From positions 1,364,001 to 1,428,000 of the forward strand of contig NZ_CP119802.1 of assembly GCF_029338355.1 (NCBI RefSeq): a DNA stretch of 64,000 nucleotides, read 5' to 3'. This document shows positions 1-64,000 of this stretch, piece after piece; positions within the stretch are counted from its first letter, which is position 1; every line of letters begins with the position of its first letter. This stretch comes from Halosegnis marinus. Lineage in GTDB: Archaea; Halobacteriota; Halobacteria; Halobacteriales; Haloarculaceae. A program made the translations under genes and the position numbers. The notes under the pieces were generated by a model, which did not search any database, had not been told where the DNA came from, and saw only the letters and a list, made by a program, of their open reading frames with translations.

Positions 1-91
1 CCGTACGTTCGATGCGGCGCACTTAGTTCCTCCCTACCGCTGGAAACCCCGCCTCCGCAACGGCTTTCGGGCCCGCGCCCCGCCCTCCGCC

Positions 92-544
92 ATGCTCGAA
101 CCCGGCACCGAGGCCCCCCGATTCGCGCTCCCGAACCAGGACGACGAGACCGTTTCGCTCCCCGAGGAGGGTATCGCCGTCGTCTACTTCTACCCGCGCG
201 CTGACACCCCCGGCTGTACGACCGAGGCCTGCGGCTTCCGCGACGCGTGGGACGAGTACGAGGACCGCGGCGTACACGTGTTCGGTATCAGCGACGACCC
301 CGTGCCCGCGCTCCGGACGTTCGCCGACGAGTACGACCTCCCGGTCGAACTGCTCTCGGACACGGACGGCGAGGTGTCGCGCGCCTACGACTCCTACGGC
401 GAGAAGAACGTCTTCGGCAACACGGTCGAGGGCGTGTTCCGCAACACGTACGTCGTCCGCGACGGCGAGGTCGTGCTCGCCTACGAGGGCGTCGACCCGG
501 AGGACCACGCCGAACAGCTGCTCGCCGACATCGACGCGCTCTGA
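92..544 (+). CDS. bcp: Peroxiredoxin, BCP/PrxQ type
   Basis: 150-residue thiol peroxidase expected to reduce H2O2 and organic peroxides in the cytoplasm with thioredoxin-like donors. The thioredoxin fold carries the motif PRADTPGCTTEAC, with peroxidatic Cys42 and a candidate resolving Cys47 five residues on, the CxxxxC spacing of the BCP/PrxQ subgroup. Length is normal for the family and there is no signal peptide. The ATG is followed directly by the conserved start of the domain (LEPGTEAPRFALP). The gene ends 69 bases before uvrC on the same strand, so oxidant defence and DNA repair may share a transcript; that link is inference. Confidence 0.95.
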   Translation: MLEPGTEAPRFALPNQDDETVSLPEEGIAVVYFYPRADTPGCTTEACGFRDAWDEYEDRGVHVFGISDDPVPALRTFADEYDLPVELLSDTDGEVSRAYDSYGEKNVFGNTVEGVFRNTYVVRDGEVVLAYEGVDPEDHAEQLLADIDAL

Positions 545-613
545 GTCGGCGAGCACACCCTCGCTTCCCGTCGAACGCGTCACGCTGATACCCCCGCGAC
601 CGCTAGGCGAACC

Positions 614-2344
614 GTGGACACCGAGGCGGTGCGGGCGCGGGCGAACGACCTGCCGACGAAGCCCGGCGTCTACCAGTTCGAGCGGGGCGACGCCGTCCTC
701 TACGTGGGGAAGGCGGTGGACCTGCGCGACCGGGTGCGGTCGTACGCGGACCCGCGCGGCGAGCGCATCCGGCGGATGGTGGCGCGCGCCGAGCGCATCG
801 ACTTCTCGGTGACGGAGACGGAGACGCAGGCGCTCCTCCTCGAAGCGAACCTCGTCAAGCGGTTCCAGCCGAAGTACAACGTCCGGCTGAAGGACGACAA
901 GTCGTACCCGCTGGTCCAGTTGACGGACCACGAGTTCCCGCGCATCGAGATAACGCGCGACCCGGACGACGCCGCGACGGTGTTCGGCCCCTACACGAAC
1001 AAGGGCCGGGTGGAGACGGCGGTGAAGGCGCTCCGGGAGACGTTCGGCGTCCGGGGCTGTTCGGACTACAAGTTCGCGGGGCGCGACCGGCCGTGTCTCG
1101 ACTACGAGGTGGGGCTGTGTACCGCGCCGTGCGTGGGCGAGATAGACGCGGAGAGCTACCTCGGGGACGTGGACTCCGTCCGGCGCTTCCTCGACGGGGA
1201 GACGGGCGTACTCGCCGACCCGATGCGGGCGGCGATGGAGGCGGCCGCGGGCGAGCAGGAGTTCGAGCGCGCCGCGAACCTCCGCGACCGTCTCGCCGCC
1301 GTGGAGTCGTTCCACGAGGGCGGCGCGGCGGCGGTGCAGGGGGAGGCCCGGGAGGCGCGCGTCGAGGTGCTGGGCGTCGCCGTCGAGGGCGCGGACGCCA
1401 CCGTCGCCCGCCTCGTCAGCGAGGACGGGAAGCTGGTGGACCGCGAGCGCCACCGCGTCACGGCCCCCGAGGCGAGCGAGGTGTCGCGCCTGCTGTCGGC
1501 GTTCCTGCCGCAGTTCTACGCCGAGCGCGACCTGCCCGATGCCGTACTGCTCCAGGAGCGGCCGTCCGACCCCGACGTGCTCGACTGGCTCGAACGCGAG
1601 GGCACCGCGGTGCGGGTGCCGGGCGCGGGCCGGGAGGCGACGCTCGTGGACCTCGCGCTGAAGAACGCGCGCCGGCAGACGGGCCGGCGCGACGAGTGCG
1701 CGGCGCTCGCCGCGGAGTTGGGTATCGACGCCGCGGACCGGATAGAGGGGTTCGACGTGAGCCACGCGCAGGGGAAGGCGGTCGTCGGCTCCGACGTGTG
1801 TTTCGTGGACGGCGACGAGTCGAAGGCGGACTACCGCCGGAAGAAGCTCGCGGACGAGAACGACGACTACGCGAACATGCGGCGGCTGGTGCGGTGGCGC
1901 GCCGAGCGCGCCGTCGCGGGCCGCGACGACCGCCCGGACCCGGACCTGCTCCTCATCGACGGTGGCGAGGGGCAACTGAACGCGGCGCTGGAAGCACTGG
2001 AGGAGACGGGCTGGGACGTCCCCGCAGTCGGGCTCGCGAAGGCCGAGGAGCGCGTCGTCGCGCCCGACCGCGCGTACGACTGGCCGAGCGACGCCGACCA
2101 CCTCCGCCTGCTCCAGCGCGTGCGCGACGAGGCCCACCGGTTCGCGGTGGCGTACCACCAGCAGGTGCGCGACGCCGTCTCGACGACGCTCGACGACCTG
2201 CCGGGGGTCGGCCCCGAACTGCGCCGGCGGCTGCTCCGGCGGTTCGGGAGCGTCGAGGGCGTCAGGAACGCGAGCGAGGCGGAACTCGCCGACGTGGAGG
2301 GGGTCGGCCCGGCGACGGCGGCGACCATCGCGGCGCGGCTGTAG
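614..2344 (+). CDS. uvrC: UvrABC excinuclease subunit C
   Basis: 576-residue nuclease that makes the 3' and 5' incisions in nucleotide excision repair once UvrB has loaded on damaged DNA. Domains in order: GIY-YIG nuclease (about residues 12-95, with GVYQF and LYVGKA), cysteine-containing middle region (about 145-180), UVR motif that contacts UvrB (near 210-235), an RNase H-like nuclease domain (GFDVSHAQG, then [10 protein letters not shown]), and a C-terminal double helix-hairpin-helix ([26 protein letters not shown]). Start is GTG at 614; no in-frame alternative fits the GIY-YIG domain better. It converges on uvrB across a 172-base gap. Confidence 0.97.
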
Positions 2345-2516
2345 CCGAGCGCCGCCGCTCGCGGGGCGGAATCCGGCCCCGCCCGACCCGTGCGACGTGC
2401 ACCCACTGCGTGCCGTGTACCAAGCGGCGTGTCGGGGTCGGGGCGACCGTACCCCACCCTCTCGGGGGCGACACTAAAACATTGCTTTCGCTTGTCCTAA
2501 GTAAAGCGGACTTGTT

Positions 2517-4574
2517 CTACGGCTCGTCGGGCGCGGGCACGCCGACGTCGTCGGCCACGTCGAGTTCGAATTCGGCCTCCAGCCGGCGGATACGGTCGCG
2601 GATGTCGGCCGCCAGCTCGAACTCCAGGTTGTCCGCGGCCTCGCCCATCCGGCGCTCCAGCGACTCGACCAGCTCCTCGGCCTCGTCGACCGAATCGGCC
2701 TCCAGCCCCGAGACGCCCGAGGTGTCCGTCTTCGACCCCGGCAGGGAGGTCTCGCCGACCTCCTTCTCGATGGTGCGGGGCGTGTGGCCGTGCTCCTCGT
2801 TGAACGCCTGCTGGATGCGGCGGCGCCGGGCCGTCTCCTCGATGGCCGACCGCATCGCGTCTGTCGTCCGGTCCGCGTAGAGGACGACCTTCCCCTCGAC
2901 GTTGCGCGCGGCCCGACCCATCGTCTGGACGAGCGTCGTCTCCGACCGCAGGAACCCCTCCTGGTCGGCGTCGAGGATACAGACGAGCGACACCTCGGGG
3001 ATGTCGAGCCCCTCGCGCAGGAGGTTGATGCCGACGAGCACGTCGATGTTCCCCAGCCGGAGGTCGCGGATTATCTCGTGGCGTTCGAGCGTGTCCGTCT
3101 CGTCGTGCATGTACTCGACGCCGACGCCCGCCTCCTCCAGGTACTCGGTGAGGTCCTCGGCCATCCGCTTCGTCAGCGTCGTCACGAGCACGCGCTCGTC
3201 GCGCTCGACGCGCTCCGCCACCCGGTCGAGCAGGTCCTCTACCTGCCCCTCCGCGTCGGTCACCTCTATCTCGGGATCCACGAGGTGGGTCGGGCGGACG
3301 ATCTGCTCGACGATGCGCTCGGACTCCTCGCGCTCGTAGTCGCCGGGGGTCGCGGAGACGTACAGCGTCTTGTCGGTCTTCTCCTCGAACTCCTCGAAGG
3401 TGAGCGGGCGGTTGTCGTACGCCGTCGGGAGGCGGAAGCCGTTCTCCACGAGCGAGTCCTTCCGGGACTTGTCGCCCGCGAACTGCCCCTTTATCTGCGG
3501 GATGGTCTGGTGGGACTCGTCGACCACGGTGAGGAAGTCGTCGGGGAAGTAGTCGAGCAGGGTGTACGGCGCCTCCCCGCTCTCGCGGTCGGACATGTGG
3601 ACGGAGTAGTTCTCGATGCCCGAACAGTAGCCGGACTCCCGGAGCATCTCCAGGTCGAAGGTGGTGCGCTCCTCGATGCGCTGGGCCGCGACGAGGTCGC
3701 CCTGTCGCTCGAAGTAGCGCACGCGCTGTTCCATCAGCTCCTCTATCTCCGCGGTGGCCTCCTCGATGGTCCCCTCCGGAATCGAGTAGTGCTCCGCCGG
3801 GTGAACGAGCACCGCCGGCTCCTCGCCCTTCATCTCGCCCGCGGTGACGTCCACCTTCGTCAGCCGGTCTATCTCGTCGCCCCAGAACTCCACCCGGACG
3901 GCGTAGCGGCCGTACATCGGGAATATCTCGACCGTGTCGCCGCGCACGCGGAACGTCCCCTGATGGAAGTCCACGTCGTTGCGCTCGTAGTTCAGGTCCA
4001 CGAGTTCGGCGAGCAGGTCGTCGCGGTCGATGCGGTCGCCCGGCTCCAGCCGCAGCGCCATCTCCGTGTAGTTCGCCGGGTCGCCCAGTCCGTAGATGGC
4101 CGAGACGGAGGCGACGACGATGACGTCGTCGCGGGTGAGCAGCGACCGCGTCGCGGAGTGGCGGAGCCGGTCTATCTCCTCGTTGATGGACATCTCCTTG
4201 TCGATGTAGGTGTCCGAGGACTCGACGTACGCCTCCGGCTGGTAGTAGTCGTAGTAGGAGACGAAGTACTCGACGGCGTTGTCGGGGAACAGCTCCCGGA
4301 ACTCCTCGTACAGCTGTGCCGCGAGCGTCTTGTTGTGGGCGATGACGAGGGTGGGCCGCTGGAGCTCCTCTATCGTCCACGAGACGGTGTTGGTCTTCCC
4401 CGACCCCGTCACCCCGAGCAGGGTCTGTTTCTCCATGCCGGACTCGTAGCCGTCGACGAGTTCGGCGATGGCCTCGGGCTGGTCGCCCGCCGGCTCGAAC
4501 GGCGCGTCCACGCGGAACGGCTTCTCGGCGTCCGGCCGGTCGGGGCGCAGCGGGCCGGACTGCGAATCACTCAT
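2517..4574 (-). CDS. uvrB: UvrABC excinuclease subunit B
   Basis: 685-residue DNA helicase-like damage verifier. Walker A is [10 protein letters not shown] (about residues 52-61), the DNA-wedging beta-hairpin is rich in tyrosines ([20 protein letters not shown] region), Walker B/DEAH-like is VDESHQT, motif V/VI is [13 protein letters not shown] and QTMGRAARN, and the C-terminal UVR domain ([15 protein letters not shown]) binds UvrC. The frame is open 23 codons further upstream, but the ATG at 4574 gives the usual UvrB start with a short acidic N-terminus. A 50-residue gene lies 26 bases upstream on the same strand. The gap to uvrC (2345-2516) holds an AT-rich stretch near 2475-2515 and no gene. 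Confidence 0.97.
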
Positions 4575-4600
4575 CGCCGGAGGAAGGGGGCCGCGACACT

Positions 4601-4753
4601 TCAGTCGCTCGTCGCCGGGGCCGGGTCGTCGGTCCACAGCCACGCGTCCGGGTTCGCCGGGTCGTAGATGACGAACGCGCCGTCCTCGAAGGCGATCTCC
4701 GACACCGGCTCCTCCTCGTCGGGCTCCGGTCGGGTGCCGCCGCGGCGTCTCAT
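4601..4753 (-). CDS. Small acidic protein, 50 residues, function unknown
   Basis: ATG at 4753 and TGA at 4601-4603 enclose a 50-codon gene. It begins with an arginine-rich MRRRGG, continues with an acidic stretch (PEPDEEEPV) and ends in a compact segment [20 protein letters not shown], followed by WLWTDD. This looks like a small beta-rich haloarchaeal protein. Codon use matches the region (G/C at third positions). It lies 26 bases before uvrB on the same strand, so the two are probably co-transcribed. I do not recognise a function. It is divergent from the BtuF-like gene; the 104-base gap 4754-4857 must hold both promoters. Confidence 0.7.
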
Positions 4754-4857
4754 ACCTCCGGCTTCGCCGTTCCCCGCAAAGACCCTTCTCCGAACTCCGT
4801 CCCGACTCTCACCCGAATCTCCCGGACGCTTAATCGCCCCGCGCCCGTGACCCCGGT

Positions 4858-5772
4858 ATGCGCGTCGTCAGCCTGCTCCCGTCCGCGACGGAGATCGTCT
4901 ACGCGCTCGGCGTGGAGCCGGTCGCCACCTCCCACGAGTGCGACTACCCGCCCCGAGCGGCCGACCTGCCGGACGCCAACCGCGCGCGGGTCGACCCGAC
5001 CGCCTCGGCCGGCGAGATAGACGCACAGGTCCTCGACGCCGAGGAGTCGGGCGGCGTTTACGCCATCCGAAAGGACGTGCTCGCCGAGGCCGACCCGGAC
5101 GTGATCGTCTCGCAGGGCATCTGTGACGTGTGTGCCGTCGACGAGGTGCTCGTCCGCGAGGCCGTCGAGGAGCTCGGGCTGGACTGCGAGGTGGTCACCA
5201 CGGACCCGCACTCGCTCTCGGACGTGCTCGACGATATCGAGCGGCTGGGCACGGCGCTCGACCGGGAGGCGCGCGCGGCCGAGGTGGTCGCGGACCTCCG
5301 CGAGCGGGTCGCCGACATCGAGGCGCGGGCCGCGGCCGCGGGCGGCGACACCCCCCGCGTCGCGGTGTTCGACTGGACCGACCCCGCCATGGTCGCGGGC
5401 CACTGGATACCGGGGATGGTCGAGCGGCTGGGCGGCGAGTTCGGTCTGCAGGAACGCGGGGCGGCCTCCCGCCCGTTCGAGTGGGAGGAGATACGCGCGT
5501 ACGACCCCGAGGTGGCCGTCGTCGCGCCGTGCGGCTTCGACCTCGCACAGACGGCGGCGAACCTCGGCGACCTCACGGACCGGGAGGGGTGGGACGACCT
5601 CGCCGCGGTCCGGAACGACCGCGCGTTCGCGCTCGACGGGCACCGCTTCGTCAACCGCCCGGGGCCGCGGCTCGTCGAGACGATGGCGTACCTCGGGTGG
5701 TGTCTCTCCCCCGACGCGTTCGACGCGCCGCCCGCGGACGCCGCCCGCCGGCTGGAGCGGCGGGTCGCCTGA
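4858..5772 (+). CDS. BtuF-like corrinoid/metal-chelate binding protein without signal peptide
   Basis: 304 residues with the helical-backbone metal-receptor fold of ABC substrate-binding proteins for cobalamin and iron-siderophores. The start MRVVSLLPSATEIVYALG is the classic N-terminal strand of this family. A Cys-rich segment GICDVCAVDE (about 88-97) and the C-terminal lobe (VAVVAPCGFDL; HRFVNRPGPRLVETM) follow. There is no Tat or Sec signal and no lipobox, and no permease or ATPase is adjacent, so it may be a cytoplasmic corrinoid-binding paralogue instead of a transport receptor. Its stop overlaps the ATG of the JAMM gene (TGATG), indicating translational coupling. Confidence 0.8.
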   Translation: MRVVSLLPSATEIVYALGVEPVATSHECDYPPRAADLPDANRARVDPTASAGEIDAQVLDAEESGGVYAIRKDVLAEADPDVIVSQGICDVCAVDEVLVREAVEELGLDCEVVTTDPHSLSDVLDDIERLGTALDREARAAEVVADLRERVADIEARAAAAGGDTPRVAVFDWTDPAMVAGHWIPGMVERLGGEFGLQERGAASRPFEWEEIRAYDPEVAVVAPCGFDLAQTAANLGDLTDREGWDDLAAVRNDRAFALDGHRFVNRPGPRLVETMAYLGWCLSPDAFDAPPADAARRLERRVA

Positions 5773-6164
5773 TGCGGCTCGCTTCGGACGCCCGCGAAGC
5801 GATGGTCGCACACGCCCGCGAGGGCGCGCCCGAGGAGGTGGTCGGCGTCCTCGTCGGCGAGCGCGACCCCGACCGCGTGACGCGCGTCGAGCGCGCGACG
5901 AACGCCGCCGCCGACCCGGAGACCCGCTACGAACTCGACCCGGCCGAACTGCTCGCCGCGCTCGACGCCGTCGAGGCCGCGGGCGACGAGGTGGTCGGCT
6001 TCTACCACTCGCACCCGCGCGGCCCGCTCGCCCCGAGCGAGACGGACGAGCGGCTGGCGACGTGGGGCGGGTACGTGTACGCCATCGTCTCGCTCGACGG
6101 CGACCCCGCGGTGGGCGCGTGGCGGTGGACGGGCGAGCGGTTCGACCCCGTCGCCGTCGAGTAA
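5772..6164 (+). CDS. JAMM/MPN+ metalloprotease, desampylase (HvJAMM1-like)
   Basis: 130-residue zinc isopeptidase expected to remove SAMP (ubiquitin-like) modifiers from protein lysines. The JAMM signature is complete: Glu21/Glu22 in PEEVVGVLVGE, then HSH at 79-81, seven residues, Ser89 and Asp92 in YHSHPRGPLAPSETD. The protein is just the MPN core, like the characterised HvJAMM1 of Haloferax volcanii. ATG overlaps the preceding stop by one base. The SAMP-activating E1-like UbaA is 0.3 kb downstream on the opposite strand, which supports the desampylase reading over an unrelated RadC/Mov34-type role. Confidence 0.9.
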   Translation: MRLASDAREAMVAHAREGAPEEVVGVLVGERDPDRVTRVERATNAAADPETRYELDPAELLAALDAVEAAGDEVVGFYHSHPRGPLAPSETDERLATWGGYVYAIVSLDGDPAVGAWRWTGERFDPVAVE

Positions 6165-6195
6165 GGCACTTGTCCGCGGCCCGCGAGGTCCGCCC

Positions 6196-6474
6196 GTGAG
6201 CGAACTCACGGTCGAGGTGGTCCACGTCGTCGCGCCCGACGAACTCGACGAGTACGACCTCGACCCGGCGCTGCGCGAGCGGGCCGACGGCCGCTACCTC
6301 CTCGTCGGCCGGAAAGGGGGGTCGCCGTCGCTGGGCGAGCGGGTGTGGGCGTTCCTCCGCCGGTCCCCCATCGAGGCCGTGACGCTGGTGGCCGACGAGG
6401 GGGCCGAGGAGGGTGAGGAACTGACCGTCGAGGCCGCGGAGACGGACACGCCGGGTGTGTACGAGGTCAGATAG
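6196..6474 (+). CDS. Conserved-looking hypothetical protein, 92 residues
   Basis: GTG start at 6196, 31 bases after the JAMM gene, giving 92 residues of soluble acidic protein (VEVVHVVAPDELDEYDLDP; then GRYLLVGRKGGSPSLGERVWAF). A basic patch RKGGSPSLGERVWAFLRRSP sits between two acidic ends. There is no membrane segment or metal motif. I do not recognise the family. It ends inside the 3' end of ubaA: the two convergent genes overlap by 8 bases. Position between desampylase and UbaA makes a SAMP-related role possible, but only by association. Confidence 0.65.
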   Translation: MSELTVEVVHVVAPDELDEYDLDPALRERADGRYLLVGRKGGSPSLGERVWAFLRRSPIEAVTLVADEGAEEGEELTVEAAETDTPGVYEVR

Positions 6475-7279
6475 TGCAGCCGCCGACGTACTCCACGTCG
6501 TGGACGGAGTCGATGGTGTCGCCGTCGCCGCACACCGGACAGTCCGGGCGCGGTTCCAGCGGAATCTCCTCGAAGGTCATGTCGGCGGCGTCGTAGAAGA
6601 CGAACCGGCCGTCGAGCGTCTCCCCGTAGTCGAGCAGGAGCTTGATGGCCTCCGTGGCCTGTATCGTCCCGACGACGCCGGGGAGGACGCCGAGCACGCC
6701 CGCCTCCGCACAGGAGGGGACGGTGCCCGGTTCGGGGGCCTCAGGGAACAGACAGCGGTAGCACGGCCCCCCGTCGTTCGCCTCGAACGTCGTCACCTGC
6801 CCCTCGAACCGGAGGATGGCTCCGTGCGAGAAGGGGACGCCCGCGAGCGTGCAGGCGTCGTTCACGAGGTAGCGCGTCTCGAAGTTGTCCGAGCCGTCCA
6901 CGACGACGTCGTACTCCGCGACCAGTTCCTCGACGTTGTCGGCCGTGACGCGCGTCTCGTGGGTCTCGACCTCGATGTCGGGGTTCAGCCGCTCGACGTA
7001 CCCCCTCGCCGACTCGACCTTCGGGACCCCGATGTCGGCGTCGGCGTGGATGACCTGTCGCTGGAGGTTCGACCGCTCGACGACGTCGTCGTCGGCGACG
7101 CCGAGGGTACCGACGCCCGCGGCCGCGAGGTACTGGATGACGGGGGAGCCGAGGCCGCCCGCCCCGAGACACAGCACCCGCGAGTCGAGCAGGTCGGCCT
7201 GTCCCTCCGGGCCGACCCCGTCCATGATGATGTGTCTGGAGTAGCGGTCCAGCCCCTCCGCGTCGAGCGCGAGACTCAT
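6467..7279 (-). CDS. ubaA: UbaA, E1-like SAMP/sulfur-carrier activating enzyme (ThiF/MoeB family)
   Basis: 270 residues. It adenylates the C-terminal glycine of the ubiquitin-like SAMP proteins, for protein conjugation and for sulfur transfer to tRNA thiolation and molybdopterin. The Rossmann ATP site is CLGAGGLGSPV (residues 37-47); next come the R/N/Q-rich segment ERSNLQRQVIHADADIGVPK, Cys173-x2-Cys176 (CYRC) and a C-terminal CPVC that together bind zinc, and Cys190 in PSCAEAGVLGV, the candidate catalytic cysteine. The chosen ATG at 7279 starts MSLALDAEGLDRYSRH, the usual family start; a 40-codon upstream extension is arginine-rich and unlikely. Only one such enzyme is visible here, as expected for haloarchaea. 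Confidence 0.95.
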   Translation of the reverse strand: MSLALDAEGLDRYSRHIIMDGVGPEGQADLLDSRVLCLGAGGLGSPVIQYLAAAGVGTLGVADDDVVERSNLQRQVIHADADIGVPKVESARGYVERLNPDIEVETHETRVTADNVEELVAEYDVVVDGSDNFETRYLVNDACTLAGVPFSHGAILRFEGQVTTFEANDGGPCYRCLFPEAPEPGTVPSCAEAGVLGVLPGVVGTIQATEAIKLLLDYGETLDGRFVFYDAADMTFEEIPLEPRPDCPVCGDGDTIDSVHDVEYVGGCTI

Positions 7280-7394
7280 CGTCCGGGTTCGGCGACGCGG
7301 GAACCTAAAGGCTCCCCCGCCCGGAAAACGTCCGGGCGGCGAGGACACAAACGGCCCCCATACCGTCTCTACGGGGTGTTCGGCCCCCGATTTA

Positions 7395-7420
7395 ACCACG
7401 TTAGGGTGGGGCTATTATAT
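7395..7420 (+). promoter_or_regulatory. Bacteriorhodopsin promoter: TATA box and UAS-like site
   Basis: TATA-like ATTATAT at 7414-7420 lies about 29-35 bases before the opsin ATG (7449), which fits an almost leaderless transcript. Immediately upstream, ACCACGTTAGGGTGG (7395-7409) resembles the bop upstream activating sequence of Halobacterium (ACC...TAG...GG pattern; the central TT is GG here). Spacing to the TATA box is only about 4 bases, so the match may be fortuitous. No bat-like activator gene is in the window. Confidence 0.5.
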
Positions 7421-7448
7421 GCGCTCCCGACCTAGAAGAGGGTGGACT

Positions 7449-8168
7449 ATGGTACAACCAGGCAGTACGGAGGAGCTTATCCTCTGGATAGGCACCATCG
7501 GGATGGCCCTCGGCACCCTCGCGTTCATCGCGATGGGGTGGGGCGAGAAGGACGAACAGAAGCAGGAGTTCTACATAATCACCATCTTCATCACGGCCAT
7601 CGCCGCGGTGTCGTACTTCAGCATGGCGACGGGGTACGGCCTGATAGAGGTGGCCGGCATCGACATCTACTGGGCGCGGTACGCGGACTGGCTGTTCACC
7701 ACGCCGCTGCTGCTGCTCGACCTCGCGCTGCTCGCGGGGGCGAACCGCAACACCATCGCGACGCTCGTCGGCCTCGACGTGGCGATGGTCGTCACCGGCC
7801 TCGCCGGCGCGCTCGCGACCGAGGGCGCGACCTTCCGCATCGCGTGGTGGGGTATCAGCTGCGGCTTCTTCGTCGCGCTGCTGTACTTCCTCGTCTCCAC
7901 GCTGAGCCAGCAGGCCGCGAAGCGCTCGGGGGACGTCGCCGCGACGTTCTCCACGCTCCGTAACATCGTCATCGTGCTCTGGACCGCGTATCCCATCGTG
8001 TGGATCATCGGGACGGAGTCCACGCTCGGCTACATCGGGCTGACGACGGAGACGGCGCTGTTCGCCGTGCTCGACCTCGCCGCGAAGGTCGGGTTCGGGT
8101 TCATCCTGCTCCGCAGCCGCAAGGTGCTCGACTCGGTCTCGTCGGCCGCGGCGCAGTCCGCCGACTGA
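7449..8168 (+). CDS. bop: Bacteriorhodopsin, light-driven proton pump
   Basis: 239-residue seven-helix retinal protein. Helix C reads ARYADWLFTTPLLLLDLALL: Asp80 (counterion, BR Asp85), Thr84, Asp91 (proton donor, BR Asp96) and Leu88 at the spectral-tuning site, so an outward proton pump absorbing green light is predicted. Helix G has the Schiff-base lysine Lys213 (LDLAAKVGFG). The release-group glutamates are Glu190 and Glu201. The DTD set excludes halorhodopsin and the helix C sequence excludes sensory rhodopsins. ATG at 7449 gives MVQPGSTEELILWIG. Lycopene cyclase and Brp follow on the same strand, supplying retinal. Confidence 0.97.
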   Translation: MVQPGSTEELILWIGTIGMALGTLAFIAMGWGEKDEQKQEFYIITIFITAIAAVSYFSMATGYGLIEVAGIDIYWARYADWLFTTPLLLLDLALLAGANRNTIATLVGLDVAMVVTGLAGALATEGATFRIAWWGISCGFFVALLYFLVSTLSQQAAKRSGDVAATFSTLRNIVIVLWTAYPIVWIIGTESTLGYIGLTTETALFAVLDLAAKVGFGFILLRSRKVLDSVSSAAAQSAD

Positions 8169-8216
8169 GGACCGCTCCGTAGCCGTCTTTTTCACGACGC
8201 CGCACCGAGTAGCCGT

Positions 8217-8984
8217 ATGGCCGCGCTGAGCTATCTCGGATTCCACCTCGTCTTCCTCGCGCCCCTGCTGTTCGTCCTCGTGTTGGGGGTCTCGCTGCGC
8301 CGCCTCCGGCTTCCGCGCGCGCGGGTCCAGTGGGGCGGTATCGGCATCCTCGTCGCCGTCGCCGTTCTCTACACCATCCCGTGGGAGATGGCGCTCATCG
8401 GGCGGGGCGTCTGGACCTACGGCGAGGGGGCCGTCCGCGCGCGGCTGTGGGGCATCCCCTACGAGGAACTGCTGTTCATCGCCGTCCAGCCGATAGCCAC
8501 GGCGCTGTGGCTCTACCAGTTCACGGACCCCTCCGACCGGCCGCTCGCCGTTTCGCTCCCGAACCGCGCGCTCGGCGCGCTCGCCGGCCTCGCGATATGC
8601 GCCGTCGGGGTCGCGCTGTACCTCCGCGGCGGGACGACCACGTACCTCGGGGCGCTCCTCGGGTGGGCCGGCCCCGTCTTCGCCATCCAGTGGGCGTTCG
8701 GCTGGCCGTACCTCGTCGAGAAGCGCCGGACCGTGGCCGTCGGCGTCGGCCTGCCGACGCTGTACCTGTGTGCGGCCGACACCGTCGCCATCGGCGTCGG
8801 CATCTGGAAGCTGTCGCCGACCTACACCACCGGGCTCGCCTTCGCCGGCCTCCCCCTCGAGGAGGCCCTGTTCTTCCTGTGTACGAACCTGTTCGTCGTC
8901 CAGGGGCTCGTCCTGTGGCTGTGGCTCACCGAGCGGCTGGGTATCGACCCCGCGAACGTGCCCGCCGACCCCGTCGGCCAGTGA
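8217..8984 (+). CDS. crtY: Lycopene beta-cyclase, fused CrtYc-CrtYd type
   Basis: 255-residue membrane enzyme converting lycopene to beta-carotene, the precursor of retinal. About seven hydrophobic helices form two related halves, each with the acidic motif of heterodimeric cyclases: IPYEELLFIAVQP near 80 and LPLEEALFFLCTN near 215. ATG at 8217 is 48 bases after the opsin stop. It overlaps the next gene by 4 bases (GTGA), so cyclase and carotene-cleaving enzyme are translationally coupled. In this operon its job is to divert lycopene from bacterioruberin synthesis towards retinal. Confidence 0.93.
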   Translation: MAALSYLGFHLVFLAPLLFVLVLGVSLRRLRLPRARVQWGGIGILVAVAVLYTIPWEMALIGRGVWTYGEGAVRARLWGIPYEELLFIAVQPIATALWLYQFTDPSDRPLAVSLPNRALGALAGLAICAVGVALYLRGGTTTYLGALLGWAGPVFAIQWAFGWPYLVEKRRTVAVGVGLPTLYLCAADTVAIGVGIWKLSPTYTTGLAFAGLPLEEALFFLCTNLFVVQGLVLWLWLTERLGIDPANVPADPVGQ

Positions 8985-10027
8985 GCGCCGCCCTGTTCCC
9001 CCCCGCGTCGGCCCGCGACACGGTCCGGACGTGGGCGCTCGCCCCCGGCTGGGTCGCCTGCGCGCTCCTCGCGGCCGTCTTCGCGTTCGACCCCGCGGTC
9101 CCCCTCGAACTGCAGTACCTCCCGCTCGTCGTCTCCGTCGTCCTCGTGGGGCTCCCCCACGGGGCCATCGACCACCTCGTCCCGGCGCGCCTGCGCGGCG
9201 AGTCGCCGGACGCCCGCTCGATGCTCGGCGTGGGCCTGCTCTACGCCCTTCTCGGCGGCGCGTACACCGCGGCGTGGTTCCTCGTCCCGGTCGCCTGCTT
9301 CGCCTTCTTCATCCTCCTCACGCTGGCCCACTGGGGGCAGGGCGACGTCCACGCGGTCGTCGCGCTCGGGGGCGGCGACCACCTCCGGTCGCGCCCACAG
9401 CGCGTCCTCGCCGCGGTCGTCCGCGGCGGCTTCCCGATGCTCGTCCCGCTCGTCGCCTTCCCCGAGCAGTACCGCGCCGTCGCCGGGGCGCTCGTCGCCC
9501 CCTTCGCCGCGGCGCCAGACCCGCTCGCACCCGCCTTCGCCCCCGACGTCCGCCTCGTCGTCGGCGTCGGGTTCGCCCTGCTCGTCGCCGTCCACCTCGC
9601 GCTCGGGTACCGGAGCGGTGGCGCGGGGTGGCGACTCGACGCCGGCGAGACGGTCCTGCTCGGGGCGTTCTTCGCCACCGTTCCCCCGGTGCTCGCCGTC
9701 GGGACGTACTTCTGTCTGTGGCACGCCGCGCGCCACGTCGCCCGCCTCGCTCTGCTCGACGAGCCCTCGGTTCGGGGACTCCGGCGCGGGCGCGTCCGGC
9801 CCGCGCTCGTCCGATTCGCGAAGCAGGCCGCGCCGCTGACCGCCCTCTCGCTCGCCTTCCTCGGGGGGCTGTACCTCGTCGTTCCCGACCGCCCCACGAC
9901 GGTGCCGGGGTTCGTCGGCCTCTACCTCGTGCTCATCGCGGCGCTGACGCTCCCGCACGTCGCCGTCGTCGCGTGGATGGACCGCGCCCAGGGCCTGTGG
10001 CGCGCCGCCGTATCGGAACGCGCTTGA
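8981..10027 (+). CDS. brp: Brp/Blh beta-carotene 15,15'-dioxygenase
   Basis: 348-residue integral membrane iron enzyme that cleaves beta-carotene into two retinals. Conserved histidines sit in GLPHGAIDHL (about 58-67), LAHWGQGD, CLWHAARH and LTLPHVAVVAWMD, the usual Brp/Blh iron ligands. Several hydrophobic helices span the protein. The start is GTG at 8981, four bases before the end of crtY. Together with bop and crtY this gives a complete lycopene-to-holo-opsin pathway. Confidence 0.93.
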   Translation: MSAALFPPASARDTVRTWALAPGWVACALLAAVFAFDPAVPLELQYLPLVVSVVLVGLPHGAIDHLVPARLRGESPDARSMLGVGLLYALLGGAYTAAWFLVPVACFAFFILLTLAHWGQGDVHAVVALGGGDHLRSRPQRVLAAVVRGGFPMLVPLVAFPEQYRAVAGALVAPFAAAPDPLAPAFAPDVRLVVGVGFALLVAVHLALGYRSGGAGWRLDAGETVLLGAFFATVPPVLAVGTYFCLWHAARHVARLALLDEPSVRGLRRGRVRPALVRFAKQAAPLTALSLAFLGGLYLVVPDRPTTVPGFVGLYLVLIAALTLPHVAVVAWMDRAQGLWRAAVSERA

Positions 10028-10049
10028 ACGGCCGGCCGGAACGCCGGGC

Positions 10050-11363
10050 GTGAACGGCGACCGACTCCAGTTCCTGTCGCTCTACTTCGTCCGCTTCTCC
10101 GGCGGCTTCGGCCTCGCGGCGCTCGTCACGCTCCTGCCGACGTACATCTCGCTGTACGACCCGTCGGGCCTCGTCATCGGCCTCTACACCTCCGCGTTCA
10201 CGCTCGCCTCGACCGTCGCCATCGTCCCGTTCGCGTGGGGCGGCGACGCGGGCGACAAGCGCCGGGTGCTCGCCGTCGCCGTCGCGCTCGCGCTCGTCTC
10301 CTACGTCGGCTTCGCGTTCGTCACCGGCTCGTGGGGCTTCGTCGCCGCCCGCTCGGTGCAGGGCTTCGCGGCGACCGGCGCGTCGCTGATGTCGCTGTCG
10401 CTCGTCGGCGAACTCGCCCCCACGGGGGAGCGGGCCAACCACATCGGGAAGGCGAACGCCGCCCGCCTCGCCTCCGGCATCGTCGGCTCGCTCTCCGTCG
10501 GCGCGATATACGAGATATACGGCTTTCGCGCGGTGTACGGCCTGCTCGTCGCCCTGCTCGCGCTCGCGCTCGTCGCGCTCGTCGCCTTCGTCCGGCCCGA
10601 CCCCGTCCGCATCGAGGGGTTCCCCTTCTCCTCGCTGTCGGTGAACGAGCGGCTCCGCACGCTCTCGACGTTCCGCGGCCAGTACGCCGTCGCCGTCACG
10701 CTGGTGCGGACGTGGGTGCCCATCTACGCCGGGGTCGAGGCCGCACAGGGCGGCCTCGCCTACGGCTCCTTCGCCGTCGCGGTCGTCATCACCGCCGAGA
10801 AGGCCGCGAACATGGCGTTCCAGCCGTACACCGGCCGGCTCTCCGACCGGTTCGGCCGCGCCGCGTTCGTCGCCGCCGGCGGCGCGGGCTACGGCCTCGT
10901 CGCGCTCGCCGTCCCCTTCGCGCCCGGTATCGGGACGGCGCTCGGCCTCCCGCCGGGGGTGCCCGGCGCCGCCGCGCTGGCCGACACCGCCCTCGTGCGC
11001 GTCGTCGGCGTCTCGGAGGCCGTGGCGGGCCTCGCGACGCTCACGCCCGCGTTCCTCCCGCTCGTGGGCGCGAACGCCCTGCTCGGGGCGACCGACGCCT
11101 TCCGCGAGCCGGCCAGCATGGCGCTGTTCGCCGACGAGGGGGAGAACACCGAGGGCGGGGGCGTCGCCTCCTCGTTCGGTATCCGGGAGTTCGTCTGGCG
11201 GCCCGGTTCGGTCGCCGCCCCGTTCCTCGGCGGCTGGCTCATGACCGAGGTGGGGATGGCGTGGGTGTTCTACGCGGGCGGCGCGGCCGCGCTGTCGGCC
11301 GTGGTCGTCTTCCTCGCCGTCCTCGCGGCCCAGCACGGCCCCGCCGCGCTCCGCACGTGGTAA
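10050..11363 (+). CDS. Major facilitator superfamily transporter in the opsin operon
   Basis: 437 residues with about 12 membrane segments in two halves. The loop after helix 2 carries GGDAGDKRRVL, an MFS A-motif variant (D-x4-KRR), and the second half has GRLSDRFGRAAF, a clear A-motif. GTG at 10050 starts 22 bases after brp on the same strand, so it is probably the fourth gene of the operon. The substrate is unknown; drug, metabolite or isoprenoid efflux are all possible. Context suggests expression with phototrophy, but I see no residue that would indicate retinal or carotenoid transport. Confidence 0.85.
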   Translation: MNGDRLQFLSLYFVRFSGGFGLAALVTLLPTYISLYDPSGLVIGLYTSAFTLASTVAIVPFAWGGDAGDKRRVLAVAVALALVSYVGFAFVTGSWGFVAARSVQGFAATGASLMSLSLVGELAPTGERANHIGKANAARLASGIVGSLSVGAIYEIYGFRAVYGLLVALLALALVALVAFVRPDPVRIEGFPFSSLSVNERLRTLSTFRGQYAVAVTLVRTWVPIYAGVEAAQGGLAYGSFAVAVVITAEKAANMAFQPYTGRLSDRFGRAAFVAAGGAGYGLVALAVPFAPGIGTALGLPPGVPGAAALADTALVRVVGVSEAVAGLATLTPAFLPLVGANALLGATDAFREPASMALFADEGENTEGGGVASSFGIREFVWRPGSVAAPFLGGWLMTEVGMAWVFYAGGAAALSAVVVFLAVLAAQHGPAALRTW

Positions 11364-11443
11364 GCCCGAGAGAACGCCGGTAACGGCACCCTACCGCCGG
11401 TACGGAACGATTGGCTATGCCCCTCCACGTCGTGGACACTGAC

Positions 11444-12658
11444 ATGACGAACGACGCGCGGGGCCAGGGGCCGGTAGTGGGGGTAACGCTGTTGGTCGTC
11501 CTCGCGCTCGTGCTGGGGACGACGGTGTACGGCTACGGCTCCGACCTCGGGCTGGGCATCTCCGTCGCCGTCCCGCTGGCGAGCTTCGAGTTCGCGGCGG
11601 ACGGCGACGACCTGACCGTCACCCACGTCGGCGGCGCGACGCTCGCGGGCGACGAACTGGTGGTGATGCACGACGGCGGCGTCTCGCTCGGTACCTTCGC
11701 CGACGGGGCCTGCGACCCGGCCGTCACGACGGCCCGGTCCGGCGTCTCCTGTTTCGTCGGCGGCGGCGCGGCGGACGACGTGCAGGTGCTGTGGGTCGAC
11801 CCCGAGACGGGCAACTCCTTCGTGCTCGCGCGCTGGACCGCGCCGACCCCGACGGTCCCGCCCGCGGTGACGACGCCCTCGACGCCGACGGCGACCCCCA
11901 CGGCCACGCCGACGCCGACCGCGACGCCGGAACCGACGCCCGCGCCGACCGTGACCCCGACGCCGACGCCGGAACCCACGCCGACCGCGACCCCCACGCC
12001 GACCCCCGCGTGGCGGCCGCCGACGTACTCGCCGTCGCCCTCGCCCGAGCAGGCACCCGTCCCCGACGAGGAGACCGAACACGGCCTCTCGCTCGCCGGC
12101 TCCGGCGACGGCTGGGGGTCGCTCGCGCTCGACGGCCCGACCGCGTGGCAGGCGCGCGGCGAGTTCGGCGGCAACGAGTCCGTCCGCCTCGAAGCCGGCG
12201 TCGGCCTCGAGGGGAACGACACCGCCCACGAGTGGGCGAACGACACCGCCGAGACGTTCGTGTTGACGTTCGCGGACGGGAACGCGACCCTCGTCGTCGG
12301 CAACACGAGCGTCGCGTGGACGCCCGGCGTGGGCGGCGGCGACGCCGTCGCGCTCACCGCCGCGGCGTACGACCCCGACGGCGACGGCGTCGCCAACGGG
12401 AGCGTCTCCCTCGGCAACCTCACGCTCGACGGCGTCCCGCTCGCCGTGAACGCGGGCGAGGGGCTGGTGAACCTCACCGTCGAGTCGGCGGGCGGCGAGC
12501 GCTACGCCCTGCTCGACGTGGACGACCCGGCGAACTTCACGCTGACCGGCGAGGTGCGCTTCGTCTGGACCGGCGCCGACGCGCCCGTCCCCGGCGAACT
12601 GGCCTTCTACGTCCACGTCGTCGCCGCGGACGCCGAGGGCGTCCTCGACGAGGTCTGA
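11444..12658 (+). CDS. Type IV pilin-like surface protein with Pro/Thr linker
   Basis: 404 residues from ATG 11444. The N-terminus MTNDARGQGPVVGVTLLVVLALVLG is an archaeal class III signal: charged leader, then a hydrophobic helix for PibD-type processing. An N-terminal beta domain (to about 145) has two Cys (GACDPAV; VSCFVGG) that could form a disulfide. A linker of roughly 40 residues is almost only Thr, Pro, Ala and Glu, a likely glycosylation stalk. The C-terminal domain (about 205-404) is beta-rich with many N-x-S/T sequons and resembles haloarchaeal choice-of-anchor type domains. An earlier in-frame ATG at 11411 would hide the signal and is less likely. Role in adhesion or cell surface is inferred. 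Confidence 0.8.
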   Translation: MTNDARGQGPVVGVTLLVVLALVLGTTVYGYGSDLGLGISVAVPLASFEFAADGDDLTVTHVGGATLAGDELVVMHDGGVSLGTFADGACDPAVTTARSGVSCFVGGGAADDVQVLWVDPETGNSFVLARWTAPTPTVPPAVTTPSTPTATPTATPTPTATPEPTPAPTVTPTPTPEPTPTATPTPTPAWRPPTYSPSPSPEQAPVPDEETEHGLSLAGSGDGWGSLALDGPTAWQARGEFGGNESVRLEAGVGLEGNDTAHEWANDTAETFVLTFADGNATLVVGNTSVAWTPGVGGGDAVALTAAAYDPDGDGVANGSVSLGNLTLDGVPLAVNAGEGLVNLTVESAGGERYALLDVDDPANFTLTGEVRFVWTGADAPVPGELAFYVHVVAADAEGVLDEV

Positions 12659-12742
12659 GGTCCGAAACGGCGAAAACAGTCCTTCCTCACTCCTTCGCTC
12701 CCCTCCTCCGCCCTTCGTCTCCTCAGTCCTCGCCTCCCTCGC

Positions 12743-13153
12743 TCAGTCCTCCGTCTCCTCGAAGTCCAGCGCGACGGAGTTGATACAGAACCGCTTCCCG
12801 GTCGGGTTCGGGCCGTCGTCGAAGACGTGTCCGAGGTGGCCGCCGCACTCGGCACACACCGTCTCCGTGCGGACCATCCCGTGCGAGCGGTCCTCGCGGA
12901 ACTCGATGGCGCCCTCCACGGCGTCGTAAAAGGAGGGCCACCCCGACCCCTCCGTGTCGAACTTGGTCTCGGAGTCGAACAGCAGCGCGCCGCAGCCGGC
13001 ACACCGGTACTCGCCCTCGTCGTCCTTGCCGATGAACTCGCCCGTGAACTTCGGTTCCGTGCCCTGCTCGCGGAGGACCTCGTACTCCTCGTCGGTCAGC
13101 AGTTCGCGCCATTCCTCGTCGCTCTCGGGTACCGTCCGTTTCGAGTCCGACAT
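12743..13153 (-). CDS. msrB: Peptide-methionine (R)-S-oxide reductase MsrB
   Basis: 136 residues. Repairs methionine-R-sulfoxide in oxidised proteins. Zinc site Cys51-x2-Cys54 (CAGC) and Cys100-x2-Cys103 (CAEC); catalytic Cys123 in RFCINSVAL; the conserved GSGWPSFYDAV segment is present. Start is ATG at 13153 (MSDSKRTVPESDEEW). No msrA is adjacent. It converges with the pilin-like gene across 84 bases that hold no further gene. Confidence 0.96.
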   Translation of the reverse strand: MSDSKRTVPESDEEWRELLTDEEYEVLREQGTEPKFTGEFIGKDDEGEYRCAGCGALLFDSETKFDTEGSGWPSFYDAVEGAIEFREDRSHGMVRTETVCAECGGHLGHVFDDGPNPTGKRFCINSVALDFEETED

Positions 13154-13230
13154 GGCTCGGGGTAGGGCGCGCAGGCAGGTAGGCCCTCCGGCGGCGGTAC
13201 GCTGAAGGCGACCCGCGCGGACGCTCGGGT

Positions 13231-13407
13231 ATGCGAACGGAAGCCGAGATACGCGAGCGCATCGCGGCGCTGGAGGCGGCGTACGACGAGCAGGACCCCC
13301 CGGCGTCGCCGCTGGAGGAGGAGGCCGAGGTCGCCACGCTGCGGGCCATCGAGGAACTGGAGTGGGTGCTCGACGAGTTCGACGGCGACGGGGGATTCAC
13401 GACGTAG
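13231..13407 (+). CDS. Small acidic helical protein, 58 residues
   Basis: ATG at 13231, TAG at 13405-13407. The sequence is two amphipathic helices (MRTEAEIRERIAALEAAYDE and EEEAEVATLRAIEELEWVLD) joined by a DPPASP turn, consistent with a short coiled-coil hairpin. Divergent from msrB with a 77-base gap. It lies 38 bases before an RHH-type gene. Function unknown; codon use matches the neighbours. Confidence 0.6.
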   Translation: MRTEAEIRERIAALEAAYDEQDPPASPLEEEAEVATLRAIEELEWVLDEFDGDGGFTT

Positions 13408-13445
13408 CCCGTAACTATTAGCCGCGGCGCGCCCCCTCCTCGGGT

Positions 13446-13910
13446 ATGCCCACCATCGAGGTGACCGAGGACCAGCTCGACCGACTGGAGGCGGTCCGCG
13501 ACGACGTCGCCGCGGCGCTCGCCGGCCCGTACGGCCACGTCCGCACGCGCGACGCCGTGGCGTACCTCCTCGACACCTACACGCCCCCCGCCGAGACGGA
13601 CGCCGAGGCCGCGCCGTCGGCCGGGACCGCGAGCGACCCGGCTCCCGAACCGAGTGCCGGCGCCTCCACCGAGGACGACGGGGACGACGCGACCGAGGAC
13701 GCGACGGACGACGACGGAACCGCCACCGAGGACGACGACGCCGGTGCGAACCGTCTGAACGCCATGATGAACCTCCTCGACGAGCACGACGACAAGTGGC
13801 GCGAGAGCGGCGGCGACGAGCCGTACGAGGTCGACCTCCCCGACGGCTCCACGGAGACGGCCCGGACGCAGGACGACGTGCGCGGCCTCCTCTTCCGCCA
13901 CTACCGATGA
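13446..13910 (+). CDS. Protein with RHH-like N-terminus, acidic linker and conserved C-terminal domain
   Basis: 154 residues. Residues 1-47 (MPTIEVTEDQLDRLEAVRDD, then RTRDAVAYLLDTY) look like a CopG/RHH fold: one beta strand and two helices. A 60-residue Asp/Glu/Ala/Thr-rich linker follows. The C-terminal 40 residues (MMNLLDEHDDKWRESGGDEP, ending VRGLLFRHYR) form a separate small domain. A DNA- or RNA-binding adaptor is plausible but unproved. Stop overlaps the next ATG (ATGA), so the downstream zinc-ribbon gene is coupled to it. Confidence 0.65.
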   Translation: MPTIEVTEDQLDRLEAVRDDVAAALAGPYGHVRTRDAVAYLLDTYTPPAETDAEAAPSAGTASDPAPEPSAGASTEDDGDDATEDATDDDGTATEDDDAGANRLNAMMNLLDEHDDKWRESGGDEPYEVDLPDGSTETARTQDDVRGLLFRHYR

Positions 13911-14170
13911 TAGCGCGGCTGCGCGCGTGGCTCTCGGGGCTGTTCGGCGGGGAGGCGTCGGGAACGGCCGACGCGGACGCGCCGCTCGTCTGTGAGGTCT
14001 GCGGGACGGAAACCGAGGGAAAGACGTGTCCGCTGTGCGGTTCGACGCGGCTCGTGTCCGCGAACGACGACGCGCCCGAGCCCGAACGGTCCGCCCCCGA
14101 GAACCGGCGCGAGGGCGACTCGACCGACGACGCGGCCGCGCGGCTCTCGGAGCTGCGCGACGACGAGTAG
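13907..14170 (+). CDS. Small zinc-ribbon protein, 87 residues
   Basis: ATG at 13907 overlaps the previous stop by 4 bases. The N-terminus has a short hydrophobic/basic helix (MIARLRAWLSGLFGG), then a clear zinc ribbon with Cys29-x2-Cys32 (CEVC) and Cys41-x2-Cys44 (CPLC). The C-terminal half is acidic and disordered. Function unknown; haloarchaea carry many such small zinc-finger proteins. It ends one base before the convergent eIF-1A stop. Confidence 0.75.
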   Translation: MIARLRAWLSGLFGGEASGTADADAPLVCEVCGTETEGKTCPLCGSTRLVSANDDAPEPERSAPENRREGDSTDDAAARLSELRDDE

Positions 14171-14171
14171 C

Positions 14172-14456
14172 TTACTCGATGTGGCCTTCCTCGCGGAGCT
14201 GCTGGGCGTCCTGCTCGTCGTAGCGCCACTCGATGTCTCCCTTCTCGTCCTGCCAGTCCCACGGCTCGATGAGCACGACGTCGCCCTCGTTGATCCACGT
14301 CCGGAACCGCATCCGGCCGGGGATGCGGCCCATCCGCTCCTTGCCGTCTGCACACCGCACGCGCACGCGCCCGCCGCCCAGCATGTTCGTCACGACGGCG
14401 AACTGCTGGTTCTCGTCGGGCATCCGGAGGGGCTTGCGCCCGCTGTCCTCACTCAT
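14172..14456 (-). CDS. eif1A: Translation initiation factor 1A
   Basis: 94 residues with the S1-like OB fold of archaeal aIF-1A. It binds the ribosomal A site and helps place the initiator tRNA. Diagnostic segments: [35 protein letters not shown], and [21 protein letters not shown] at 14456 gives [20 protein letters not shown], the normal short basic tail; the 31-codon upstream extension is arginine-rich and not family-like. No gene lies between its start and 14893. Confidence 0.97.
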
Positions 14457-14549
14457 TGTCGTTGATAGCTCCCCCAGACAGTTAAGCGGTCGTATCCGCC
14501 GGGACCCGCCCCGTCGCCGCCGAACCGACCGTTCGTGCGACTCGGCCAC

Positions 14550-14638
14550 TTGATTTATATGCCTTGTAAATCAACACCCTGACAGCCACCGCGGGTCGGG
14601 GACGCTTCCAACTCCCCCACTCCCCCGGAAGCGCTTCC
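14550..14638 (+). promoter_or_regulatory. Dyad over a TATA box, then a GC-rich palindrome; orphan promoter region
   Basis: The gap 14457-14892 (436 bases) between eIF-1A and a small membrane gene has no convincing ORF. It contains a perfect 8-bp inverted repeat, TTGATTTA (14550-14557) and TAAATCAA (14567-14574), overlapping the TATA-like TTTATAT (14554-14560). About 50 bases on are CGCTTCC/GGAAGCG arms (14603-14609, 14627-14633) and the perfect palindrome GGAAGCGCTTCC (14627-14638). This could be a promoter with an operator and a short structured RNA, or a long upstream region for either neighbour. Confidence 0.4.
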
Positions 14639-14892
14639 CTCCCCCGGGAAACGCCCCACCCGCATGGCTTTTCCACCCGACGAGACGCGTCTCCGGCGTT
14701 TCCACGCCGACCGGACCGGGCGTCCGACCCGTCGTCGTGAGCTCAGACGCCGTCCGAACCGCGACCCCGGCTCCCAACGCGCGACCGTATGGGGTGCTTT
14801 CGCCCGCCGTCACGCTCCCCACGACCGGAGTCGTTCCCTACCGCCGTCCAACCGTCATCGGTGTTTATTGCCGGTGTCGGGCGACCGCCGAT

Positions 14893-15039
14893 ATGGCCTC
14901 CCGGACCACCGTCGGCTGGTCGCTCGTCTCGTCGGGCGTCGTGACGCTGCTTCTCGCGTACCTCCCCGGCGATTCCGTGTGGTGGGGCCTCGCGCTCCTG
15001 CTCGTCGGCATCGCCGCCCTGTTCGTCCGTCGCGGGTGA
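14893..15039 (+). CDS. Two-helix small membrane protein, 48 residues
   Basis: ATG at 14893 is about 31 bases after a TATA-like TTTATT near 14862. The protein is two membrane segments (TTVGWSLVSSGVVTLLLAYL and VWWGLALLLVGIAALFV) joined by PGDS, with a positive C-terminal RRG. The frame is open upstream but that part is arginine/proline-rich and not protein-like. Function unknown. It ends 38 bases before a tRNA gene on the other strand. Confidence 0.65.
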   Translation: MASRTTVGWSLVSSGVVTLLLAYLPGDSVWWGLALLLVGIAALFVRRG

Positions 15040-15077
15040 GCCGTGGGGCTCAACGCTGGGGAACGGCGAAAACGGAT

Positions 15078-15151
15078 GGGCCCTGTCGGATTTGAACCAA
15101 CGACCACTCCGTTATGAGCGGAGCGCTCTAACCGGACTAAGCTAAGGGCCC
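15078..15151 (-). tRNA. tRNA with CAU anticodon, probably tRNA-Ile2
   Basis: 74 bases fold as a full cloverleaf: acceptor GGGCCCT/AGGGCCC, D stem GCTT/GAGC, anticodon stem CTCCG/CGGAG with loop CTCATAA, T stem GTTGG/CCGAC with TTCAAAT loop. CAU could be initiator, elongator Met or Ile2. The acceptor and overall sequence resemble bacterial tRNA-Ile2 (GGCCCCTTAGC...), and archaeal initiator tRNAs start differently, so Ile2 (agmatidine-modified, reading AUA) is favoured. No intron and no CCA encoded. Confidence 0.9.
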
Positions 15152-15179
15152 GTACACGACCTGTCCACGGGGCCGGACT

Positions 15180-15650
15180 TCAGCGTATCGAAGGGTCGCG
15201 GCCGGCCAGATACGCGTCGAGCAAGTAGTCCTCGTGCCACCGGATTCCCGCGCGCTGGCCGTTGTCGGTCGGTTCGAACCGTATCTCCGTCTTTCCCTCC
15301 GCCGCGTCCGCAACGGGAACCGCGTACACCTCGTCCAGCACGGGATTGTACACCGCGAACAGGTCGGCACGTCCGCGGTAGCCCTCACGGTCGTATCCCT
15401 CTCCGCGGCGTCGCGTGCTTACGGTCTCGAACTGGACGGTTCCGGGCTTGTTCCGGTAGGCGGTCTTCACCTGTACGCGGCGGAAATCCCCGTCGAGGTG
15501 TACGACGAGGTCGTACGGTTCGTTGTCGTACTCGGGGGTCGACACCGAAACACCGCGGACGAGGAACGCGGCCTTGACGAGCGCCTCGCTCGCCTGTCCT
15601 CGCTCGTGCGGTCCGTCGAGGGCCTCGAACGCGGCTTCCCGGTCGACCAT
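15180..15650 (-). CDS. PD-(D/E)XK nuclease-like protein between two tRNA genes
   Basis: 156 residues. The helix GQASEALVKAAFLVRGVSVS, the strand EPYDLVVHLDGDF and then RRVQVKTAYRNKPGT give the E...D...QxK arrangement of the PD-(D/E)XK fold, close to the small group I intron-associated/Hjc-like nuclease family. The catalytic set would be Glu22, the Asp in YDLVV and the Lys in QVKTA. No DNA-binding domain is evident. It sits between two tRNA genes on the same strand. Roles in DNA repair, a former homing element or a restriction-like function are all possible. Confidence 0.7.
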   Translation of the reverse strand: MVDREAAFEALDGPHERGQASEALVKAAFLVRGVSVSTPEYDNEPYDLVVHLDGDFRRVQVKTAYRNKPGTVQFETVSTRRRGEGYDREGYRGRADLFAVYNPVLDEVYAVPVADAAEGKTEIRFEPTDNGQRAGIRWHEDYLLDAYLAGRDPSIR

Positions 15651-15719
15651 ACCCGTCAGTCGGCGGGCGGACGGGTGAAACTACGGGGCGGTCGCTCGCC
15701 GTGCGGGAACGGAAAGGAC

Positions 15720-15823
15720 GCCACCTCCAGGGCTCGAACCTGGGACCACCTCGTGTCTGCGGCCCGCGGGGTGACCCCACGCACCTTAACAGCGAGGTGC
15801 TCTACCAACTGAGCTAAGGCGGC
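15720..15823 (-). tRNA. tRNA-Asn (GTT) with a 32-base intron
   Basis: Exons fold to GCCGCCT/AGGTGGC acceptor (one G-T pair), GCTC/GAGC D stem, CCTCG/CGAGG anticodon stem and CCAGG/CCTGG T stem; the loop reads CTGTTA then A38. Anticodon GTT is at 15788-15790. A 32-base intron (15755-15786) lies at the canonical 37/38 position. It contains a strong CGTGGGG-TCA-CCCCGCG hairpin and a TGCG/CGCA pairing that could form part of the bulge-helix-bulge for the splicing endonuclease. No CCA encoded; the CCA-adding enzyme gene starts 100 bases away. Confidence 0.9.
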
Positions 15824-15922
15824 ACGACGCATTCTCGGGTAGTCCGATTCGACAGATAGGGCTTTCGTTTTCGCGCCGGGGCGCACCGACACGGGTTTGA
15901 AACCGGGCGTCGAAGCCCGCCC

Positions 15923-17281
15923 ATGACACCCCCGTCGTTCGCGGCGGTCGTCGAGCGTGTCAGCGAGCGCGTGACGCCCGACGCCGCGGAGCGCGCGCGC
16001 CTCGACGCCGCGGCGACGGCGCTGCGCGAGCGGGCCGAGGACGCGCTCGCGGACCTCGACACCGAGGCCGACGTGCTGCTGGTCGGCTCGACGGCGCGGG
16101 GGACGTGGCTCGCGGGCGACCGCGACATCGACGTGTTCGTGCGGTTTCCGCCGGACCTCCCCCGCGACCGGCTGGAAGCGTACGGGCTCGCGGTGGGCCA
16201 CGCCGTGCTCGCGGACGGCCACGAGGAGTACGCGGAACACCCCTACGTGAAGGGGACCTTCGAGGGGTTCGACGTGGACTGCGTCCCGTGTTACGACGTG
16301 GACTCGGCGGCGGACATCCGCTCGGCGGTCGACCGGACGCCCTTCCACACCGCCTACGTCGAGTCGCGGCTGGACGACGACCTCGCGGCCGACGTGCGCG
16401 TGACGAAGGCGTTCCTGAAGGGCATCGGCGCGTACGGCTCCGACCTCCGCACGAAGGGGTTCGCGGGCTACCTCGCGGAACTGCTCGTACTCGACCACGG
16501 CGGGTTCCGGCCGCTCGTGGCGGCGGCGGCCGACTGGTCCCCGCCGGTCCGGTTCGACCCCGAGGGCCACGGCACCCGGAGCTTCGACGACGCGCTCGTC
16601 GTCGTGGACCCGACGGACCCCGAGCGCAACGTCGCCGCCTCGCTCTCCGAGTCGAACCTCGCGCGGCTCATCCACTACAGCCGCGAACTGCTCGCCGACC
16701 CGCGCGAGTCGCTGTTCGAGCCGCGCGACCCCGACCCGCTGGACGCCGACGCCGTCCGGGAGCGCGTCGAGGCGCGCGGCACCCACCCGGTGGCCGTGCG
16801 CTTCCCCGCGCCGGGCGTGGTCGAGGACCAGCTATACCCCCAGCTCGACAAGTCGCTCGCGGGGCTGGAGGGGGCGCTCGCCCGCCGCGGTTTCGCCCCC
16901 CTGCGCTCGGCGCGGTTCGCCGACGAGACCGCGGTGCTGTTCGTGGAGTGTGAGGTGGCCGAACTCCCGGCCGTCGAGCGCCACGAGGGACCGCCCGTCG
17001 GCGTCCGCGAGCACGCGACGGGCTTCTTCGAGGTGTATGTGGACGACGACGCCGTGACGGGCCCGTACCTCGACGGCGACCGCTACGTGGTCGAGCGGCC
17101 GCGTGACCACCTGACCCCCGAGTCGTTCGCGGCGAGCGACGACCTCTTCTCCGTCGCGCTCGGCCCGGCCGTCGAGCGCGCGCTCGACGAGGAGTACGGG
17201 ACGCTCGCGGGCGCGGAGGTCGCGGCGCTCGCGGACGAGTTCGGGACCGCCCTCGCCCGGTATTTCGAGCCCCGAGTCTGA
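15923..17281 (+). CDS. cca: CCA-adding enzyme (archaeal class I tRNA nucleotidyltransferase)
   Basis: 452 residues. Adds or repairs the CCA end of tRNAs, needed here since none of the five tRNA genes encodes CCA. The nucleotidyltransferase core has LLVGSTARGTWLAGDRDIDV (G-S-x8-10-D-x-D) near residues 52-71 and the third carboxylate in FDVDCVPCYDV. The central and tail domains match archaeal class I length. ATG at 15923. It diverges from tRNA-Asn. Confidence 0.96.
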   Translation: MTPPSFAAVVERVSERVTPDAAERARLDAAATALRERAEDALADLDTEADVLLVGSTARGTWLAGDRDIDVFVRFPPDLPRDRLEAYGLAVGHAVLADGHEEYAEHPYVKGTFEGFDVDCVPCYDVDSAADIRSAVDRTPFHTAYVESRLDDDLAADVRVTKAFLKGIGAYGSDLRTKGFAGYLAELLVLDHGGFRPLVAAAADWSPPVRFDPEGHGTRSFDDALVVVDPTDPERNVAASLSESNLARLIHYSRELLADPRESLFEPRDPDPLDADAVRERVEARGTHPVAVRFPAPGVVEDQLYPQLDKSLAGLEGALARRGFAPLRSARFADETAVLFVECEVAELPAVERHEGPPVGVREHATGFFEVYVDDDAVTGPYLDGDRYVVERPRDHLTPESFAASDDLFSVALGPAVERALDEEYGTLAGAEVAALADEFGTALARYFEPRV

Positions 17282-17317
17282 CGGTGTGTTTATAGCGCCT
17301 GACGTGTCAACACGTTC

Positions 17318-18076
17318 ATGACCGAGTCGTTGGGGCGGCTCCGGGGGTTCGTCGGCCACGACGAAATCGACCGGACCCTGCTCGTCGTGGACTCCGACGA
17401 GCCGACGCCGCTCACCCGCCTGCTGGAGGACGCGTTCGAGAACCAGCCAGTCACCGTCGCCACGGCGACGACCGACACGGTGGACGGCCCGCGGGTCGTC
17501 CTCGTCGAGGGCGGCGAGACGGTCGCCGTCTCCCCGCTGGGCGACCTGATGGACGCGTACCTGCTCGTCAACAGCGACAGTTACCGGACCGCCACCGCCG
17601 GCCTGGACCGCCACGGGGCCCCGGACGTGTTGACCGCGCTCGCGGGCACGCGTTTCCGGGTCCGCGGCTACCCCGTCTCGAACAAGGAGAAACTGCTGCT
17701 CGTCGTGCTGTCGCGCTACATCGAGGCGCGGGCGCTCGCCGCGGACGGCGGCACCCTCCGCTCGTCGTTCCAGCGGCTCTCCCGCATCGACGACGAGCGC
17801 GGCACCCGCGCGGTGTACGAACGGCTCGGCGCGAGCGCCGTCGATACCCACGTCTACGGCGTCCCCGACTACGACGACATGCCGGACGGCCTGTCGGTCC
17901 ACGGCGGCACCGACCCCGCCTACCGCCGGACGTGGTTCGTCGTGTTCACCCCGGACGACGAGCAGGAGCCCGCCGCGCTCGTCGCCGTGGAGGCCGGCGC
18001 GAACGAGTGGAACGGCTACTGGACGTTCGACGCGGACCTCGTCGCGGACATCGAGGGCGTCGTCGCCGGGTTGTAG
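17318..18076 (+). CDS. DICT sensory-domain protein
   Basis: 252 residues, soluble. The N-terminal half (about 1-110) contains LLVVDSDEPTPLTRLLEDAF and ETVAVSPLGDLMDAYLLVNSD. The C-terminal half has LSRYIEARALAADGGTLRSS, FQRLSRIDDERGTRAVYERL, then VDTHVYGVPD, which matches the DICT domain found next to light- or signal-sensing output domains. No HTH, kinase or GGDEF is fused, so it is a stand-alone sensor or adaptor. Located between cca and the histone-deacetylase gene; no operon partner is obvious. Confidence 0.75.
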   Translation: MTESLGRLRGFVGHDEIDRTLLVVDSDEPTPLTRLLEDAFENQPVTVATATTDTVDGPRVVLVEGGETVAVSPLGDLMDAYLLVNSDSYRTATAGLDRHGAPDVLTALAGTRFRVRGYPVSNKEKLLLVVLSRYIEARALAADGGTLRSSFQRLSRIDDERGTRAVYERLGASAVDTHVYGVPDYDDMPDGLSVHGGTDPAYRRTWFVVFTPDDEQEPAALVAVEAGANEWNGYWTFDADLVADIEGVVAGL

Positions 18077-18104
18077 CCCGGGCGGCCGGTGCCGCGGCGG
18101 CGAC

Positions 18105-19109
18105 TTACAGGTCGTGGACCTCGCGCACGTCCGCGAGGACGCTCGCCGCGCGGTCGTTCGGCTCCCCCTCCACCGGGGCGGGCGTGTAGCCGTCGAAGAC
18201 GCTGTTCACCTTCCTGACGGACTCGGCGAGCGCCTCCAGCCCGTAGCCCCCCTCCAGTACGAACGCGAGCGACGCGTCGCAGGCGTCGGCCAGCTCGGTC
18301 ATCCGCTCGGCCAGCACCCCGTACCCCTCCGTCGAGACGCGCTGGCGCGAGATGGGGTCCTTCCGGTGGGCGTCGAACCCCGCGGAGACGAGCACGAGGT
18401 CGGGGTCGAACCGCCGGGTCGCGGGCGCGACCGCCTCGTCCACGGCGGCGAGGTACTCCGCGTCGCCACAGCCGCCGGGGAACGGGACGTTCAGCGTCGT
18501 CCCCACGGCGTCGCCGGTTCCCGTCTCCTTCAGGTTCCCCGTGCCCGGGAACAGCCCCCGCTCGTGGACGGAGGCGTAGAACACCCGGTCGTCGTCGTAG
18601 AAGATGTCCTGCGTCCCGTTGCCGTGGTGGACGTCCCAGTCGAAGACGGCGACGCCGTCGACGTCGTCGCGGGCGAGCGCCGCCTCCGCGGCGACGGCGA
18701 CGTTGTTGAAGAAACAGAACCCCATCGCGTCGTCGTACTCGGCGTGGTGGCCCGGGGGCCGGCCGACGGCGAAGGGCGTCTCGCGGCCGTCGCGCCCGTC
18801 GAGCGCGGCCTCGGCGGCCCACCGCGACAGCCCCGCGGAGGCGAGCGCCGCGTCCCACGTCGCCCCGACGGCGACGGTGTCGGCGTCCCACGTCCCGCCG
18901 CCGTCGGCACAGAACGCCTCGACCGACTCGACGTAGTCGGCGTCGTGGACCGCCGTCACCTCCCCGACCTCGGCCGGCGTTCCCTCGTCGTAGACGACGC
19001 CGTGCTCCTTCGCGAGTCCCCGCTTGATGGCTCGGAGCCGGTCGGCGGTCTCCGGGTGTCGGGCGCCGGTGTCGTGGCGGAGACACGCCTCGCGGTAGCC
19101 GAACCTCAT
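18105..19109 (-). CDS. Histone deacetylase / AcuC family zinc amidohydrolase
   Basis: 334 residues from ATG 19109. Class II-type arginase/deacetylase fold with active-site motifs GRPPGHHAEYDDAMGFCFFN (tandem His), FDWDVHHGNGTQDIF (zinc Asp and His), SAGFDAH (second zinc Asp) and VLEGGY. Substrates may be acetyl-lysine on proteins, including the histone, or small acetylated amines. A GTG at 19112 is also in frame; ATG is preferred because it forms a TGATG overlap with the stop of the histone gene. This gives a histone-deacetylase operon, the same pairing known from Haloferax volcanii. Confidence 0.92.
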   Translation of the reverse strand: MRFGYREACLRHDTGARHPETADRLRAIKRGLAKEHGVVYDEGTPAEVGEVTAVHDADYVESVEAFCADGGGTWDADTVAVGATWDAALASAGLSRWAAEAALDGRDGRETPFAVGRPPGHHAEYDDAMGFCFFNNVAVAAEAALARDDVDGVAVFDWDVHHGNGTQDIFYDDDRVFYASVHERGLFPGTGNLKETGTGDAVGTTLNVPFPGGCGDAEYLAAVDEAVAPATRRFDPDLVLVSAGFDAHRKDPISRQRVSTEGYGVLAERMTELADACDASLAFVLEGGYGLEALAESVRKVNSVFDGYTPAPVEGEPNDRAASVLADVREVHDL

Positions 19110-19543
19110 CACTCGTAGTACGGGCGGAGCTCGAAGTACGTCTCGACGTCGGCGCGCTTGACCGTGCGCCGGTCGGCGTGGCGCGCGAGCACCGCGGCGG
19201 CCGCGGCGACGGTGTCGGCGAACCCCTCCAGCCGGGTCGCGAGCGCCACCCGCGCGTCCATGGCGACGCGGTAGCGGTCGTCGATGTCGAGGCGGGCGAT
19301 ACGGTCCACGGGCGCGATTGGCAGCTCCAGCTCGGCCTCCTCGCCCGCCGTCCCGAAGTCGGCCGCCATCAGTGTCTTGCGGCCGTCGGCGGTGGCCCGC
19401 TCGGCCGCCTCGACGGCGAGCGCGGCGCCGCGCTCCTGGATTCGTCGCGCCAGCTCCTCCGCCGCCCCCGCGCTCACGCGGAGGTCGCCGGCGTTGCGAC
19501 GGATGATGGTGTCTACCGGGGCGAACGGTAGCTCGACGCTCAT
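19109..19543 (-). CDS. Archaeal histone, fused doublet
   Basis: 144 residues containing two histone folds in one chain: residues about 1-68 (MSVELPFAPVDTIIRR, ending RKTLMAADF) and about 73-140 (ELPIAPVDRIARLD, ending RRTVKRADVETYF). Haloarchaeal histones are normally such doublets and, as here, unusually acidic. It may act more like a global transcription factor than a DNA-compacting protein. Start ATG at 19543. TTTT-rich promoter sequence lies just upstream (about 19571-19586). Coupled to the deacetylase gene by a one-base overlap. Confidence 0.95.
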   Translation of the reverse strand: MSVELPFAPVDTIIRRNAGDLRVSAGAAEELARRIQERGAALAVEAAERATADGRKTLMAADFGTAGEEAELELPIAPVDRIARLDIDDRYRVAMDARVALATRLEGFADTVAAAAAVLARHADRRTVKRADVETYFELRPYYE

Positions 19544-19645
19544 AGGGCTACGACGGGGCGAGAGTGTCTTAAAATCCCGCTTTTTTGGCCTCCGGCGGTC
19601 GCCGCCGCGACCGCCCGCGGCGCGGGGTCGGGTGGGGCGGTTCCG

Positions 19646-21583
19646 TCAGTCGTCGTCGCCCTCGACGCGCCGGGCGTCGCGCTGCTGGGCGCGCTCGATG
19701 AACTCCTCGGGGAGTTCGTCTATCTCGCCGGCCTGGACGCCCCACAGATGGGCGTACAGCCCGTCCTCGGCGATGAGTTCGTCGTGGTCGCCGCGCTCGG
19801 CGATGCGGCCGTCCTCCAGCACGACGATCTGGTCGGCGTCCTTGATGGTCGAGAGACGATGGGCGATGGAGAACGTGGTGCGCTCCTCGGTCAGCCGGTC
19901 GAGCGACCGCTGGATGAGCATCTCCGTCTCCGTGTCCACGTCGGAGGTCGCCTCGTCGAGGACGAGTATCTCGGGGTCCTTCAGGATGGCCCGCGCGATC
20001 GAGACGCGCTGGCGCTGGCCGCCCGAGAGCTTCACGCCCCGTTCCCCGACCTCGGTGTCGTACCCCTCGGGGAGGTTCGAGATGAAGTCGTGGGCCTCGG
20101 CGGCCTTCGCGGCCTCGATCACGTCCTCGCGGTCGGCGTCGAAGGTGCCGTACGCGATGTTCTCCTCGACCGTCCCGTAGAACATGAACGTGTCCTGGCT
20201 CACGTAGCCGACCCGCTTTCGCAGGCTCGGGATGGTCACGTCGCGGAGGTCCTGTCCGTCGATGGAGATGGACCCCTCGTCCACGTCGTACATCCGGAGG
20301 AGCAGTTTGAGGACCGTGGACTTGCCGGCGCCGGTGGGCCCGACGAGCGCGAGCGTCTCGCCGCCCTCGACGGTGAAGCTCACGTCCTCGACGATGGTCT
20401 CGGACTCGTCGTAGCCGAACGTCACGTCGTCGTAGACGACCTCGCCGTCGTCGACGACGAGTTCGTCGGCGTCGGGGTCCTCCGCGATGCGCGACGGCTC
20501 GTCCATCAGCCCGAAGATGCGCGCCGAGGACGCGTACGCCCGCTGGTACATGTTGATGATCTGGCCGAACTGGGCCATGGGCCAGATGAACCGCTGGGAG
20601 AGGAGAATGAACGTGACGAACTCGCCGGGGCGGAGGTCGCTCGTGAACGGCCCGACACCGTCGCCGAGCACCATCGTCCCGCCGATGAAGAAGGTGAGGA
20701 CGAAGCCGATACCCGCGAGGACGCGAAGGCCGGGGAAGAACTTGATGCGCGTGCTGATGGCGTCCCAGTTCGCGTCGAAGTACCCCTGCGAGACGTCGTC
20801 GACGCGGTCGGACTCGAAGTTCTCGGTGTTGGAGGTCTTGATGACCTGGATGCCGCCGAGGTTGTTCTCCAGCCGGGAGTTCACCTGGCCGACCGAGGAC
20901 CGCACCTCGGCGTACTTCGGCTGGATGGTCTTGATGAAGTAGTAGGTGAACACCGCGATGAGCGGGACGATGACGAGCGTTATCATCGCCAGCTGCCAGT
21001 TCACGTACAGCAGGACGACGGCGATGCCGACGACCATGACGCCCAGCCGGAACGCGGAGTTCATCCCGTCGTTGAGGAACCGCTCCAGCCGGTTCACGTC
21101 GTTCGACAGGATGGACATCATCTCGCCGGTCTGCTTGTCGGCGAAGAAGTCCATGTTCAGCCGCTGCATCTTGTCGTAGGTGTCCGTCCGGATGCGGTGC
21201 TGGATGTGCTGTGAGAAGGAGTTCCAGCCCCAGTTGCGCGAGTAGTGGAACGCCGCGCCGCCGAAGAAGGCGAACGCGATGATGCCGACGGTGAAGTAGA
21301 GCTGTCCCTGCTCGGTCGGCGGGATCCAGGCGTCGGGGACGAACGCGAGGGTGTACGGCCGGTCGGCGGCTCCCTGCACCTCGAAGATGGCGTCGACGGC
21401 TACCCCGAGGAGAATCGGCGGCAGGAGGTCGAGGACACGGGCGACGACGCTTGACAGGACACCGACGACGAACGCGAGCTTGTTCTCGGAGCCGTACTCG
21501 GCGAACAGCCGACGCATCGGGTTGTCGGCCTGTTCCCGTTGCTCCTCGAACGGGTCGTCGTCTTCGATAGCGGTAGCTCCCAT
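19646..21583 (-). CDS. ABC exporter, fused permease-ATPase (MsbA/MDR-like)
   Basis: 645 residues: six membrane helices (about 45-350), then an ATP-binding domain with Walker A GPTGAGKST, signature LSGGQRQRVSIARAI, Walker B ILVLDEATSDVD and switch IAHRLSTI. It works as a homodimer or pairs with another half-transporter; the substrate (lipid, drug or peptide) cannot be told. ATG at 21583 starts MGATAIEDDDPFEEQ; a 9-codon upstream extension is possible. A dyad CTGAA-n6-TTCAG (21620-21635) lies 37 bases upstream and may be an operator. Confidence 0.93.
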   Translation of the reverse strand: MGATAIEDDDPFEEQREQADNPMRRLFAEYGSENKLAFVVGVLSSVVARVLDLLPPILLGVAVDAIFEVQGAADRPYTLAFVPDAWIPPTEQGQLYFTVGIIAFAFFGGAAFHYSRNWGWNSFSQHIQHRIRTDTYDKMQRLNMDFFADKQTGEMMSILSNDVNRLERFLNDGMNSAFRLGVMVVGIAVVLLYVNWQLAMITLVIVPLIAVFTYYFIKTIQPKYAEVRSSVGQVNSRLENNLGGIQVIKTSNTENFESDRVDDVSQGYFDANWDAISTRIKFFPGLRVLAGIGFVLTFFIGGTMVLGDGVGPFTSDLRPGEFVTFILLSQRFIWPMAQFGQIINMYQRAYASSARIFGLMDEPSRIAEDPDADELVVDDGEVVYDDVTFGYDESETIVEDVSFTVEGGETLALVGPTGAGKSTVLKLLLRMYDVDEGSISIDGQDLRDVTIPSLRKRVGYVSQDTFMFYGTVEENIAYGTFDADREDVIEAAKAAEAHDFISNLPEGYDTEVGERGVKLSGGQRQRVSIARAILKDPEILVLDEATSDVDTETEMLIQRSLDRLTEERTTFSIAHRLSTIKDADQIVVLEDGRIAERGDHDELIAEDGLYAHLWGVQAGEIDELPEEFIERAQQRDARRVEGDDD

Positions 21584-21681
21584 TGGCACGTCAAGGAAAC
21601 TCACTCGCAAAAGGGTTCGCTGAAGAACAGTTCAGTAACGATGCTGATAAAGAACCGGTACCATACCGCACGAACGCACGG

Positions 21682-22233
21682 CTACCAGTCGCCCACGTCC
21701 ACCCTGTCGCCGACCGACACGTTGTGTCGGGTCGTCCAGTCGTAGTTCACCTCCAACACGTACTGGCCGGTGCCGGGGTACTCGTAGCTCTCGCCGTTCG
21801 CCCCCTCGGGCGGCTCCTCGGCGTGGTGGATGCGCGTGATGGTGCCGTTCGCGGCGACGTAGACGATGTCGATGCCGAAGTCCATCCCCCGCATCACGTA
21901 GGTGTGGCTCCCCTCCGAGTCGTAGGGGAACAGCATCCCGGCGTCCTCGGGGAGCGACTCCGTCCGCGAGAGCCCGGTGTACTTCTGGCGCCACGTCTCG
22001 GCGACGGCGGCGCGCACGCTCCCGAGCGTCTCGTTGGTCCCCGCGTCGTACACCGTCACCGTCGTGTGGGCGTAGTCGCTCGTCGTGGCCGTCGCGTCCG
22101 TTCCGGTCGCGGTCGCCGTCGCCGGCTGGTAGCCGTCCGTCGAGAGCAGCGGCGCGAACGCCCCCGTCGCGAGGCCCGCGAGCAGGAGGGCGACGACCCC
22201 GGCGGCGACGGGGAGGGCGTACCGGCGGTCCAT
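21682..22233 (-). CDS. DUF192 family exported protein
   Basis: 183 residues with an N-terminal membrane anchor or signal (ALPVAAGVVALLLAGLATGA), a Thr/Ala-rich spacer to about 55, and a DUF192 domain: VRAAVAETWRQKYTGLSRTE, MLFPYDSEGSHTYVMRGMDF and IDIVYV. DUF192 is a small beta-barrel of unknown biochemical role, often exported. Single gene; the opposite-direction ABC exporter promoter and this gene's end are separated by 98 bases. Confidence 0.88.
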   Translation of the reverse strand: MDRRYALPVAAGVVALLLAGLATGAFAPLLSTDGYQPATATATGTDATATTSDYAHTTVTVYDAGTNETLGSVRAAVAETWRQKYTGLSRTESLPEDAGMLFPYDSEGSHTYVMRGMDFGIDIVYVAANGTITRIHHAEEPPEGANGESYEYPGTGQYVLEVNYDWTTRHNVSVGDRVDVGDW

Positions 22234-22270
22234 ACCGGCTACTAGGCCCGCGCGCGGCTAAGCGTTGTGC

Positions 22271-23227
22271 TCACAGTCGGGGGTCGAGCGTCGCCCGGAG
22301 CACGTCCTGTGCGAACCGGGCGAACACGCCGACGGCGACAACGAACAGCGTTACGCCCATCACCATCGGGAGGTCGCGGGCGGACACCGCCTCCAGGAGC
22401 GCCGCGCCGACGCCCGGTATCCCGAGCACGGACTCGACGACGACGACGGCGACGAACAGCGTCGCGAGCAGTTCCGTGACGAACAGCGAGACGAGCGGCG
22501 GCGCGGCGTTGCGCAGGACGTGGCGGGCCACCCGACGGGTGTTGCCGCCCTTCGCGCGCACCAGCCTGACGAACTCGGCGTCGGCGAACGCGCCCATCTC
22601 GGCCTGGGTGTACCGTAGCTGTGCCGCGAACATCGTGGTCGCGAGGACCGCCGCGGCGATGGCGAGGTACTGGACGTTGGGCGAGGCGAACAGCCCGGCC
22701 TCGGGGTCGAACGAGCCGCCCGCCCCGAGCGCGGCCGCGAGGTACGCGCCGCCCAGCGCCGCGAGCCAGAAGTTCGGGACGCTCAGGCCGAGATACGCCG
22801 CCGCGCCGGTGAGCCGGTCCCCGAGCGAGGAGTCGCGCAGCGCCGTCGTCGCCCCGACGAGGACGCCGCCGGCGACGGAGACGACGGCCGCGGGCACGAC
22901 GTACGACAGCGAGACGAGCGCGCGGTCGACGAGTATCGACCGCACCGGCTCGCCGCTCGACAGCGAGCGCCCGAGGTCGAGCGTCACGGCCCCGCGGACG
23001 AACCCGAGGAAGCGGTCGAGCACCGGCTCGTCGAGGTTGCGGGCGGCCTCGTAGGCGCTCATCGCGGCCTCGGCGTCGCCGCCGCCGGCCGCCGCGGCGA
23101 AGCCGGCGAGCGCGGCGTTCGGGTCGGGGGTCAGTGCGACCAGCGCGAACGTGGCCGCGAGCGCGACGAACAGCGTCGCCGCCGCCCACGCGCCGCGCCG
23201 CACGACGAAGGCGAGCCCGGGCGTCAT
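22271..23227 (-). CDS. Oligopeptide/nickel-type ABC permease, DppB/OppB-like
   Basis: 318 residues, about six membrane helices, with the binding-protein-dependent transport signature (EFVRLVRAKGGNTRRVARHVL, the EAA-type loop that docks the ATPase). The extracytoplasmic loop after helix 1 holds the family region (NLDEPVLDRFLGFVRGAVTL, DLGRSL). It is divergent from the DppC-like gene instead of being in the usual B-C order on one strand. No substrate-binding protein or ATPase gene is near, so those subunits must be encoded elsewhere or the pair is orphaned. Confidence 0.88.
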   Translation of the reverse strand: MTPGLAFVVRRGAWAAATLFVALAATFALVALTPDPNAALAGFAAAAGGGDAEAAMSAYEAARNLDEPVLDRFLGFVRGAVTLDLGRSLSSGEPVRSILVDRALVSLSYVVPAAVVSVAGGVLVGATTALRDSSLGDRLTGAAAYLGLSVPNFWLAALGGAYLAAALGAGGSFDPEAGLFASPNVQYLAIAAAVLATTMFAAQLRYTQAEMGAFADAEFVRLVRAKGGNTRRVARHVLRNAAPPLVSLFVTELLATLFVAVVVVESVLGIPGVGAALLEAVSARDLPMVMGVTLFVVAVGVFARFAQDVLRATLDPRL

Positions 23228-23358
23228 GGCTCACCCGGATGGAGGGACTGCATACTCCGGGGTGACGGCGGCCGACCCTTAAGATTTCACCCGCTGCCAT
23301 CGGTGCTTTCTATACGCCTCCGTCGCACACCCGCACGTTCGCCCTCCGAACGGTCCTC

Positions 23359-24549
23359 ATGGCATCCGATACCACTGCCCCCTTCGACGCCCTCGCCGAC
23401 GAACCGACCGACGGCTCGCCGCGCGTCCGTCCCCGAACCGTCGCCTTCGCCGGCGCGCTCGCCCTCCTCACGGCCGGGTTCGCGTACGCCTACGTCGAGC
23501 CGCCGATACGCGCGTTGAACGCCGTCTACTTCCTCACCGACCTCTCCGGGCTGGACTGGGCCTCGCTGTACGCGACGGTCCTGCTCGGCCGGTTGGCGGC
23601 GCCGCTCGTCGCCGACCGCGAGCGCCTGCGGCTCTACTGGCGCCGGCTCGCTGGCGACCCGGCCGGCCTGCTCGCGTTCGTCGGCGTGGTCCTCTTCGCC
23701 CTCGTCGGCACGTTCGGCCCCTTCCTCACGCCGCCGGACCCCATCGTCCGCCCGGTCGCCAGCTACCAGCCGCCCGTGTTCGCCTCCACGCCGGAGGCGG
23801 TGTCGTTCTCCTGTGTCGGCGACGTGGTCGACGGGATGTGCACGGGCACGTGGCGCTTCCCGCTCGGCACGACGGCGGAAGGAAACGACATGGTGAACCT
23901 CCTGCTCGCGGGCGGGCGCACCGCCCTGCAGGTCGCGGTCGTCACCGCCGCCGTCATCGTCCCGCTCGGCGTCGCCGTCGGCGCGACGGCGGGCTTCCTC
24001 GGCGGGCGCGTCGACGAGGTGCTCGTCGGCGTCACGGACGCCGTCTCCGTCGTGCCGCCGTTCGTCGCCTACATCGTCCTCGCGTTCGTCCTCGCGCGCG
24101 GCGCGGGCGACATGCTGCTGCTCGTCGCCGTCTTCGGCTCGCTCGGGTGGGCCGGCATCGCCCGGGCCGTCCGCGAGTCCGTCCTCTCCCGGCGCGAGGA
24201 GTCGTACGTCACCGCCGCCGTCAACGCCGGCGCGTCGCGGCTGTACGTCCTCCGGCAGCACCTCCTGCCGAACGTCGCCGACACCGTCGCCGCGGCGGCC
24301 GCCCAGCAGGTCGCCATGCTCGTGCTCGCGGAGGCGGCGCTGTCGTACCTCGGCTACGGCGTCGTCAGCATCGACTCGTGGGGGTCGCTCGTCGCCACCG
24401 GCACCCAGGGGAGCCTCTTCGGCGAACTGCTCACGACCTGGTGGATATCGACGTTCCCCGCCGTCGCGCTCGTGTTCGCCGTCGTCTCCCTGAGCGTCCT
24501 CGGCGACGCGCTCCGCAACGTCCTCGACCCGGAGCGCGGCGGAGCGTAA
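23359..24549 (+). CDS. Oligopeptide/nickel-type ABC permease, DppC/OppC-like
   Basis: 396 residues. The N-terminal ~110 residues add two extra hydrophobic segments before the usual DppC start (LAGDPAGLLAFVGVVLFALV). The transport domain has FPLGTTAEGNDMVNLLLAGGRT and the EAA-type loop (ESYVTAAVNAGASRLYVLRQ, HLLPN). The loop SFSCVGDVVDGMCTGTW carries two Cys and is exposed outside. ATG at 23359; a TATA-like TTTCTATACG lies about 50 bases upstream. Its partner DppB-like gene is on the other strand, 131 bases away. Confidence 0.88.
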   Translation: MASDTTAPFDALADEPTDGSPRVRPRTVAFAGALALLTAGFAYAYVEPPIRALNAVYFLTDLSGLDWASLYATVLLGRLAAPLVADRERLRLYWRRLAGDPAGLLAFVGVVLFALVGTFGPFLTPPDPIVRPVASYQPPVFASTPEAVSFSCVGDVVDGMCTGTWRFPLGTTAEGNDMVNLLLAGGRTALQVAVVTAAVIVPLGVAVGATAGFLGGRVDEVLVGVTDAVSVVPPFVAYIVLAFVLARGAGDMLLLVAVFGSLGWAGIARAVRESVLSRREESYVTAAVNAGASRLYVLRQHLLPNVADTVAAAAAQQVAMLVLAEAALSYLGYGVVSIDSWGSLVATGTQGSLFGELLTTWWISTFPAVALVFAVVSLSVLGDALRNVLDPERGGA

Positions 24550-24583
24550 GGGCTATTCCGCCGGCCCGACTCCTCCCGGACGC

Positions 24584-24654
24584 GGGTCCGTGGTCTAGTG
24601 GTATGACGTCTCCCTTACAAGGAGAAGGCCGGTGGTTCAATTCCGCCCGGACCC
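24584..24654 (+). tRNA. tRNA-Val (TAC)
   Basis: 71 bases with acceptor GGGTCCG/CGGACCC, anticodon stem TCTCC/GGAGA and loop CTTACAA (anticodon TAC), T stem GGTGG/CCGCC with TTCAATT loop. No intron and no CCA. A degenerate copy of its 3' end recurs 91 bases downstream. Confidence 0.93.
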
Positions 24655-24686
24655 ACTTCTGTCGAGCGCGGCGAGACGAGTGGCAG

Positions 24687-24745
24687 CGGAATCGAAGCAG
24701 GGGGACGCGAGGACGTCCGCCCGTGGTTCGATTCCGCCCGGGCCC
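24687..24745 (+). repeat. Inverted and direct partial copies of the tRNA-Val 3' end
   Basis: GTGGTTCGATTCCGCCCGGG begins at 24723 and, with CCC (to 24745), matches tRNA-Val 24632-24654 at 21 of 23 bases. In between, CGGAATCGAA (24687-24696) is the exact reverse complement of TTCGATTCCG (24727-24736). So the tRNA is followed by an inverted T-arm and then a direct T-arm/acceptor fragment. The fragment lacks D and anticodon arms and cannot be a tRNA. Confidence 0.75.
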
Positions 24746-24810
24746 CCCTTCGCCGTCCCCGCGCCCCCTTTCGAAACCCTTTTTTCTCGTATCGTCGTGT
24801 CTCGGAGTGA

Positions 24811-24883
24811 GCCGCCTTAGCTCAGACTGGGAGAGCACTCGACTGAAGATCGAGCTGTCCCCCGTTCAAATCGGGGAGGCGGC
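24811..24883 (+). tRNA. tRNA-Phe (GAA)
   Basis: 73 bases: acceptor GCCGCCT/AGGCGGC, D stem GCTC/GAGC, anticodon stem CTCGA/TCGAG with loop CTGAAGA (anticodon GAA), T stem CCCCG/CGGGG. A follows as discriminator; CCA is not encoded. A partial copy of its 3' end is found 154 bases downstream. Confidence 0.95.
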
Positions 24884-24947
24884 ATTTTCCTGCGAACCAG
24901 CGAGGGAGCGGAGCGACCGAGTCGTGAGCAGTGAAAATGCTCCCGAG

Positions 24948-25036
24948 CCGATTCGAACACGAGAGTCGCAGCCCGCGGAGGCGAACGGAGTGAGCCGAGC
25001 AGGACCGTCTCTCACCTGTTCAAATCGGGGAGGCGG
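24948..25036 (+). repeat. Inverted and direct partial copies of the tRNA-Phe 3' end
   Basis: GTTCAAATCGGGGAGGCGG at 25018-25036 exactly repeats tRNA-Phe 24864-24882 (19 bases, offset 154). CCGATTCGAAC at 24948-24958 is the inverted T-arm with one mismatch. The spacer also carries TGCGAAC, CAGCGAG, GAGTCGCAGC and GACCGTCTC blocks shared with the spacer after tRNA-Arg. No coding potential. Confidence 0.8.
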
Positions 25037-25117
25037 GGTGTTTCTGCGGCCGACGACGCGAACGGGCGGAGCGACGCGCACCGGCACGCTCATTCCCGAC
25101 GCGGCCGACGCCCGCGT

Positions 25118-25507
25118 ATGGACCTTCCCCGCCTGAAACGGCCCCTCCGCTACGCGATGGCGCTGTTCTACGTCGTCGCCGGCGTCTCGCACTTCCTCGC
25201 GCCCCGCGCGTTCGAGCGGGCCGTCCCGCCCGCGTTCCCGCGACCGCGGGCGCTCGTCCACCTCTCGGGCGTCGCGGAGATCCTCCTCGGCGTCGGCGTG
25301 CTGTTCGAGCGGACGCGTCGGCTCTCGGCGTGGGGGCTCGTCGCGCTGCTCGCGGCCGTCTTCCCGGCGAACGTCCACATCGCGCGCGGCGGGCTTGACG
25401 ACACCGTCCCCGACGCCGTCGCCGGGCTCGTCCGCGCGGCGGGGTGGGCACGGCTCCCGCTCCAGCCGGTGTTGATGGCGTGGGCGTGGTGGTACACGCG
25501 GGAGTGA
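25118..25507 (+). CDS. DoxX-like membrane protein
   Basis: 129 residues, four membrane helices, with the DoxX/DoxD family pattern (RYAMALFYVVAGVSHFLAPR, VHLSGVAEILLGVGVLFERT, NVHIARGGL). Family members serve in quinol or thiosulfate redox, or as membrane partners of uncertain role. ATG at 25118. Nothing nearby points to a substrate. Confidence 0.8.
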   Translation: MDLPRLKRPLRYAMALFYVVAGVSHFLAPRAFERAVPPAFPRPRALVHLSGVAEILLGVGVLFERTRRLSAWGLVALLAAVFPANVHIARGGLDDTVPDAVAGLVRAAGWARLPLQPVLMAWAWWYTRE

Positions 25508-25546
25508 GCCACGCCGACCACCCGGCCGCGGCCGACGTGACGTAGC

Positions 25547-25723
25547 TCACCCGGCGAAGGCGTCGCGCCGGTGGAGCAGGCCGGCGACCGCCGCCGAGAC
25601 GAGGAGGGTCGTGACCGCGGCCGCGACGCCGGTCGGGTCGGGGACGAACAGGACGCCGAGCGGGACGCCGACGAACACGCCGACGGCGACACACAGGAGC
25701 GCGCGAAGGGGGTCGGAGACCAC
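25547..25723 (-). CDS. Small two-helix membrane protein, 58 residues
   Basis: GTG at 25723, TGA at 25547-25549. Two hydrophobic stretches (ALLCVAVGVFVGVPLGVLFV and GVAAAVTTLLVSAAVAGLL) separated by PDPT, ending HRRDAFAG, which suggests a hairpin with both ends in the cytoplasm. Function unknown. An ATG frame over the same DNA is serine/arginine-rich and is a shadow. Confidence 0.6.
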   Translation of the reverse strand: MVSDPLRALLCVAVGVFVGVPLGVLFVPDPTGVAAAVTTLLVSAAVAGLLHRRDAFAG

Positions 25724-25838
25724 ACCGGCGGTTCCGCGCCTCCCGGCATACCGGTTTCGACACCCCGTGGCGTTCTCGCCGTCCGAATCAAGTCACCTCT
25801 TTTTAAGTTGGGCGGCTCGGTAGTTCCGGTCGGTTCAC

Positions 25839-27740
25839 ATGTCGGAAAACGACGACGATGCCCTCCACGACTCCGCTCACTCCTCGCGACGGCGCTTCCT
25901 CGGCGCCGGCGCGACGGTCGCCGCGCTCGGCCTCGCCGGGTGTTCCGACCTCGGCGGCGACGGCAGCGGGGACGGCAACGGCGACGCCACTGCCACGGCG
26001 ACCGAGGCGCCCGCGCTCACCTCCATCTCGTACGGGACGACCGCCGAGGGGACGCTCGCCGCGGACGCGGGGACGGACCCCGCGACCGACGGTATCGCGA
26101 CGCCCGTCTCCTTCGAGGGGAACGAGGGGGACCTCGTGACCGCGACCGTGCTCTCGACGGAGTTCTCCGGTCACCTCTCGCTGACCGGCCCCGACGGCTC
26201 GGTGGTCGCCGAGAGCGGCTCCGGCAACTCCATCGAGACCGGCCTCGCGACCGGCGGCGAACACACCCTCTGGGCCGGCTCGCAGGCCGGCGACGAGACG
26301 GGCCCGTTCACGCTGTCGCTGGAGAAGACCGGCGAGGACCTCGTCGCCACCGAGTACGGCGAGACGGCGGAGGGGACGCTCCGGGAGGGCGACGGGACGG
26401 TCCCCGAACTCGACCGGCTGGGCGACCCCGTCACGTTCTCCGGGTCGTCGGGCGACATCGTCAGTATCCGCCTGGAGTCCGAGGACTTCGACCCGCTGCT
26501 CGCGCTCGAAGGGCCGGACGACTCCATCGTCGGAACGAACGACGACGGGGCCGGCGGCCTTAACAGTCGGCTGGAGGCGACGCTGTCGAGCGACGCGCAG
26601 TACACCATCTGGGTCACCTCCTTTTCGGGCGACGCGACGGGGTCGTACACGCTGTCGCTGGAGAAGACGGGCGAGGTGGAGCCGGCCCAGCAGGACCTTC
26701 GGTCCATCTCGTACGGGGAGAGCGCGCGCGGGACCATCGACTCGGAGGACCCGGCCGTTCCGTCGTCGAGCGCCATCGGGGAGCCGGTCACCTTCCAGGG
26801 GTCGGCGAACGACCTCGTCAGCATCAACATGCAGTCGCGCGCCCTCGACACGCTGCTCGTCCTCCAGGGCCCGGACGGCGACATCGTCGGGACCGACGAC
26901 GACGGCGGCGCGGAGCGGTACAACAGCCTGCTCGAGACGGCGCTGTCCGCCGACGGGGAGTACACCATCTGGGCCACGACCTTCGGCGGCGAAGGGACGG
27001 GGCCGTACACGCTGTCGCTGGAGAAGACGGGCGAGGTGGAGCCGGCCCCGCAGGACCTCCGATCCATCTCGTACGGCGAGACGGCCCGCGGCACCATCGA
27101 CTCGGAGGACCCGACCGTCGCCACGACGGAGTACCTCGGCGAGCCGGTCGCGTTCCAGGGGTCGTCCGGCGACGAGATCGCCGCCACCGTCGAGTCGCGG
27201 GCGTTCACCGGCCTGCTCGCGCTCGCGGACGCCGACGGCGAGATACTCGACTCCGCGGCCGGCCGGAGCGGCGAGCCGGCGCGGCTGGAGACCTCGCTGA
27301 CCGCGGACGCCGAGTTCACGCTGTGGGTTACCTCCTCCCGCGGCGAAGGGACGGGGCCGTACACGCTGTCGCTGGAGAAGACCGGCGAGAGCCAGCCCGC
27401 ACAACAGGACCTCCGGTCCATCTCCTACGGGGAGACGGCCCGCGGTACGATAGACAGCGACGACGGGACGGCCCCGCGACGGGACGAGCCCGGCGAGCCG
27501 GTGACGTTCTCGGGCTCGGGGGGCGACTCCGTGACGATATCGATGAGCTCCGAGGAGGTGGACACCTACCTCGTCCTCGTGGACCCGGACTCGAACGTGG
27601 TCGCGACGGACGACGACGGCGGCGAGGGCTTCAACAGCGAACTGTCGTACACGCTCGAGTCCGACGGCGAGTTCACCATCTGGGCGACGACCTTCGGCGG
27701 CGAACTCGGGCCGTACACGCTGTCGCTGACGTCGAACTGA
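25839..27740 (+). CDS. Tat-exported lipoprotein with five PPC-like repeats
   Basis: 633 residues. Twin-arginine signal SSRRRFLGAGATVAALGLAG followed by the lipobox Cys of LAGC makes it a membrane-anchored exported lipoprotein. After a Gly/Asp/Thr linker come five repeats of about 110-120 residues, each starting with (S)YGxxAxGTL/I and ending YTLSLEKTGE. The beta-sandwich pattern resembles bacterial pre-peptidase C-terminal (PPC) domains. Repeats 3 to 5 are nearly identical in their borders, implying recent duplication. A TATA-like TTTTTAAG lies about 35-40 bases before the ATG. No catalytic domain; an adhesive or binding role is likely. Confidence 0.8.
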   Translation: MSENDDDALHDSAHSSRRRFLGAGATVAALGLAGCSDLGGDGSGDGNGDATATATEAPALTSISYGTTAEGTLAADAGTDPATDGIATPVSFEGNEGDLVTATVLSTEFSGHLSLTGPDGSVVAESGSGNSIETGLATGGEHTLWAGSQAGDETGPFTLSLEKTGEDLVATEYGETAEGTLREGDGTVPELDRLGDPVTFSGSSGDIVSIRLESEDFDPLLALEGPDDSIVGTNDDGAGGLNSRLEATLSSDAQYTIWVTSFSGDATGSYTLSLEKTGEVEPAQQDLRSISYGESARGTIDSEDPAVPSSSAIGEPVTFQGSANDLVSINMQSRALDTLLVLQGPDGDIVGTDDDGGAERYNSLLETALSADGEYTIWATTFGGEGTGPYTLSLEKTGEVEPAPQDLRSISYGETARGTIDSEDPTVATTEYLGEPVAFQGSSGDEIAATVESRAFTGLLALADADGEILDSAAGRSGEPARLETSLTADAEFTLWVTSSRGEGTGPYTLSLEKTGESQPAQQDLRSISYGETARGTIDSDDGTAPRRDEPGEPVTFSGSGGDSVTISMSSEEVDTYLVLVDPDSNVVATDDDGGEGFNSELSYTLESDGEFTIWATTFGGELGPYTLSLTSN

Positions 27741-27741
27741 G

Positions 27742-28236
27742 TCAGTAGGTCAGCGTCGCGGCCAGTATTCCCGCGGTCTGCCCCGCGCCGACGCACAGGA
27801 AGGCGACGGGGACCGCCGTCCCCACGAGGAGCAGCGCCGCGCCCACGCCCGACAGCGCGCCCCCGAGCGTGTAGACGCGGGCCCGTTCCGCCGACGGCAG
27901 CACGCGACCCGTGTACGCGAGCGCGACCGCGGGAAGGGCCATCCACCCGACGACCGCCAGCAGCGCGAACGCCGTGTCGCCGCTCCACACGCCGTACGCG
28001 CCCGCGGCGGTGACCGGTATCCCGACGACGATGACCGCGAGCCACGCGCGGAGCACGGGGTGGTCGCGCATGTCCTCGTACGACAGCGCGGCGAACGCGA
28101 CGAGCAGCGCCGTCATCACGACGTGCCCGACGAGGACGGTCCGGTCGGCGAGCGCCCCCTCGTGGGCGGCGAAGGCGAACAGCCACGCCAGCGGGACGAG
28201 CCCGGCGGGCGCCGTCTCGCGGAGTCTCCTGAGCAT
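27742..28236 (-). CDS. Membrane protein of unknown function, five helices
   Basis: 164 residues from ATG 28236 (MLRRLRETAPAGLVPLAWLF) with about five hydrophobic helices and short polar loops; EGALADRTVLVGHVVMTALL and SYEDMRDHPVLRAWLAVIVV are typical segments. The frame continues 28 codons upstream but without protein character. It converges with the PPC-repeat lipoprotein (1 base apart). Family not recognised. Confidence 0.65.
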   Translation of the reverse strand: MLRRLRETAPAGLVPLAWLFAFAAHEGALADRTVLVGHVVMTALLVAFAALSYEDMRDHPVLRAWLAVIVVGIPVTAAGAYGVWSGDTAFALLAVVGWMALPAVALAYTGRVLPSAERARVYTLGGALSGVGAALLLVGTAVPVAFLCVGAGQTAGILAATLTY

Positions 28237-28356
28237 ACCTCGACTTCCCGCCGCGGGGCCAAGAGCGTGTCCCGACGGCTGTGTCGTGCGAGCGCGCCAC
28301 ACGCCGACGGCCGAAACCACACCCTTATCCGTGGCGGCGGACTCCCTCTATTTGCA

Positions 28357-28551
28357 ATGGCGACAGGCAAGGTTGACTTCTTCAACGACACGGGCGGTTA
28401 CGGTTTCATCGACACCGAGGACGAGGACGAGGACGTGTTCTTCCACATGGAAGACGTCGGCGGTCCGGACCTCGAAGAGGGACAGGAGGTCGAGTTCGAC
28501 ATCGAGCAGGCCGACAAGGGCCCGCGCGCGACGAACGTCACGCGCCTTTAA
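28357..28551 (+). CDS. cspA: Cold-shock domain protein
   Basis: 64 residues: MATGKVDFFNDTGGYGFIDT, then EDVFFHMEDV. RNP1 (GGYGFI) and RNP2 (DVFFHM) are intact, so it should bind single-stranded RNA/DNA as an RNA chaperone. The sequence is far more acidic than bacterial CspA, as usual in haloarchaea. TATA-like CTTATCC is about 33 bases upstream, consistent with a leaderless mRNA. A hairpin ACGGTCG-CTC-CGACCGT (28622-28638) downstream may end transcription. Confidence 0.95.
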   Translation: MATGKVDFFNDTGGYGFIDTEDEDEDVFFHMEDVGGPDLEEGQEVEFDIEQADKGPRATNVTRL

Positions 28552-28727
28552 ACTCGTAACCAACCGACACTCTCCGCCCGGTCGTTTATCCGGTTCGGTC
28601 GGAGCATCGCAGCAGTAACGGACGGTCGCTCCGACCGTTCTATCGCTGTCTTCACACCGCCGAGCGCCCGCTGTCGGCGCTCGACGGCTGTTCTACCGTG
28701 ACGAGCCACGGCTTCCTCCTCCCGACG

Positions 28728-29468
28728 CTACTTCGAGAGCGGCGCGTCCGCTCGGTAGTGGAGCCGCATCGGCAGCCCCGTCGCGTCCGTGTCGGGGTCG
28801 GCCGGGAGCGTCCGCAGGTCGCCGGGGCCCGGTCGCGCCGTGTAGCCCAGCGCGAGGGCGTCGAGCACGTCCTCGACGCGCGCGTCGGTGCCGGCGGCGT
28901 CCTCCGCGGCCGACTGCACCGTCGGCGGGGCGTCGCGGTCGAACTCCGCGAGCGTCCGCATCCGCTCGGCGTAGCCGCCCGCGGTCCGGCGGTCCTCGGC
29001 CAGCGGCTCGCCGGCGAACGCCCGGAAGCAGAGTTCGGGGTGGGACTCGCCGACGACCTCGCGCGTCTCCGGCACCTCCCGCAGGAGGTCGTCGACGGCC
29101 GCGATGGCCGCGCTCGCCGCGAAGGCGGCCTTCGAGAGGTCCGCGTCGGCCTTCCGGCGCATCACCCGTTCCGCCGCCGGATAGCGCCGCTTCCGGGTCG
29201 CCTCCCGGACGGGCGGCGTGGTGACGGCCCCGGCGCGGTCGCCGAGGACGGCCCGCGCCAGCCGGTCGGCCGCCCGTTCGGGGTCGCCCTCCTCGACGAG
29301 GCCGACGGGCACGTCCACGAGCAGGCGGCGGGCGCGCTCCTCGACCGCGCCCCACAGCTGTCCGATCTCGTCGTGGACGCTCGCGCCCTCGAACCCCTCG
29401 GCCGAGAAGACGGCCGCGACCCAGCCGGCGGGGCTCCAGTGTGCGCCGACGAACAGGGCGTCGTCCAT
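28728..29468 (-). CDS. DUF429 family protein (predicted RNase H-like fold)
   Basis: 246 residues from ATG 29468 (MDDALFVGAHWSPAGWVAAV). The start strand with Asp/His, LLVDVPVGLVEEG, and the ESHPELCFRAFAG segment are hallmarks of DUF429, thought to be a nuclease-like RNase H fold with unknown substrate. Residues GYAERMRTLAEF and ARVEDVLDALALGYTARPG complete the family C-terminus. The gene lies between the cold-shock and aldo/keto reductase genes. Confidence 0.85.
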   Translation of the reverse strand: MDDALFVGAHWSPAGWVAAVFSAEGFEGASVHDEIGQLWGAVEERARRLLVDVPVGLVEEGDPERAADRLARAVLGDRAGAVTTPPVREATRKRRYPAAERVMRRKADADLSKAAFAASAAIAAVDDLLREVPETREVVGESHPELCFRAFAGEPLAEDRRTAGGYAERMRTLAEFDRDAPPTVQSAAEDAAGTDARVEDVLDALALGYTARPGPGDLRTLPADPDTDATGLPMRLHYRADAPLSK

Positions 29469-29519
29469 ACAGCCGCTCGGCACCGGACCGACAAAAACCC
29501 GAGTCGGACGCGCGTCCGA

Positions 29520-30347
29520 CTACTCCAGCCGCGCCATGTCGTCGTCCGTCAGTTCGATGTCCCCCGCGGCGACGTTCGCCTCCAGGTGCTCGACGCTGGA
29601 GGTGCCCGGAATCGGGAGCATGTTCTCGGAGCGGTGGAGCGTCCACGAGAGCGCGACCTGGTGGGGCGTCGCGTCGTGGTCGTCCGCGACGGCGTCGATG
29701 CCCTCCACCTCGTCCAGTTGGCCCGCGGCGAGCGGGTACCACGGGATGAACCCGACGCCGTACTCCTCGCAGGCCTCCAGCACGCGCTCGTCCTCGTCGG
29801 GCCGGTGGGCGACGTTGTAGCGGTTCTGCACCGTCGCGATGTCAACGATATCCCGGGCCGTCTCCAGCTGCTCGACGGTGACGTTCGACAGGCCGACGTG
29901 GTCGACGAACCCCTCGTCCTTCAGGTCCGCGAACGTCTGCACCGACTCCTCGAAGTCCGTGTCCGGGTCGGGCCGGTGGAACTGGTAGAGGTCGATGGTG
30001 TCCACGCCCAGCCGGTCGCGAGAGACGAGCACCTGGTTGCGGATGTAGTCGGGGTCGCCGTGCGGGAGCCAGTCGCCGCCGGCCTCGCGGAGGAGCCCGG
30101 CCTTCGTCGCCACGACGGCCTCCTCGGGCGCGCCGGCCTCGCGGAGCAGGCGCTCGCTCGTTCCGGGCCCGTACGAGTCCGCGGTGTCGATGAAGTCGAC
30201 GCCGAGGTCGAGGGCGCGCCGGACCACCTCGCGGGCGTTCTCCTCGTCGTCGGGCGCGCCGATGATGTCCTCGCCGCACAGCCGCATCGCGCCGAAGCCG
30301 AGTCGGTTCACGGTCAGGTCGCCGCCGATGTCGAACGTTGCCTGCAT
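29520..30347 (-). CDS. Aldo/keto reductase
   Basis: 275 residues, (beta/alpha)8 NAD(P)H-dependent carbonyl reductase. The catalytic tetrad is Asp54 and Tyr59 (DTADSYG), Lys82 (ATKAGL) and His124 (YQFHRPD). The cofactor end has PIPGTSSVEHLEANV. Physiological substrate is unknown. Start ATG at 30347. The reading frame ends close to the start of the DUF429 gene, so the two may be co-transcribed. Confidence 0.93.
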   Translation of the reverse strand: MQATFDIGGDLTVNRLGFGAMRLCGEDIIGAPDDEENAREVVRRALDLGVDFIDTADSYGPGTSERLLREAGAPEEAVVATKAGLLREAGGDWLPHGDPDYIRNQVLVSRDRLGVDTIDLYQFHRPDPDTDFEESVQTFADLKDEGFVDHVGLSNVTVEQLETARDIVDIATVQNRYNVAHRPDEDERVLEACEEYGVGFIPWYPLAAGQLDEVEGIDAVADDHDATPHQVALSWTLHRSENMLPIPGTSSVEHLEANVAAGDIELTDDDMARLE

Positions 30348-30653
30348 GGTCGGTCGTCGGGCGCGACGGTGTTAGTCCCCACGCCCCCGGCTACTTGGGT
30401 CGGTGTCCGTGTCGGCTTCGTCGGAGAACCCGGCCGGCGTCGGACCGCCGCTCGGCACGGACGACAGCGGCCGGCGTAAGGGCCGAGACCGACCGCTCCG
30501 GAGGAGCGTGTCGGTCACGGGGAAGGGTTGGCGCGGTGCGTCGCGGTCGGAAGACGAACGGAGTGAGCCTTCCGGGACTTTCGAGGTGTTCTCTCCGTCG
30601 GCAGTCGGCCACTGCTTTCGAGGCGGTCACGGAACCGTCGAACGAAGAACGAA
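30348..30653. other. 306-base intergenic region, no gene recognised
   Basis: This stretch lies upstream of the aldo/keto reductase and downstream of the AN1-CAP gene. All frames are arginine- or serine-rich shadows without a plausible start. I see no tRNA and no clear hairpin with a T run. The reductase promoter should sit at its left end. Confidence 0.5.
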
Positions 30654-31352
30654 CTAGCAGACGTTCTGGGTGACGTACACGCCGCCGTCCCCGGCGACGA
30701 CGACGCCGATACCCTGCCGCGAGAAGTTCCCGAGCAGGGTCTCGCGGTGGCCCGGCGAGTCCAGCCACTCGGCGACGACGCGCTCGGCGAGCGTGCGCTC
30801 GCTCACGAGCAGCGCGCCGTTCGGGGTGTAGTAGATGTTCTCGGAGCCGAAGCAGTCGATGCCGAACCGCTCGTACCGCTCGGCGACGCCGGAGCCGTTG
30901 GGCGCGGTGTGGTTCACGTAGTCGCGCGCGGCCATGTCCGCGCTGTGTGCGTCCGCGACCGCGGCCAGCGAGGCGTTCGGTTCGAGGGGCGCGTGGCCAC
31001 GGGCGGTCCGCGCGTCGTTGACCTCCGCGACGACGAGCGCCTCCAGCCGTTCGTCGTCGACGCCGTCCAGCGCGGGCGCGCCCCCGGCGGCGAGGATTCC
31101 CCCGACGACGAGCGCGACGAGGACGGCGACGGCGACGCCCGCGGCCAGCCGCCGGGGGTTCGATAGCTCCCGACCGCCCGTCCGGCCGTCCCGGCCGGCG
31201 TCGGGGTCGGTGTACCAGACGCGGGAGTCGCTCTCGACGCCCGGACAGTCGTGGGCCGGGGGCTCGCGGTGGTCGTCGCAGACGGGGCGCGCGCAGTGCC
31301 GGCAGGCGTCGCTCACCGGGACGGACTCGCCGCAGACGACGCACTCTGCCAC
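30654..31352 (-). CDS. AN1-type zinc finger fused to a membrane-anchored CAP domain
   Basis: 232 residues. Residues 4-36 form a full AN1 finger: Cys4, Cys7, Cys17, Cys20, Cys25, His28, His34, Cys36. A linker and one membrane helix (about 68-90, AAGVAVAVLVALVVGGILAA) follow. Residues about 100-232 are a CAP/SCP-like domain with VADAHSADMAARDYVNH, CFGSENIYY and WLDSPGHRETLLGNFSRQGI. The finger should face the cytoplasm and the CAP domain the outside. Function unknown; CAP proteins include lipid binders and proteases. Confidence 0.85.
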   Translation of the reverse strand: MAECVVCGESVPVSDACRHCARPVCDDHREPPAHDCPGVESDSRVWYTDPDAGRDGRTGGRELSNPRRLAAGVAVAVLVALVVGGILAAGGAPALDGVDDERLEALVVAEVNDARTARGHAPLEPNASLAAVADAHSADMAARDYVNHTAPNGSGVAERYERFGIDCFGSENIYYTPNGALLVSERTLAERVVAEWLDSPGHRETLLGNFSRQGIGVVVAGDGGVYVTQNVC

Positions 31353-31395
31353 GGTCGGGCTACGGAGTGAGCGAATAAAACGGCGTGGGGAGCGG

Positions 31396-32670
31396 CTATC
31401 GCGGCCGGGGAAGCGCGCGCTTCGACCGCGGCGGGACGAGCCAGTTGCCCCGTCGCTCCACGAACACGTACTCCAGGATGCCGTTGTTGACGCGCTGGCG
31501 GACGGCGGGCGTCACCGCGGGCATGTCGGTGCCGTTCATCGCCGCGCGCACCTCGTCGAAGGCGGTCATCCCCCGCTGGAGCGAGGGGAAGTGGAGCGAC
31601 GCCTCGCCCTCGTCGGTGGACTCGAAGTGGCGGCGCAACAGCCGGACGTTCCCGTCGTCGTCGCGGTTGGCGCGCGCCGCCTTCTGTGCGTGGCCGACGC
31701 GGCCGTACTCCTCGGCCTGCGCCTCGATGTCGTCGAGCGTCTCGTCCACGCGGGAGTCGTCGCCGAGGTTGAAGCCGACCCCCTCGACCCACCCCTTCTC
31801 GGCGTGTTCGGGCGAGAACATCTCCGCGACGCGCTCCTCGAACGACTGCTCGCCGTACCAGTCCTCGAGGCGCTGGCGGAGGTTCGAGACGTGTTTCGTC
31901 GTCCCGCCGGCGAAGGGGCCCTCGCGGATGGCGACGGAGTCCTCCGAGGCCTGATTGACCGCGAAGCCGGCGGTGAACCCCATGAACAGGGGGCTCTCCG
32001 CTGGAACGGGGCCGTCGCTGGGGACGCCCTTCAGGTCGCCCTGTCGCTCGGCGGGCATCCCGCGCCCGACGAAGCCGGTGCGGCGGTCCGAGTCGGCCGC
32101 GAGCGAGGCGACGCCGTCGAGCGACGCCGCGAACTCGACGCCGTTCGCGCTCCCCGTCTCGCCGAGCAGGGCGCGCTCGGCCCGGAGCACGACGTCCGGG
32201 TTGTCGCTCGCGAGGTGGACGAGCAGGTCCTGCGTGTCGAACTCCGGCTCCTCGAACGGCGACAGCGCGTGCGGCGGCGGACAGTCAACCGACCCGTGGA
32301 GCGGCTCGTCGTAGCGGTCGAAGTACGCCGGGGAGTACGCGGCCGACCACAGCAGCCCCTCGTGGTCCCACGCGTAGGCGCGGTTCAGCGAGTCGAACGC
32401 CGCGGCGACCCGCTCGCGGTCGTCCTCCGTCGGTTCGCCGTCGCGTTCGAGGGTCAGGTACAGCAGCACCTGGTGGCGCGGCAACTGCTCGTTGCCGTGG
32501 TCGTCGTGCCGGACGTACTCGCCCCACGCGTACTGCCGGTCGGGGAGCGTCGAGAGGTCGTCGGGGCCGGTGGGGACGTCGCTCTCCCCCGAGACGTCGA
32601 GGCACGCCGACAGGCCCGCCGCGCCCCCCGCGGCGACGGCGGCCTTCAGCACGTCGCGGCGCGTCGTCAC
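31396..32670 (-). CDS. Tat-exported protein, possibly DyP-peroxidase-like (DUF7405-type)
   Basis: 424 residues. TTRRDVLKAAVAAGGAAGLS is a Tat signal and SACL a lipobox. The body is soluble, with GFVGRGMPAERQ, SPLFMGFTAGFAVNQASED and GGTTKHVSNLRQRLEDWY, which loosely resemble the heme-binding half of dye-decolorising (EfeB-like) peroxidases; the canonical GxxDG motif is not obvious, so heme binding is uncertain. Its ATG overlaps the stop of the P19-like gene (ATGA, 4 bases), so the two form an operon. Together they recall bacterial EfeO/EfeB and FetP metal-uptake partners. Confidence 0.6.
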   Translation of the reverse strand: MTTRRDVLKAAVAAGGAAGLSACLDVSGESDVPTGPDDLSTLPDRQYAWGEYVRHDDHGNEQLPRHQVLLYLTLERDGEPTEDDRERVAAAFDSLNRAYAWDHEGLLWSAAYSPAYFDRYDEPLHGSVDCPPPHALSPFEEPEFDTQDLLVHLASDNPDVVLRAERALLGETGSANGVEFAASLDGVASLAADSDRRTGFVGRGMPAERQGDLKGVPSDGPVPAESPLFMGFTAGFAVNQASEDSVAIREGPFAGGTTKHVSNLRQRLEDWYGEQSFEERVAEMFSPEHAEKGWVEGVGFNLGDDSRVDETLDDIEAQAEEYGRVGHAQKAARANRDDDGNVRLLRRHFESTDEGEASLHFPSLQRGMTAFDEVRAAMNGTDMPAVTPAVRQRVNNGILEYVFVERRGNWLVPPRSKRALPRPR

Positions 32671-33713
32671 GGCGACACCACCATCGGCTCGAACTGCATG
32701 AACGCCGTCTCGTACCCCTCGTGGCGGGCGGTCTGGGGCGGGAGCGTCGGCCGCACCTCTACCTCGCTCCCGACCCCGCCGACGACGGCCCCGTAGTGGT
32801 AGCCCAACTCGGGGTCGAGCGTCGCGGTCAGGTCGCCGTCGAACCCGGCGGTCGCGGCCTCGACGGCCATCGCGGGAATCACCATCCGGTTGTACGGCGT
32901 CCGGGCGGAGACGTAGAGGTAGGTCCCCTCGCCCTCGACGCCCGCGGGCGGCGCGTCGAGCGTCCCGACGACGAAGCGCGCGTCCCCGCTCGTCGCCTCG
33001 CCGACGACGCCCGGGAGCTCCGCCGCGGGCCGGGCGAACCCCATCGGCATCGACATGCCGCCCATCGACATCTCCATCGGCTCGACGGCGGCGCGCTCGC
33101 CGGCCCGGTCGGGGGTTATCTCGTAGGGGATGTCGTCGCGCGCGCCCCGCGAGTAGTCGAAGGAGACGGTCGCGCTTCCGGGGTCGGCGAAGCGGCCCTC
33201 GTACCCGCCGGTGCGGCGGGTCGAGACGCCGCCGACGGAGGCGGTCACGTCGTAGCTGCCGTCGCCCTCCAGCCCGAAGTTCGCGCCGTAGTGAAACCCC
33301 ATCGGCTGGGAGAGCATCGGGTAGATTACCTCCTGCGAGACGAGGTCGCCGTCGCGCTCTATCTCCAGCGAGAGGCCGGTGTCGGGGAGCACCTGCATCG
33401 TCTCGGCGTCCCAGACGCTCGCCATCAGGTGGACGTCGTCGCCGCTCGCGATGTCGGTGAGCGAGACGTCGCGCCCGTTCACGTTCCAGAAGCGGTGCGG
33501 GTAGGAGTAGAACAGCGCGAAGCGGTAGTCGCCGTCGCGGCCCGTCCCCGCCATCGCCATCCCCTCGACGTGGGTGGGGAAGTAGACGGCGTCGGGCCGG
33601 TCGGAGAGGACGGGGGGCGCGCCGGCCGGCTCCGTGGTGACGAGGCCGGTACAGCCGGCGAGGCCGGCCGCGGCGGCGCCGCCGGCGGCCGCGAGGAAGC
33701 GTCGTCGTCGCAT
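32667..33713 (-). CDS. P19/Tp34-like metal-binding lipoprotein (iron/copper uptake), paralogue 1
   Basis: 348 residues from ATG 33713. Tat signal RRRRFLAAAGGAAAAGLAGC with lipobox. Domain segments: PHRFWNVNGRDVSLTDI, DDVHLMASVWDAETM, LVSQEVIYPMLSQPMGFHYG, then LGYHYGAVVG and TARHEGYETAFM. Conserved His and Met match the pattern of P19-type periplasmic Cu/Fe proteins. A Met-rich loop MEMSMGGMSMPMGF (about 210-225) suggests soft-metal binding. A second ATG at 33719 is in frame; 33713 is chosen since the shared promoter element then lies at the same distance as in paralogue 2. Confidence 0.75.
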   Translation of the reverse strand: MRRRRFLAAAGGAAAAGLAGCTGLVTTEPAGAPPVLSDRPDAVYFPTHVEGMAMAGTGRDGDYRFALFYSYPHRFWNVNGRDVSLTDIASGDDVHLMASVWDAETMQVLPDTGLSLEIERDGDLVSQEVIYPMLSQPMGFHYGANFGLEGDGSYDVTASVGGVSTRRTGGYEGRFADPGSATVSFDYSRGARDDIPYEITPDRAGERAAVEPMEMSMGGMSMPMGFARPAAELPGVVGEATSGDARFVVGTLDAPPAGVEGEGTYLYVSARTPYNRMVIPAMAVEAATAGFDGDLTATLDPELGYHYGAVVGGVGSEVEVRPTLPPQTARHEGYETAFMQFEPMVVSP

Positions 33714-33734
33714 TGTCATCGCTAGGGGCTTCCG

Positions 33735-33765
33735 CCGAAAAGCGGTTCTGGTGCGACCGTCGAAG
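33735..33765 (-). promoter_or_regulatory. 31-bp element upstream of P19-like gene 1 (copy 1)
   Basis: These 31 bases are identical to 36630-36660 upstream of the paralogous gene. Read on the minus strand the element has CTTCGACGGTCG, then GCACCAGAACCG, ending CTTTTCGG. The TTTT run is about 25-28 bases before the start codon, in TATA position, and CGAC-G-GTCG is a small dyad next to it. It sits directly after the stop of the HTH gene. Likely a promoter with a regulator site. Confidence 0.65.
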
Positions 33766-34260
33766 CTACTCCTCCAACAGCGCGTCCACGAGCCGAGTGA
33801 AGCGGTCCACCAGCCGGCCCGGCAGCGACGGCTCCGCGCGGTCGAGCAGCCGGGCGGTCCGCTCCGGCTCCGGGACGAACAGCAGGGTGTGCCCGCGGTC
33901 CGGGCGGGTCTCGACCAGCCCGGCGGTCTCCAGCCGGTCGCGGTGCCACGACAGCGTCGAGCGGGCGATGCCGACCCGGTCTGCCGTCTCGCCGGCCGAC
34001 AGCGGCCCGTCCGCGAGCAGGACGGCGACCACGTCGGCGGCCGTCTCCCTGCGCAGCAGGGCGAGCGCGCGCCGGTCCCACTCGTCGTACGCCGCGGGGT
34101 AGTAGTGGGTCTTCCCGAACCACTCGTCTGCCACCACGTCCAGCCGCTTGAGGTGGTACTGCACCTGCCCGGGCGCGAGGTCGAGCTCGCGGACGAGCTC
34201 GTTGAAGTGGACGCCCGGCTCGGCCTCGACGTGGGCGGAGATGCGTTCACGCGTCGTCAT
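33766..34260 (-). CDS. Transcriptional regulator with two winged HTH domains
   Basis: 164 residues. Domain 1 (about 1-55) is VHFNELVRELDLAPGQVQYH followed by LKRLDVV; domain 2 (about 60-125) is GPLSAGETADRVGIARSTLS followed by WHRDRLETAGLV. Both look like ArsR/MarR-type winged helices; haloarchaea have a family of such tandem regulators. The linker has FGKTHYYPAAYDEWD with His and Tyr residues but no clear metal site. It lies between a small membrane gene (14-base overlap) and the P19-like gene whose promoter it borders, so it is the best candidate regulator of the cluster. Confidence 0.8.
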   Translation of the reverse strand: MTTRERISAHVEAEPGVHFNELVRELDLAPGQVQYHLKRLDVVADEWFGKTHYYPAAYDEWDRRALALLRRETAADVVAVLLADGPLSAGETADRVGIARSTLSWHRDRLETAGLVETRPDRGHTLLFVPEPERTARLLDRAEPSLPGRLVDRFTRLVDALLEE

Positions 34261-34546
34261 CGGTCACCCCCCGCGCCCTGCGCGCGGTGTACACGGCCGC
34301 GATGACGAGCCCCGCCATCGCGGCGTCGAGCCCGTGTTCGAGCGTGTGGTGGAGCGCCGGGCCGACCGTCTCCGTCATCAGGGCGACGCCGACCGCGGTC
34401 CGCGCGAGCAGCGTCGCGAACGCGAGCGTCACGAGCAGGTACGGCACCGAGCGGCGCTGGACGAGCGCGGCGAGCGCCACCCCGATGACCAGGGCCGCGG
34501 CTATCGCCGCGACCCCGAGCACGACCGGCAGGACCACGCTCGCCAT
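34247..34546 (-). CDS. Small membrane protein, three helices
   Basis: 99 residues, three hydrophobic helices (VVLPVVLGVAAIAAALVIGV, VPYLLVTLAFATLLARTAVG, ALHHTLEHGLDAAMAGLVIA). The HHTLEHG segment in helix 3 could bind a metal. Its 3' end overlaps the start of the HTH gene by 14 bases, so the two are translated together. Haloarchaea often place such a protein beside a tandem-HTH regulator, suggesting a membrane partner for it; this is inference. Confidence 0.7.
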   Translation of the reverse strand: MASVVLPVVLGVAAIAAALVIGVALAALVQRRSVPYLLVTLAFATLLARTAVGVALMTETVGPALHHTLEHGLDAAMAGLVIAAVYTARRARGVTDDDA

Positions 34547-34596
34547 CCGTCATCGCCCCCCGCTTCGTGTCCGCGCGGAATGAGGCTGTCGGGGGG

Positions 34597-35532
34597 TCAT
34601 GGGCGGCGAGCGACGAGCACGAGCGCGAGTGCGGCCACGGCGGCGAGGGCGCCGAAGCCGGGCTGTCCGGGCGTGGCGGTCGGCGGCTCGGTCGGGGAGG
34701 GCGACGCCGTCGGGGTCGCCGTTCCGTCGTCGAACGGCGTCGCCGTCACCACCAGCGGGGGCGTGGCGGTGGCGTTCGCCGCCTCGGGCGTCACCGAGAA
34801 CGTCGTCGCGACCGGGGAGTCGCCGGCGAGGGCGGGCGTGTCGTCGCCGTCGAAGGTCCCGTCGCCGTCGTCGCGGTACAGGACCGCCCGGACGGGGAAC
34901 GTCTCGTCGCCCGTCGCCGCGTCGCCGAGCGGGACGGAGACGTTCCGGTGGTCGCCGGCGTCGAGCGCGACCGACCCGAGCGTCGCGCCGTCGGTTCCGT
35001 TCTCGACGACGAGGTGGCCGTCGGCCGGAAGCGCGGCGTATCTGACCGTCACGCTCCCGTTCGCGGCCCGGAGGGGCGTGAAGTCGCGCGCGCTCACGGC
35101 GGCGCGGTCGCCGCGCGCGAGGGACACGGTCGCCGCGGCCGGCCGGCCGAAGCTGGTGACGACGCCGTCCTCCTCGGGGTCGAACTCGCCGTCGCCGTCG
35201 CGGTCGTCGCGGAGGACGAGGTGGACCGTCGCGGAGCCGTTCCAGTCCGCCCACGCCGCGTCGTCGACGGGGACGCGCACCTCGGTCCGGAACCCCTCGC
35301 CGGCCCGCAGGCGCGTGTGGCCGAGCACCGCACCCGGCTCGCCGTCGTCGTCGCGCTGGACGGCGAGGAAGCCGTCGCTCGCGACGAACGCCGTCTCCAC
35401 GACCACCACGCCGTCGGGGGTGACCTGGGCGTCGGCGGCGACGTGGTTGACGTGGGCCGCCGCCGGCAGGGGGACGGCCGCGAGCGCGACGGCCGCCGCG
35501 AGGAGGACCGCGGCGGCGTGGACGGTTCGCAT
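34597..35532 (-). CDS. PGF-CTERM surface protein with two DUF7282-like domains
   Basis: 311 residues. Sec signal (HAAAVLLAAAVALAAVPLPA) with cleavage near AAAHV. Two related beta domains (about 28-130 and 135-235) each read like VVVETAFVASDGFLAV ... VHLVLRDDRDGDGEFDPEED and VRYAALPADGHLVVE ... AVLYRDDGDGTFDGDD. The Asp-rich ends could bind calcium. A Thr/Pro stalk and PGFGALAAVAALALVLVARR form a PGF-CTERM sorting signal for archaeosortase A. It is in the metal-protein cluster, so a structural or metal-binding role at the cell surface is likely. Confidence 0.85.
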   Translation of the reverse strand: MRTVHAAAVLLAAAVALAAVPLPAAAHVNHVAADAQVTPDGVVVVETAFVASDGFLAVQRDDDGEPGAVLGHTRLRAGEGFRTEVRVPVDDAAWADWNGSATVHLVLRDDRDGDGEFDPEEDGVVTSFGRPAAATVSLARGDRAAVSARDFTPLRAANGSVTVRYAALPADGHLVVENGTDGATLGSVALDAGDHRNVSVPLGDAATGDETFPVRAVLYRDDGDGTFDGDDTPALAGDSPVATTFSVTPEAANATATPPLVVTATPFDDGTATPTASPSPTEPPTATPGQPGFGALAAVAALALVLVARRP

Positions 35533-35562
35533 CGTTCGGTGATAGGGCCGGAAACGGGAAAG

Positions 35563-36609
35563 TCAGACGGTCACCGTCGCGGGCGGCATCTCCAGGAACG
35601 CGCGCTCGTACCCCTCGTGGCGCGCGACCTGCGGCGGCACCCCTGTCGAGAGCTCGATATCGCCCGAGAGCTCGCCGACCGCGGCCCCGTAGTGGAAGCC
35701 GAGCTCGGGGTCGAGGGTCCGCCGGAGTTCGACGGTCTCCCCGCCGACGGTCGCCGACAGCGCCATCGCCGGCAGTTCGAGGCCGTTGTAGCGGGTGCGC
35801 GGCGAGACGTAGAGGTAGGTGTCCGCGCCGAAGCGGGCGGCCGCCTCCCCCGAGACGGCGCCCGTCGCGAGCAGCGCGTCGTCGCGGTTCGGGGCGCCGA
35901 ACACCGTGCCCGGGAGCGCGTCGCGCGGCGGGGCGACCGCCTGGGGCATCATCATGTCCATCGGTCGCACGGCACCCGGCTGGCCGTAGGCGTCTATCTC
36001 CTCGCTACGGACGCGCTCGCGCTGCTCCTCGTCGAACACGAACGGTATCTCGGCGGTGGCCGGCGCGCGGAAGCGGCCCTCGTAGGCGCCCGTGAGCGCG
36101 ACGGCGTCGGGGACGCCGCCGACGGAGACGCGGGCCGTGTACTCGCCGTCCGCGGCGGTCCCGTCCCCGCCGGAGAGGTCGAAGTTGCCGCCGTAGTGGT
36201 AGCCCATCCGCTGGGAGAGCATCGGGTAGATGACCTCCTGCGAGACGAGGTCGCCGTCGCGCTCGATTTCGAGCGACAGCCCCGTCTCGGGAACGACCCG
36301 ACCCGTCTCCGGTTCCCAGACGGCGGCCATCGCGTGGACGTTTCCGGACCGTTCGGTGAGCGACACCTCGTTCCCGTTCACGTTCCAGAAGCGGTGCGGC
36401 GAGGTGTACATGAACGCGACGCGGAGGTCGCCGGCGTCGGCGGTCCCCTGCATCGCCATCCCCTCGCGGTACGGCTGGACGTAGACGCCGTCGGGGAGGT
36501 CGCTCGCGGCGGTCGGGGTCGGGGTGGCGGTCGCGGGGTCCGTCGTGTCCGCACAGCCCGCGAGCAGGGCGCTGCTCCCGGCGAGCGCGAGGAAGCGACG
36601 GCGGTTCAT
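35563..36609 (-). CDS. P19/Tp34-like metal-binding lipoprotein, paralogue 2
   Basis: 348 residues, the same length as paralogue 1. Signal NRRRFLALAGSSALLAGC (Tat plus lipobox), then the shared core: PHRFWNVNGNEVSLTE, NVHAMAAVWEPETG, LVSQEVIYPMLSQRMGYHYG, LGFHYGAAVG, VARHEGYERAFLEM. The Met-rich loop is shorter here (MDMMMPQ). The 31-bp upstream element is exactly conserved. The two genes clearly arose by duplication, with the HTH, membrane and PGF-CTERM genes between them. Confidence 0.75.
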   Translation of the reverse strand: MNRRRFLALAGSSALLAGCADTTDPATATPTPTAASDLPDGVYVQPYREGMAMQGTADAGDLRVAFMYTSPHRFWNVNGNEVSLTERSGNVHAMAAVWEPETGRVVPETGLSLEIERDGDLVSQEVIYPMLSQRMGYHYGGNFDLSGGDGTAADGEYTARVSVGGVPDAVALTGAYEGRFRAPATAEIPFVFDEEQRERVRSEEIDAYGQPGAVRPMDMMMPQAVAPPRDALPGTVFGAPNRDDALLATGAVSGEAAARFGADTYLYVSPRTRYNGLELPAMALSATVGGETVELRRTLDPELGFHYGAAVGELSGDIELSTGVPPQVARHEGYERAFLEMPPATVTV

Positions 36610-36629
36610 ACCCGTACGACGGCCGTTCC

Positions 36630-36660
36630 CCGAAAAGCGGTTCTGGTGCGACCGTCGAAG
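36630..36660 (-). promoter_or_regulatory. 31-bp element upstream of P19-like gene 2 (copy 2)
   Basis: Identical over 31 bases to 33735-33765, with the TTTT run (36633-36636) 24-27 bases before the ATG at 36609. Flanking sequence differs, so the identity is not explained by a longer duplicated block. On the other side the lipoprotein gene at 36700 diverges and may share the site. Confidence 0.65.
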
Positions 36661-36699
36661 GAGCGCGGACGCTTTGTCCGTCGCCCCGCTAGCGACCGC

Positions 36700-37938
36700 A
36701 TGCGCCGCACGCTCGCGCTCGTCGCCCTGCTCCTCCTCGCCGGCTGTCTCGGCGGGTCGGGCACGCCCGCCGGGGGCGACGACCTCCGGCTGGTCGAGGA
36801 GTGGCGTGCCGGCAACAGCAGCGTGGCCGGGAACCACCACGCCGTCGCGGCCGGCACGGTCGACGGCGAGGCGGTCGTCGCCGTCCCCATCGGGGGTCGC
36901 GCGGGCGCGGACGGCTGTGAACTGCTCGTCCTCGACGGCGACGGGAACGAGCGGTGGTCGGAGCCGGTTCCCGCGGACGCCTGTACCATCCACGCCGTCG
37001 CGGACCCCGCCGTCGCCGATTTCGTCGGCGACGACGCGCCCGAGGTCATTGCCGCCTCGACGGAACGCGAGGCCGTCGCCTACGACGCGCTCACCGGCGA
37101 GGCGGCGTTCCGCTACGCGCTGTCGAACTACGGCTACACCCGGCCCGTCGTCGCGGACGCGACCGGCGACGGCGCGGCCGAACTCGTCGTCACCGACGTG
37201 GACGGCACCATCGCCGTCGTGCGCCCGGACGGGGAGACGGTGTGGCGCCGCCCCCTCGACGCCTACTCGTGGTCCGCGCCGAGCGTGGCCGACTACGACG
37301 CCGACGGGGCCCCCGAGACGCTCGTCGGCCTCGGCAACGGGACCGTCGTCGCCTTCGACCGCCGCGGCCGGGTCGCCTGGACGGCCCCGGTCGAGGGGAG
37401 CGTGACGTGGTCCGCCGACGGCGACGTGGACGACGACGCGGCCCGCGAGTTCCTCGCCGCCACGACGGACGGGGTCGTGGCGAGCATCGACGGCCGGAAC
37501 GGGACGGTCGAGTGGACGCGCCCGCTCGGTCGGCTGGCGGCCGTCGGGCCGCCGTTCGACGGGGACGGCGACGGGGTCGTGGAGGTGTACGCGACCAACG
37601 CGACCGGGACGCTGTTCGCGCTCGACGGGCGCGACGGCACGGTCGAGTGGACGCGGACGCTGACGAACGGGACGCAGATGACGCCCCCGCCCGCCGCCGG
37701 CGACGTGGACGGCGACGGGAACCGCGACCTGGTGGCGGTCACGAACGACGGGTCGGTCTCCGTCGTGGACCCGGCCGACGGGACCGTTCGGGCGCGCTAC
37801 ACGCGCGACGCGCTGGTGTACGCCCACGCGACGCTCGCGGACACGGACTCGGACGGCAGGAAGGAGGTGTACGTGCTGTACGGCGACGGTCGCGTGGTGG
37901 CCCTAACGGCTCAGAGCTCGAACTCGTCCTCGTCGTAG
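36700..37938 (+). CDS. Lipoprotein with PQQ-like/FG-GAP beta-propeller
   Basis: 412 residues. Sec-type lipoprotein signal RRTLALVALLLLAGCLGG with Cys at the lipobox. The mature part is a beta-propeller with repeated blades of the forms GDGxxELVVTDVDG, YDADGAPETLVGLGNG and GDVDGDGNRDLVAVTND; the DxDGDGxxD loops are calcium-binding FG-GAP-like elements, and GTVEWTR strands resemble PQQ propellers. No PQQ ligands visible. It diverges from P19 gene 2. Its 3' end overlaps a small convergent gene by 28 bases. Confidence 0.8.
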   Translation: MRRTLALVALLLLAGCLGGSGTPAGGDDLRLVEEWRAGNSSVAGNHHAVAAGTVDGEAVVAVPIGGRAGADGCELLVLDGDGNERWSEPVPADACTIHAVADPAVADFVGDDAPEVIAASTEREAVAYDALTGEAAFRYALSNYGYTRPVVADATGDGAAELVVTDVDGTIAVVRPDGETVWRRPLDAYSWSAPSVADYDADGAPETLVGLGNGTVVAFDRRGRVAWTAPVEGSVTWSADGDVDDDAAREFLAATTDGVVASIDGRNGTVEWTRPLGRLAAVGPPFDGDGDGVVEVYATNATGTLFALDGRDGTVEWTRTLTNGTQMTPPPAAGDVDGDGNRDLVAVTNDGSVSVVDPADGTVRARYTRDALVYAHATLADTDSDGRKEVYVLYGDGRVVALTAQSSNSSSS

Positions 37939-38057
37939 AGGTCGTCGAAGTCCACTTCCTCGCCGCGGGTCTCGGCGGCGCGTTCCATGTCGTCGTGGCG
38001 ACGCTGCTCGCGCTTGCTCAGGCCTTTCCGCTCGCGACCGCGTTTCGTGTCTCCCAT
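37911..38057 (-). CDS. Small charged protein, 48 residues
   Basis: ATG at 38057, TGA at 37911-37913. The basic N-terminal half (MGDTKRGRERKGLSKREQRR) and acidic C-terminal half (EEVDFDDLYDEDEFEL) make a strongly bipolar, probably disordered or nucleic-acid-binding peptide. A TATA box sits 27-32 bases upstream, as for a leaderless mRNA. The 28-base convergent overlap with the propeller gene is unusual. Function unknown. Confidence 0.65.
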   Translation of the reverse strand: MGDTKRGRERKGLSKREQRRHDDMERAAETRGEEVDFDDLYDEDEFEL

Positions 38058-38061
38058 ACAC

Positions 38062-38089
38062 TGTGTGTCAATACCACACACGGGTATAA
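38062..38089 (-). promoter_or_regulatory. Promoter of the 48-residue gene with a GT/CA dyad
   Basis: On the minus strand TTATAC (38084-38089) is the TATA element. Between it and the start codon lies an inverted repeat, TGTGTG (38062-38067) and CACACA (38075-38080), with a 7-base spacer. Its place over the expected transcription start would suit a repressor operator. Confidence 0.5.
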
Positions 38090-38136
38090 GCGTACCGCCG
38101 GCAGCTACAAGTGGGTCGGCGGAAAGGGGGTGCGAC

Positions 38137-39126
38137 CTACGCCTCGGGGAACAGCGCGGCCGGCGGCTCGCCCGGTAGGGCGTCCCGGTCGTGCGGGGCC
38201 GCGAAGTCGAGGTCCGGCCCGACGGCGACGAAGCCGGTGGGGTTGATGTCCGTGTGCGTGGTGTAGTAGTGCTCCTTGATGTGGGCCATGTTCACCGTCT
38301 TCGCCACGCCCGGCGTCGTGTAGATATCGCGAACGTACGGCCAGAGGTTGTCGTACTGCTCGATGAGCCGCTGGTTACACTTGAAGTGGGTGTGGTAGAC
38401 GTTGTCGAACCGGACGAGCGTGGCGAACAGCCGCAGGTCCGCGAGCGTGAGGCGCTCGCCGTCGCCGACCATGTAGCGCTGGTCCGCGAGCACCTCGTCC
38501 CAGCGGTCGAGCGCGTCGAACAGTTCCCCGACCGCCCGCTCGTACGCCGCCTGCGTGCCCGCGAAGCCGGCGCGGTAGACGCCGTTGTTGATGGGGTCGT
38601 AGACGGCGTCGACGGCCTCGTCTATCTCGTCGCGGATGTCCTCGGGGTAGAGGTCCACGCCGTTCCCCTCGAACGCCGTCGCGAACGTGCGCATCACCTC
38701 GATGGACTCGTTGTTGACGATGGTCTCCGACTCGGTGTCCCACAACACGGGGACCGTCACGCGCCCGGTGTAGTTCGAGTCGGCCGCCAGATACGTCTCG
38801 CCGAGGTAGTCGAACCCGTTCACCGTGTCCGGGGTGCAGTCCTCCTTCTCCGGCGTGAACTGCCACCCCTTCTCGTCGCGATACGGGTCCACGATGTCCA
38901 TCGACACCTGCTCCTCGAGCCCCATCAGCGAGCGCACCAGCGCCGCGCCGTGCGCCCACGGACACGCCCGCGAGATGTAGAGGTGGTAGCGGTCCGAGAC
39001 CGCGGGGAACTCGTCGGTCCCGAGTTCGTCGCGGAACGACGTGGGCGAGCGGTCGAACTCGCCGTCCTCGTCGTTCATCTCGTAGGTGTCCGTCTTCCAC
39101 TCGCCGTCCACGAACATGTTGACCAT
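38137..39126 (-). CDS. Glutathionyl-hydroquinone reductase-like GST (xi class)
   Basis: 329 residues. The N-terminal thioredoxin fold has the active-site Cys in [18 protein letters not shown] (CPWA, family CPxA). Then come [20 protein letters not shown] and a helical GST C-terminal domain ([27 protein letters not shown]). These enzymes use the Cys to strip thiols from quinone adducts; haloarchaea would use gamma-glutamylcysteine in place of glutathione. ATG at 39126 is about 29 bases after a TATA-like CTATAC, so a leaderless start. Confidence 0.92.
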
Positions 39127-39367
39127 CGTGCCCGCGAGTACGGCGCGCGGCCGTATAGGGTTACAGGCGACACCGGTGTCACCCGGGGGTCGCGGGGTAA
39201 CGGCGGCGCGTTCGCCCGGTGGAGACGGGTCCCGTCTCCTCGCTCGCGTGTCGCTCGCGGCGCCCGCTCCCGCTCGTATTCGAGGACCTGTGCTCGCTTC
39301 GCTCGCTCGCCCCTCGCCGCTCGCCTTCGAAGGCTTCATTAGCGTCGTTGGCCTCAACTACGGTAAT

Positions 39368-39901
39368 ATGAGCGACAAACCTGCCTCGATGTACCGGGAC
39401 ATCGACAAGCCGTCGTACACCCGGCGGGAGTACATCACGGGTATCCCCGGCTCGAAGATCGCCCAGCACAAGATGGGTCGCACCGAGAAGGACGAGGACG
39501 AGTACGAGGTCCAGATAAGCCTCGTCGTCGAGGAGGCCGTCCAGATCCGCCACGGCTCGCTGGAGGCGTCGCGCCTGTCCGCGAACCGCCGGATGCTGAA
39601 GGTGCTCGGCGAGGAGGGCGACTACAAGATGATCCTCCGGAAGTTCCCCCACCAGGTCATCCGGGAGAACAAGCAGGCGACCGGCGCGGGCGCCGACCGT
39701 GTCTCCGACGGGATGCGCCAGTCGTTCGGCAAGATCGTCGGCACCGCCGCCCGCATGGGCAAGGGCGAGCGCGTCTTCACCGCGTGGTGTCACCCCGAGG
39801 ACGCCGACACCGTGAAGGACGCCTTCCGCCGCGCGTACAACAAGATCACCCCGCCGTGCCGCATCAAGGTCGAGCGCGGCGAGGAACTGCTCGTCTCCTA
39901 G
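39368..39901 (+). CDS. rpl10e: Large-subunit ribosomal protein L10e (uL16 family)
   Basis: 177 residues. The archaeal/eukaryotic L10e sequence is plain: [68 protein letters not shown], and [15 protein letters not shown]. It sits near the central protuberance and A/P sites of 23S rRNA. ATG at 39368. The 241-base upstream gap (39127-39367) includes the GC-rich imperfect palindrome TGCTCGCTTCGCTCGCTCGC near 39292 and no gene. Confidence 0.98.
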
Positions 39902-39989
39902 AGCCCCGTTCTCCCGCTTTCTCCCGCCGCGCAGCGACGGCCCCGGGCCGAGCGCGGGCTTCATGTCCTCCCGGCACGCACCGGCGACC

Positions 39990-40853
39990 GTGAGCGAGAC
40001 GCTTTGCCTCGCCGTCGCCACGGACGCCGAAACGCTGTCGCGCGTCCGCGGCCCCCTCGCCGAGCGCGGTATCGAGGCCGAACACGTGCCGACCTCGGAG
40101 CGGACGCTGTCGCTCGATGCCGACCTCGGCGACTTCGACGTGGGGTTCGTCTTCCCCTCCAGACTCATGGAGGGCGGCGTCGCCGACGCCCTGCTCGGGG
40201 TGCCGTGGGTGAACGGCCGCGAGGCGATACTGCGGTCGCGCAACAAGGCCGGGGCGCTCGCGCGCCTGTCGCGGGCCGGCGTTCCGACGCCCGACTCCGT
40301 CCTCGTCTCGAACCCCGTCGGCGAGGCCGACCTCCGCGAGGCGTGGACCCGGTTCGACCCGCCGGTCGTCGTGAAGCCCAACTCCACGACGCGCGGCACG
40401 GGCATCGCGAAGGCGGCGGACCTCGACTCGTTCCTCGGCATCGCGGACTACCTCGACCTGGTCCACGACTACCGCGCGACGGGCGACCGCTCGTACCTCG
40501 TCCAGGAGTACCTCCCGGACGCGCGCGACTACCGCGCGATGACCGTCGAGGGCGAGTACGTCGGTGCCGTCGAGCGCCGCCTCCCCGAGGACGCGCTCGC
40601 CGAGGGGCGGTGGAAACACAACGTCCACCGCGGCGCGGAGGCCGTCGGGGTCGACTTCGACGCCGACCTGCGCGCGCTCGCGGAGGACGCGGCCGCGGCG
40701 CTCGACGTGGACTGGCTGGGCGTCGATATCCTCGTCGCGGGCGACCGCGCCGTCGTCAACGAGACGAACGCCCGCCCCACGGTGGACACGGCGACGAAGT
40801 ACGAACCGGGCTTCTACGACCGCCTCGCCGACCTGATCCGCGCGCGCGCCTGA
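39990..40853 (+). CDS. RimK-like ATP-grasp ligase
   Basis: 287 residues from GTG 39990 ([20 protein letters not shown]); an in-frame ATG at 39963 would add 9 residues. N-terminal pre-ATP-grasp domain to about 85, then the ATP-grasp core: [17 protein letters not shown] (phosphate loop), [20 protein letters not shown] and [20 protein letters not shown] (Mg ligands Asp, Glu, Asn). RimK-type enzymes join an amino acid to a carboxylate such as a C-terminal glutamate, coenzyme F420 or a peptide. Substrate unknown. Confidence 0.85.
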
Positions 40854-40899
40854 GCCGTGGACCCCGGCGGTTTATGTGGCCGCCCGGCCGACTCCGGGC

Positions 40900-41442
40900 A
40901 TGGTAGTCGAGACGGTCGCCGTCGCCGTGTGGACGATGCTGCCCGCGTACGTCCCCAACAACGCGGCGGTGCTCGTCGGCGGCGGGCCGCCCATCGACGG
41001 CGGGCGCACCTACGACGGGAAGCGCCTCCTCGGCGACGGCAAGACGTGGCGCGGGACGGCCGGCGGCACGCTCGCGGGCGTCCTCGTCGCGGTCGCGGCG
41101 AACCTCGCGGCCCCGGCCGTCGAAACCGCGACCGGCCTCGACCTCCCCTCGTTCCCCCTCCACGCGGCCGTCGCGCTGGCGTTCGGCGCGATGCTCGGCG
41201 ACGTCCTCGCGTCGCTCCTCAAGCGCCGGACGGGCCGACGGCGCGGCGCGTCCTTCCCGCTGCTCGACCAGCTGGACTTCGTCGTCGTCGCGCTGGCGCT
41301 CGCCTTCCTCGTCGCGCCCGCGTGGGCTGGCGGGGTGTTCACGCTCCCCGTCGTCGTCGCGGTGCTCGTCGTCACGCCGGTGCTCCACCTGACGACGAAC
41401 GCGGGGGCGTACCTGCTCGGGCTGAAGGAGGAGCCGTACTAA
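40900..41442 (+). CDS. carS: CDP-archaeol synthase
   Basis: 180-residue membrane enzyme that couples CTP with 2,3-di-O-geranylgeranylglyceryl phosphate to make CDP-archaeol, the activated precursor of all archaeal polar lipids. About five helices. Motifs: [35 protein letters not shown] (a CarS hallmark) and the cytidylyltransferase-like [14 protein letters not shown] and [12 protein letters not shown] at 40900 is about 30 bases after a GTTTAT promoter element. Confidence 0.95.
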
Positions 41443-41452
41443 CGCACCTTTC

Positions 41453-41555
41453 TCGACCGAGCGGTCTCCTCGCTCGCTTCGCTCGCCGCGGGGGCCGCTC
41501 GGTCGAAAAATCTGCACCGAAAAGAGCCGAGCCTCCGCTTCGCTCCGGCTCGGTG
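41453..41555. terminator. Two stem-loops between convergent carS and DedA genes
   Basis: TCGACCGAGCGG (41453-41464) and CCGCTCGGTCGA (41495-41506) form a perfect 12-bp stem around a CGCTCGCTTCGCTCGC-containing loop, followed by AAAAA. Next, CCGAGCC and GGCTCGG pair around TCCGCTTCGCTCC (about 41527-41553). Lying between two convergent genes they probably serve as transcript ends, although T runs are short. Confidence 0.5.
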
Positions 41556-41617
41556 AACCGCCCGGTCGCTCGCCGCGCTCGCTCGCGGATGCGCTACCTC
41601 TACCGGCTGGTGGCCGT

Positions 41618-42166
41618 TCACGCGCCGCCGAGGAGGAACAGCGTCACGGCCGCGAGCAGACACTCGAACGAGAGCGTGCCGAGCGCCGACAGCGCGAGGA
41701 ACCGGCGGTCGTCCATCTCCGCGAGACCGGCCGGCACGGTGAGCATCCCGCGGGTGAACAGCAGCGAGTTCGAGACGGGGACGACGACCGGACCCCAGCG
41801 GTCGAACCAGCCGTCGAAGCGCGCCAGTTTGTCGTCGTCGATGCGGAACCACCGCTTCGCGAGCAGGCGCTCGCGTCCCAGTCGCTTCGCGGCGGTGAAC
41901 AGCGCGAACTGGCCGACCGTCGCGCCCAGAACCGCGACGCCGAGGACGAGCGCGAGGTCGACCGGGTCGGTTCCGACGAGGAGGACGGCCGCCGGAACGA
42001 TACCCTCGCTCGGGACGAAGTAGAGCAGCATCGCCCCTTCGAGGAGGAACACTCCCAGCAGGACCAGCAGGGCGAACTCCGAGTCGAAGACGTCGCGGAG
42101 GACGGGGGTCGCCTCGTTCACGGCGTTCCGGAGGAACGCCCCGATATCGGCCTGCAGGGGTGACAC
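41618..42166 (-). CDS. DedA/VTT-domain membrane protein
   Basis: 182 residues from GTG 42166. The DedA/VTT pattern is visible: FLLEGAMLLYFVPSEGIVPA (glutamate before a re-entrant loop), then FDRWGPVVVPVSNSLLFTRG (the R/G arm) and PAGLAEMDDRRFLALSALGT. DedA proteins act in lipid carrier flipping (undecaprenyl or polyisoprenyl phosphate, phospholipid), suiting its place beside carS. ATG alternatives upstream are in shadow-like sequence. Confidence 0.8.
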   Translation of the reverse strand: MSPLQADIGAFLRNAVNEATPVLRDVFDSEFALLVLLGVFLLEGAMLLYFVPSEGIVPAAVLLVGTDPVDLALVLGVAVLGATVGQFALFTAAKRLGRERLLAKRWFRIDDDKLARFDGWFDRWGPVVVPVSNSLLFTRGMLTVPAGLAEMDDRRFLALSALGTLSFECLLAAVTLFLLGGA

Positions 42167-42245
42167 GCGCGTCCGTTGCCGAGTGGCGGCTAAATCCCTT
42201 TCCGTGTAGCGACGCGGTTTTGTCGTCGCCGCCCCGAGCGCGGCT

Positions 42246-43226
42246 ATGGACATCACCGACCGCCCGCGCCGCCTGCGCGCGGACGGCGTGCGCGACCTCG
42301 TCTCGGAGACGCGCCTCGCCCCCGCGGACTTCGTCGTCCCGGTGTTCGTGGACGCGACGACGGACGAGCGGGTCCCCATCGAGTCGATGCCGGGCCACGA
42401 GCGCGTGCCCGTCGACGAGGCGGTCGCCCGCGTCGAGGAGGTGCTCGAAACGGGCGTCGAGTCCGTGATGCTGTTCGGCATCCCCGAGTCGAAGGACGCC
42501 GAGGGGTCGCGCGCGTGGGCCGAGGACGGCGTCGTCCAGCGCGCCACGAGAGCGATCAAAGCCGAGACGGACGCGTACGTCATCGCGGACCTGTGTCTCT
42601 GTGAGTACACCGACCACGGCCACTGCGGCGTCCTCGAACCCGACGCGGCCGAGGACCCGGACCTCACCGTCCGCAACGACGCGACGCTGGAGCGGTACGC
42701 GGAGACGGCCCGCTCGCAGGCCGCCGCGGGCGCGGACATGATAGCGCCCTCGGGGATGATGGACGGGCAGGTCGCGGCCATCCGCGCGGGCCTCGACGAG
42801 GGCGGCTTCGAGCACGTCCCCATCATGGCCTACGCCGCCAAGTACGCCTCCGCGTTCTACGGGCCGTTCCGCGACGCGGCGGACGGTGCGCCCGCCTTCG
42901 GCGACCGCCGCCACTACCAGATGGACCCCGCGAACCGCCGCGAGGCGATGCGGGAGGTCCGCCTCGACGCCGAGCAGGGGGCGGACGCGCTCATGGTCAA
43001 GCCCGCGCTCCCCTACCTCGACGTGGTGCGCGACGTGCGCGAGTCGTTCGACCGCCCGGTGGCGGCCTACAACGTCTCCGGCGAGTACGCGATGCTCCAC
43101 GCCGCCGCCGAGAAGGGGTGGCTGGACCTCGACGCCGCCGCCCGCGAGTCGCTGCTGTCCATCAAGCGCGCCGGCGCGGACCTGATCGTGACCTACTTCG
43201 GCGAGCGGGTCGCGCGCGACCTGTAG
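42246..43226 (+). CDS. hemB: Delta-aminolevulinic acid dehydratase (porphobilinogen synthase)
   Basis: 326 residues. Joins two ALA molecules to porphobilinogen in heme and cobalamin synthesis. Zinc-type cysteines are in [16 protein letters not shown] (around 115-130). The two active-site lysines are in [16 protein letters not shown] and [11 protein letters not shown]. Start ATG at 42246 ([11 protein letters not shown]). hemL, the preceding step, is 19 kb away in this window. A perfect hairpin follows it. Confidence 0.97.
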
Positions 43227-43279
43227 GCAAGAATTGTCGCGCGCACCCCGGTAGCACGCCGCTCTTCCCCCGCGACCCG

Positions 43280-43323
43280 CCGGACGTTCGTCCAGAATCC
43301 CGCGCCCCGAACGTCCGGTTTTC
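43280..43323 (+). terminator. Hairpin with T run after hemB
   Basis: CCGGACGTTCG (43280-43290) and CGAACGTCCGG (43308-43318) make a perfect 11-bp stem with a 17-base loop, then TTTTCGG. It is about 54 bases past the hemB stop and looks like a terminator. The left arm extends to CGGACGTTCGTC (43281-43292), which also occurs upstream of the second transporter (45810-45821), so a regulatory use is also possible. Confidence 0.5.
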
Positions 43324-43455
43324 GGGCGAACGACGCCATTATATGCATTATATTGTTAGCCATTTCTGACGAACACGATATTATTCACTCGATACTGGAC
43401 GGTTGTCTGCCAAGGAATTATATACTCCTCTGCCATGCCAACGCCCGTGTCCGAA

Positions 43456-43524
43456 ATGACGAACACGAACTGTATCGGTCTGAATCTGACCGTTCGGGTA
43501 GTCAACGGGGGAATCGTATCGTGA
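43456..43524 (+). CDS. Upstream ORF (22 residues) coupled to amtB
   Basis: ATG at 43456 opens MTNTNCIGLNLTVRVVNGGI-VS and ends with TGA at 43522-43524, sharing one base with the amtB ATG (TGATG). A TATA-like AATTATATAC (43417-43425) would start transcription about 5-10 bases before this ATG, so it would be the first ORF on an almost leaderless mRNA. Probably a leader peptide for translational coupling or attenuation. The region 43320-43455 is markedly AT-rich and holds several TATA-like elements. Confidence 0.45.
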   Translation: MTNTNCIGLNLTVRVVNGGIVS

Positions 43525-44921
43525 TGTACGAAGTGCTGGCGCAGGCGGACGTGGGGACGTTGGTCGACGCCGTCAACACGACGTGGGCGCTGACGGTCGC
43601 GTTCCTCATCTTCTTCATGCAGCCGGGGTTCGCCCTGCTCGAAGCCGGGCAGGTCCGCGCGAAGAACGTGGGGAACGTCCTGATGAAGAACATGACCGAC
43701 TGGACGCTCGGCGTGCTGGCGTACTTCCTCGTCGGCTACGGGGTCGCCGGCATCGTCGGCCCGCTGACCAGCGGGCGCGCGATTCAGGACCCGTTCGCCT
43801 ACATGGCCAACCCCGAGGGGTGGGTGACGTGGCTCGTGGGCGCGGTGTTCGCGATGACGGCGGCGACCATCGTCTCGGGGGCGGTCGCCGGTCGCATGAA
43901 CTTCACCGCGTACGTCTTCGTGGCGGCCGTGATGACCGCGATCATCTACCCCGTCTCGGAGGGTATCACCTGGTGGGGCGGTCTGCTGGCGATAAACGAG
44001 GGCGCGCCCAACGGGTTCGTCGCGGACGCCATCGGCGTCGGCTACCTCGACTTCGCGGGGGCGACGGTCGTCCACATGCTCGGCGGCCTCGCGGGGCTCG
44101 TGGGCGCGTACATGGTCGGGCCGCGTGAGGGACGCTACGACGAGAACGGCAACAGCCAGGCCATCCCCGGCCACTCGATGCTGCTCGCGGTGCTGGGGAC
44201 GCTCATCCTCGCGTTCGGCTGGTTCGGCTTCAACGTCGGTACCTCCTCCATCATGGGCGGCGACGGGGCCGTCCTGAGCGCCCAGCTGGGCCGCGTCGCG
44301 CTCAACACCACGCTCGGCATGGGCGCCGGCGGGGTCGCGGCGATGATCGTCTCCGCCGCGTGGCAGGGTAAGCCCGACCCGCTGTGGACCGCGAACGGCC
44401 TGCTGGCCGGCCTCGTGGCCGTCACGGGCGCGGTGCCGCACGTCTCGTGGGTCGGCGGCATCGTCCTCGGCGCGCTCGCCGGGGCGCTCGTCCTGCCGAC
44501 GTTCCGCTGGGTCGTCGACTCGCTGAAGATCGACGACGTCTGCGGCGTCTTCGTCGTCCACGGGAGCGCGGGTGCCATCGGGACCATCCTGATCCCGGTG
44601 TTCTCGACCTCCGGCTTCTCCGCGACCCAGCTGGCGATGCAGGTCGTCGGCGTCGCGGTCATCGGCCTGTGGGCGGTCGTCGCCACGGCCGTCACCTTCG
44701 CCATCGCCGACGCGCTGTTCGGCCTGCGCGTCAGCGAGCAGGAGGAGGAGGAGGGGCTCGACCTCTCCGAACACGGCGTCTCGGCGTACCCCGAGTTCGT
44801 CGGCGAGAGCGGCGGTTCGAACGCGGGCGCGGTCACCACCGACGGCGGCCGCGTGGAGACGGACGGCGGCGTTCCGGTCGCGGACGACACCGCCGCGGCC
44901 AACGGGGGTGACGCCGAATGA
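43524..44921 (+). CDS. amtB: Ammonium transporter AmtB
   Basis: 465 residues, about eleven helices, trimeric NH4+/NH3 channel. Family segments: [20 protein letters not shown] near 30-50, [31 protein letters not shown] (conserved D and H of the gate), [10 protein letters not shown], and [18 protein letters not shown] with the second pore His. The cytoplasmic tail (from about 405) is acidic and ends ANGGDAE. ATG 43524 (GTG three bases earlier also possible). The stop overlaps the PII start by 4 bases, the common amtB-glnK operon with reversed order typical of archaea. Confidence 0.96.
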
Positions 44922-45277
44922 GCGCGAACGACAGCGAGATCAAGATGGTGATGGCGTACATCCGGCCGGACAAGCTCTCGGCCGTGAAGAAGGGGCTGGC
45001 CGAGGCCGGCGCGCCGTCGCTGACGGTGACGAACGTGTCGGGCCGCGGCTCGCAGCCGGCGAAGAAGGGGCAGTGGCGCGGCGAGGAGTACTCCGTGGAC
45101 CTCCACCAGAAGGTGAAGGTGGAGTGCGTCGTCGCCGACATCCCCGCCGAGGACGTGGCAGAGGCCATCTGCGAGGCCGCGAAGACCGACGAGAAGGGCG
45201 ACGGGAAGGTGTTCGTCCTCCCCGTCGACGAGGCCTACCAGATCCGGACGGGGAAGGTCGGCCCCGAGGCAGTCTGA
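44918..45277 (+). CDS. glnB: PII nitrogen regulatory protein (GlnB/GlnK)
   Basis: 119 residues. Trimeric PII protein that binds ATP/ADP and 2-oxoglutarate and blocks AmtB when nitrogen is plentiful. T-loop: [20 protein letters not shown] with the RGEEY tyrosine equivalent to Tyr51; B-loop [11 protein letters not shown]-loop IRTGKVG. The ATGA overlap with amtB shows co-translation. Its sequence is about 85-90% identical by eye to the PII part of the fused transporter downstream, so the two come from a duplication. Confidence 0.96.
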
Positions 45278-45279
45278 CC

Positions 45280-45681
45280 GTGGTCGGGCCGTCGAGAAGT
45301 CGCTCGACGCCCGACGACGCTCCCGTCGGGCGCGCGGCGCTCGACGACGACTCGCTCGAACGCCGGGAGGCGGCCGGCGACGTGCTCGGCTACGCGCCGC
45401 TCGTCGACCACGACGCGCTCGACGCCCGCACCGTGCTGGTCCGCCTCCGGGTCGCGCCCGACGACGTGCACGCCGTCGCGGCCGACCTCGCGGCGGCGGG
45501 CGCGACCTCCGTCTTCGAACTGACGGGCGGGGCGAACCTGCTCGCGGTGTGCCGGTTCCCGGACGACGCCGGCCGCGAGCGGTTCCTCGCGGGGCTGGCG
45601 ACCGACGACCGGGTGCGCGACGCGAGCGCGACCGTCGCGCTGCGCACCGTCGTCGAGGGGGACGCGCGGGGCCTGCTGTAG
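45280..45681 (+). CDS. Lrp/AsnC-type RAM-domain protein with incomplete HTH
   Basis: 133 residues from GTG 45280, just two bases after the PII stop. Residues about 48-133 form a RAM ligand-binding domain: RTVLVRLRVAPDDVHAVAAD, ATSVFELTGGANLLAVCRF, RDASATVALRTVV. Before it lies only the end of an AsnC HTH (ALDDDSLERREAAGDVLGYA), while the first two helices are missing. Thus it is a RAM-only effector sensor, or a regulator that lost DNA binding. Amino-acid sensing tied to the ammonium genes is likely. No frameshift is visible that would restore an HTH. Confidence 0.7.
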   Translation: MVGPSRSRSTPDDAPVGRAALDDDSLERREAAGDVLGYAPLVDHDALDARTVLVRLRVAPDDVHAVAADLAAAGATSVFELTGGANLLAVCRFPDDAGRERFLAGLATDDRVRDASATVALRTVVEGDARGLL

Positions 45682-45909
45682 GCCGCGCGCGAGCCGTTAC
45701 CACCCCGCTCGGCAACGCTTGCGCTGGACGCTCGTCCGACTTTCCACCCCGCGAGCGTCGCGTTTTCCGACGAAGAACGACCTTATACACGTAGTATTCT
45801 ACCGTATTTCGGACGTTCGTCGGTTCCTCGCGCCTCTATTTCGTCGTTTTCAAGCGAACGCTTATATAGAACACATCCATCACCGCCGCTCGTACTTCGG
45901 AGTCAAACC
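45682..45909 (+). promoter_or_regulatory. Upstream region of the second ammonium transporter
   Basis: 228 bases with no gene. It is AT-richer than its surroundings and includes TATA-like elements CCTTATACAC (45781-45790) and CTTATATAGA (45861-45870), and the 12-mer CGGACGTTCGTC (45810-45821) shared with the region before the first amtB. The second TATA box would start an mRNA near 45890, just before the upstream ORF at 45910. Confidence 0.5.
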
Positions 45910-45963
45910 ATGGCGAAAACGAGCGAAAAACCGGACGAAACGGTAACGCGGGGGAAGAGATGA
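45910..45963 (+). CDS. Upstream ORF (17 residues) coupled to the amtB-glnB fusion
   Basis: ATG 45910 to TGA 45961-45963 encodes [17 protein letters not shown]. Its stop overlaps the transporter ATG by 4 bases (ATGA), and GGGGGAAG just before gives a purine-rich ribosome site. The peptide is charged and not like the first leader, but position and coupling are the same. Could be a leader for regulated re-initiation. Confidence 0.4.
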
Positions 45964-47648
45964 ACGCGGTCGCGCTCCAGCTCGACCCGACGGCGGTCGT
46001 GGACGCGGTGAACTGGGTGTGGGTGCTCGTCGTCACCTTCCTCATCTTCTTCATGCACGCCGGCTTCGCGATGCTGGAGGCCGGGCAGGTGCGCTCGAAG
46101 AACGTCGCGAACCAGCTGACGAAGAACATGCTGACGTGGAGCGTCGGCGTCATCGTGTTCTTCCTGCTGGGCGCGACGGTGTCCTCGGTCGCGGCCGGCC
46201 TGACCGGCGGGCCCGATTACACCCTCTTCGCCGTCTTCGACGCGTCGAACGCGAGCGTCGCGGCCGACGGCGGCTGGGTGGACTGGCTGTTCGGCGCGGT
46301 GTTCGCGATGACGGCGGCGACCATCGTCTCGGGGGCGGTCGCCGGCCGCATGAAACTGCGCGCGTACGTCACCTACACCGTCGCCCTCGCGGGCGTCATC
46401 TACCCCGTCGTCGTCGGGCTGACGTGGGGCGAGGGGTTCCTCGAGGTGCTCGGCTTCACCGACTTCGCGGGCGGGATGATCGTCCACGGGATGGGCGGCA
46501 TCGCGGGACTCACGGCCGCGTACATCGTCGGGCCGCGCATCGACCGCTACACCGACGACGGCGGCGTGAACGTCATCCCCGGCCACTCCGTCACCTTCGC
46601 CGTGCTGGGGACGCTCGTCCTCGCGTTCGGCTGGTACGGCTTCAACGTCGGGACGGCCGCCGCGCCGCTCGCGGCCGGCGGCGGCGAACTCGACTCCTTC
46701 GGCTACGTCGGCCGCGTCGCGCTCACCACGACGCTCGGGATGGCCGCGGGTGCGCTCGGCGCGAGCGCCGTCGCGATGTACAAGACCGGGAAGGTGGACA
46801 CGCTGTACGTCGCCAACGGGATGCTCGCCGGCCTCGTCGGCATCACCTCGAACACCGACCTCATCACGTGGCCGGCCGCGCTGCTCATCGGCGGGCTAGC
46901 CGGGGCACAGCTCCCCGTCGTCTTCGAGTTCGTCGAGAAGCGCCTGAAGATAGACGACGTGTGCGCGGTGTTCCCCGTCCACGGGAGCGCGGGCGTGCTC
47001 GGCGCGCTGCTCGTCGCCGTCCCGTTCCTCACGGTGCCGGACGCGGGCGTCGACCCCGTCGCGCAGGTCGTCGGCGTCGCGGTCATCGCCGGCTGGACCG
47101 TCCTCGCGACGGGCGCCGTCTTCGGCGCGCTGAAGGCCGCCGGCCAGATCCGCGTCTCCCGCGAACACGAACTGGAGGGGCTGGACGTCTCCGAACACGG
47201 CGTCGACACCTACCCCGAGTTCGGCCGCCCGGACACGGTCGCGGACGGCGGCTTCGTCGAGGACGGCGGCGTCTACCGTCCCGACGGCGGTCTGCCGAAC
47301 GACGGGGGCATCAAGCTCGTCATGGCGTTCATCCGCCCGGACCGCCTCTCCGCGGTGAAGCAGGGGCTCGCGGAGGCCGGCGCACCCTCCATCACCGTCA
47401 CGAACGTCTCCGGACGGGGGTCCCAGCCGGCGAAGAAAGGCCAGTGGCGCGGCGAGGAGTACACCGTGGACCTCCACCAGAAGGTGAAGGTGGAGTGCGT
47501 CGTCGCCGACATTCCGGCCGACGACGTGGCCACGGCCATCGCGGACGCGGCCCGAACCGGCGAGAAGGGCGACGGGAAGGTGTTCGTCCTCCCCGTCGAG
47601 GGAGCCCACCAGATACGGACGGGCAAGACCGGCCGCGACGCGGTCTGA
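45960..47648 (+). CDS. Ammonium transporter fused to a C-terminal PII domain
   Basis: 562 residues in one frame. Residues 1 to about 410 are an AmtB channel ([79 protein letters not shown] with both pore-region His). A short Gly/Asp-rich tail follows. Residues about 449-562 are a whole PII protein: [21 protein letters not shown]-loop [21 protein letters not shown]-loop [11 protein letters not shown]-loop IRTGKTG. In the neighbouring pair the same two proteins are separate. Since both are trimers, a 3:3 complex with tethered PII is sterically reasonable. ATG 45960. Confidence 0.93.
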
Positions 47649-47700
47649 GCCGGCTCCCTCTTTCGGCGCGTTTATTCGACACCCCCGCCCAGCCGTGCGT

Positions 47701-48219
47701 ATGACCGCAGACCTCGTCGCGGCGCTGCGCGACGCCGACGCCGTCCGGTTCGGGGAGTTCGAACTGTCGCACGGCGGCACCTCCGACTACTACGTCGACA
47801 AGTACCTCTTCGAGACGGACCCGCGCTGTCTCGAACTCATCGCCGACGCCTTCGCCGAGCGCGTCGGCGACCACAAGCTCGCGGGCGTCGCGCTCGGGGC
47901 CGTCCCGCTCGTCGCCGCCACCAGCGTCGCCACCGGCAACCCCTACGTCATCGTCCGCAAGAAGACGAAGGAGTACGGGACCGGGAACCGCGTCGAGGGC
48001 CGCTTCGAGGCGGGCGAGGAGGTCGTCGTGCTGGAGGACATCGCCACGACCGGGCAGTCCGCGGTGGACGCCGTCGAGGCGCTCCGGGAGGCCGGTGCCG
48101 TGGTGAATCGGGTGCTCGTCGTCGTGGACCGCGAGGAGGGCGCGAGCGAACTGATGGCCGAGCACGACATCGAACTGGAGTCGCTGCTGACTGCTTCCGA
48201 CTTGTTGGAGAACCAGTAG
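47701..48219 (+). CDS. pyrE: Orotate phosphoribosyltransferase
   Basis: 172 residues. Makes OMP from orotate and PRPP in pyrimidine synthesis. The PRPP loop is [35 protein letters not shown] is the flexible catalytic loop with Lys residues; [18 protein letters not shown] is the N-terminal substrate region. ATG at 47701 lies about 28 bases after a TTTATT promoter. The tandem array begins 72 bases after the stop. Confidence 0.93.
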
Positions 48220-48265
48220 CCCGTTCGTTTTCGGGTTTCGTTAGTCGCTTTCGGTGGGTACGCCG

Positions 48266-48283
48266 TGAACGCCCCGCTCGCGT
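48266..48283 (+). repeat. Left copy of the dispersed-element head
   Basis: GTGAACGCCCCGCTCGCG here contains the 15-mer AACGCCCCGCTCGCG (48268-48282) that recurs at 48615-48629 right after the tandem array, and with one mismatch at 52334-52348. The array is thus bracketed by direct repeats. Confidence 0.65.
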
Positions 48284-48291
48284 CGTCGTCT

Positions 48292-48613
48292 CCGGCTACT
48301 GTTCCGGTCCGGCTACTGTTCCGGTCCGGCTACTGTTCCGGTCCGGCTACTGTTCCGGTCCGGCTACTGTTCCGGTCCGGCTACTGTTCCGGTCCGGCTA
48401 CTGTTCCGGTCCGGCTACTGTTCCGGTCCGGCTACTGTTCCGGTCCGGCTACTGTTCCGGTCCGGCTACTGTTCCGGTCCGGCTACTGTTCCGGTCCGGC
48501 TACTGTTCCGGTCCGGCTACTGTTCCGGTCCGGCTACTGTTCCGGTCCGGCTACTGTTCCGGTCCGGCTACTGTTCCGGTCCGGCTACTGTTCCGGTCCG
48601 GCTACTGTTCCGG
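48292..48613. repeat. 17-bp tandem repeat array, 19 copies
   Basis: The unit CCGGCTACTGTTCCGGT repeats head to tail 18 times without any mismatch; a 19th copy lacks only the last T. Each unit has CCGG at both ends (CCGG...CCGG spaced by 8), so unit borders read TTCCGGTCCGG. It is too regular and has no spacers, so it is not CRISPR. The frame is open on the plus strand only because the 17-mer has no stop in any frame; the resulting 17-residue peptide repeat is not protein-like. No variation means recent expansion or active homogenisation. Confidence 0.95.
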
Positions 48614-48614
48614 A

Positions 48615-48780
48615 AACGCCCCGCTCGCGCGGTTCTATGAGAACCGCACCGCGACCGAACCGCCCACACGCCTCCCCAGCCGACTCGCTCCGTTCGGTCG
48701 CTCGTCCCTCGCGCGACGCCGGCTCGCCACGACAGGCTCGCCGGCGCACGCCATCGCTCGCACTCGCGACTCCTGCCGAT
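48615..48780. repeat. Dispersed hairpin element, copy 1
   Basis: Begins AACGCCCCGCTCGCG, then a perfect hairpin GCGGTTCT (48629-48636), loop ATG, AGAACCGC (48640-48647). The rest (ACCGCGAC, GCCCACACGC, CGACTC, CTCCGTTCG, TCGCT blocks) is shared in order with 52333-52480. It has no coding potential and ends close to the SDR gene's 3' end. Confidence 0.65.
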
Positions 48781-48836
48781 GAAGCCCGTGAAAACACCGT
48801 GGACCGCCTCGGGGAACGACGGGGTCGTTCGACGCC

Positions 48837-49604
48837 TCAGTTCCCGTCCGCGACCCGCTCGCGGCCGTCGAAGTCGGCGGAGTTGTCCATCGGCTCGTAG
48901 CCGAGCACCGCCTTCGCGCGCTCGATGGAGTAGTACTTCCGGTCGTTGTCCGAGATGCCGTAGACGATCTCGTACTCGTAGTCGGCCTCCAGCGTGCGGG
49001 CGTGGAGGTGGGCGCAGTCGCGATGGGAGAGCCACATCGCCTGCCCGCGCTCGTAGTCGACGGGCGGGTGCCCCTCGGTGAGGTTGCCGATGCGGACGTT
49101 ACACACCTTGATGCCGTGTTCGTCGTGGTAGAAGCGGCCGAGCGTCTCGCCGGCGGCCTTCGAGACGCCGTAGAAGTTCCCCGGACGGGGGAGTTCCGTG
49201 CCGTCGAGGCGGAAGTCGTCGTCGGCGCGGTAGAGGTCGGGCTTGCGGTCCGTCTCGTAGTGGCCGACGGCGTGGTTCGAGGAGGCGAAGACGAACCGCT
49301 CCACGCCGGCCTCGACGGCGGCGTCGTACAGCACCTTCGTGCCGTCGATGTTGTTCGCGAGGACGGAGTCCCACGGCGCGTCCGGCCGGGGGTCGCCCGC
49401 GAGGTGGATGACGGCGCCGACGCCCTCGCAGGCCTCGGCCATCAGCTCCGCGTCGGTCACGTCGCCGACGAGGAACTCCGCGTCGGGCTCGGTCGCGGGC
49501 TGGCTGTGGTAGAGCAGTCGCCAGTCGTACTCGTCGGCGAGCCCGTCGAGAATCGCCCCGCCGACCCGCCCGCCGGCGCCGGTCAACAGCACGGGGTCGT
49601 CCAT
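48837..49604 (-). CDS. NAD-dependent extended SDR dehydrogenase/epimerase, possibly Azf-type glucose-6-phosphate dehydrogenase
   Basis: 255 residues from ATG 49604 (MDDPVLLTGAGGRVGGAILD). Rossmann GxxGxxG (TGAGGRVGG), GDVTDAELM, IHLAGDPRP, and the Ser...YxxxK set (ASSNHAVG; FYGVSKAAGE). Length and the missing C-terminal lobe resemble the haloarchaeal NAD-dependent glucose-6-phosphate dehydrogenase Azf of Haloferax volcanii; a sugar-nucleotide epimerase is the alternative. ATG follows the normal family start; the longer upstream frame is not conserved-looking. Confidence 0.8.
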   Translation of the reverse strand: MDDPVLLTGAGGRVGGAILDGLADEYDWRLLYHSQPATEPDAEFLVGDVTDAELMAEACEGVGAVIHLAGDPRPDAPWDSVLANNIDGTKVLYDAAVEAGVERFVFASSNHAVGHYETDRKPDLYRADDDFRLDGTELPRPGNFYGVSKAAGETLGRFYHDEHGIKVCNVRIGNLTEGHPPVDYERGQAMWLSHRDCAHLHARTLEADYEYEIVYGISDNDRKYYSIERAKAVLGYEPMDNSADFDGRERVADGN

Positions 49605-49671
49605 ACCGACGGGTCGCACACGCGGGACAAGAAACGTCCGGTTCTTTCCCCCTCGGTGCGCACGTTCGTGT

Positions 49672-50022
49672 ATGGACCCGACCGACCCGGAGGCCGCCTG
49701 CTTCGAGGCGGGCATCAAGTTCGGCTCGCTCTACCACCAGTTCGCGGGGACGCCCGTCTCCCCCGAGTCGACCGACTCTCTCGAACGCGCGATGGCCGAG
49801 GCCATCGAGAACCAGCCGTACTGCGAGTCCGTCACGGTCGAGATCCACGAGGAGCGGGTGCGCGACGCCATCGACCACGCCGAGGCGTACACCGAACTCA
49901 CGGGCGCGCTGATGGACGTGGACATGACCGTCGACTACGACGGCGTCGTCGTGCACACGGAGATGCGGATGGCGGACGGCTACCCCCGAATGCGTGTCGT
50001 CGACGTGTCAGACAAGCGTTAA
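49672..50022 (+). CDS. mptD: Dihydroneopterin aldolase, archaeal MptD type
   Basis: 116 residues. MptD releases 6-hydroxymethyl-dihydropterin in archaeal folate/methanopterin synthesis. Family segments: EAACFEAGIKFGSLYHQFAG (start of the fold), TPVSPESTDSLERAMAEAIE and NQPYCESVTVEIHEE. There is no bacterial FolB homology. ATG at 49672 diverges from the SDR gene across 67 bases that hold both promoters. Confidence 0.85.
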   Translation: MDPTDPEAACFEAGIKFGSLYHQFAGTPVSPESTDSLERAMAEAIENQPYCESVTVEIHEERVRDAIDHAEAYTELTGALMDVDMTVDYDGVVVHTEMRMADGYPRMRVVDVSDKR

Positions 50023-50047
50023 GCCCCCGTACGTTCATTCGACCGCC

Positions 50048-51067
50048 ATGCCCCTCTCAGCGACGGAGCGTCTCGACGACGCCCTCGACGCGACGCTGGA
50101 CCTCCTGACGCCGTTCGACGCCGGCCGCTGGCTCCGGCTCGCCGTCGTGGCCTTCTTCGTCGGCGGCCTCGGGGGGAGCGCCTCCGGCGGCGTGCAGGCG
50201 AGCGGCGGCGACCTCCTCGGCGGTCTCGGCGGCCTCGGGGGCGTCGTCGCCGACCTCGGGGGACGCGGCCTGAACATCGAACTCCTCGTCGTCGCGGCGG
50301 TCGCGCTGTTCGCCCTCCTGCTCGCGCTCGCCTTCCTCTACGTCGGGAGCGTGATGGAGTTCGTCCTCGTGGCCGCGCTGGAGCGGCGCGAGGTGTCCGT
50401 GCGCGAGCCGTTCGGCACGCACCGCGGGCGCGGCGCGCGACTGTTCGGCTTCCGCCTCGCGCTGTTCGCGCTCGTCGTCCTGCTCGTGGGCGGAGCCGTC
50501 GCGCTCGGCTTCGCCCTGCAGGGTCCCGGGCCGCGTCTGCTCGCGCTCCTGCTCGCCGTCCCCGTCGCGCTCGTCGTCGTCCCCGTCGTCCTGCTCGTCC
50601 ACGGCCTGACGACGGTGTTCGTCGTCCCGGCGATGTACGCCGAGCGGTGCGGCGTGCTCGACGGCTGGCGACACGTCCTCCCCGACCTCCGCGCGAACCC
50701 GGGGGAGACGGCCGCGTACGTGCTGTTCTCCGTCGTCCTCTCGGCCATCGGCGCGACGACGATAGCCACCGTCGTCGGCATCATCGCCGCCGTCCTCGTC
50801 CTCCCGGTCGGCGCGCTCGGCCTCCTCGTCGGCGCGTTCACCGGGGGTATCGGCCTCGTGGTGCTCGCGCCGCTGTTCCTCGTCGTCGGCCTCGCCGTCG
50901 CGGCCGTCGCGGCCGTCCTCCGGGTGCCGGTGCTCGTCTACCTGCGCCACTACGCCCTGTTCGTCCTCGCGGACCTCTCGGACACCGACCTGCTCGCCGG
51001 CGCGCGCGAGGCGACGGGCGCGGCCCCGCCGGGGCTCGACGACGCGAACGACGCCGAGAGCGCCTGA
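50048..51067 (+). CDS. Large membrane protein, DUF7544-type
   Basis: 339 residues with about eight hydrophobic helices and a glycine-rich periplasmic segment (GGSASGGVQASGGDLLGGLG). N-terminus ATERLDDALDATLDLLTPFD and the conserved-looking RWLRLAVVAFFVGG are typical of haloarchaeal DUF7544 proteins. Function unknown. ATG at 50048, 26 bases after mptD. Confidence 0.75.
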   Translation: MPLSATERLDDALDATLDLLTPFDAGRWLRLAVVAFFVGGLGGSASGGVQASGGDLLGGLGGLGGVVADLGGRGLNIELLVVAAVALFALLLALAFLYVGSVMEFVLVAALERREVSVREPFGTHRGRGARLFGFRLALFALVVLLVGGAVALGFALQGPGPRLLALLLAVPVALVVVPVVLLVHGLTTVFVVPAMYAERCGVLDGWRHVLPDLRANPGETAAYVLFSVVLSAIGATTIATVVGIIAAVLVLPVGALGLLVGAFTGGIGLVVLAPLFLVVGLAVAAVAAVLRVPVLVYLRHYALFVLADLSDTDLLAGAREATGAAPPGLDDANDAESA

Positions 51068-51131
51068 GTCGTCGCGTTTCACTTCCGCTTTCGGGGTCGT
51101 TTATATAGTCCCGGGCGTCGAAGCCCGTGTC

Positions 51132-51545
51132 ATGAGTCAGACGAGTTTCGACGACGAGGAACTGTTCGGCGAGGCGGCCTCCGAGATGCGCGAGACGGTG
51201 GAGTCGGCGCTCGCCGACGCCCGCGCCGCGCTCCCCACGGCCGACGCCGTCTGGGAGGTCGAGGCCGACAACACGCTCGGCGTCCTCAACTCCCTGAAGG
51301 GCGCGCTCGACACCGGCGACGCGGCCGCACAGCTCCGCGAGGCGAAGAAGCAGTTCGTCATCGGCCAGCGCGCCGACGCCTTCGAGGACGCCGACGACCT
51401 CGAAGCCGAGATAGCCGAACTGGAGGAACTGCTCGGCGACATCGAGGAGGCCCACGAGTCCGTCTCGGGGCTGGCCTCTACCCTCCCCGGCCTGCGCGGC
51501 GCGCTGGAGGACGCGGGCGAGGAGAGCGACGAGGACGAGGAGTAG
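51132..51545 (+). CDS. DUF5790-type acidic coiled-coil protein
   Basis: 137 residues, nearly all helical: MSQTSFDDEELFGEAASEMR, ALADARAALPTADAVWEVEA, LREAKKQFVIGQRADAFEDA, EIAELEELLGDIEEAHESVS. Strongly acidic tail (EESDEDEE). Matches DUF5790 from haloarchaea. Function unknown. A TTTATATAG promoter sits 25 bases before the ATG. Confidence 0.8.
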   Translation: MSQTSFDDEELFGEAASEMRETVESALADARAALPTADAVWEVEADNTLGVLNSLKGALDTGDAAAQLREAKKQFVIGQRADAFEDADDLEAEIAELEELLGDIEEAHESVSGLASTLPGLRGALEDAGEESDEDEE

Positions 51546-51546
51546 C

Positions 51547-52254
51547 CTACCGCTCGGCCGTGGCGGCCGCCACGTTCGCCAGCGCCGCCGCCGCCTCCGC
51601 GAGCAGTTCCTCGCCCAGTTCCGCCGACGCCTCGTTCGGGTCGCCGATGTTGCCGGCCTCGGTGAACTCGTCGAAGTCGTAGGCGACGTTCGTCCCGTCG
51701 ACGAAGACGCCGAACCGCTCGCCCATCCCCTCGCGCGCCTCGTCGAACCGCTCCTCGCGGACGAGGTCGGGGCGCAGATGCAGGACGAGCGAGGTCTCGA
51801 CCGCGCCGCCGTGGCCCAGCGGCACGTCGGGCGCCACCACGTCGAACCACGTGAACGGAACCGCGTAGCCGTCGCCGTCGCGGGTGATTCGGCCACAGAG
51901 TTCACGGAGCGCGTCGGTGTTACCCCCGTGGCCGTTCACGACCACCACGCGCTCGACGGTGTCGCACAGCGACCGGACGGCGTCCCCGACGTACGCGCGG
52001 AAGGCGTCCTCGCTGACCCACATCGTCCCGTCGAACGCGCGGTGCTCCTCCGCGACCCCCACCGGGATGGCGGGCGCGACGACGGCCTCGCCGTCGTACG
52101 CCTCCGCGCCGGCCTCGGCGATGGCTTCCGCGGAGAGGGAGTCCACCCCGAGCGGCGCGTGCGGGCCGTGCTGTTCGGTGCTCCCGACGGGGAGGAAGGC
52201 GACATCGGCGTCGGCGTCGCGGGCGTCCGTCCACGACATCTCGGCGAGCTTCAT
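51547..52254 (-). CDS. Creatininase-family metal amidohydrolase
   Basis: 235 residues. Metal-site motifs: LPVGSTEQHGPHAPLGVD (Glu, His, Asp), VVVNGHGGN, and LGHGGAVETS (His, Glu). Archaeal members include ArfB, the formamidopyrimidine deformylase of the riboflavin/F420 route, and the creatininase-like proteins of cofactor maturation. The sequence could be either. ATG at 52254; the longer upstream frame runs into the dispersed element and is not coding. It ends one base from the DUF5790 stop. Confidence 0.82.
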   Translation of the reverse strand: MKLAEMSWTDARDADADVAFLPVGSTEQHGPHAPLGVDSLSAEAIAEAGAEAYDGEAVVAPAIPVGVAEEHRAFDGTMWVSEDAFRAYVGDAVRSLCDTVERVVVVNGHGGNTDALRELCGRITRDGDGYAVPFTWFDVVAPDVPLGHGGAVETSLVLHLRPDLVREERFDEAREGMGERFGVFVDGTNVAYDFDEFTEAGNIGDPNEASAELGEELLAEAAAALANVAAATAER

Positions 52255-52332
52255 GCCCGTGACGGCGGCCTCGGCGGGCAAGTAGCCGGCGGTCCGGGTC
52301 GTGGTCCCGCTCGTCCTCGTCGGGTGTCGCGT

Positions 52333-52480
52333 GAACGTCCCGCTCGCGCGGTTCTCGGGGAACCGCACCGCGACGGCACCGTGACCGCCCCGCCCACACG
52401 CTTTCCGAATCGACTCCTCCGTTCGCGTCGCTCCGGGTACCTCGCGCGTCGCCGGCACGTCACGAGCGGCTCGCAGGTGT
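52333..52480. repeat. Dispersed hairpin element, copy 2
   Basis: Starts GTGAACGTCCCGCTCGCG, then hairpin GCGGTTC (52348-52354) with loop TCGGG and GAACCGC (52360-52366), then ACCGCGAC, GCCCACACGC, CGACTC, CTCCGTTCG and TCGCT blocks as in copy 1. The loop differs from copy 1 but the stem is kept, so the hairpin may matter. It fills much of the gap between the creatininase and RPA-like genes. Confidence 0.6.
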
Positions 52481-52507
52481 GCGCCGAAAACGTCGGAAGC
52501 GGCCGAC

Positions 52508-53947
52508 TCAGAACAGCTCCTCGGCGTGAAGCGTGCCGTCGCGCAGTTCGCCGCGGACGGTCACCTCCTGGCCGAGGCGGACCTCCTCGCTCGTCGCCAC
52601 GGTCAGCGCCTCCTCGCCGTTGTCGAGCATCACCGGGTCGCCCGTCTGGACGACCGTGCCGGTGAACTCCCGCGTCTCGGCGGTCGCGGCGCTCGCGGTG
52701 CCGGCGGTCGCGCCGCCGGTGTCGGGGTCGGACCCGGTCGCGGCGTCGTCGCCCTCCGAGTCCCCGCCGGCGAACGCGCCGAGCCCCTGCTCGCCCGTGC
52801 CGTCGTCGGTGTCGGCGTCCACGTCGCCGCTCGCGCTCGTCGCGCCGTCGTCGAGCAGCGAGACGGTCGAGCGCCAGCCGGCGGAGGCTTCGAGGTCGTC
52901 CTGCCAGCCGTCCTGTATCTCCACGTCGGCACACAGCACCTCGTCGCCGGGGCCGATGTCCTTGTCCGCCTTGTCGCCCCACAGCGCGACGCGGATGTCG
53001 CCCGTGGCGTCCTGCACGCGGATGTTGCGCACCTGCCCCTCGGAGCCGTCGTCGCGGTCGAAGGTCCGCTTCGGGTCAGCCGAGCGGACGACGCCCGCGA
53101 TATCGACCGTCTGGCCGATCTCGACGCTCCCGATGTCGGTCGTGTCCGGGACGTAGGTCACCTCCTCGTCTATCTCCTCGACGGCGCCGCGGTCCCCGAC
53201 GTGGAGTTCGAGCGCGCCGTCGCGCTCGCGGACGTAGCCGTCGATGACCTCGACGGAGACGCCCTCCGACAGCTCCTCCGCGCGGTCGGCCTGCTCGTCC
53301 CACAGCGTGACGCGCACGCGGCCCGTCTCGTCGCCGAGCGTGAGGTTCGCCACCCGGCCCTCGGAGCCGTCGTCGCGCGAGAACGTCCGGACCTCGTCGG
53401 TACCGAGCACGCGCCCGACGAGGTTCACGTCCGACTGCCCGATGGTCAGCCCGTCGATGGACGAGGCGTCGCCGATCTCCACGTCCACGTCCGTCTCGTC
53501 GTCCCCCTCGACGCGGTCGGCGCTCACCTCCAGCCCGTTGTACCCCTCCTTCGGCCGGCCGGAGATGCGCAGCACCTGTCCGGCGGCCAGCTCCTCGACC
53601 GCCGCCGCGGCGTCGTCGTCCCACAGCGCCACCCGCACGCGGCCCGTCTCGTCCGCGACCTCGAGGTTGACGACCTGCCCGTCCTCGCCCTCGTCGCGCT
53701 CGAACGTCCGGAGTTCGCCCACCGACAGCACCTTCGCGACGAACTTCGCCTCCTCCATCCCGGGTTCGATGTCCGCGATGCCCTCGACCTCACCCTCCGT
53801 GAGCTCGTGGGCGATGAGCATCGCCGCGGTCTCCTCGTCCGCGAGGCCCCCCATCTGCTCCACCTTCGCCTCCACCGCCTCGCGGAACTCCTCCAGCGAG
53901 GGGTCGGGGTCGTCGAGGTCCTCGTAGACGTCCTCGATGTCGCTCAT
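52508..53947 (-). CDS. RPA-like single-stranded DNA-binding protein with tandem OB folds
   Basis: 479 residues from ATG 53947 (MSDIEDVYEDLDDPDPSLEE). A helical N-terminal part (to about 60) is followed by three OB folds sharing TGRVRVALWDDD, TGRVRVTLWDEQ and TGDIRVALWGDK at about 110, 215 and 320. After an acidic/Thr linker comes a fourth small OB (EFTGTVVQTGDPVMLDNGEE). This fits haloarchaeal replication protein A-like proteins, which coat ssDNA in replication and repair. No zinc finger. It points away from tRNA-Arg. Confidence 0.85.
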   Translation of the reverse strand: MSDIEDVYEDLDDPDPSLEEFREAVEAKVEQMGGLADEETAAMLIAHELTEGEVEGIADIEPGMEEAKFVAKVLSVGELRTFERDEGEDGQVVNLEVADETGRVRVALWDDDAAAAVEELAAGQVLRISGRPKEGYNGLEVSADRVEGDDETDVDVEIGDASSIDGLTIGQSDVNLVGRVLGTDEVRTFSRDDGSEGRVANLTLGDETGRVRVTLWDEQADRAEELSEGVSVEVIDGYVRERDGALELHVGDRGAVEEIDEEVTYVPDTTDIGSVEIGQTVDIAGVVRSADPKRTFDRDDGSEGQVRNIRVQDATGDIRVALWGDKADKDIGPGDEVLCADVEIQDGWQDDLEASAGWRSTVSLLDDGATSASGDVDADTDDGTGEQGLGAFAGGDSEGDDAATGSDPDTGGATAGTASAATAETREFTGTVVQTGDPVMLDNGEEALTVATSEEVRLGQEVTVRGELRDGTLHAEELF

Positions 53948-54115
53948 AGCTACCGATGGCATGGGAGCGTCCCGATTAAGGGTTGTCGTTGGTCGCTCTC
54001 TCGGGCGTCGTTGCGTGTCGGTCGCACGCCGTGGGTGGCCCCGCCATGCCACTTAACGCCTCGCCGCCCGCCGAACCGTAACCCCTTTACTCGACACCGG
54101 GGTACGGATAGGTGA

Positions 54116-54187
54116 GTCCTGGTAGGGTAGTGGACTATCCTCTTGGCTTGCGGAGCCAGGGACCGGAGTTCAAATCTCCGTCAGGAC
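54116..54187 (+). tRNA. tRNA-Arg (GCG)
   Basis: 72 bases: acceptor GTCCTGG/TCAGGAC with one G-T pair, D stem GGGT/ATCC, anticodon stem TTGGC/GCCAG with loop TTGCGGA (anticodon GCG), T stem CGGAG/CTCCG with TTCAAAT. G follows as discriminator; no intron, no CCA. Its 3' end is echoed twice downstream. Confidence 0.93.
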
Positions 54188-54260
54188 GTTTCTGCTGCGA
54201 ACAATCCAGCGAGCACCGCGCAGCGTGTGCTCGCGCGTAGTGAGCGGCGAAACGCCGCGC

Positions 54261-54342
54261 GGAGATTTGAGCCAGCGAGTCGCAGCGCCCGAGCGGAGCG
54301 AGGGCGACCGTCTCGCCCAGTTCAAATCTCCGTCAGGACGTT
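54261..54342 (+). repeat. Inverted and direct partial copies of the tRNA-Arg 3' end
   Basis: The 24 bases 54167-54190 recur exactly at 54319-54342 (AGTTCAAATCTCC...GGACGTT), offset 152. GGAGATTTGA (54261-54270) is the inverted T-arm. The spacer has TGCGAAC, CAGCGAG, GAGTCGCAGC and GACCGTCTC blocks in the same order as the one after tRNA-Phe. A third fragment, CTCCGTCAGGAC, lies at 54424-54435. Confidence 0.8.
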
Positions 54343-54483
54343 CACTTCGTTCGTGACCTGACGAAGTCAGGTCACTCTCTCGTTCACGCCCTGACGTGGT
54401 CGTGTTCGCTGCGCTCACACGACCTCCGTCAGGACTCGCAACCGTTCTGTTTCCCCCCGAACACCGCGTTCGACTTCCCGTCG
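54343..54483. other. Rest of the tRNA-Arg downstream region
   Basis: Holds small inverted repeats (GACCTGACGAAGTCAGGTC at about 54355-54373 is nearly perfect; TCGTGTTCGC...GCGCTCACACGA nearby) and a third tRNA-Arg end fragment (54424-54435). No gene recognised. Confidence 0.5.
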
Positions 54484-55749
54484 CTACTGCTTCCTGTCGT
54501 GCAGCAGCTGCGCCAGTCCGACCAGCCCCGCGGCGATGGTGACGAGGACGCTGACGACGGCGACGGCGCGGTCGAAGGCGAGGCCGCCGCCCCCGTTTCC
54601 GTCGTCCGACGCGGCCGTCGCGTCGGGCGCCTCCATCTCGTCCGGCGGTTCGCCGTGCGCGACGGTGACGCCGCGCTCGCGGTCCTGCACCACCAGCCGT
54701 TCGTCGGCGAGTGCCGCGCGGCCGAACCCCTCGCCGCGTCCCTCCAATCGCCAGTGTTCCGTCCCCGAATCGGCCTCGACGGCCACGAGCGTCGGCGTCC
54801 CGTCGGTCGTCCCCGAAAGGACGACCGAGACGCCGTGGGGCTCTATCTCGGCGACTGTGAGGCCGCCGGCCGGGGTCGCCGCGACGCCGAACGACCGCTC
54901 CGTCCGGCCCGAGGCGGGGTCGAGCGCGTCGGTTCCGTCCGGCCCCATCGCGTACAGCGACGACCCCGCGACCGCGAGGGCGTTCGTGCCCGTCTCTCGC
55001 GTCCACAGCGGCTCCCCGCGGTCGAGCGTCAGCGACGCGGTGGTCGTCGCGCCCCCGACGACGACCCCGTCCTCCCACACGGCGAGCGCGCGGACGCCGT
55101 CGCCCTCGCTCCGGGTATCCGTCCACAGCGGCTCGCCGGAGGCGGCGTCAACGGCCGCCACGGTCCGGCCGCGGCTCCCGACGACGACCCCCGCGCCCGC
55201 GACGGGCGGGACGGCCGCATCCCCGTCCGAGGCGTCGAGCGGCGCCCGCCACGCCTCCTCGCCCCCGGCGCCGACGGCCACGAGCGCGTCGCGCGTCTGC
55301 ACGACCGTCCGGCCCGCGACCGCCGTCAGCCCCTCCACCGGCGCGCCGAGCGAGCGCTCCCAGACCGTCTCGCCGTCGCTCGCGCGCAGGCGGCGCAGGG
55401 TTCCCGTCTCGGTGCCGACGACCACGCCGTCCGCGTCGACGAGCAGTCCCGCCTCGGCGACGGTGTCGCCGACCGGCCGGGCCCACGCCGCGTCCCCGGT
55501 CTCCGCATCGACGGCCTTGACGACCCCGGCGGCGGGGACGTACACCGTCTCGTCGCCCGCGGCGGGCGCCTGCTGTGGCGACTCGGCGGGCAGTTCCCAC
55601 AGTTCGACCCACTCGTCCGTGGAGGCCGCGGCGCGCCCGGCGAGGCCGACGCTGGCGACCGTGCCGACGCCGACCGCGGTCAGGAACGACCGCCGCGACG
55701 CGCTCGCCGCGAGCGCGCCCGGCGGGGTCGGTGACTCCCCCTCGTTCAA
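54484..55749 (-). CDS. Tat-exported PQQ-like beta-propeller protein with C-terminal membrane helix
   Basis: 421 residues. Tat signal SRRSFLTAVGVGTVASVGLA without lipobox, ending AAAST. The propeller has repeated GDETVYVPAAGVVKAVDAET, DADGVVVGTETGTLRRLRAS and GAGVVVGSRGRTVAAVDAAS blades typical of BamB/PQQ-like proteins. The C-terminus has a membrane helix (AVVSVLVTIAAGLVGLAQLL) with DRKQ inside the cell. PQQ binding is not evident. It is anchored outside the cell; ligand unknown. Confidence 0.83.
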   Translation of the reverse strand: MNEGESPTPPGALAASASRRSFLTAVGVGTVASVGLAGRAAASTDEWVELWELPAESPQQAPAAGDETVYVPAAGVVKAVDAETGDAAWARPVGDTVAEAGLLVDADGVVVGTETGTLRRLRASDGETVWERSLGAPVEGLTAVAGRTVVQTRDALVAVGAGGEEAWRAPLDASDGDAAVPPVAGAGVVVGSRGRTVAAVDAASGEPLWTDTRSEGDGVRALAVWEDGVVVGGATTTASLTLDRGEPLWTRETGTNALAVAGSSLYAMGPDGTDALDPASGRTERSFGVAATPAGGLTVAEIEPHGVSVVLSGTTDGTPTLVAVEADSGTEHWRLEGRGEGFGRAALADERLVVQDRERGVTVAHGEPPDEMEAPDATAASDDGNGGGGLAFDRAVAVVSVLVTIAAGLVGLAQLLHDRKQ

Positions 55750-55868
55750 CGGCCTGTCAGTATCGACCGCTGGTACATAAACGTGCCCGAAACGTCCGGG
55801 CTACGGCGCGCAACGGCCGAATCCGGGGCGGCCCACAGCGTCAAGTCGCCGGGCGCTGAACGCGGGGT

Positions 55869-56087
55869 ATGCTGCTCCAAGCCGGAATCCCCGGCGGTAT
55901 CGAACTGCTCGTCTTCAACGTGATCGTGGCCGCGCTCGTCGTCTACTTCACGTACAACGACGCGCGCACCCGCGGCGCGAACGCAGTGCTGTGGGCCGGC
56001 GTGATGGGGCTGGCCTCGCTGTTCCTCAACATCGTCGGGTTCCTGCTCGTGTTCGCGGTCTACTACGTCATCGTCGTGCGGGACTGA
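55869..56087 (+). CDS. Small membrane protein, two helices
   Basis: 72 residues with helices IELLVFNVIVAALVVYFTYN and AVLWAGVMGLASLFLNIVGF, then LLVFAVYYVIVV. The loop TYNDARTRGANA resembles short haloarchaeal membrane proteins of unknown function. ATG at 55869. Confidence 0.7.
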   Translation: MLLQAGIPGGIELLVFNVIVAALVVYFTYNDARTRGANAVLWAGVMGLASLFLNIVGFLLVFAVYYVIVVRD

Positions 56088-56143
56088 CCGGGGATCCCGT
56101 TCCCGACTGACGCCCTTTTGTCCCCGCGGACGCTTCCGACTCC

Positions 56144-56758
56144 ATGGACGTGCCGCTCGCCGACCGCCTCCGCGCCGGCGTCGCCGTGTTCAACGCCGGT
56201 CACTACCACGCCGCCCACGACGCGTGGGAGCCGCCGTACCGCGACGCCGACGGCCCGGCGCGCGACTTCCTCCAGGGGCTCATCCAGTACGCCGCCGCGG
56301 CCCACCACGTCACGACGGGCAACCGCGAGGGGGCACAGGGGCTCGCGGACAGCGCGCTCGGCTACCTCGACGGCGCGGACGACCGCGGTATCGACCTCGC
56401 GCCCGTCCGCGCGTGGCTCCGCGACTGCCGGGACGACTACCCGGCCGTCGCGGGCGAGCGGCCGCCCGCGCTCGCGCTCGACGGGGAGACGCCCGACCTC
56501 CCGGACCTGCGCTACCCCGCGGCGGCCGTCGCCGCGCCGCTCGTCGCCGAGGCCACGGGCTACGACGCCGGCGCGTTGCGGGCGGGCGCGGAGTACGCGC
56601 TCGCGGACCTCGCCGACGAGGAGGTGGGGAGCCCCTTCGTGACCCTCGTCCTCGACTTCCTCGCCGGCGAGCGACGGGGCGTCATCGTCACGCGCCTCTC
56701 CCAGCACGTCGACCGACGGCGCTCCCGGGAGGACGACGTGAAGGGCCTGTTCGACTAG
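56144..56758 (+). CDS. DUF309 family protein
   Basis: 204 residues. The DUF309 core is FNAGHYHAAHDAWEPPYRDA, ARDFLQGLIQYAAAAHHVTT and GNREGAQGLADSALGYL, with His and Glu that could bind a metal in a helical bundle. Function unknown. Its last 4 bases overlap the pcm stop in convergent orientation. Confidence 0.85.
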   Translation: MDVPLADRLRAGVAVFNAGHYHAAHDAWEPPYRDADGPARDFLQGLIQYAAAAHHVTTGNREGAQGLADSALGYLDGADDRGIDLAPVRAWLRDCRDDYPAVAGERPPALALDGETPDLPDLRYPAAAVAAPLVAEATGYDAGALRAGAEYALADLADEEVGSPFVTLVLDFLAGERRGVIVTRLSQHVDRRRSREDDVKGLFD

Positions 56759-57372
56759 AGCAGCGGGACGAACCGGACGCCGCCGTGGTCGGTGCGGTCG
56801 CGCACGCACGCCCCCTCCCCGACGGTGAACGCGACCAGCCGCTGGGTCGCGCCGCCGACGGGGGCGAGCAGGGTCCCGCCGGGTCGAACCTGCGCGAACA
56901 GCGCGTCCGGGACCGACTCGGCCGCGCAGGTCAGGTAGCAGGCGTCGTAGGGGGCGTGTTCGGGCCAGCCCTCGCGGCCGTCGCCCGCCCTGACCGCGAC
57001 GCCGTAGCCGAGGCGGTCGAGCCGTTCCCGTGCCCGCTCGGCCAGCGGCGCGTGGTACTCGACGGAGAACACGTCGGCCCCGAGTTCGGCCGTCACCGCG
57101 GCGTGGTAGCCACAGCCGGTGCCGATTTCGAGGACGCGGTCGCCCGGGCGGGGGTCGAGCAGGTCGGCCATCGCCGCGACCATGTGCGGCGCGGATATCG
57201 TCTGTCCCTCGCCGATGGGGAGCGGCCGGTCGGCGTACGCCTCGTCGCGTCGCGCCGGGGGGACGAACTCGTGGCGCGGGACGGCGGCCAGCGCGTCGAG
57301 AGCACGCTCGCCGATGTCGTCCCGCTCGCGGAGGCGGGCGACCATGCGCTCGCGGTCGCGCTCGCGGCTCAC
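56755..57372 (-). CDS. pcm: Protein-L-isoaspartate O-methyltransferase
   Basis: 205 residues. Uses SAM to repair isoaspartate in ageing proteins. Motif I VLEIGTGCGYHAAV (about 80-93), the substrate segment RPLPIGEGQTISAPHMVAAM, and FAQVRPGGTLLAPVGG. ATG at 57372. The upstream zinc-finger gene is only 4 bases away, so they likely form an operon. Confidence 0.94.
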   Translation of the reverse strand: MSRERDRERMVARLRERDDIGERALDALAAVPRHEFVPPARRDEAYADRPLPIGEGQTISAPHMVAAMADLLDPRPGDRVLEIGTGCGYHAAVTAELGADVFSVEYHAPLAERARERLDRLGYGVAVRAGDGREGWPEHAPYDACYLTCAAESVPDALFAQVRPGGTLLAPVGGATQRLVAFTVGEGACVRDRTDHGGVRFVPLL

Positions 57373-57376
57373 GGCC

Positions 57377-58018
57377 CTACCAGGCCGACCACGCGCTCGA
57401 CGTCTCGTCGCGGGCGTACACCCGCTTGAGGTCCTTCGCGAGCGCCGAATCGCCGGTGTAGTCGAACTGCTTGCGGTCGTAGTCGGCGACGCCGTCGCGG
57501 ATGACCAGCCCCTCGACGGTGAACTTCTCGTCGCCGTACTGGGCCGTCTCGTCCACCATGAACTGCTCGTCGCCCGGCACCCGGAGTTCGAGCGAGCGGG
57601 TCTCCTCGCGCCCGCCCTCCTTCGGGTGGAGCGTCACGTCCACGACGACGTTCTCGACGGCGCGGGTCCACAGCGTCTCCACCTCCTCGAAGGGGACGCG
57701 GCCGCGCCGCCCCTCGTCCGTCTCGATGGCCGTGACGCGCACCTGCATCAGCGCCTCCGGGGTGTCGAGCAGGAACTCGTCGCCGACCTCGACCTGCTCG
57801 CCGGGGTCGCGCTCGTACTGGACGGCGAAGGAGTCGCCGTCCTGCGAGACGACGGTGCGGCGCGCGACCGTCTCCTCCTCGGGGAGCGACTCCTTGTGGA
57901 TGTGGCCGCACTCGCCACACCGGACGGTGGCGGGGTCGGCCTGCTTCAAGACCTCGTGGGCGGTCGGCGCGTCCGGCGAACACGACGGACACGCGACCGC
58001 GACGCGTGACTGACTCAT
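57377..58018 (-). CDS. Zinc-finger protein, HVO_0476 family
   Basis: 213 residues. N-terminal zinc site Cys10-x2-Cys13 (CPSC) and Cys34-x2-Cys37 (CGECGHIHKES), then a beta-rich domain (DGDSFAVQYERDPGEQVEVG, FLLDTPEALMQVRVTAIE) and a C-terminal region ETAQYGDEKFTVEGLVIRDG. Matches the haloarchaeal HVO_0476 family, of unknown role. Start ATG 58018. Confidence 0.8.
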   Translation of the reverse strand: MSQSRVAVACPSCSPDAPTAHEVLKQADPATVRCGECGHIHKESLPEEETVARRTVVSQDGDSFAVQYERDPGEQVEVGDEFLLDTPEALMQVRVTAIETDEGRRGRVPFEEVETLWTRAVENVVVDVTLHPKEGGREETRSLELRVPGDEQFMVDETAQYGDEKFTVEGLVIRDGVADYDRKQFDYTGDSALAKDLKRVYARDETSSAWSAW

Positions 58019-58090
58019 TACCCGCCGTAGCCCGTCCGCGCGTAAAAGCGCGCGGACTGGCCGCGAGACGTCCTCCGCGCCGGTCGGGGC

Positions 58091-59041
58091 CTACTCGACC
58101 TGCGGGAGCTCTACGACCTCCCCGTCCGCGTACACCGTCGGCTCGCGGAGCACGCCGTCGGAGTGGATGGGCGCGGAGGTGTCGCCGCCGATGGAGGCGT
58201 CGTCGCCGACGGCGATGTGGACGGTCCCCCCCGCCTTCTCGTCGAGCAGGACCGAGCCGACGAGTTCGGAGACGGCGACGTTCGTCCCGATGCCGAGTTC
58301 CGCGAGGTTGTACGCGTCCTCGCCGACTTCCTCGGCGGCGCGCTCGAACTCCGCGGCCACGTCGGGGTCGGAGAAGTCGGTGACGTAGCCGTCCTCGACG
58401 GTCACCTCGACCGTGTGGCCCTCGTCGAGGAGGCCGTGCGGGCTGACGGTCCCGTCCACGACGTAGGTGCCGTTCGCGGTCGTCGGCGAGACGAACACCT
58501 CGCCGGCCGGGAGGTTCGAGAAGTCGCCGTCGCCGCGGACGATGCCGGTGTCGTCGTGCCACTCGCGGTCGCCGAACGCGAAGGTGATGTCGGTGCCCTG
58601 CGGCGACGTGACGCGTATCTCCTCGGCTCCGGCCACCTGTTCGAGCATCGCGGCACACTCGTCGGCGATTTCCTCGTAGTCGGCGTCGAGTCCGACCGCG
58701 AACACCTCCTCGGTGATGCCCGGCAGGGTCGCGCCGCGCGCGCCGGCCTCGCAGGCCGCCGAGCGCGCCCGGGTGTGCGAGAGCGACTTGGTGGTCGGCG
58801 CGAGGAAGGCGTCGGCCTCCGTCATCGCGGCGGCGACCGCGGCGGGCGGCTCCTCGGCGTGCTGGTCGCGCGGCGGGAACCGGACTATCTGCGCGTCGTT
58901 CGTCACGTCGCGGGCCGCCTCGTACAGCGCCTCGCCGACGGGGGCGCGCTCGTCGTCGGTCACGACGAGCAGGGACTCGTCGGCGTCGAGGGCGAGACAC
59001 TGTTCGACGGCGGTGCGGGCGGGGGCGGCGAGGTCGGTCAT
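58091..59041 (-). CDS. M29-like metallo-aminopeptidase
   Basis: 316 residues. The C-terminal half has the family's metal residues: AELGIGTNVAVSELVGSVLL (Glu), DEKAGGTVHIAVGDDASIGG (His) and the final HSDGVLREPTVYADGEVV (His, Asp). The N-terminal part resembles AmpS/PepS-type aminopeptidases but is shorter than the roughly 370-410-residue M29 enzymes. It should cut N-terminal amino acids from peptides in the cytoplasm. Confidence 0.82.
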   Translation of the reverse strand: MTDLAAPARTAVEQCLALDADESLLVVTDDERAPVGEALYEAARDVTNDAQIVRFPPRDQHAEEPPAAVAAAMTEADAFLAPTTKSLSHTRARSAACEAGARGATLPGITEEVFAVGLDADYEEIADECAAMLEQVAGAEEIRVTSPQGTDITFAFGDREWHDDTGIVRGDGDFSNLPAGEVFVSPTTANGTYVVDGTVSPHGLLDEGHTVEVTVEDGYVTDFSDPDVAAEFERAAEEVGEDAYNLAELGIGTNVAVSELVGSVLLDEKAGGTVHIAVGDDASIGGDTSAPIHSDGVLREPTVYADGEVVELPQVE

Positions 59042-59124
59042 ACCCGCGGGTCGGGACGGCCCGAGATTAGCTCTTGGGTGTCCGCCTCGAAACGGTTAAC
59101 GGGGTGCCGGCGCGAGTCGCGCGT

Positions 59125-60138
59125 ATGATACAGGTCGCGGTCAACGGCTACGGCACCATCGGGAAGCGCGTCGCGGACGCCGTGACGGCACAGCCGGACA
59201 TGGAACTGGTCGGCGTCGCCAAGACCAGCCCGAACCACGAGGCCGAGACGGCCGTCGAGAACGGCTACCCGCTGTACGCCGCCATCGAGGACCGACTCGA
59301 CCTGTTCGCCGAGGCGGGCATCGAGGTGGCCGGACTCGTTGAGGAGATGGTCGAGGGCGCGGACGTGGTCGTGGACGCGACGCCCTCCGGCATCGGCGCG
59401 GAGAACAAGGCGCTCTACGAGGCCCACGACACGCCCGCGCTGTATCAGGGCGGCGAGGACGCCGACCTCGTGGACACGAGCTTCAACGCGCGCGGCAACT
59501 ACGCCGACGCCGAGGGAGCAGACCACGTCCGCGTCGTCTCGTGTAACACGACCGGGCTGTCGCGCCTGCTCGCGCCGCTCGACGAGGCGTACGGCGTCGA
59601 GAAAGCCCGGGTTACCCTCGTCCGGCGCGGCGGCGACCCCGGCCAGACCGGCCGCGGCCCCATCAACGACATCCTCCCGAACCCGGTCACCCTGCCCTCG
59701 CACCACGGGCCGGACGTGAACACGATATTCCCGGAGCTGAACATCGACACGCTCGGGATGAAGGTGCCCGCGACGCTGATGCACACCCACTCGGTCAACG
59801 TCACGCTCGACGAGGTCCCCGACGCGGACGACGTGCGCGACCTGCTGGCCGGCGAGGACCGGCTGTTCCTGATTCCCCCGGCGTACGGCATCGACGGCGC
59901 GGGGAAGCTCAAGGAGTTCGCGATGGACCGCGGTCGCCCCCGCGCGGACATCTGGGAGAACTGCATCTGGGACGAGTCGATAACCGTCGAGGACGACGAC
60001 CTCTACCTGTTCCAGGCCATCCACCAGGAGTCGGACGTGGTGCCGGAGAACGTCGACGCCGTGCGCGCGGTGCTCGGCGCCGCCGACCGCGAGGAGTCGA
60101 TGGCCCGCACGGACGAGGCGATGGGGCTCGGCTTCTGA
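59125..60138 (+). CDS. gap: Glyceraldehyde-3-phosphate dehydrogenase, type II (archaeal)
   Basis: 337 residues. The archaeal type II form: [20 protein letters not shown] (Rossmann), catalytic Cys in [13 protein letters not shown] (about 140), [20 protein letters not shown] (phosphate sites) and HTHSVNVTL. In haloarchaea this type mainly serves gluconeogenesis. ATG at 59125 ([10 protein letters not shown]). Confidence 0.96.
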
Positions 60139-60208
60139 ACGGCCCCGGAACCGTGTGAGTCGTTGACGGGGTCAGAAGGCTTTTGCGTAGAAACGGCTTA
60201 CCGGTGGT

Positions 60209-60595
60209 ATGCGCAGGGACGACCGCGACGACCCCTTCGACGACTTCTTCCGCGAGATAGAGCGGATGATGGAGGAGATGACGGGCGGGAACGTCGACAT
60301 CAGCGCCGAGGCCGACGCCGGCTTCGGCGACGACGCGCACTTCTCCGTACAGACGGCCGACGACGCGGTCCGCGTCGTCGGCGACCTCCCGGGCATCGAC
60401 AAGGACGGCCTCGATGTGAAGTGCGACGGTCGCACGCTCACCGTCGTTGCCCGTTCCGAGCGCCGCGAGTACGAGGAACGCCTCGACCTCCCCGCGCCCG
60501 TGGACGAACACACCGCCGCCGCGTCGTTCAACAACGGCGTCCTCGAAGTGACGCTCGAACGCGCCGACGACTCCGCCGACATCGACCTCCGGTAG
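60209..60595 (+). CDS. hsp20: Small heat-shock protein Hsp20
   Basis: 128 residues. Alpha-crystallin domain (about 42-120) with VRVVGDLPGIDKDGLDVKCD, RTLTVVARSERREYEERLDL and AAASFNNGVLEVTLER. The N-terminus is short and acidic with Met-rich EIERMMEEMTGGN. It lacks a C-terminal I-x-I motif, so oligomers may be loose. ATG 60209. Could also be classed with GvpH-like proteins but no gas-vesicle genes are here. Confidence 0.88.
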   Translation: MRRDDRDDPFDDFFREIERMMEEMTGGNVDISAEADAGFGDDAHFSVQTADDAVRVVGDLPGIDKDGLDVKCDGRTLTVVARSERREYEERLDLPAPVDEHTAAASFNNGVLEVTLERADDSADIDLR

Positions 60596-60659
60596 CTCGG
60601 TTCTCCCCACCCGCCCATGGAAGGGACACCGGCTTAACCGGGCGACCGCTACTGGACGT

Positions 60660-61493
60660 ATGCTTCCGCCCATCGCGAGCAACTTCGTCGCGGGCGAGTC
60701 CGTGCCGACCGCGCTGGCACACACCCGTGAACTGAACGAGGGGGGCGTCGGGGCCATCCTGAACCTCCTCGGCGAACACTACGACGACCGCGCGAACGCG
60801 GCCGCCGACGCCGCGGTCTACCGCGAACTCATCGCCCAGATCGGCGAGTCCGACCTCGACGCGCGCGTCTCCGTGAAACCGAGCCAGATCGGGCTGGACG
60901 TCGGACCCGACACCTTCGAGGAGAACCTCTCCGCCGTCGTGGACGCCGCGGCCGAGCACGACGCCTTCGTCTGGGTCGACATGGAGGACCACACGACCGT
61001 GGACACGACCCTCGACGCCTTCGAGGCGAACGTCACGGAGTACCCGAACATGGGGCTGTGCGTCCAGTCGAACATGAAGCGCACGCGCGACGACCTCGAA
61101 CGGCTGGTCGAGCTGCCGGGAACGGTCCGGCTGGTGAAGGGCGCCTACGACCCGCCGAAGGAGATCGCCTACAAGGAGAAAGCCGACGTGAACCGCGCGT
61201 ACCGCGAGGACCTCGCGTACCTGTTCGAGCACGCCGACCGCGTCGCGGTCGGGAGCCACGACCCCGCGATGGTCCAGCGGGCGAAGGAGCTCCACGACGA
61301 GTTCGGGACGCCGTTCGAGGTGCAGATGCTGATGGGCGTCCGCGAGGACGAGCAGTTCGACCTCGCCGCGCAGGGGTACGACGTGTACCAGTACGTCCCC
61401 TTCGGCGACAAGTGGCTCTCGTACTTCTACCGGCGCGTGCGCGAGCGCAAGGAGAACGCGCTGTTCGCGCTGCGGGCCCTCGTGTCGGGCTAG
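60660..61493 (+). CDS. putA: Proline dehydrogenase
   Basis: 277 residues. FAD-dependent (beta/alpha)8 enzyme oxidising proline to pyrroline-5-carboxylate. Motifs: ARVSVKPSQIGLDVG, VWVDMEDHTTVD, RLVKGAYDPPKEIAYKEK, PFEVQMLMGVRED and YVPFGDKWLSYFYRRVRERK, all characteristic. Monofunctional (no aldehyde dehydrogenase domain). ATG 60660; its stop overlaps the DUF502 stop by 4 bases. Confidence 0.94.
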   Translation: MLPPIASNFVAGESVPTALAHTRELNEGGVGAILNLLGEHYDDRANAAADAAVYRELIAQIGESDLDARVSVKPSQIGLDVGPDTFEENLSAVVDAAAEHDAFVWVDMEDHTTVDTTLDAFEANVTEYPNMGLCVQSNMKRTRDDLERLVELPGTVRLVKGAYDPPKEIAYKEKADVNRAYREDLAYLFEHADRVAVGSHDPAMVQRAKELHDEFGTPFEVQMLMGVREDEQFDLAAQGYDVYQYVPFGDKWLSYFYRRVRERKENALFALRALVSG

Positions 61494-62137
61494 TCCTCCG
61501 CGTCGGGTTCCGCGCCGGTCTCCTTCTCATCCTCGTCGTCGCCGACCAGCCCGGCCGGCACCTCCCGCTCGCGCGACTCGCCGAAGCCGGCCGACAGCAC
61601 CCGCGTCAGCGCGTCCTCGACGCGCTCGTCGGTCACCTCGTACTCGTGGGGCTCCACCTCGATGACGAAGCCGGTGGTGATGTTCGGCGAGGTCGGGAGG
61701 AACAGCACGTCGCGGCCGTCGTCGGTCGTCTTCCCGGTCTTGAACGCGGTCATCCGGTGGCCGTGCCACGTCTCCAGCTTCACGGGCGCCTGCAGTTCGT
61801 CGGTGCCCGACAGCGCCGTCTCGGCGGCCATCTTCGAGGCGTTGTAGACGATGCGCAGGCCGGGCAGGCGGTTGAACACGTCGTCGAGGACGCCCTCGAC
61901 GATGTCGCCGACGGCGGTGCGCATCAGGTAGCCGACCGCGAGCACCAGCAGGGCGAAGAACAGCAGCGTGAGCGGGACGTACGCCTCCGTGGGGATGCCG
62001 TCGGGGAACACGTTCGTCGCCACCGCGACGCCGAGGATGGCGGTGTAGATGTACACCACGACGAACGCCGTGGCGAGGATGGGGACGAGGATGACGAGAC
62101 CGCTTGCGAAGTCCCGTTTCCACGAGGAGGGCAGCAT
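61490..62137 (-). CDS. DUF502 family membrane protein
   Basis: 215 residues. Two to three membrane helices (FASGLVILVPILATAFVVVY, AYVPLTLLFFALLVLAVGYL), then the family's soluble part: NRLPGLRIVYNASKMAAETA, VKLETWHGHRMTAFKTGKTT, LPTSPNITTGFVIEVEPHEY. C-terminus is acidic. Function unknown. Promoter region 62138-62359 is shared with hemL in divergent order. Confidence 0.9.
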   Translation of the reverse strand: MLPSSWKRDFASGLVILVPILATAFVVVYIYTAILGVAVATNVFPDGIPTEAYVPLTLLFFALLVLAVGYLMRTAVGDIVEGVLDDVFNRLPGLRIVYNASKMAAETALSGTDELQAPVKLETWHGHRMTAFKTGKTTDDGRDVLFLPTSPNITTGFVIEVEPHEYEVTDERVEDALTRVLSAGFGESREREVPAGLVGDDEDEKETGAEPDAED

Positions 62138-62258
62138 CTACCCGAACGTCGGAGCGGGGCGTAATCAGCGTGTCGCACCCGGGACCCGAGCGAGCGGCGG
62201 GAGCGACGGGTCACGGACCGACGAGCGGGAGCGAACGTCGTGAGCGACACGCGAGCAG

Positions 62259-62285
62259 GGCGACGCGAGCGGAGCGAGCGTCGCC
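62259..62285. repeat. GC-rich palindrome in the DUF502-hemL gap
   Basis: GGCGACGC (62259-62266) and GCGTCGCC (62278-62285) pair around AGCGGAGCGAG. The 222-base gap is filled with GAGCGAGCG-type blocks like those near 39290, 41470 and behind tRNA-Phe and tRNA-Arg. No gene visible between 62138 and 62359. Confidence 0.5.
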
Positions 62286-62359
62286 GAAGGGGAGCGGGAC
62301 CGTCGCCGTCGGAGGGCGAGCGGGAAACTACTAACCCCGCCCCGTCCGAACCGCGCCAC

Positions 62360-63700
62360 ATGACACACGAGCGGACCCGCGAGATATACGACCGGGCGCT
62401 GTCCGTCCTCCCGGGCGGGGTGAACTCGGCGGTGCGTGCGGCCCCCCAACCGTACCCCCTGTTCGCGCGGAAGGGCGACGGCGGCCACGTCGTCGACGCC
62501 GACGGGAACCGATACGTCGACTGGATACAGGGGCTCGGCCCGCTGCTGTACGGCCACGACCTGCCGGAGCCGGTGACCGCCGCGGTCCAGAAGCGGGTCG
62601 CCGAGGGGCCGGTGTTCGGGATGCCGACCGAACTCGAGGTCGAGCACGCGGAGTTCGTGACGCGCCACGTCCCCTCGGTGGAGATGATACGCTTCGTCAA
62701 CAGCGGCACGGAGGCGACGGTGTCGGCGGTGCGGCTGGCGCGCGCGGTGACGGAGCGCAACAAGGTCGTCGTGATGCAGGGCGGCTACCACGGCGCGCAG
62801 GAATCGACGCTCGTTGAGGGGGACGCCGACCACCCGAAGCCCTCGACGCACGGCATCCCGCAGTCGTTCGCGAAGCACACGCTCCCGGTGCCGTTCAACG
62901 ACGCCGAGGCCGCGAAGGACGTGTTCGAGGAGCACGGCGACGATATCGCGGGCGTGCTGGTCGAGCCGGTGCAGGCGAACTCCGGTATCGCCTACCCGGT
63001 CGACGGCTACCACGAGACCCTCGCGGACCTCTGTGAGGAGTACGGCTCGCTGCTCGTCTGGGACGAGGTCATCACGGGCTTCCGGGTCGGCGGCCTCGGC
63101 TGTGCGCAGTCGAAGTTCGACATCGACCCCGACGTGACGACGTTCGGGAAGATAATCGGCGGCGGCTTCCCCGTCGGGGCCATCGGCGGCAAGACCGAGT
63201 ACGTCGAGCAGTTCACCCCCTCGGGCGACGTGTTCCAGGCCGGCACCTTCTCCGGCCACCCGGCCGCGATGGCCGCGGGGCTGGAGGGGCTGAAGTACGC
63301 CGCCGAGCACGACGTGTACGACCACGTCAACGACCTCGGCCGGCGGCTCCGCGAGGGCCTCTCGGAGATCGTCGCCGAGCGCGCCCCCGAGTACACCGTC
63401 GTCGGGACGGACTCGATATTCAAGGTCGCGTTCACCCGCGCGGACGCGCCGCCGCAGGACGACTGCTGTGCGAACGGCTGCCGGCAGGACCCGGAGTGTG
63501 CCCGCTTCGGCGCCTGCCCCAAGCGGGGCACCGACGCGGCGCGGATGGAGACGGACCGCTACGCGCGGCTGTTCCGGCCGGCGATGCGCGACGACGGCGT
63601 CCTCGTCTCGCAGAACCAGTACGAGGCGAACTTCGTCTCGTACGCCCACACGGAGGAGGACGTGGAGCGGACGCTCGACGCGTACCGGGAACACCTGTAG
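62360..63700 (+). CDS. hemL: Glutamate-1-semialdehyde 2,1-aminomutase with a Cys-rich insert
   Basis: 446 residues. PLP enzyme making ALA from glutamate semialdehyde, the step before HemB. Segments: [49 protein letters not shown] and the PLP lysine in [17 protein letters not shown]. Near residues 365-395 an insert holds five clustered cysteines ([20 protein letters not shown], then PKRG), which could bind a metal or iron-sulfur cluster. ATG at 62360; the upstream frame is arginine-rich and non-coding. Confidence 0.95.
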
Positions 63701-63830
63701 CTCCCCGGTCGGCGGTCCAAAGAACCGAGTTGGAGACGACGGCTCAGGGGGCCGTCGCCTCGCGAGTTCCCGCTCGCATTAGTGCGAACGGCTACCTACG
63801 CATAACCCTTGGGGTGGGGATTCCGCCGTC

Positions 63831-64000
63831 TCAGGCGCTCGCTCCCGCGCCGTACGTCTCCTCCAGGTACGCGACGATGTCGTCGCTCTCGGGCATCCCC
63901 TCGACGCCGTGCTCGGGGTCGACGAGGACGGGGACGCCCGTCTGGCCGCTGACCGCCTCCACCTCGGTGCGCTCGTCGTGCGACCGGGGGACCATGTGGC
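63831..64000 (-). CDS. Glutaredoxin/GST N-terminal-like protein (partial, runs off the window)
   Basis: The last 55 codons are visible, ending with TGA at 63831-63833: VPRSHDERTEVEAVSGQTGV, PVLVDPEHGVEGMPESDDIV, AYLEETYG. The TGVPVLVD strand with a cis-Pro and the ESDDIVAYLEETY helix are typical of the glutathione-binding half of glutaredoxins and GSTs. The active-site Cys would lie beyond the right edge. The 130-base gap to hemL (63701-63830) holds no gene. Confidence 0.75.
   Translation of the reverse strand, partial: HMVPRSHDERTEVEAVSGQTGVPVLVDPEHGVEGMPESDDIVAYLEETYGAGASA

Follow-up and report, generated by a model that had tools for sequence, protein, structure and literature searches.

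Several tRNA genes of Halosegnis marinus and other haloarchaea are followed by a short cassette in which the tRNA's own 3' end is copied twice, first inverted and then direct, and these cassettes look like an apparently undescribed family of tiny mobile elements. We consider it probable, though well short of certain, that they are mobile mini-elements of haloarchaea, non-coding and non-autonomous, which form a family and copy the site at which they land. The observation from which this account departs concerned three tRNA genes in a window of 64,000 nucleotides (the whole stretch of contig NZ_CP119802.1 that was analysed, positions 1,364,001 to 1,428,000); it is real, and the pattern is much more widespread than first noted.

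Read 5' to 3', the tRNA gene is followed by a linker, an inverted arm (A'), a core, and a direct arm (A), in a unit of about 90-165 nt that has no coding capacity. The linker is mostly 30-80 nt long and often has a hairpin opening with a run of T; GARC and GYGAG-like blocks are found in 122 of 146 linkers. The inverted arm is the reverse complement of the T-loop and of some of the T-stem, sometimes also of the acceptor, and the direct arm spans the T-loop through the last base of the tRNA, about 21 nt. Between them lies a hairpin of the form CAGGGA-stem-GACCGTGG, with other core subtypes also occurring, such as GAGTCGCAGC...GACCGTCTC at tRNA-Phe and tRNA-Arg(GCG). The GA that precedes CCGTGG is kept in 161 of 168 cases, and the left end of the cassette, directly after the tRNA, is not conserved. 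The inner core stem covaries: among 45 of the 46 distinct 44-mers (one was omitted), one pair is C-G in 26, G-C in 18, and G-U in 1, and over the core structure changes on both sides were counted in 79 cells as against 30 after shuffling. The loci of the window are collected in Table 1.

Table 1. Target genes, cassettes, and cassette parts in the window (positions counted from its first nucleotide)
Feature	Position	Strand	Remark
tRNA-Val(TAC), target	24584..24656	+	copied stretch is the last ~21 nt, 24634-24654
Val cassette: linker, inverted arm, core, direct arm	24657..24745	+	covariance model match 24681-24742, E 5e-9
Val inverted arm A' GCGGAATCGAA	24686..24696	+	
Val direct arm A	24725..24745	+	imperfect echo of the tRNA-Val 3' end
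tRNA-Phe(GAA), target	24811..24884	+	
Phe cassette	24885..25036	+	
Phe linker hairpin TTTTC...GAAAA	24885..24938	+	computed fold
Phe inverted arm A' CCGATTCGAACA	24948..24959	+	
Phe core, right side GACCGTCTCTCACCT	25003..25017	+	
Phe direct arm A	25018..25036	+	echo 19/19
tRNA-Arg(GCG), target	54116..54188	+	
Arg cassette	54189..54340	+	weak covariance model match 54256-54336
Arg inverted arm A' GCGGAGATTTGAGCC	54259..54273	+	
Arg core, right side GACCGTCTCGCCC	54306..54318	+	
Arg direct arm A	54319..54340	+	exact echo
Class II unit behind Arg echo	54341..54437	+	inverted acceptor piece 54388-54396, direct piece 54424-54435; by-eye reading

The initial annotation had described an exact 19-base echo of tRNA-Phe at an offset of 154, and the block concerned, GTTCAAATCGGGGAGGCGG, indeed has two and only two exact occurrences in the window, one within the tRNA gene at 24864-24882 and the other as the direct arm. 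The echo of tRNA-Arg(GCG), placed at an offset of 152, agrees over 24 of 24 bases (54167-54190 against 54319-54342), and inverted T-arms do lie between tRNA and echo at all three genes. At tRNA-Val(TAC) the repeat said to follow at an offset of 91 is present, but it agrees in 24 of 27 bases and is not exact. The spacer blocks said to be shared by the Phe and Arg loci belong to a similarity that extends over 109 identities in 167 alignment columns, scoring 43.5 where 300 shuffles reached at most 11.5. The common plan of the three loci is real but not special to them, and a scan downstream of tRNAs found it at seven more tRNA genes of the same genome: Asp, Ser(GGA), Ser(CGA), Glu(CTC), Arg(CCT), Arg(TCT), and a Met. 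Also in the window, at 15719-15823 on the minus strand, is an intron-containing tRNA, recognised by an Rfam match, which ARAGORN calls as Asn with its intron option and which the first ARAGORN scan had missed. Units of another kind, here termed class II, stand behind some tRNAs; in them only the acceptor end is copied, both inverted and direct (L018, L013, and the window unit in Table 1); the one behind tRNA-Arg(CCG) of the H. marinus genome, L018, is made of several tandem repeats.

In the 2.81-Mb H. marinus genome (G000) and its congeners G002 and G004, an echo of at least 15 of 20 bases lies behind 10/42, 10/41, and 9/40 examined tRNAs, respectively, where the examined genes are those out of 44, 43, and 42 listed that had both a T-loop match and an ARAGORN call, and where the 42 include one spurious antisense call (L021). 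Taken together, 29 of 123 examined tRNAs carry such an echo, compared with 1 of 615 shuffled controls, which excludes chance genome-wide. A strict pattern matched 34 of a set of 59 genomes (H. marinus included), whereas its reversed form had no match in the same 59; within the order it matched 22 of 33 genomes, H. marinus again included, and elsewhere in the phylum 0 of 163. It yielded at least 120 loci in named genomes, and a more sensitive covariance model matched 27 of 30 relatives. When 160 strict matches were read, 150 followed a recognised tRNA (31 kinds), 7 stood at truncated contig starts, and 3 followed 3' pieces of tRNAs. Of the listed model matches checked in G000, G011, G013, and G042, 40 of 43 adjoin the 3' side of a tRNA, 38 of them as judged from coordinates and two on closer inspection, and in a further set, with 49 of 66 model matches classified, 48 lie behind tRNAs and the last near a contig end with a visible tRNA-Glu 3' end. 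Two model matches of G013 that had been taken to lie away from tRNAs proved to concern genes missed by the Rfam search, an intron-containing tRNA-Trp and a tRNA-Pro. At gathering score, the search for known Rfam families returned tRNA matches only.

The arms follow their own target, as had been proposed from the echoes of the window: the direct arm agrees with its tRNA at 20 of 20 positions in 85 of 150 strict matches and at 19 or more in 112, the commonest value against a random other tRNA kind being 14. The inverted arm scores 3.63 with its own tRNA and 2.81 (s.d. 0.10) on permutation, in the 147 matches left of the 150 after removal of duplicates and short gaps (146 in the set used for folding and decay). 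Fixed pattern letters inflate identity in the T-loop; at positions free of the pattern, identity between A and target is 0.86-0.96 up to the last base of the tRNA, and it falls from 0.86 at that base to 0.60 at the next (n = 140). Where A has decayed, A' follows the target in 20 cases, the decayed A in 6, and neither in 5. Pairing between A' and A is therefore not supported as the force that keeps the arms, and the same tally is a difficulty for a simple snap-back copying of A.

Filled and empty sites were compared between congeneric species. Beyond the echo, the flank can be aligned to the orthologous empty site at tRNA-Ser(TGA) (scores 70 and 40), Leu(CAA) (34, 33), and Arg(TCT) (47, 32), and more weakly at Ser(GGA) (21); inspection by eye adds Thr(CGT). 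At Leu(CAA) the start of the G004 cassette also resembles the empty site (32 vs 34), so that only G002 is clean there. Few filled and empty pairs have alignable flanks, the others being diverged and uninformative, and loss by recombination between the direct arms would mimic an absence of gain. The linkers bear on movement in another way: tRNA-Val(TAC) of G004 and tRNA-Pro(TGG) of G002 have nearly the same linker (local score 46), and the Val cassette of G002 itself bears another one, from which it follows that the cassette crosses tRNA kinds.

Nor are tRNA genes the sole targets. An HD-domain gene (PF01966, E 3e-16) has the model match G042:C12:173554 at its 3' end: the gene ends in GGTTTGAGGACGAAATTTAG, the inverted arm is TTTCGTCCTCAAATC, and the direct arm is GGTTCGAGGATGAGGTTTAG (16/20). 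The orthologue in G057 ends in GGTTCGAAGACGAAATTTAG and is followed by an inverted arm, TTTCGTCTTCGAA, that follows the codons of G057 itself; G245 and G044 have the HD-domain gene without a cassette. A search pattern built to leave out ordinary T-loops found matches in 48 of 392 genomes of the order. Of the 30 loci obtained from these 48, 23 follow tRNAs and have variant or decayed echoes, 4 lie at the ends of protein genes, and 3 are elsewhere; by eye these three were labelled as a piece resembling a tRNA, a remnant of a tRNA-Thr 3' end, and a tandem array of 50-nt units. This array (L406, G473:C1:1471931-1472409) repeats a unit of minimal core and arms at least 10 times with no recognised tRNA. 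The four protein-gene ends are the HD-domain gene of G042 and a ChsH2-like OB-fold gene in G433, G315, and G328, for which PF01796 falls just under the cut-off in all three and PF12172 just over it in one. Behind the OB-fold gene of G315 stand three tandem units whose arms carry that gene's own codon GAG, vs GAA in G433, and an orthologue in L146 has neither the GGTTC motif nor a cassette; in G328 the gene end and A differ, which makes this the weaker case. The OB-fold protein at the G328 locus (L397) ends in SRD and a stop, not in the usual FEPV, and the inverted arm overlaps these additional residues, as though the cassette had altered the protein terminus.

Cassettes whose arms copy the protein genes before them argue against a tRNA-specific role. 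The targets have GGTTYRA in common, and from there some 17-22 nt lead to the tRNA 3' end or to just beyond the stop codon; a shared motif with this spacing to a harmless point fits the expected leftover of an inserter that duplicates its target and spares its host. Among the suggestions of the initial annotation, the one that sees in the echoes the trace of an element aimed at tRNA 3' ends, which it copies, is in this way supported by presence and absence at orthologous tRNAs, by the sharp duplication of about 21 nt, and by the cassettes at protein genes.

The moving part of such an element would be the linker hairpin together with the hairpin core CAGGGA...GACCGTGG. It would land at GGTTCRA, which is the T-loop of tRNAs and by codon accident also occurs close to where a few protein genes end; landing would leave a copy (A) of about 17-22 nt beginning at the motif, and the element would acquire A', which repeats a large part of these nucleotides in inverted orientation. 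Because the copied stretch reaches the exact tRNA 3' end, the tRNA gene would be regenerated intact, and at protein genes the stretch would include the stop codon and so be likewise harmless; the apparent preference for tRNA 3' ends would then come down to motif, ruler, and survival. We infer transposition of the cassette by an enzyme working in trans on a folded single strand, with A presumably arising by copying or staggered-cut repair from the motif and A' by hairpin snap-back copying. A specific form of this process, which we regard as possible and offer tentatively, is that a single strand with the hairpin core anneals by its 3' end (GTGGTTC) to any GGTTCRA, whereupon the next ~20 nt of the host would be copied as the direct arm, with the inverted arm made by snap-back; the host gene would stay intact, and the cassettes would be order-wide selfish DNA with the universal T-loop as a safe harbour.

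Among the alternatives, an RNA function has the most to say for itself. Repeats that each start with the last ~19 bp of a tRNA gene follow tyrT in Escherichia coli, where they are associated with rtT RNA, and resemble the cassettes in this respect; to our knowledge they occupy one locus, have no inverted copy, and have not spread over tRNA kinds. The cassettes might by analogy be a functional RNA domain co-transcribed with the pre-tRNA and active in processing, as a decoy, or as a small RNA, and the covarying core stem and a preference for the sense strand speak for it. The segment M folds better in the sense strand than in the complement in 144 of 146 cases; since M is partly fixed by the search pattern, which inflates part of this bias, the linkers provide the independent figure, 102 vs 43 in favour of the sense strand, with a flat control of 74 vs 71. 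The linker bias, however, fits an RNA and a folded single DNA strand alike, and in the outer stem G.T (62) and A.C (56) are about equal, so that the RNA reading gains no support there. Against it stand 32 of 42 tRNAs in the H. marinus genome that do without a cassette, the variable presence among congeners, whose orthologues can lack it, and the protein-gene cassettes, with arms that copy those genes and are not tRNA sequence. On these grounds neither a fold serving the tRNA transcript nor a decoy for tRNA-processing enzymes, both raised in the initial annotation, is supported, and we regard an RNA domain of this kind as unlikely.

Template switching at T-arm hairpins during replication would produce local inverted and direct copies with no mobile unit at all, and the inverted-then-direct order, like tandem arrays such as those at L292, L306, and L406, is typical of it and of unequal exchange. 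Yet every cassette has the core, and nearly the same linker occurs at two tRNA kinds, which calls for an incoming sequence, and the cassette is restricted to one order; we think this process a quite improbable source.

Scars or att sites of viruses or plasmids integrated by a tyrosine integrase, and since lost, have in their favour that archaeal integrases prefer tRNA 3' ends according to a passage of PMC8371274. Two loci recall such scars: in G000 a cassette copy with a 3' piece of tRNA-Arg(TCG) lies 9.2 kb behind that tRNA, and in G042 a cassette copy lies 1.7 kb behind tRNA-Val. The same core, however, is present at 31 tRNA kinds despite their differing copied ends, whereas one core sequence per element would be expected of att scars, and the protein-gene targets differ in sequence; among all viral contigs there was a single match, beside a complete tRNA. 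Ordinary att sites were to be recognised, in the terms of the initial annotation, by echo-free orthologous tRNAs together with integrase or phage remnants: some orthologues do lack the cassette, but the PF00589 matches of G000 all lie more than 70 kb from its ten cassettes. No integrase or element was met between two tRNA copies, which are mostly 90-165 nt apart. BLAST of window 54150-54460 against plasmids and of 54150-54345 against phages gave no match; among the matches listed for L292 against plasmids, and among the 20 of 477 listed for L306 against phages, there were tRNA or short matches outside the hairpin units. Altogether, we hold att scars to be very unlikely. The G000 copy (C1:2127216) was considered as an att end and rejected: of six proteins scanned in the 9.2-kb stretch, five matched Pfam families and none was an integrase, for which reason we call the copy merely displaced. 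The 9.2 kb that part tRNA-Arg(TCG) from its 3' piece and cassette (L320, G000:C1:2126500-2137500) contain ABC transporter genes and look as if they had been inserted later, after the cassette had come to stand behind the tRNA.

Y1 enzymes work on hairpins of single-stranded DNA. Insertion by casposase, Cas1-Cas2, or IS200/IS605 (Y1) machinery has in its favour that tRNA 3' ends are integration sites of casposases, which duplicate 14-15 bp there and accept both ssDNA and ssRNA (as described in part of PMC6977970), but as a resident enzyme neither is consistent with the searches, which found no Cas1 match in 42 and no Y1 transposase match in 31 of 59 genomes, G000 among both, and neither in G016 with its three strict matches; with a duplication of ~21 nt at tRNAs and no terminal inverted repeats seen, we judge this machinery a highly improbable agent, a casposon derivative being conceivable as a transient source.

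Returning to the reading of the cassettes as mobile mini-elements, we compared them with known families of small elements. REP and REPIN sequences are short, dispersed hairpin repeats with no genes of their own, in which they resemble the cassettes. According to abstracts on them they bear fixed GTAG/CGTC tags and, unlike the cassettes, are not known to have target-derived arms; part of PMC3733652 and part of PMC9897764 were further sources for comparison. The MITEs, PATEs, and SMRs of Haloquadratum walsbyi are, like the cassettes, transposase-free mini-elements of a haloarchaeon, some with no known mobiliser, and precise repeat-mediated deletion has also been described in that organism; in the sections of PMC3119063 that bear on this, MITEs and SMRs have terminal inverted repeats and SMRs and PATEs no target duplication, both unlike the cassettes, and none is described with target-copied arms. 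With a classical MITE the cassettes share the target duplication (~21 nt at tRNAs) and the lack of coding capacity, but not the terminal inverted repeats of a known transposon, since A' and A copy the target and change with it. Casposons likewise insert at tRNA 3' ends with a target duplication, but in the portion of PMC6977970 concerned they differ in its length of 14-15 bp, in terminal inverted repeats, in genes of their own, and in a Cas1-type integrase, and no inverted target copy is given for them. A casposon derivative would call for that integrase, for which G000 has no match, and a PATE-like derivative of IS200/IS605 is at odds with the missing Y1 match in G000 and with the target duplication.

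The literature searches made here listed no description of the cassette family, the nearest being a remark in part of PMC7921747 on partial tRNAs that adjoin full tRNAs in Haloferax gibbonsii LR2-5. These are probably in part the same thing, although that remark describes no cassette, hairpin, family, or protein-gene target. The cassettes may account for the "partial tRNAs next to full tRNAs" of haloarchaeal annotations, and counsel caution in reading such pieces as prophage scars. Should the interpretation hold, an unnamed mobile element, found in nearly all the relatives tested, would stand behind roughly one in four tRNA genes of this haloarchaeon (10 of 42 examined), and a safe-site rule, composed of the universal T-loop and a duplication of ~21 nt, would explain the targeting of tRNA 3' ends without tRNA-specific machinery. 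It would also raise the question of which enzyme copies a target in both orientations.

Follow-up and report, generated by a model that had tools for sequence, protein, structure and literature searches.

A haloarchaeal Amt-PII fusion predicted to form a tethered ammonium channel gate

We propose that one gene of Halosegnis marinus, present in a stretch of 64,000 nucleotides (the window), encodes a tethered Amt-GlnK gate: a conducting ammonium channel with its own PII on a flexible tether. Judging from the sequence and from analogy to known complexes, we assign this reading a probability of roughly 70%; that the channel conducts, that PII docks on it under the control of ligands, and that the tether alters function are all inferred. 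The fusion itself is common in Halobacteria and no one-off. A search with the fused protein in 391 haloarchaeal genomes, each at least 90% complete, recovered unbroken full-length fused orthologues in at least 136 of them.

One frame with two domains

The gene lies at 45960-47648 on the forward strand, as do all genes and domains located below, and encodes a chain of 562 amino acids. Its frame begins with ATG at 45960, ends with TGA at 47648 and contains no internal stop. Pfam assigns residues 20-418 to Ammonium_transp (PF00909; 4.8e-95; profile positions 1-399 of 399) and residues 452-556 to P-II (PF00543; 2.3e-23; profile positions 2-102 of 102). No third Pfam family beyond Amt and PII was found in the fused chain, and a kinase or other enzymatic output domain is absent. 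Thus, frame and Pfam matches confirm the sequence-only reading in so far as it described a single frame leading from an AmtB channel through a Gly/Asp-rich tail into a complete PII. A TATA-like box, GCTTATATAG, read from the sequence at 45860-45869 on the same strand, about 90 bases 5' of the fused ATG, suggests a putative promoter of its own. Further along the window, a tandem array of the 17-base unit TCCGGCTACTGTTCCGG, with 19 perfect copies, occupies 48291-48613, 3' of a phosphoribosyltransferase gene.

The Amt channel domain (residues 20-418, 46017-47213), a member of clade 2 of the haloarchaeal Amts, is delimited by PF00909 and supported by the residue table, the Amt tree and AF2/Foldseek. 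Residue equivalents are numbered after E. coli AmtB and GlnK, and counts refer to distinct sequences, among which related species are not independent. All 111 fused Amts share the equivalents of AmtB D160, H168, H318, F107 and W148, and that of F215 is found in 110 of them, with one gap; the twin His and the Phe gate are kept. A lost channel function is unsupported, since the pore and gate residues are invariant in the fused set. The Amt C-terminal region carries a motif that adjoins the linker (residues 407-421, 47178-47222); across the 59 fused proteins compared there, E404, G407-D409, E412-G414 and T417-E420 are invariant.

The PII (GlnK-type) domain (residues 451-562, 47310-47645) is supported by PF00543, its PDB match and a constant tail length. 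All 111 fused PIIs retain the equivalents of GlnK Q39, R47, K58, T83, G87, D88, G89, K90 and R103, with K58 sitting just after the T-loop, and the Y51 equivalent is Tyr in 107 and Phe in four. The T-loop region itself comprises residues 485-507 (47412-47480), according to the comparison of the 111 fused proteins. The earlier statement that the T-, B- and C-loops are intact holds for the tested residues, the B-loop TGxxGDGK being present, with one exception: the R101 equivalent is Gln in all fused and in most free haloarchaeal PIIs, and ligand binding may differ in detail. The PII tail ends seven residues past R-T-G in 104 of the 107 fused PIIs and in 96 of the 97 free ones, and the order Amt then PII leaves this C-terminus free. 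Such constancy matters because in Methanococcales GlnK a free carboxy-terminus has been reported to contribute to the binding of 2-oxoglutarate and to the shift of the T-loop (PMC8395244).

The AF2 model of the single chain (mean pLDDT 74.6, pTM 0.70) contains both folds. Its confidence is low in the T-loop and the linker, with pLDDT below 50 for residues 408-445, and as a model of one chain it is silent on docking. The Foldseek matches of the Amt part are 6eu6, 2b2f, 2ns1 and 2nuu, and the best PDB match of the fused PII is GlnK2 of Haloferax mediterranei (4ozj/4ozn). That the top model matches include 6eu6, 'Sensor Amt Protein', and 8qj3/8qj4, 'Receptor Sd-Amt1', would suit a different function, in which the Amt is a receptor that senses external ammonium or transport and switches a tethered PII acting on other proteins, for instance on membrane-recruited glutamine synthetase. 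Ks-Amt5 and Sd-Amt1 are precedents for an Amt fused to a signalling output domain. According to a passage of PMC3831643 that cites this work, free Hfx. mediterranei GlnKs activate glutamine synthetase in vitro, and GlnK1 of M. mazei binds the same enzyme (PMC10651883); because free archaeal GlnKs bind or activate it, a sole PII might keep this role. We nevertheless consider a receptor improbable, since the fused proteins show no variation in the twin His and the Phe gate, as is the case for conducting channels, the pore-blocking T-loop arginine is invariant too, and the analyses that were run revealed no link from the fused PII to another partner.

The linker (residues 422-450, 47223-47309) is rich in Gly, Asp and Glu, is predicted to be disordered and keeps an R-x-D-G motif. 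Measured from the Amt C-terminal YP to the PII RP, 108 distinct haloarchaeal linkers are 32-73 residues long, with a median of 40. Differences within the linker at codon positions 1, 2 and 3 amount to 0.179, 0.124 and 0.339 (198 pairs, which are not independent), a pattern that fits a translated stretch, as expected. The Halosegnis marinus linker contains no ATG, GTG or TTG in frame, the first such codon being the ATG of V-M-A in PII strand 1, and 71 of the 108 distinct linkers have no start codon upstream of that strand. While a typical PII is a separate diffusible chain, this one is encoded covalently after the Amt, behind a linker without a start codon.

These counts bear on whether the fusion exists at the level of annotation only, two proteins being made through proteolysis of the linker or an internal translation start. 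The linkers are long and predicted to be disordered, which would make them accessible to proteases. Moreover, the orthologous clade-2 pair of Haloferax and Halogeometricum is one frame in which a lone stop codon, a further codon and an ATG lie between the two parts, and the H. mediterranei amtB2-glnK2 locus, one gene in one record and two genes according to the authors, was described in 2024 as 'misannotated as a single transcript' (PMC11218638). The scarcity of upstream start codons argues against two proteins, as does the fact that a start inside strand 1 would leave the fold incomplete; free PIIs, too, have Met at these positions. On the other hand, no protein-level evidence of the intact chain came to light. 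An internal start that gives free PII is thus unsupported, and we regard the two-protein explanation as very improbable.

Distribution of the fusion and number of PIIs

Given unbroken orthologues in at least 136 of the 391 haloarchaeal genomes, the fusion is not a sequencing error, and the loss of a stop/start pair through such an error is ruled out. The search in other haloarchaea, which had been suggested along with the sequence-only reading, thus finds the fused architecture to be common. By hand count, the listed unbroken fusions fall under about 36 genus and eight family codes; carriers include Halosegnis, Halobaculum, Halocatena, Natrinema, Haladaptatus, Halorussus, Halorubrum and Natronomonas. 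Fused orthologues are also present in G083, G084 and G085, three further genomes from the genus of Halosegnis marinus. An even sample of the phylum contains the unbroken frame in at least 47 of about 91 haloarchaeal genomes (hand count). Outside Halobacteria, one or more stops separate the domains in every full-length Amt plus PII match listed from the same phylum.

The occurrence of unbroken fusions only in Halobacteria, among the phylum matches listed, would be expected if the tether were an adaptation to salt that raises the local PII concentration in a molar-salt cytoplasm. A passage of PMC4009401 that cites Durand and Merrick states that E. coli AmtB-GlnK dissociates to A3 + G3 in high salt, for which reason tethering may help in a salt-rich cytoplasm, and a simple chain model gives a millimolar local PII concentration from the tether, a value that is an assumption of the model. 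A tether is not required in Haloferax, however, which keeps the proteins separate and still shows binding (PMC3831643), and many other haloarchaea are unfused. Salt is a possible, if doubtful, reason for the fusion, and one compatible with a tethered gate.

PII numbers were obtained by combining the fusion search with a PII search, the handles being copied by hand from tables. Among the 136 listed genomes with an unbroken fusion, exactly one PII was found in 113, two in 22 and three in one; draft genomes could miss a PII gene, though hardly in such number. A diffusible PII is, on these sequence counts, apparently absent from 113 of the 136 listed fusion genomes. The earlier claim that tethering 'frees nothing' is borne out as far as sequence can tell, given the start-free linker in Halosegnis marinus and the 113 of 136 listed genomes without another PII. 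At five loci (L153, L158, L217, L218 and L126) a further PII-containing frame lies close 3' of the fused gene.

Studies treat PII as a mobile integrator that acts on many targets, and they often see its docking to Amt in part as a means of sequestering it. We see an even chance that in most fusion haloarchaea PII is no longer a diffusible messenger, gating having been separated from PII control of targets such as glutamine synthetase, or these targets coming to the membrane. A natural lineage whose sole PII is tethered offers a clean test of whether release is needed for signalling, and such a lineage also tests whether Amt gating works as an intramolecular switch. The split relatives, in Haloferax one stop codon apart, lead to a simple swap experiment.

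The neighbouring pair and the Amt tree

The window also contains an unfused amt (43524-44921; PF00909), a clade 1 paralogue that is 49% identical to the fused Amt and falls into a separate clade, and a free glnK (44918-45277; PF00543) that is 83% identical to the fused PII. The two genes overlap via ATGA, which confirms the separate genes and the 4-base overlap that had been noted before. The whole Halosegnis marinus genome has two PII domains and two Amts only, and the free GlnK of the neighbouring operon can still serve other targets in this species. That the pair encodes the same two proteins as the fused gene, as had been claimed, is wrong for the transporter, the Amts being old paralogues at 49% identity, in contrast to 83% for the PIIs. 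A recent local duplication of the pair is ruled out by this low identity of the Amts and by their different clades.

In a codon test within the window, the share of identical codons between the fused and the neighbouring copies was 0.72 for PII and 0.73 for Amt; as the two values are about equal, recent PII gene conversion is unsupported overall. Around the T-loop and the next strand, the codons of fused and free PII are near-identical (47430-47530 versus 45050-45150), possibly reflecting a local conversion. Directly 3' of glnK, 45286-45681 (forward strand) encodes a protein with an Lrp/AsnC ligand-binding domain (PF01037), in which an HTH is not recognisable. Relatives, most of which have an HTH part as judged by eye, occupy the position directly 3' of amt-glnK at 44 of the 106 loci with a free PII and at 17 of the 131 with a fused one (duplicates counted).

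The Amt tree contains two well-separated haloarchaeal clades. Clade 1 is almost entirely unfused, and the frame of its one fused exception (L202, in genome G147) apparently arose by an independent fusion. Clade 2 is mostly fused, with unfused members nested in it, and its deepest branches are fused, backbone support being low. Strongly supported branches force at least eight changes of fusion state, and the simplest account has 13; the backbone is weakly supported, and we do not claim a single fusion followed only by splits. Because the fusion state changed at least eight times, tethering is not indispensable. At one locus (L211) that shares its genus code with most Haloferax-like loci, the spacing puts amt and glnK in different frames.

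So many changes would be expected of a near-neutral fusion, in which adjacent, co-translated genes with matching stoichiometry frequently lose or gain the stop codon between them with little effect; pairs separated by a single stop exist, and a genome may carry highly similar PIIs in its two operons. The lack of a free PII in 113 of the 136 listed fusion genomes speaks against this, as it should matter if free PII has other jobs, and the fused deepest branches of clade 2, for which backbone support is low, point to a long-lasting state. We therefore consider a near-neutral origin unlikely. The PII tree, which with 112 columns is only suggestive, is discordant in that the PIIs of both operons group together in several genomes; gene conversion may account for this, or else strong constraint. 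It has been suggested that the haloarchaeal amt-glnK pairs, two in number, stem from a rather recent duplication in Haloferax (PMC3831643). This does not fit the Amt tree, in which both Amt clades are old, and the analysis of the fused gene corrects that view.

A tethered gate and known Amt-PII systems

The homology basis for the proposed mechanism is the AmtB-GlnK complex (PMC4009401, PMC10710835). In membranes of ammonium-shocked Haloferax mediterranei, tagged AmtB1 binds GlnK (PMC3831643), a co-immunoprecipitation that concerns the clade-1 AmtB1, not AmtB2, and Methanococcales GlnK leaves membranes only with Mg-ATP and 2-oxoglutarate (PMC8395244). By analogy, the fused protein would be a conducting Amt ammonium channel that carries a GlnK-type PII gate on a flexible cytoplasmic tether, and in an assembly of three such chains the three PII domains would lie beneath the Amt trimer, at the 3:3 ratio of the AmtB-GlnK complex. 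At low 2-oxoglutarate, in the nitrogen-rich cell, the PII trimer would dock and its T-loop arginines would block the pores. Mg-ATP and 2-oxoglutarate in the PII clefts would move the T-loops, and the PII trimer would undock yet stay attached, so that the channel would open and re-close by a local, intramolecular step. As proposed in the sequence-only reading, the fused and the unfused system may respond at different nitrogen levels. The millimolar local concentration, as modelled, would bias the tethered gate towards closure, except where ligands bind strongly enough to counteract this. In sole-PII cells, Amt gating would probably be separated from diffusible PII signalling. The confidences that we attach to the other readings are not exclusive shares; the near-neutral and the salt explanations address why the fusion exists, and both can hold together with the tethered gate.

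With the AmtB-GlnK gate, as represented by E. coli (2NS1/2NUU), Methanococcales GlnK and Haloferax mediterranei AmtB1-GlnK, the fused protein shares the two domains, an expected 3:3 ratio and, except for R101, the pore, T-loop and ATP/2-oxoglutarate residues. It differs in that PII sits covalently behind the channel, whereas in the known gate it is a free trimer that leaves the membrane. The Amts of the amtB2-glnK2 pairs of Haloferax and Halogeometricum belong to clade 2 and are orthologous to the fused Amt, and the N-terminus of their GlnK2 resembles the end of the fused linker, LPNDGGIK; these pairs are two genes with a stop codon and a short gap between them, whereas the fused gene is one frame. 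The 2013 study of H. mediterranei dealt with the pairs as separate genes and showed AmtB1-GlnK binding (PMC3831643). Hlac_2623 of Halorubrum lacusprofundi, an Amt found by proteomics to be more abundant in ammonium-free biofilms (PMC5118699), may be a fused protein, as other Halorubrum Amts examined are fused.

Marsh et al. (2013) list AmtB-GlnK among the complexes with STRING gene-fusion evidence and note that a fusion would not conserve the disassembly of this complex (PMC4009401). Their entry records fused genes in some genome, as found here, and stands in the text examined as a dataset entry without organism, distribution, residues or function. Searches of the open-licence literature yielded no functional study of a naturally fused Amt-PII. 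The fusion was thus already known as a STRING record, and the interesting new part is the distribution of sole PIIs. Finally, Ks-Amt5 (a histidine kinase fusion) and Sd-Amt1 resemble the fused protein in combining an Amt with an extra C-terminal cytoplasmic signalling domain. The extra domain of Sd-Amt1 is a signalling domain, and in both proteins it serves as an output module, whereas in the haloarchaeal fusion the channel carries its own known regulator in that place.
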